From Pyrobaculum sp. (GTDB lineage Archaea > Thermoproteota > Thermoprotei > Thermoproteales > Thermoproteaceae), in contig WYEI01000150.1 in the NCBI GenBank assembly GCA_009903905.1, positions 1-7,664 on the forward strand: a stretch of 7,664 nucleotides of DNA, read 5' to 3'. Positions 1 through 7,664 of the stretch are shown here, piece after piece. The notes beneath the pieces were generated by a model that did no database searches, had not been told where the DNA came from, and was given only the letters and a program-made list of their open reading frames with translations. Numbering within the stretch: the first letter of the stretch is position 1; every line of letters starts with the position of its first letter. Made by a program: the position numbers and the translations under genes.

Positions 1-1
1 C

Positions 2-43
2 GACGTGATGATTATTGACGTAAACGGAGCCGGAGGCGGCTGA
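2..43 (+). CDS. Possible 3' end of an unidentified plus-strand gene (partial)
   Basis: The first bases read as 13 open codons (DVMIIDVNGAGGG) followed by TGA at 41-43, and the window edge cuts off anything upstream. Most codons have a purine in the first position and several fit the RNY pattern, which suits real coding sequence, but the stretch is too short to prove it. No family can be named. If real, the gene runs convergently toward the tRNA-Ser(GCT) gene. The minus strand here is also open for a similar length, so the call is weak. Confidence 0.22.
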   Translation, partial: DVMIIDVNGAGGG

Positions 44-148
44 GGCTGACGCGCCGAACTTAACCAGCTACGGAGCCGACATGCCGCACAGTCAACATGT
101 GGAATTGGCTACATATGTCCGTTAGACAGAAACCGGAGAGTCGGTAGA

Positions 149-247
149 CGCCGGGGGTGGGATTTGAACCCACGCCCCCGAACGGGGACGGGCTCGCTGC
201 GCCTGGCTTAGCAGGCCCGCGCCTTGGACCAACTCGGCCACCCCGGC
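149..247 (-). tRNA. tRNA-Ser(GCT) with a 14-nt intron
   Basis: Read on the minus strand, this is a complete class II tRNA. The seven-base acceptor strand GCCGGGG at 247-241 pairs with CCCCGGC at 156-150, and the discriminator base is G at 149. The D arm, the long variable arm typical of serine tRNA (CCCCG/CGGGG with a TT loop) and the T arm (GTGGG, TTCAAAT loop, CCCAC) are all visible. The anticodon stem CGGGC/GCCCG encloses 21 nt instead of 7. Removing 14 nt after position 37 leaves the loop CTGCTAA, with anticodon GCT, which reads AGC/AGU serine codons. The mature length of 85 nt equals that of the second tRNA-Ser in the window. CCA is not encoded. Confidence 0.96.
195..208 (-). other. tRNA intron at canonical position 37/38
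   Basis: The 14-nt insertion lies between A37 and A38. It folds into the bulge-helix-bulge substrate of the archaeal splicing endonuclease. The anticodon-loop bases CTGC pair with GCAG in the intron, giving the 4-bp central helix. This helix is flanked by 3-nt bulges TA^A and CG^A that hold the two cut sites. The outer helix is the anticodon stem, and the inner helix is only 2 bp (GC/GC) closing a CAG loop, so this is a minimal form of the motif. Confidence 0.9.
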
Positions 248-262
248 TGGGAGATGTTATGG

Positions 263-1063
263 CTACGGTTTTAAATTTTTCTCCTCTCTCGACTTTTTCC
301 ACTCTAGGTAGTCTTTGTAGGTTATGCGGTAGCCTCGCGGAGCTAGAGGCTCGTAGAGCATGAAGCGCGCCGGCGGGTAGGGATACATCCTCTTGATGTT
401 TTCAAGACCTGTCAATATCTTCTCTAGGTGCTCAACGGGCAGAGATACGCTTACCTCGTCCTCCTCTGACCAGCCCCACACCACCTCTCCAGACGATGGG
501 ATGCTTACATGAGGCCGTTTTGAGCGGTGTGCGCCTACAGCCGCCGAACACGTAAAGAACCAGTTGCTACTAATTTCTGGGAATATGCCGTGCCAGATCA
601 ACGCCCTTGCGATGGCGCTTATTTGAGTCGGCGTGCCGTATATAACGGCAACGTCAGGCACAACCTCGGCGGTCTCCAGCGGCGTCACCACTACAGCCTT
701 TATACTGCCCTGTGGCAAGGCTTTTTCCTGTAGCTTAAGAGTTAAGAAGCTCTTGACCTCTTCACTTGAGGTATGCCACTTCAACACCTCACCTAAGTAT
801 TCTGGGTACTCCGGCACAAGTCCGTATATATAGGCGCCGACCATGCAGAACATGTCTTCCAACTTAAAGGCTATGGGCTTGCCGTGACGCCTAACAGTGT
901 TGATAACCTGGCATACAGCCATGTGGACGCCGAAGTCCTGCGGTCTCTTAAACCGAGAAACGTCGCAATCCTCGCCACAGAACTTAATACCCACCGGGTA
1001 AGTCCTGAGACCAAGCCTAGCTCTGAGCCCCCTGCCAAGGTTTCTAACCTCTCCAATCTCCAT
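263..1063 (-). CDS. DUF169 (COG2043) family protein
   Basis: The 266-residue protein matches my recollection of the DUF169 family. It opens with LGLRTYPVGIKF (residues 17-28), has CQVIN with Cys51, then KLEDMFCMVGAYIYGL with Cys73. Further conserved-looking stretches are VYGTPTQ-like IYGTPTQISA near 141-150 and SCNWFFTCSAAVGA-like SSNWFFTCSAAVGA near 165-178. The family is widespread in archaea and anaerobic bacteria, and its biochemical role is not established to my knowledge. Five cysteines (29, 33, 51, 73, 172) make a metal or cofactor site conceivable, but that is inference. There is no signal peptide or membrane segment, so it is probably cytoplasmic. The ATG at 1063 sits about 24 bp downstream of a good TATA box, which implies a leaderless mRNA. 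It is transcribed alone, toward the tRNA-Ser gene whose promoter overlaps its end. Confidence 0.88.
   Translation of the reverse strand: MEIGEVRNLGRGLRARLGLRTYPVGIKFCGEDCDVSRFKRPQDFGVHMAVCQVINTVRRHGKPIAFKLEDMFCMVGAYIYGLVPEYPEYLGEVLKWHTSSEEVKSFLTLKLQEKALPQGSIKAVVVTPLETAEVVPDVAVIYGTPTQISAIARALIWHGIFPEISSNWFFTCSAAVGAHRSKRPHVSIPSSGEVVWGWSEEDEVSVSLPVEHLEKILTGLENIKRMYPYPPARFMLYEPLAPRGYRITYKDYLEWKKSREEKNLKP
268..281 (-). promoter_or_regulatory. TATA box of tRNA-Ser(GCT), inside the end of the DUF169 gene
   Basis: On the minus strand an A/T tract contains TTTAAA at 275-270, centred about 25 bp upstream of the tRNA 5' end at 247. That is the usual archaeal TATA-to-start distance. The element lies within the last codons of the upstream DUF169 gene, whose stop is at 265-263, so coding sequence and promoter share bases. 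Confidence 0.6.
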
Positions 1064-1082
1064 AAGTCATGTTTCAACACCA

Positions 1083-1092
1083 ATTTATAGTT
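1083..1092 (-). promoter_or_regulatory. TATA box of the DUF169 gene
   Basis: The minus strand reads CTATAAATTG here, a near-consensus archaeal TATA box. Its centre is about 24 bp upstream of the ATG at 1063, so transcription should start at or next to the start codon. This distance decides the start: there is no space for a leader or a ribosome binding site. Confidence 0.65.
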
Positions 1093-1157
1093 TTTTGACT
1101 ATTAGCAAAAACACCTATAAATCCCGACGTATGCAAGTTCGTGATGAGTAACACAGT

Positions 1158-1804
1158 CTAGGGTTCGATGCCCGCAGTGGCCAGGGCTGACTCTTCTAGG
1201 GCTATTACAGCATAGAAAGGGCAATCAGAACCGCCGACCTTTTCCCGCTCTAAAGGGCGGATGTCCCTCTGGGAGGTCTACCAGCCTTTGCCCGCCTTCG
1301 TCGACGTCGGCTGTCTATACACCCCTTGGCACTAAATCGCCTCTTCTCTTAACGCTTCTTAATGTCCCCACACCTCTTACCGCACCTCTGGAGTAATTTC
1401 CACGACATGTTTAACACCGTAGCTACGTCTCAAATCGTAGCCGTGTGGACGCGGCAGAATACGTCAACTGCCGCCGTCCTTGGCAACACGAATATTACAT
1501 CGGCTCTTACGAGGATACGCAACAACAACGGCGTCCCACTCGGCGAACTTCTCCTATTTTAGTTTGGTGAAAAAGAGCCCGGCAGGCTCAGTCTTTATGG
1601 AGTATATGTAGTGCATTGTCCATTCCGCCGCGACGCCTTCTTCACCGTGTCCAAAAGAACCTGCCACCCCATTCTCACATGGCGAGGTGGCGTAAACCTC
1701 GGCGGAGATAGTTACCTCCACCCATATCACCAGCTATTTAGGTGCAACAGGGACAACCCAGCCACCCCTACCTCAGCAGAGACAAGAATTTTGAAATTTT
1801 CACC
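1158..1804 (-). pseudogene. Decayed protein-coding gene with many in-frame stops
   Basis: One minus-strand frame (codons whose plus-strand start is divisible by 3) gives convincing protein between stops. Examples are VEVTISAEVYATSPCENGVA, EKFAEWDAVVVAYPRKSRCN and GYDLRRSYGVKHVVEITPEV, then further on EREKVGGSDCPFYAVIALEE. RNY-type codons predominate in these stretches. The frame is broken by TAG 1736-1734, TAG 1556-1554, TGA 1466-1464, TAA 1379-1377, TAA 1361-1359, TAG 1334-1332, TAG 1280-1278 and TAG 1160-1158. Upstream, near 1804-1760, a second frame (GENFKILVSAEVGVAG) looks like the same gene before a frameshift. The fragments between 1734 and 1377 are the strongest evidence, and the downstream part is more degraded. 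The longest uninterrupted piece, 58 codons from GTG at 1730, could be mistaken for a small gene. I cannot name the family with confidence. A repeated Pyrobaculum protein family of the PaREP2 type is a guess worth testing. Confidence 0.55.
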
Positions 1805-1816
1805 GACGCTGAAGAA

Positions 1817-1832
1817 GCTATAAAAATAAGGG
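1817..1832 (-). terminator. Oligo-T tract after the cohesin-like gene
   Basis: Ten bases past the TAA of the 199-residue gene, the minus strand reads CCCTTATTTTTATAG with a run of five Ts at 1826-1822. Archaeal RNA polymerase terminates on such T-rich tracts without needing a hairpin. The same bases on the plus strand spell CTATAAAAAT, a good TATA box, so an antisense promoter is the alternative reading. Confidence 0.35.
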
Positions 1833-1840
1833 AGGTGAGC

Positions 1841-2440
1841 TTAGCGTCGCCTCGTGGCGAGGTACAACGCCAAAATTGCCGTTACGACGGCTACAGCTAT
1901 TGCCACATATGTGACTGGATGTACGTAGGGCTTCTCAACCACAACTGTATACGTCGCTGGGGCAATCTGCGTCGTAGCTTGCTCTGTGTGCTGGATAGCG
2001 GTGTTGGGACTTCGGCTCGTCGCCTGTATCGTTATGGTTTCGTAATGCGTGTTTCCATTGTCGTCGTCTATCCTCGCAGATATCTCCACAACGCCCCTCG
2101 CTCTGAGCATCGCCACGGCCAGCTCCACATTTGTCGCCCCTGGCCTCACCTCGTCCTCCAAGTCCACAGCCTTGAGGACGCCGCCGCTCCACTCCTTCAG
2201 CCTAGCCCACGGGGAGAAGCGGACGTGCACAACATCGCCGCCTGTGATGTTTATGGTATAGCCGGCCAAACCCTCCGGCGCCTTGTCGAGGATAAGCGTT
2301 ACGTTGATGAAGTCGCCGCTCTCCACCACACGTGCCGTCAAGGCCGAGAAAACCAGGTCGGCAGTTAACAGGAATGTAAACAACGCAATTACGTACGTTA
2401 TGGGCCCGATTTGTATGAACCTAGACGGTGCTACGTTCAT
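1841..2440 (-). CDS. Membrane-anchored cohesin-like protein
   Basis: The 199-residue protein begins with a hydrophobic segment at about 13-34 (signal peptide or anchor). Next comes one cohesin-like module at about 36-130, then a Ser/Thr/Gln-rich linker at about 138-165. It ends with a transmembrane helix at about 174-195 and a basic tail, TRRR. The predicted topology puts the module outside the cell, tethered by its C terminus. The module is paralogous to one in the preceding gene. Both share a LDKAPEGLAGY / LDRAPGGLSGF motif, a phenylalanine-Pro-Trp-Ala segment (FSPWARL / FPDWAGL), KAVD followed by VRPGATNV / IRPGAQNV, and a terminal IDDD with Asn or Gly. Unlike its partner it has no cysteine. 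Its ATG overlaps the upstream stop in an ATGA junction, so translation is probably coupled. Cohesins are known to bind dockerins; that this one binds its neighbour's dockerin is inference. Assignment as cohesin rests on module layout and motifs, without a profile search. Confidence 0.8.
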   Translation of the reverse strand: MNVAPSRFIQIGPITYVIALFTFLLTADLVFSALTARVVESGDFINVTLILDKAPEGLAGYTINITGGDVVHVRFSPWARLKEWSGGVLKAVDLEDEVRPGATNVELAVAMLRARGVVEISARIDDDNGNTHYETITIQATSRSPNTAIQHTEQATTQIAPATYTVVVEKPYVHPVTYVAIAVAVVTAILALYLATRRR

Positions 2441-4419
2441 CGCACCATTCTAAACAGCGCCACGATGTCGTCGTAGTCTAGGCGGCCGTTTCTGTTGAAG
2501 TCGTATAGTTGCCAGCACTCGCGTATCGCCGGGTCGTCGAAGTATCTAAACAGCCTAACCACGTCGTCGTAGTCGAGCCTGCCGTTTCCGTTTAAATCCT
2601 CGTAAAGCCCATCGCCGTTTAGATCCCTAGGCATAACCCCGGCAACAGGCCTCGGACAGCCGGAGACGTAGACAACGCCAGGTTTCATAACCACGGCTAC
2701 GGGCCGTCCGCCGTCGTCATCGATGGTTGCATTTACAACCGAGGCCACGGCAACTCCAGGCGTCAATGCCTTCACAGTTATTTCGGCAAGTACGACGTTC
2801 TGCGCGCCGGGCCTGATTACGTCCCTTACATCAACCGCCTTAAGCTCGACCGTGTACTCATCTATCCTCCTCCAGTCGCTAAGCCCAGCCCAGTCGGGGA
2901 ACTTAACGCCTTCAATCCTAACGTCTGCGGGCACGCACAACGAAGCAGGTGGGCAGTAGCCCGGCAGAAGCGCCGCAGTACGCGTCGTAAACCGCAGTGA
3001 GAAGCCCGACAAGCCGCCGGGCGCCCTATCAAGAACAACCCTAACAACGCCGGCGCCTCCCACAGGGATTGTTGCATTTGTGACGTATATCTCAACGCGT
3101 GCCCCGCCGGACATCTCCTTCACCGTAAAACAAGCTCTTCCCACCTCCTCGCCCGGGGGTAGCTTTTGTATTGTGTATGGGCCTAGGAAGAAGTTTAATG
3201 AAACGCAATACGTGCCCGGCGTGTTTGGCGCCGTGAGGCCGAAGCTTTTTGTAATTACTCTGTGCGCCTCTATCTGCCCGTCCCACAGCCGCGTAATTTC
3301 ACGGTAGTTCCAGTCGTAGACCACCAGGTGGGCTGTGCAGTTGGCGCAACATCTAGCCAGTACAAACTCGGCGTAGCCGCCGACGACGACGCCTGGGGCG
3401 GCCTCATTACTGTTAAGGCGAAACTGGCGGAGGTAAAAACATCTCTCTGGGTTTAGCTCTACGTCGAGAGACATGTCGCTTGATACGTAGATGTTTCTCT
3501 CTCCGCTGTATTTAATCTTTGTGCCAGCCACGTCGTATTCTTTCTCTGCCCTTACGACATAGCTCCCCTCGGAGAGTAGGAAAACAGCGACGCCAGAGTA
3601 ATCAGCATATTGACACATGCCGCTGGCACATACACGCGCGCCTGCGGCGGCGGAGCCGTCTACATGCACAGCCCTCACCTTGACCTGATACTGCCTGCCC
3701 ACCCTAACCGACTTCTCCACGGCGTCTCTTCCCACATCAGAGCTGTATTCGACGCGTATTGTGTATACGCCGTCTTTTAGGAATGTCACCGGGCCGATGT
3801 TTATCATGAGGGTGTGGCATGCGGTTATGCCGACGTCGAGCTCCAGGCCTTTGTAGACATAGTAAACCTCCCTTCCTCCGTAGTAAATCCTTGCCCTGAA
3901 ACTGCCTCTCTGCCCCGGCGAATCGACGTAGATAGAAAGCCGCAGAGTTCTTGCGTCGATCCAGTCTTCTCTCACTTCGCGGATTTTTGGGGGCATCAGT
4001 GCCATGGTGCAGACCTGTCCGAAGCCGTAGATGTCGATGGACTGTATCCACTGCGCCGTGCCCAGCCACAGAGGAATGCCTATAGCCGTAAAGCCCTCAC
4101 CGGCTTTTGCGACTTGTATCTGCGTCGCCGAATATTGTCTAACAGAGCCCCAGCCCCAAGCACAGTCCCAAGACCCCCCGAGTAGACACAGGCCAACCGC
4201 CGCGTCGAAATTCTGGAAGCCGTAAACAGCAACTTCGGCACGTAACGAGCCGGTCATATTGATTGAGGGGATCTCCGAGATCTTCAACCCAACAATCTCG
4301 CCGGGCGGAGGCGAGACGTAGGTAGGGTCATACCACGCATAGACATCTGGAGCTATATACTGCCCTACCACGATTACAACCGACAGGACAAGCATTAGTA
4401 AAAGCACAGCCCTTGCCAT
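2437..4419 (-). CDS. Secreted Ig-like / cohesin-like / dockerin protein
   Basis: This 660-residue protein has a signal peptide (about 1-28, ending VYA). Domains in order are β-rich modules of unknown type (about 30-240), a carboxypeptidase-regulatory-like Ig fold (about 244-323, with DGSAAAGARVC and SGVAVFLLSEGSYVVRAEKEY-like features), an Ig-like segment (about 327-432), a cohesin-like module (about 441-586) and a C-terminal dockerin (about 598-660). The dockerin has two F-hand calcium loops, D608-N610-N612-G613-D616-D619 and D640-N642-N644-G645-D648-D651. Each is followed by a matching helix (DDVVRLFRYF, DDIVALFRMV). The preceding DLNGDGLYED resembles other archaeal dockerins I know. Sixteen cysteines suggest disulfides, and several N-x-S/T sequons suggest glycosylation. 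No catalytic motif is visible. I chose ATG 4419 (MARAV) because it lies about 24 bp from the TATA box; TTG 4425 would add two residues. The gene heads the operon with the anchored cohesin protein. Confidence 0.85.
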   Translation of the reverse strand: MARAVLLLMLVLSVVIVVGQYIAPDVYAWYDPTYVSPPPGEIVGLKISEIPSINMTGSLRAEVAVYGFQNFDAAVGLCLLGGSWDCAWGWGSVRQYSATQIQVAKAGEGFTAIGIPLWLGTAQWIQSIDIYGFGQVCTMALMPPKIREVREDWIDARTLRLSIYVDSPGQRGSFRARIYYGGREVYYVYKGLELDVGITACHTLMINIGPVTFLKDGVYTIRVEYSSDVGRDAVEKSVRVGRQYQVKVRAVHVDGSAAAGARVCASGMCQYADYSGVAVFLLSEGSYVVRAEKEYDVAGTKIKYSGERNIYVSSDMSLDVELNPERCFYLRQFRLNSNEAAPGVVVGGYAEFVLARCCANCTAHLVVYDWNYREITRLWDGQIEAHRVITKSFGLTAPNTPGTYCVSLNFFLGPYTIQKLPPGEEVGRACFTVKEMSGGARVEIYVTNATIPVGGAGVVRVVLDRAPGGLSGFSLRFTTRTAALLPGYCPPASLCVPADVRIEGVKFPDWAGLSDWRRIDEYTVELKAVDVRDVIRPGAQNVVLAEITVKALTPGVAVASVVNATIDDDGGRPVAVVMKPGVVYVSGCPRPVAGVMPRDLNGDGLYEDLNGNGRLDYDDVVRLFRYFDDPAIRECWQLYDFNRNGRLDYDDIVALFRMVR

Positions 4420-4435
4420 GAACAACTCTGGAGGG

Positions 4436-4450
4436 GAAAATATATTTTTC
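4436..4450 (-). promoter_or_regulatory. TATA box of the cohesin/dockerin operon
   Basis: The minus strand reads GAAAAATATATTTTC, centred near 4443. The ATG at 4419 is about 24 bp downstream, which fits a leaderless transcript beginning at the start codon. No Shine-Dalgarno sequence precedes that ATG on this strand. This promoter probably serves both genes of the operon. Confidence 0.65.
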
Positions 4451-4455
4451 TTGCG

Positions 4456-4469
4456 GCGTCTCTTGACGC
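4456..4469. promoter_or_regulatory. Inverted repeat upstream of the operon TATA box
   Basis: GCGTC-TCTT-GACGC is a perfect 5-bp palindrome with a 4-nt spacer. It sits 6 bp upstream of the A/T tract, about -37 to -50 relative to the predicted start. Archaeal activators commonly bind just upstream of BRE/TATA, so this is a candidate operator for the cohesin/dockerin operon. A 5-bp arm can also arise by chance. Confidence 0.3.
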
Positions 4470-4568
4470 AACGCTCATACCATCTCCCCAGATTCGATGT
4501 TTACGCAAGACGAAAGACCAAGTCCCATGCTACGTCCTCTCTCCTCGCCAATGTACCAACTAAGGTCC

Positions 4569-5053
4569 TCAGGTGGTATTTATCAGCCTCTTCGCTACGC
4601 GTCTATCCTTTTGTCCCTCGACCGTCTCTGCGAGACGCCTTGCCGCCTCCTCTGCGACTTCAGAAGTCGCTTCACGGGAGATTGAGCGTGACCATATTTG
4701 TGAAAAGTCAATCAACGCGTTGCACAAGCCGCTCTATGAGTTCATTCACGTCCTTACTAAGTTTTAAAGCCATCTCGGCTTTTCCCGTGGGCTTCTGTTA
4801 TCTGCGCTGGGGGATGAGGCCAGGTGTCGTCCACAACGTCTCTGTCACGCAAGTCTTCACCCCCTTTCATAGACACTATGGCGTACACGATAATAGGCAT
4901 AGGACGTATGGCGCCGCGAGCAACGCCCTAGCGGCACGTCTCGCGGAGGGTCAGCTGGTCACCTGCCAACGGGTACGCTGAGTAAGACTCCCGATTCTTT
5001 CTCTTATCGATCTCCCTGATGATGCGCCCCTTAAGTTGACAGCTGTCGGCCAT
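4569..5053 (-). pseudogene. Decayed unidentified gene: one stop and two frameshifts
   Basis: Three consecutive minus-strand frames give protein-like sequence that joins end to end. Segment 1 starts at ATG 5053 (MADSCQLKGRIIREIDKRKN, then YSAYPLAGDQLTLRETC), meets TAG at 4930-4928 and continues in frame (GAIRPMPIIVYAIVSMKGGE, then RDVVDDTWPHPPAQITEAHG) to TAG 4759-4757. Segment 2, one frame over, is MALKLSKDVNELIERLVQRVD, from ATG 4773 to TGA 4710-4708. Segment 3, one frame further, is IDFSQIWSRSISREATSEVA then an Ala/Glu/Arg-rich, coiled-coil-like EEAARRLAETVEG and a basic tail, ending at TGA 4571-4569. Two single-base indels near 4770 and 4712 plus one stop would restore a protein of roughly 160 residues. 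Coding may begin further upstream, since the frame stays open to about 5119 (VKCCFCKNGASFPEVRQ). I do not recognise the family. Alternatively the three segments are separate very small overlapping genes. Confidence 0.55.
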
Positions 5054-5083
5054 TTGGCGCACTTCTGGAAAAGACGCGCCGTT

Positions 5084-5119
5084 TTTACAAAAGCAACACT
5101 TTACAGAGTTTTTGTAAAG
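5084..5119. repeat. Nested inverted repeats downstream of tRNA-Ser(GGA)
   Basis: Two overlapping palindromes lie 10-50 bp beyond the tRNA 3' end. One is CTTTACA (5099-5105) with TGTAAAG (5113-5119) and a 7-nt loop. The other is TTTACAAAA (5084-5092) with TTTTGTAAA (5110-5118). On the minus strand they follow a pyrimidine-rich stretch (CCTTTCTCCTCTTT), so they may help terminate the tRNA transcript. They could equally be a protein-binding site or the end of a decayed element. Confidence 0.4.
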
Positions 5120-5129
5120 AGGAGAAAGG

Positions 5130-5214
5130 CGCCGGGGGTGGGATTTGAACCCACGCCCCCTTGACGGGGACGGGATCTCCAGTCCCGCGCCTTGGGCCGC
5201 TCGGCCACCCCGGC
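5130..5214 (-). tRNA. tRNA-Ser(GGA)
   Basis: This is a complete 85-nt class II tRNA on the minus strand. The acceptor GCCGGGG/CCCCGGC has discriminator G at 5130. The anticodon stem CGGGA/TCCCG encloses the loop CTGGAGA, giving anticodon GGA for UCC/UCU serine codons. The long variable arm pairs CCCCG-type bases around a short loop, and the T arm is GTGGG-TTCAAAT-CCCAC. There is no intron and no encoded CCA. Its last 31 bases, including the discriminator, are identical to those of tRNA-Ser(GCT) at 149-179, as expected for isoacceptors charged by one seryl-tRNA synthetase. Confidence 0.96.
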
Positions 5215-5234
5215 CGTGTCTCCGTGTCTGTTTG

Positions 5235-5247
5235 TATTTAAGCTTTA
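5235..5247 (-). promoter_or_regulatory. TATA box of tRNA-Ser(GGA), abutting the livG-type stop codon
   Basis: The minus strand reads AAGCTTAAATA, with the TTAAATA core at 5241-5235 centred 24 bp from the tRNA 5' end. The BRE-like bases touch the TAA stop of the ATPase gene at 5247-5245. This repeats the layout seen at the other tRNA-Ser gene. Confidence 0.6.
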
Positions 5248-6012
5248 TCCCCCGATATAGACCTCGCGTACCTTGGGGTCGTTCGCCACTTGGTCCGGCA
5301 GGCCCTGCGCTATTACTTTTCCGCTTGCCATTGCGTAGACGTAGTCTACGTATCTGAAAGCTATGTCGATTCTATGCTCAATCACGAGGAATGTAATCCC
5401 TTGCTGGTTTATGTCCTTAACTATTTTGAAGACTTCGTGTGCTTGGTCCACGGGAACACCTGCGATGGGTTCGTCTAAGATTACGAGGTCTGCACCCGCC
5501 ATCAAGGCCCGTGCCAGCTCTAGTAACTTCATTTCACCTGCAGAAAGGAGGTAGGCAGGGGCATCCCACTTGCCGTCGAGCCTAACGGCTCTGAGGATCT
5601 TAAAGGCTTTTTTGACTAATTCCTCTTCTTCTTTAACCCAGTTCTTCACAATGGCTGAAAAGACGCTCTCTCCGCGTTGGCCTCTAGCCACGGCCAAGAG
5701 ATTTTCTAACACTGTAAGCCTCTGGAAGACCTGCGGTATCTGGAAAGTCCGCACTATCCCAGCTTCAAAGATCTTGTGGGGAGGCCACCCCGTGATGTTT
5801 ATCGCCTTGCCGTCTGCCCTCGTGTAAATCACCTCGCCTACCTCTGGCTTGTAGACGCCCGTGATTACGTTAACTAAAGTAGTTTTGCCGGAGCCGTTAG
5901 GCCCTATGATCAAGGTGATCTTCCCCCTTTCTACCTCAACATTCACTCCGTCTAATGCACGAAATGCGCCAAACTGTTTTACGATGTCTTTAGTGGTTAA
6001 AATAGAGGCCAT
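5245..6012 (-). CDS. livG: ABC transporter ATP-binding protein, LivG type
   Basis: This 255-residue cytoplasmic ATPase drives import for a branched-chain-amino-acid-type (HAAT) transporter. All nucleotide-binding motifs are intact: Walker A GPNGSGKT (37-44), Q-loop Gln91 in FQIPQVF, signature LSAGE (156-160, a variant of LSGGQ) within a run ending ELARAL, Walker B LVILDEP (176-182) with catalytic Glu181, and H-loop His213 in VIEHRID. The long insert between the Q-loop and the signature and the C-terminal tail GKVIAQGLPDQVANDPKVREVYIGG-like ending (residues 231-255) are typical of LivG rather than the shorter LivF. It lies 29 nt downstream of the binding-protein gene and is probably co-transcribed. 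The ATG at 6012 has no Shine-Dalgarno. A run of six Ts just upstream could cause partial termination. True substrate is uncertain; related systems also carry amides or urea. Confidence 0.92.
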   Translation of the reverse strand: MASILTTKDIVKQFGAFRALDGVNVEVERGKITLIIGPNGSGKTTLVNVITGVYKPEVGEVIYTRADGKAINITGWPPHKIFEAGIVRTFQIPQVFQRLTVLENLLAVARGQRGESVFSAIVKNWVKEEEELVKKAFKILRAVRLDGKWDAPAYLLSAGEMKLLELARALMAGADLVILDEPIAGVPVDQAHEVFKIVKDINQQGITFLVIEHRIDIAFRYVDYVYAMASGKVIAQGLPDQVANDPKVREVYIGG

Positions 6013-6041
6013 TTGCGAAAAAACGCGTAGGTTAAAATGTG

Positions 6042-7376
6042 TTACTGGAAAAGAGGCTTGCCTTGGTCAAATACCACAATCTTTCTATCTGTGCCGTAGT
6101 AGTAGGCGGCGTCTACGTATTTAGGAGTTCCTCCCTCAAGCACTACGCCCCATATGACGTAGTTGGGATACGCACGGTCGCCGGCTGCGTCTAGATATAC
6201 TTTCCCAGTCGCGCCTTGGTATTTACCTTCCTTACCCCACTGCTCAAGAGTCTCCTTGACTTTTACTGGGTCGTCTGTGCCGATGGAGCACACAATCTGC
6301 ATGAGCATCATGGCCGCATCATAGCCGTATGGGTCGTAAGCAACTGGATCCTTGCCGTACTTGGCCTTGTACTCCTGTTTAAACTGCTGGTACTTGGGGT
6401 CGTTGGGGTCCGGCGCTGCGATAGTGCCAAGCATCTTGCCGGCGGCCATCTCCTTGCCCACCTGTTTTATCATGGCGTCGCTATATGCTATGCCGTCGGT
6501 TCCTATCCACCTTACTTTACTAAGAACGGGGTCCTGCGCGGCGGCTTGCACCGCGGCTATGCCGTCGTCTTCAAAAGTGACGAAGATTATGGCTGCGTCT
6601 GAGCCGGGTTGGCCAAGAGCGGCGGATAGCTTCCTAATTACCTCGGGCACGGCTGTTGGGAAAGCCTTGGGGTCTGGGTCGTAGCCGGCTGAGGCGGCGA
6701 TTTGTATACCGAGTTTCTTAGTCTCGTTTATTATGGCGTTGCTAAGCCCAAGGCCCCAAGCGTCATTTCTATATATTATTACAGCTCTCTTTACGCCGAG
6801 GTACTTAAGCAGGTCCGCTATGGCCATGGCTTGGGCGAAGTCTGTAGGCACTATTCTATACACCCAGTCGCCTGGTATTGCCAACAGCGGCGACGTAGAA
6901 GACGGAGAGAAAATCAAGATCTTGTTCTGATCGGCGAAAGACTTCACCGCACTGACTTCTCCGCTGGCCATCGGCCCGACGATGAGTCGAGCTCCCTTGG
7001 CATATAGCGTCTGTACCTTCTGCAACGCCTGTTGCGGGTTTGTGCCTGTGTCCTCCACTAGTAGTTGGAATTGGAAGTTAGGACACATCTTGTTGGCGTC
7101 TTCAACAGCCAGCTCCACGGCGTTTTTAACACCGATACCGTAAGACTGAAGACCGCCGGTCAAAGGCAAAGCCGCGCCGATGTAAACCGTCTTTTTCTGC
7201 GTCGTGGTAGGCGTAGCCGTCTGTGTAGGAGTTGTGGTCTGTGGAGGTGGGGTGGTTGTGGCCGTTGGTGAGGGGGTTGTTTTGGGTTGTTGTCCTCCCG
7301 TTGCGAGGAGTGCCGCTATTGCTGCTAGTACTACTACTACGGCCGCAATTCCTATATATAGGGTTTTTGAAGCCAT
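6042..7376 (-). CDS. livK: Substrate-binding protein of a HAAT-type ABC transporter
   Basis: The 444-residue protein is an extracellular receptor that delivers ligand to the permease. Residues 1-27 form a hydrophobic signal-anchor with no lipobox cysteine, so it is probably held by the helix itself. Residues 28-62 are an almost pure Thr/Pro/Gln linker, common in crenarchaeal binding proteins and likely glycosylated. The type I periplasmic-binding fold (Peripla_BP_6) follows. It opens with VYIGAALPLTGGLQSYGIGV, then LVEDTGTNPQQALQ, the ligand-loop regions GPMASGEV (134-141) and SPSSTSPLL (157-165), and YGYDAAMM (350-357) near the second lobe. Two cysteines (98, 363) are present. It is the first gene of the minus-strand transporter unit. 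A TATA box 22 bp upstream of the ATG suggests a leaderless mRNA. The substrate within the family (branched-chain amino acid, amide, other) cannot be read from sequence alone. Confidence 0.93.
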   Translation of the reverse strand: MASKTLYIGIAAVVVVLAAIAALLATGGQQPKTTPSPTATTTPPPQTTTPTQTATPTTTQKKTVYIGAALPLTGGLQSYGIGVKNAVELAVEDANKMCPNFQFQLLVEDTGTNPQQALQKVQTLYAKGARLIVGPMASGEVSAVKSFADQNKILIFSPSSTSPLLAIPGDWVYRIVPTDFAQAMAIADLLKYLGVKRAVIIYRNDAWGLGLSNAIINETKKLGIQIAASAGYDPDPKAFPTAVPEVIRKLSAALGQPGSDAAIIFVTFEDDGIAAVQAAAQDPVLSKVRWIGTDGIAYSDAMIKQVGKEMAAGKMLGTIAAPDPNDPKYQQFKQEYKAKYGKDPVAYDPYGYDAAMMLMQIVCSIGTDDPVKVKETLEQWGKEGKYQGATGKVYLDAAGDRAYPNYVIWGVVLEGGTPKYVDAAYYYGTDRKIVVFDQGKPLFQ

Positions 7377-7393
7377 GGAAATGCAATTCCTAC

Positions 7394-7413
7394 GATATAA
7401 ATACTTTGAGTAT
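7394..7413 (-). promoter_or_regulatory. TATA box of the binding-protein gene with overlapping palindrome
   Basis: The minus strand reads TATTTATATC at 7403-7394, centred about 22 bp from the ATG at 7376. A small palindrome, ATAC-N5-GTAT (7401-7413), overlaps its upstream edge and could be an operator. The arms are only 4 bp, so the operator part is speculative. Confidence 0.5.
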
Positions 7414-7456
7414 CTATATAACCATTTATCTTCTATATTGTTCGGTCTTAGTAAGG

Positions 7457-7466
7457 TTTATTTATG
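7457..7466 (+). promoter_or_regulatory. TATA box of the divergent permease gene
   Basis: The plus strand reads TTTATTTATG, centred about 23 bp upstream of the ATG at 7484. This supports a leaderless transcript and selects that ATG over the out-of-frame ATG at 7464. With the minus-strand TATA box it forms a 107-bp divergent promoter region. Confidence 0.5.
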
Positions 7467-7483
7467 GCGCCTTTTTCAAGTCT

Positions 7484-7664
7484 ATGGAACTTGTCGTAGG
7501 GGTAGATTATCCAACGCTTGCTAGGGCGATTATATTTTCCAATATCTATGTTTTGCTTGGTCTCGGCTTAAATCTGACATATATAACGACTAAGATACCG
7601 TCGTTTGCGCATGGCGACTTGGCCACGGTGGGGGCCTATGTGAGTTATCTCACCATTATCTTCC
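7484..7664 (+). CDS. LivH/LivM-type ABC transporter permease, N-terminal part
   Basis: Sixty codons are visible before the window ends. The protein begins MELVVGVDYPTLARAIIFSN and continues into a first membrane segment (VLLGLGLNLTYI). It then shows the family hallmark IPSFAHGDLATVGAYVSYL, which matches the N-(L/F)-A-H-G-(D/E) loop followed by GAY in HAAT permeases. It would form the membrane channel for the binding protein and ATPase encoded on the other strand, so a complete transporter is split over divergent units. Whether it is LivH or LivM cannot be settled from 60 residues; the short lead-in before the AHG loop favours LivH. The second permease and LivF are presumably downstream of the window. 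Confidence 0.85.
   Translation, partial: MELVVGVDYPTLARAIIFSNIYVLLGLGLNLTYITTKIPSFAHGDLATVGAYVSYLTIIF

Follow-up and report, generated by a model that had tools for sequence, protein, structure and literature searches.

Passages of Ko et al. (2021) single out two modules of Archaeoglobus fulgidus, the ORF2376 cohesin and the ORF2375 dockerin, which bind strongly and were chosen there as the most specific and strongest pair; the passages report that proteins were attached to E. coli cells by means of it (PMC9705933). From their numbering, we take ORF2375 and ORF2376 to be adjacent. What cohesin and dockerin proteins do outside cellulosomes was stated to be not known in a passage of a 2017 review (PMC5244752); an ANME paper of 2022 has a passage proposing attachment to the outer cell layer (PMC9012536), and two haloarchaeal papers, where they mention the dockerin, take it as a substrate-binding part (PMC10963439, PMC13260240). 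Here we analysed a stretch of 7,664 nucleotides (the window) in which a dockerin gene likewise stands next to a separate cohesin gene, the arrangement of the archaeal noncellulosomal pair. We read it as a Thermoproteota variant of that pair, in which a membrane anchor with one socket would hold an exported protein tagged with a dockerin. The system counts three modules, namely a cohesin-fold module and a dockerin in protein A and a cohesin-like module in protein B, and its features are as follows:

Positions 4437 to 4449, minus strand: TATA-like element AAAAATATATTTT, recognised from the sequence only, about 24 nt 5' of the ATG of gene A.
Positions 2437 to 4419, minus strand: gene A, 660 aa, comprising a signal-like segment, an N-terminal region, a cohesin-fold module and a dockerin.
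Positions 2662 to 3096, minus strand: A's own cohesin-fold module, residues about 442-586.
Positions 2446 to 2631, minus strand: dockerin of A, residues 597-658, two EF-hand-like loops with helices (Pfam).
Positions 2596 to 2625, minus strand: extra acidic loop DLNGDGLYED, residues 599-608, directly before loop 1 (alignment).
Positions 2563 to 2598, minus strand: putative calcium loop 1, DLNGNGRLDYDD, residues 608-619 (sequence and family conservation).
Positions 2467 to 2502, minus strand: putative calcium loop 2, DFNRNGRLDYDD, residues 640-651 (sequence and family conservation).
Positions 1841 to 2440, minus strand: gene B, 199 aa, with a single cohesin-like module (open reading frame, relatives and model).
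Positions 2363 to 2404, minus strand: N-terminal hydrophobic helix of B, residues 13-26, a signal peptide or second membrane helix (model).
Positions 2015 to 2344, minus strand: cohesin-like ectodomain of B, residues 33-142.
Positions 1847 to 1918, minus strand: C-terminal membrane helix of B, residues 175-198, ending in RRR (model).

The two-gene unit was found on the minus strand as the initial annotation had described it: gene A runs from an ATG at 4419 to a stop at 2437-2439, and the ATG of B overlaps this TGA as ATGA (2437-2440). The list of open reading frames gives a TTG at 4425 as an alternative start of A. The TATA-like element is a candidate promoter, and may be the reason why the range given in the initial annotation ended at 4469. 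Judged by eye, the N terminus of A looks signal-like, and the predicted structure of its last 220 residues consists of a beta-sandwich module and the dockerin, the C-terminal 64 residues reading PRDLNGDGLYEDLNGNGRLDYDD...YDFNRNGRLDYDDIVALFRMVR. At E<=10, Pfam matched solely EF-hand and dockerin families in A, all of them C-terminal, and neither Pfam nor NCBIfam detected an enzyme family in A or B. An NCBIfam match of A to the S-layer protein SlaB was set aside (E 0.037, 13 bits versus a cut-off of 700).

The dockerin shows the duplicated calcium loop and helix of type I dockerins. Both loops fit DxNxNGxxDxxD, with acidic or amide residues at loop positions 1, 3, 5, 9 and 12, and helices are predicted at 180-188 and 212-222 (model numbering). 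In the whole of A, EF-hand_6 (28.9 bits, cut-off 25) and EF-hand_1 (25.6 bits, cut-off 25.4) pass, whereas Dockerin_1 (PF00404), one of the two profiles suggested in the initial annotation, stays under its cut-off of 22.9 with 18.2 bits, or 21.8 bits in a 223-aa piece. Two relatives, L182 (24.0) and L208 (25.3), clear the PF00404 cut-off, and Dockerin_1 matches 54 of the 70 members of the family alignment at E<=0.01. In the extra acidic loop, D599, D603 and D608 are invariant in the 70 rows (alignment positions 162, 166 and 171), and residue 601 (D in most rows, N in A), G604 and E607 are conserved at >=90% (positions 164, 167 and 170). From these residues, calcium would be bound by loops 1 and 2 and probably also by the extra loop. 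The two dockerin repeats are nearly identical, which would allow two binding orientations by analogy with some clostridial dockerins (titles of 2vn5 and 2vn6).

The cohesin profile PF00963, the other one suggested there, gave no match to A or B at E<=10 in the Pfam search; at E<=0.01 it matches 6 of the 70 members of the tandem family (best 1.4e-4) and 3 of the 60 members of the B family, the window's B not among them. Searches of PDB sequences with A, B and their alignments did not convincingly reach cohesins, the best match being 5lxv_A, a scaffoldin C cohesin, at E 0.22, and fold comparison was therefore applied. The module of A was predicted at pLDDT 94, and the best 50 PDB rows listed for it are all cohesins, including 2xdh of A. 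fulgidus. In the model of B, one beta-sandwich module lies between the hydrophobic N-terminal helix and a linker of low confidence, which leads to the C-terminal helix, in agreement with the earlier description of a membrane-anchored protein with a cohesin-like module. The fold match of B to cohesins is weaker than that of A's module, and its best VIA row is YcnI. Together with the lack of PF00963 matches, this could be taken to mean that the two proteins do not dock at all, the EF-hand loops merely stabilising the C terminus of A and B being an unrelated Ig-like membrane protein. We regard this as very improbable, as B is homologous to the cohesin-fold module of A (BLASTP 3e-10; hhalign 99.2% to the family of A's module), every row listed for that module is a cohesin, and the order of the two genes is conserved (see below). 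The fold of A's module and the homology of B to it hence support the cohesin reading, and with it the identity proposed in the initial annotation.

At E<=1e-3, 20 proteins are related to A, the weakest of which share the C-terminal part only, and 20 are related to B. Haloarchaeal 5'-nucleotidases and PhoD proteins are named among the relatives of the C-terminal part of A, and the relatives of B with an organism name come from a Pyrobaculum sp. MAG and a Thermoproteaceae MAG, in line with the earlier assignment to a probable crenarchaeon. A contig scan with full-length A confirmed no relative. The best two of at least 78 listed genome loci belong to a Thermoproteaceae MAG, in which the order A then B is found at both loci with gaps of 13 and 553 nt. 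Within the order of this MAG, 5 of 45 genomes have a tandem-profile match at E<=1e-3, and among the 45 only the Thermoproteaceae MAG has both modules plus a B. In a tree built from 86 tandem rows, which include some duplicates, the window groups with the Thermoproteaceae rows (98/88), P0012 and P0013 join this group next (100/99 each), and the whole stands beside 13 rows that are mainly from methanogens and ANME (99/93).

For gene order, loci were gathered from the contig scan (>=78 loci), from searches of related genomes and from 391 Halobacteria genomes, and their open reading frames were scanned with cohesin and dockerin profiles built in this analysis. Among the Halobacteria, where no more than eight candidates were scored in each genome, 129 of 391 genomes match at E<=1e-20; 30 loci and 80 further stretches, a subset of these matches, were used. 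This gave 142 distinct tandem genes, i.e. genes encoding both a cohesin and a dockerin, from which seven with less than 900 nt downstream were dropped, leaving 135 including the window's. On the same strand within 900 nt, 94 of the 135 are followed by a cohesin-only gene, eight by another tandem gene and 33 by neither, where followers are assigned by domain position (counting by ORF starts gave 86/135). Since the 135 genes are not independent, clustered counts were also made: clustering at 90% identity leaves 98 representatives, of which 64 keep the pair, and the pair is present in 30 of 54 representatives at 70% and in 17 of 35 at 60%. A cohesin-only gene upstream was found for just one of 74 tandem genes (L007). 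The gap between the two genes is at most 50 nt in 60 of the 81 measured, and eight, the window's among them, overlap by 4 nt, with the first possible codon assumed as start. A C-terminal hydrophobic segment is present in 89 of the 94 cohesin-only followers; the five with low C-terminal hydrophobicity are L110 (at a contig end), L149, L192, L093 and L081, the last of which ends in a dockerin instead. L081 belongs to L009, from one ANME-2 genome, and its dockerin is an ordinary Pfam one (37 bits) where the others have a membrane segment, so that it would be an adaptor rather than an anchor. A PGF-CTERM signal (TIGR04126) occurs in 5 of the 60 members of the anchor-family alignment. The A-then-B arrangement is thus widespread, being common in haloarchaea and some methanogens, and the synteny check proposed at the outset holds in the related MAG and in other archaea, as does the plug-and-anchor order of a dockerin protein followed by a cohesin-only protein.

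Cohesin and dockerin adjoin in all 70 alignment rows, which were picked for that, and are joined by a short linker with two nearly invariant prolines. Such proximity would also suit a closed form, in which the dockerin of A is covered in cis by A's own cohesin and B has another role, e.g. as a membrane adhesin. This is unlikely, given that Methanospirillum and related Methanomicrobiales have dockerin genes without a profile-detected cohesin, each followed by a cohesin-only gene. Seven such loci were found, six of them with a 4-nt overlap; the dockerin gene is complete in L042, L044, L053, L057 and L063 and truncated by a contig end in L036 and L076, and there the socket must be in trans.

What such dockerins carry was examined by scanning 21 tandem proteins, chosen and not random, against Pfam. 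An enzyme family was detected in 14 of the 21: PhoX in L003, L014, L033 and L035; PhoD in L029, L182, L197, L199 and L208; a subtilase in L009; SNase in P0015 and L022; an Rv2525c-like glycoside-hydrolase-like domain in L032; and a molybdopterin oxidoreductase domain in L048. A choice-of-anchor I domain was found in two (L147 and L181); we take the name of this family to mean that it occurs with alternative surface anchors. Neither an enzyme nor a choice-of-anchor domain was detected by the scan in the remaining five (P0006, P0013, L007, L001 and L002). Three of these, P0006, L001 and L002, are closely related to A of the window. P0006 has an insert with the motif HEILHLFGALD, zinc-peptidase-like in appearance; Pfam gave no peptidase for P0006 at E<=5, and the peptidase reading is a lead only. 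The earlier statement that the pair lacks a recognisable enzyme therefore applies to A and B but not to many of their relatives. Since so many relatives carry a recognisable enzyme, surface retention of an exported protein is a more likely role than the adhesion or scaffold system suggested in the initial annotation; the conserved order of a tagged enzyme and then a single-cohesin membrane protein likewise favours retention and makes it directly testable.

The five PhoD-type genes (L029, L182, L197, L199 and L208) and the two choice-of-anchor genes (L147 and L181) have no B as neighbour, but each of their seven genomes has a full-length B match elsewhere, suggesting that one anchor serves several proteins. 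Counting against a shared anchor, no cohesin-only match was visible beside the tandem gene in 7 of the 22 genomes searched; among the 22, G005, G060, G292 and G319 have further cohesin matches unsorted into anchors and others, and G377 has its B match divided between two frames. That the tandem gene persists in genomes where no B is visible would fit the growth of chains, in which the dockerin of one A binds the cohesin of the next and B is the membrane foot of a head-to-tail surface filament or coat. Socket and plug are present in the one chain of A and only a socket in B, and eight of the 135 tandem genes are followed by a second one, as such chains would have it; on the other hand, the short linker with its prolines also fits a rigid dyad. 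Chain growth, which is compatible with our main reading, is a possibility that we hold only tentatively.

Most likely, the mechanism is that a membrane anchor with one socket retains an exported protein, and A and B together probably form a calcium-dependent surface-display pair. A would be exported and its C-terminal dockerin would fold around calcium, while B would be exported, kept in the membrane by its C-terminal helix and directed outward with its cohesin. The dockerin of A would then plug into the cohesin of B, and the rest of A, its N-terminal part included, would thereby stay on the cell surface. Through the overlap of stop and start, the two proteins may be kept in step. A's own cohesin module could be a rigid neighbour of the dockerin, or a second socket for stacking another dockerin protein. 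The X module of some cellulosomal dockerins is a comparable rigid neighbour. In a wider reading, to which we give even chances, archaea share an old and general surface-display system. Its cargo would be exported proteins, in haloarchaea notably enzymes that scavenge phosphate, each bearing a cohesin-dockerin dyad as a tag; a membrane anchor with a single cohesin, transcribed together with the cargo gene, would hold them and would serve tagged proteins encoded elsewhere as well. The dyad could stack, letting chains grow from one anchor, and the window would represent the Thermoproteota branch. The hyperthermophilic pair could serve as a heat-stable coupling module.

In type II complexes, X module-dockerin dyads have a beta-sandwich module directly before the dockerin. 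A has the same layout, and 2b59 and 4u3s, which appear in the PDB fold listing for A's module, are presumably such dyads; unlike these, the neighbour of the dockerin in A is itself of cohesin fold. With bacterial cellulosomes the window shares the plug-and-socket logic, an anchored cohesin and a dockerin on an exported protein, but A and B have one cohesin each, and neither a multi-cohesin scaffold nor a carbohydrate-active enzyme was found. The cohesin and dockerin proteins of ANME are archaeal and noncellulosomal like those of the window, whereas the passages on them stress up to five cohesins per protein and domain counts, and do not describe a conserved unit of two genes in which the membrane anchor has a single cohesin (PMC9012536, PMC5244752). 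In the literature searched, the two-gene unit is undescribed, although Peer 2009 may already note the conserved order.

The same layout is found in Archaeoglobaceae, where PF00963 matches 12 of 55 genomes. In 9 of these 12, ten dockerin-motif genes were found; behind each of them, as in the window, lies a cohesin-only gene whose product has a hydrophobic segment at its C terminus, and 8 of the 10 dockerin-motif genes carry a PF00963 cohesin of their own; these counts cover 20 loci of 27 places listed, with dockerin motifs assigned by a simple pattern (L252 and L253 have one motif only, and the dockerin frame of L256 is cut). G446, G466 and G484 had no such pair in the loci examined. The identification of L250 as A. 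fulgidus itself was dropped, its cohesin matching 2xdh at 49.7 bits only. The A. fulgidus pair (2xdh) has the same cohesin fold and the same division into a dockerin protein and a separate cohesin protein, whereas in the window the modules escape PF00963, an extra acidic loop is present, the host belongs to Thermoproteota and the passenger is different. The gene order of Archaeoglobaceae and the published A. fulgidus pair thus make the layout known in kind, the layout being that of the published pair (PMC9705933). As far as our searches reach, what is new is the Thermoproteota branch, the divergence of the modules and how broadly the arrangement occurs.

Tandem genes, which encode a cohesin module followed by a dockerin as gene A does, were not always accompanied by an anchor gene of type B. 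Five of them (L033, L035, L098, L212, and L141) lacked a cohesin-only neighbor directly downstream and clustered in the tree, where L033, L035, L098, and L212 formed a group with a support of 100/97 and L141 adjoined it at 86/66. Since these five group together, it appears as if the anchor had been lost a single time. The tandem genes of L033 and L035 carry a PhoX phosphatase domain.

In one ANME-2 genome, the cohesin protein at L009:6567-7496, encoded downstream of a subtilase tandem gene, has a C-terminal Dockerin_1 domain (Pfam, 37 bits) that replaces the membrane helix, and this protein is possibly an adaptor linking two docking specificities. Five Archaeoglobaceae loci (L251, L252, L253, L254, and L257) showed an extra frame with dockerin-like motifs after, or overlapping the end of, the cohesin-only gene, possibly constituting a three-gene set. 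The methanogen loci L061, L043, and L070 encode several consecutive dockerin-only genes with one cohesin protein downstream. A dockerin gene and a cohesin gene on L034, a contig labeled Spirochaetes and perhaps mis-binned, were arranged as in the Archaeoglobaceae contig L051.

The A homolog P0006 (1038 aa) carries approximately 380 additional residues ahead of the cohesin module; a HEILHLFGALD motif is located within this extra part, and no Pfam peptidase match was obtained for P0006 at E<=5.

The A/B pair is flanked by the following genes in the window:

149-247, minus strand, tRNA gene (Rfam match, 51.4 bits)
263-1063, minus strand, DUF169 protein (Pfam)
5128-5214, minus strand, tRNA-Ser (GGA) (ARAGORN, Rfam)
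5245-7376, minus strand, ABC transporter ATPase and periplasmic binding protein, branched-chain amino acid type (Pfam, NCBIfam)

The tRNA gene at 149-247 was absent from the ARAGORN list, and its anticodon loop, judged by eye, may contain a short intron. The tRNA-Ser gene sits between the A/B pair and the ABC transporter gene.

A candidate anchor is also found in a published haloarchaeon, whose gene table lists gene 2719 as a 258 aa "S-layer glycoprotein" with two membrane helices; glycoside hydrolases surround the gene (PMC10963439). Its product may represent a type B anchor.
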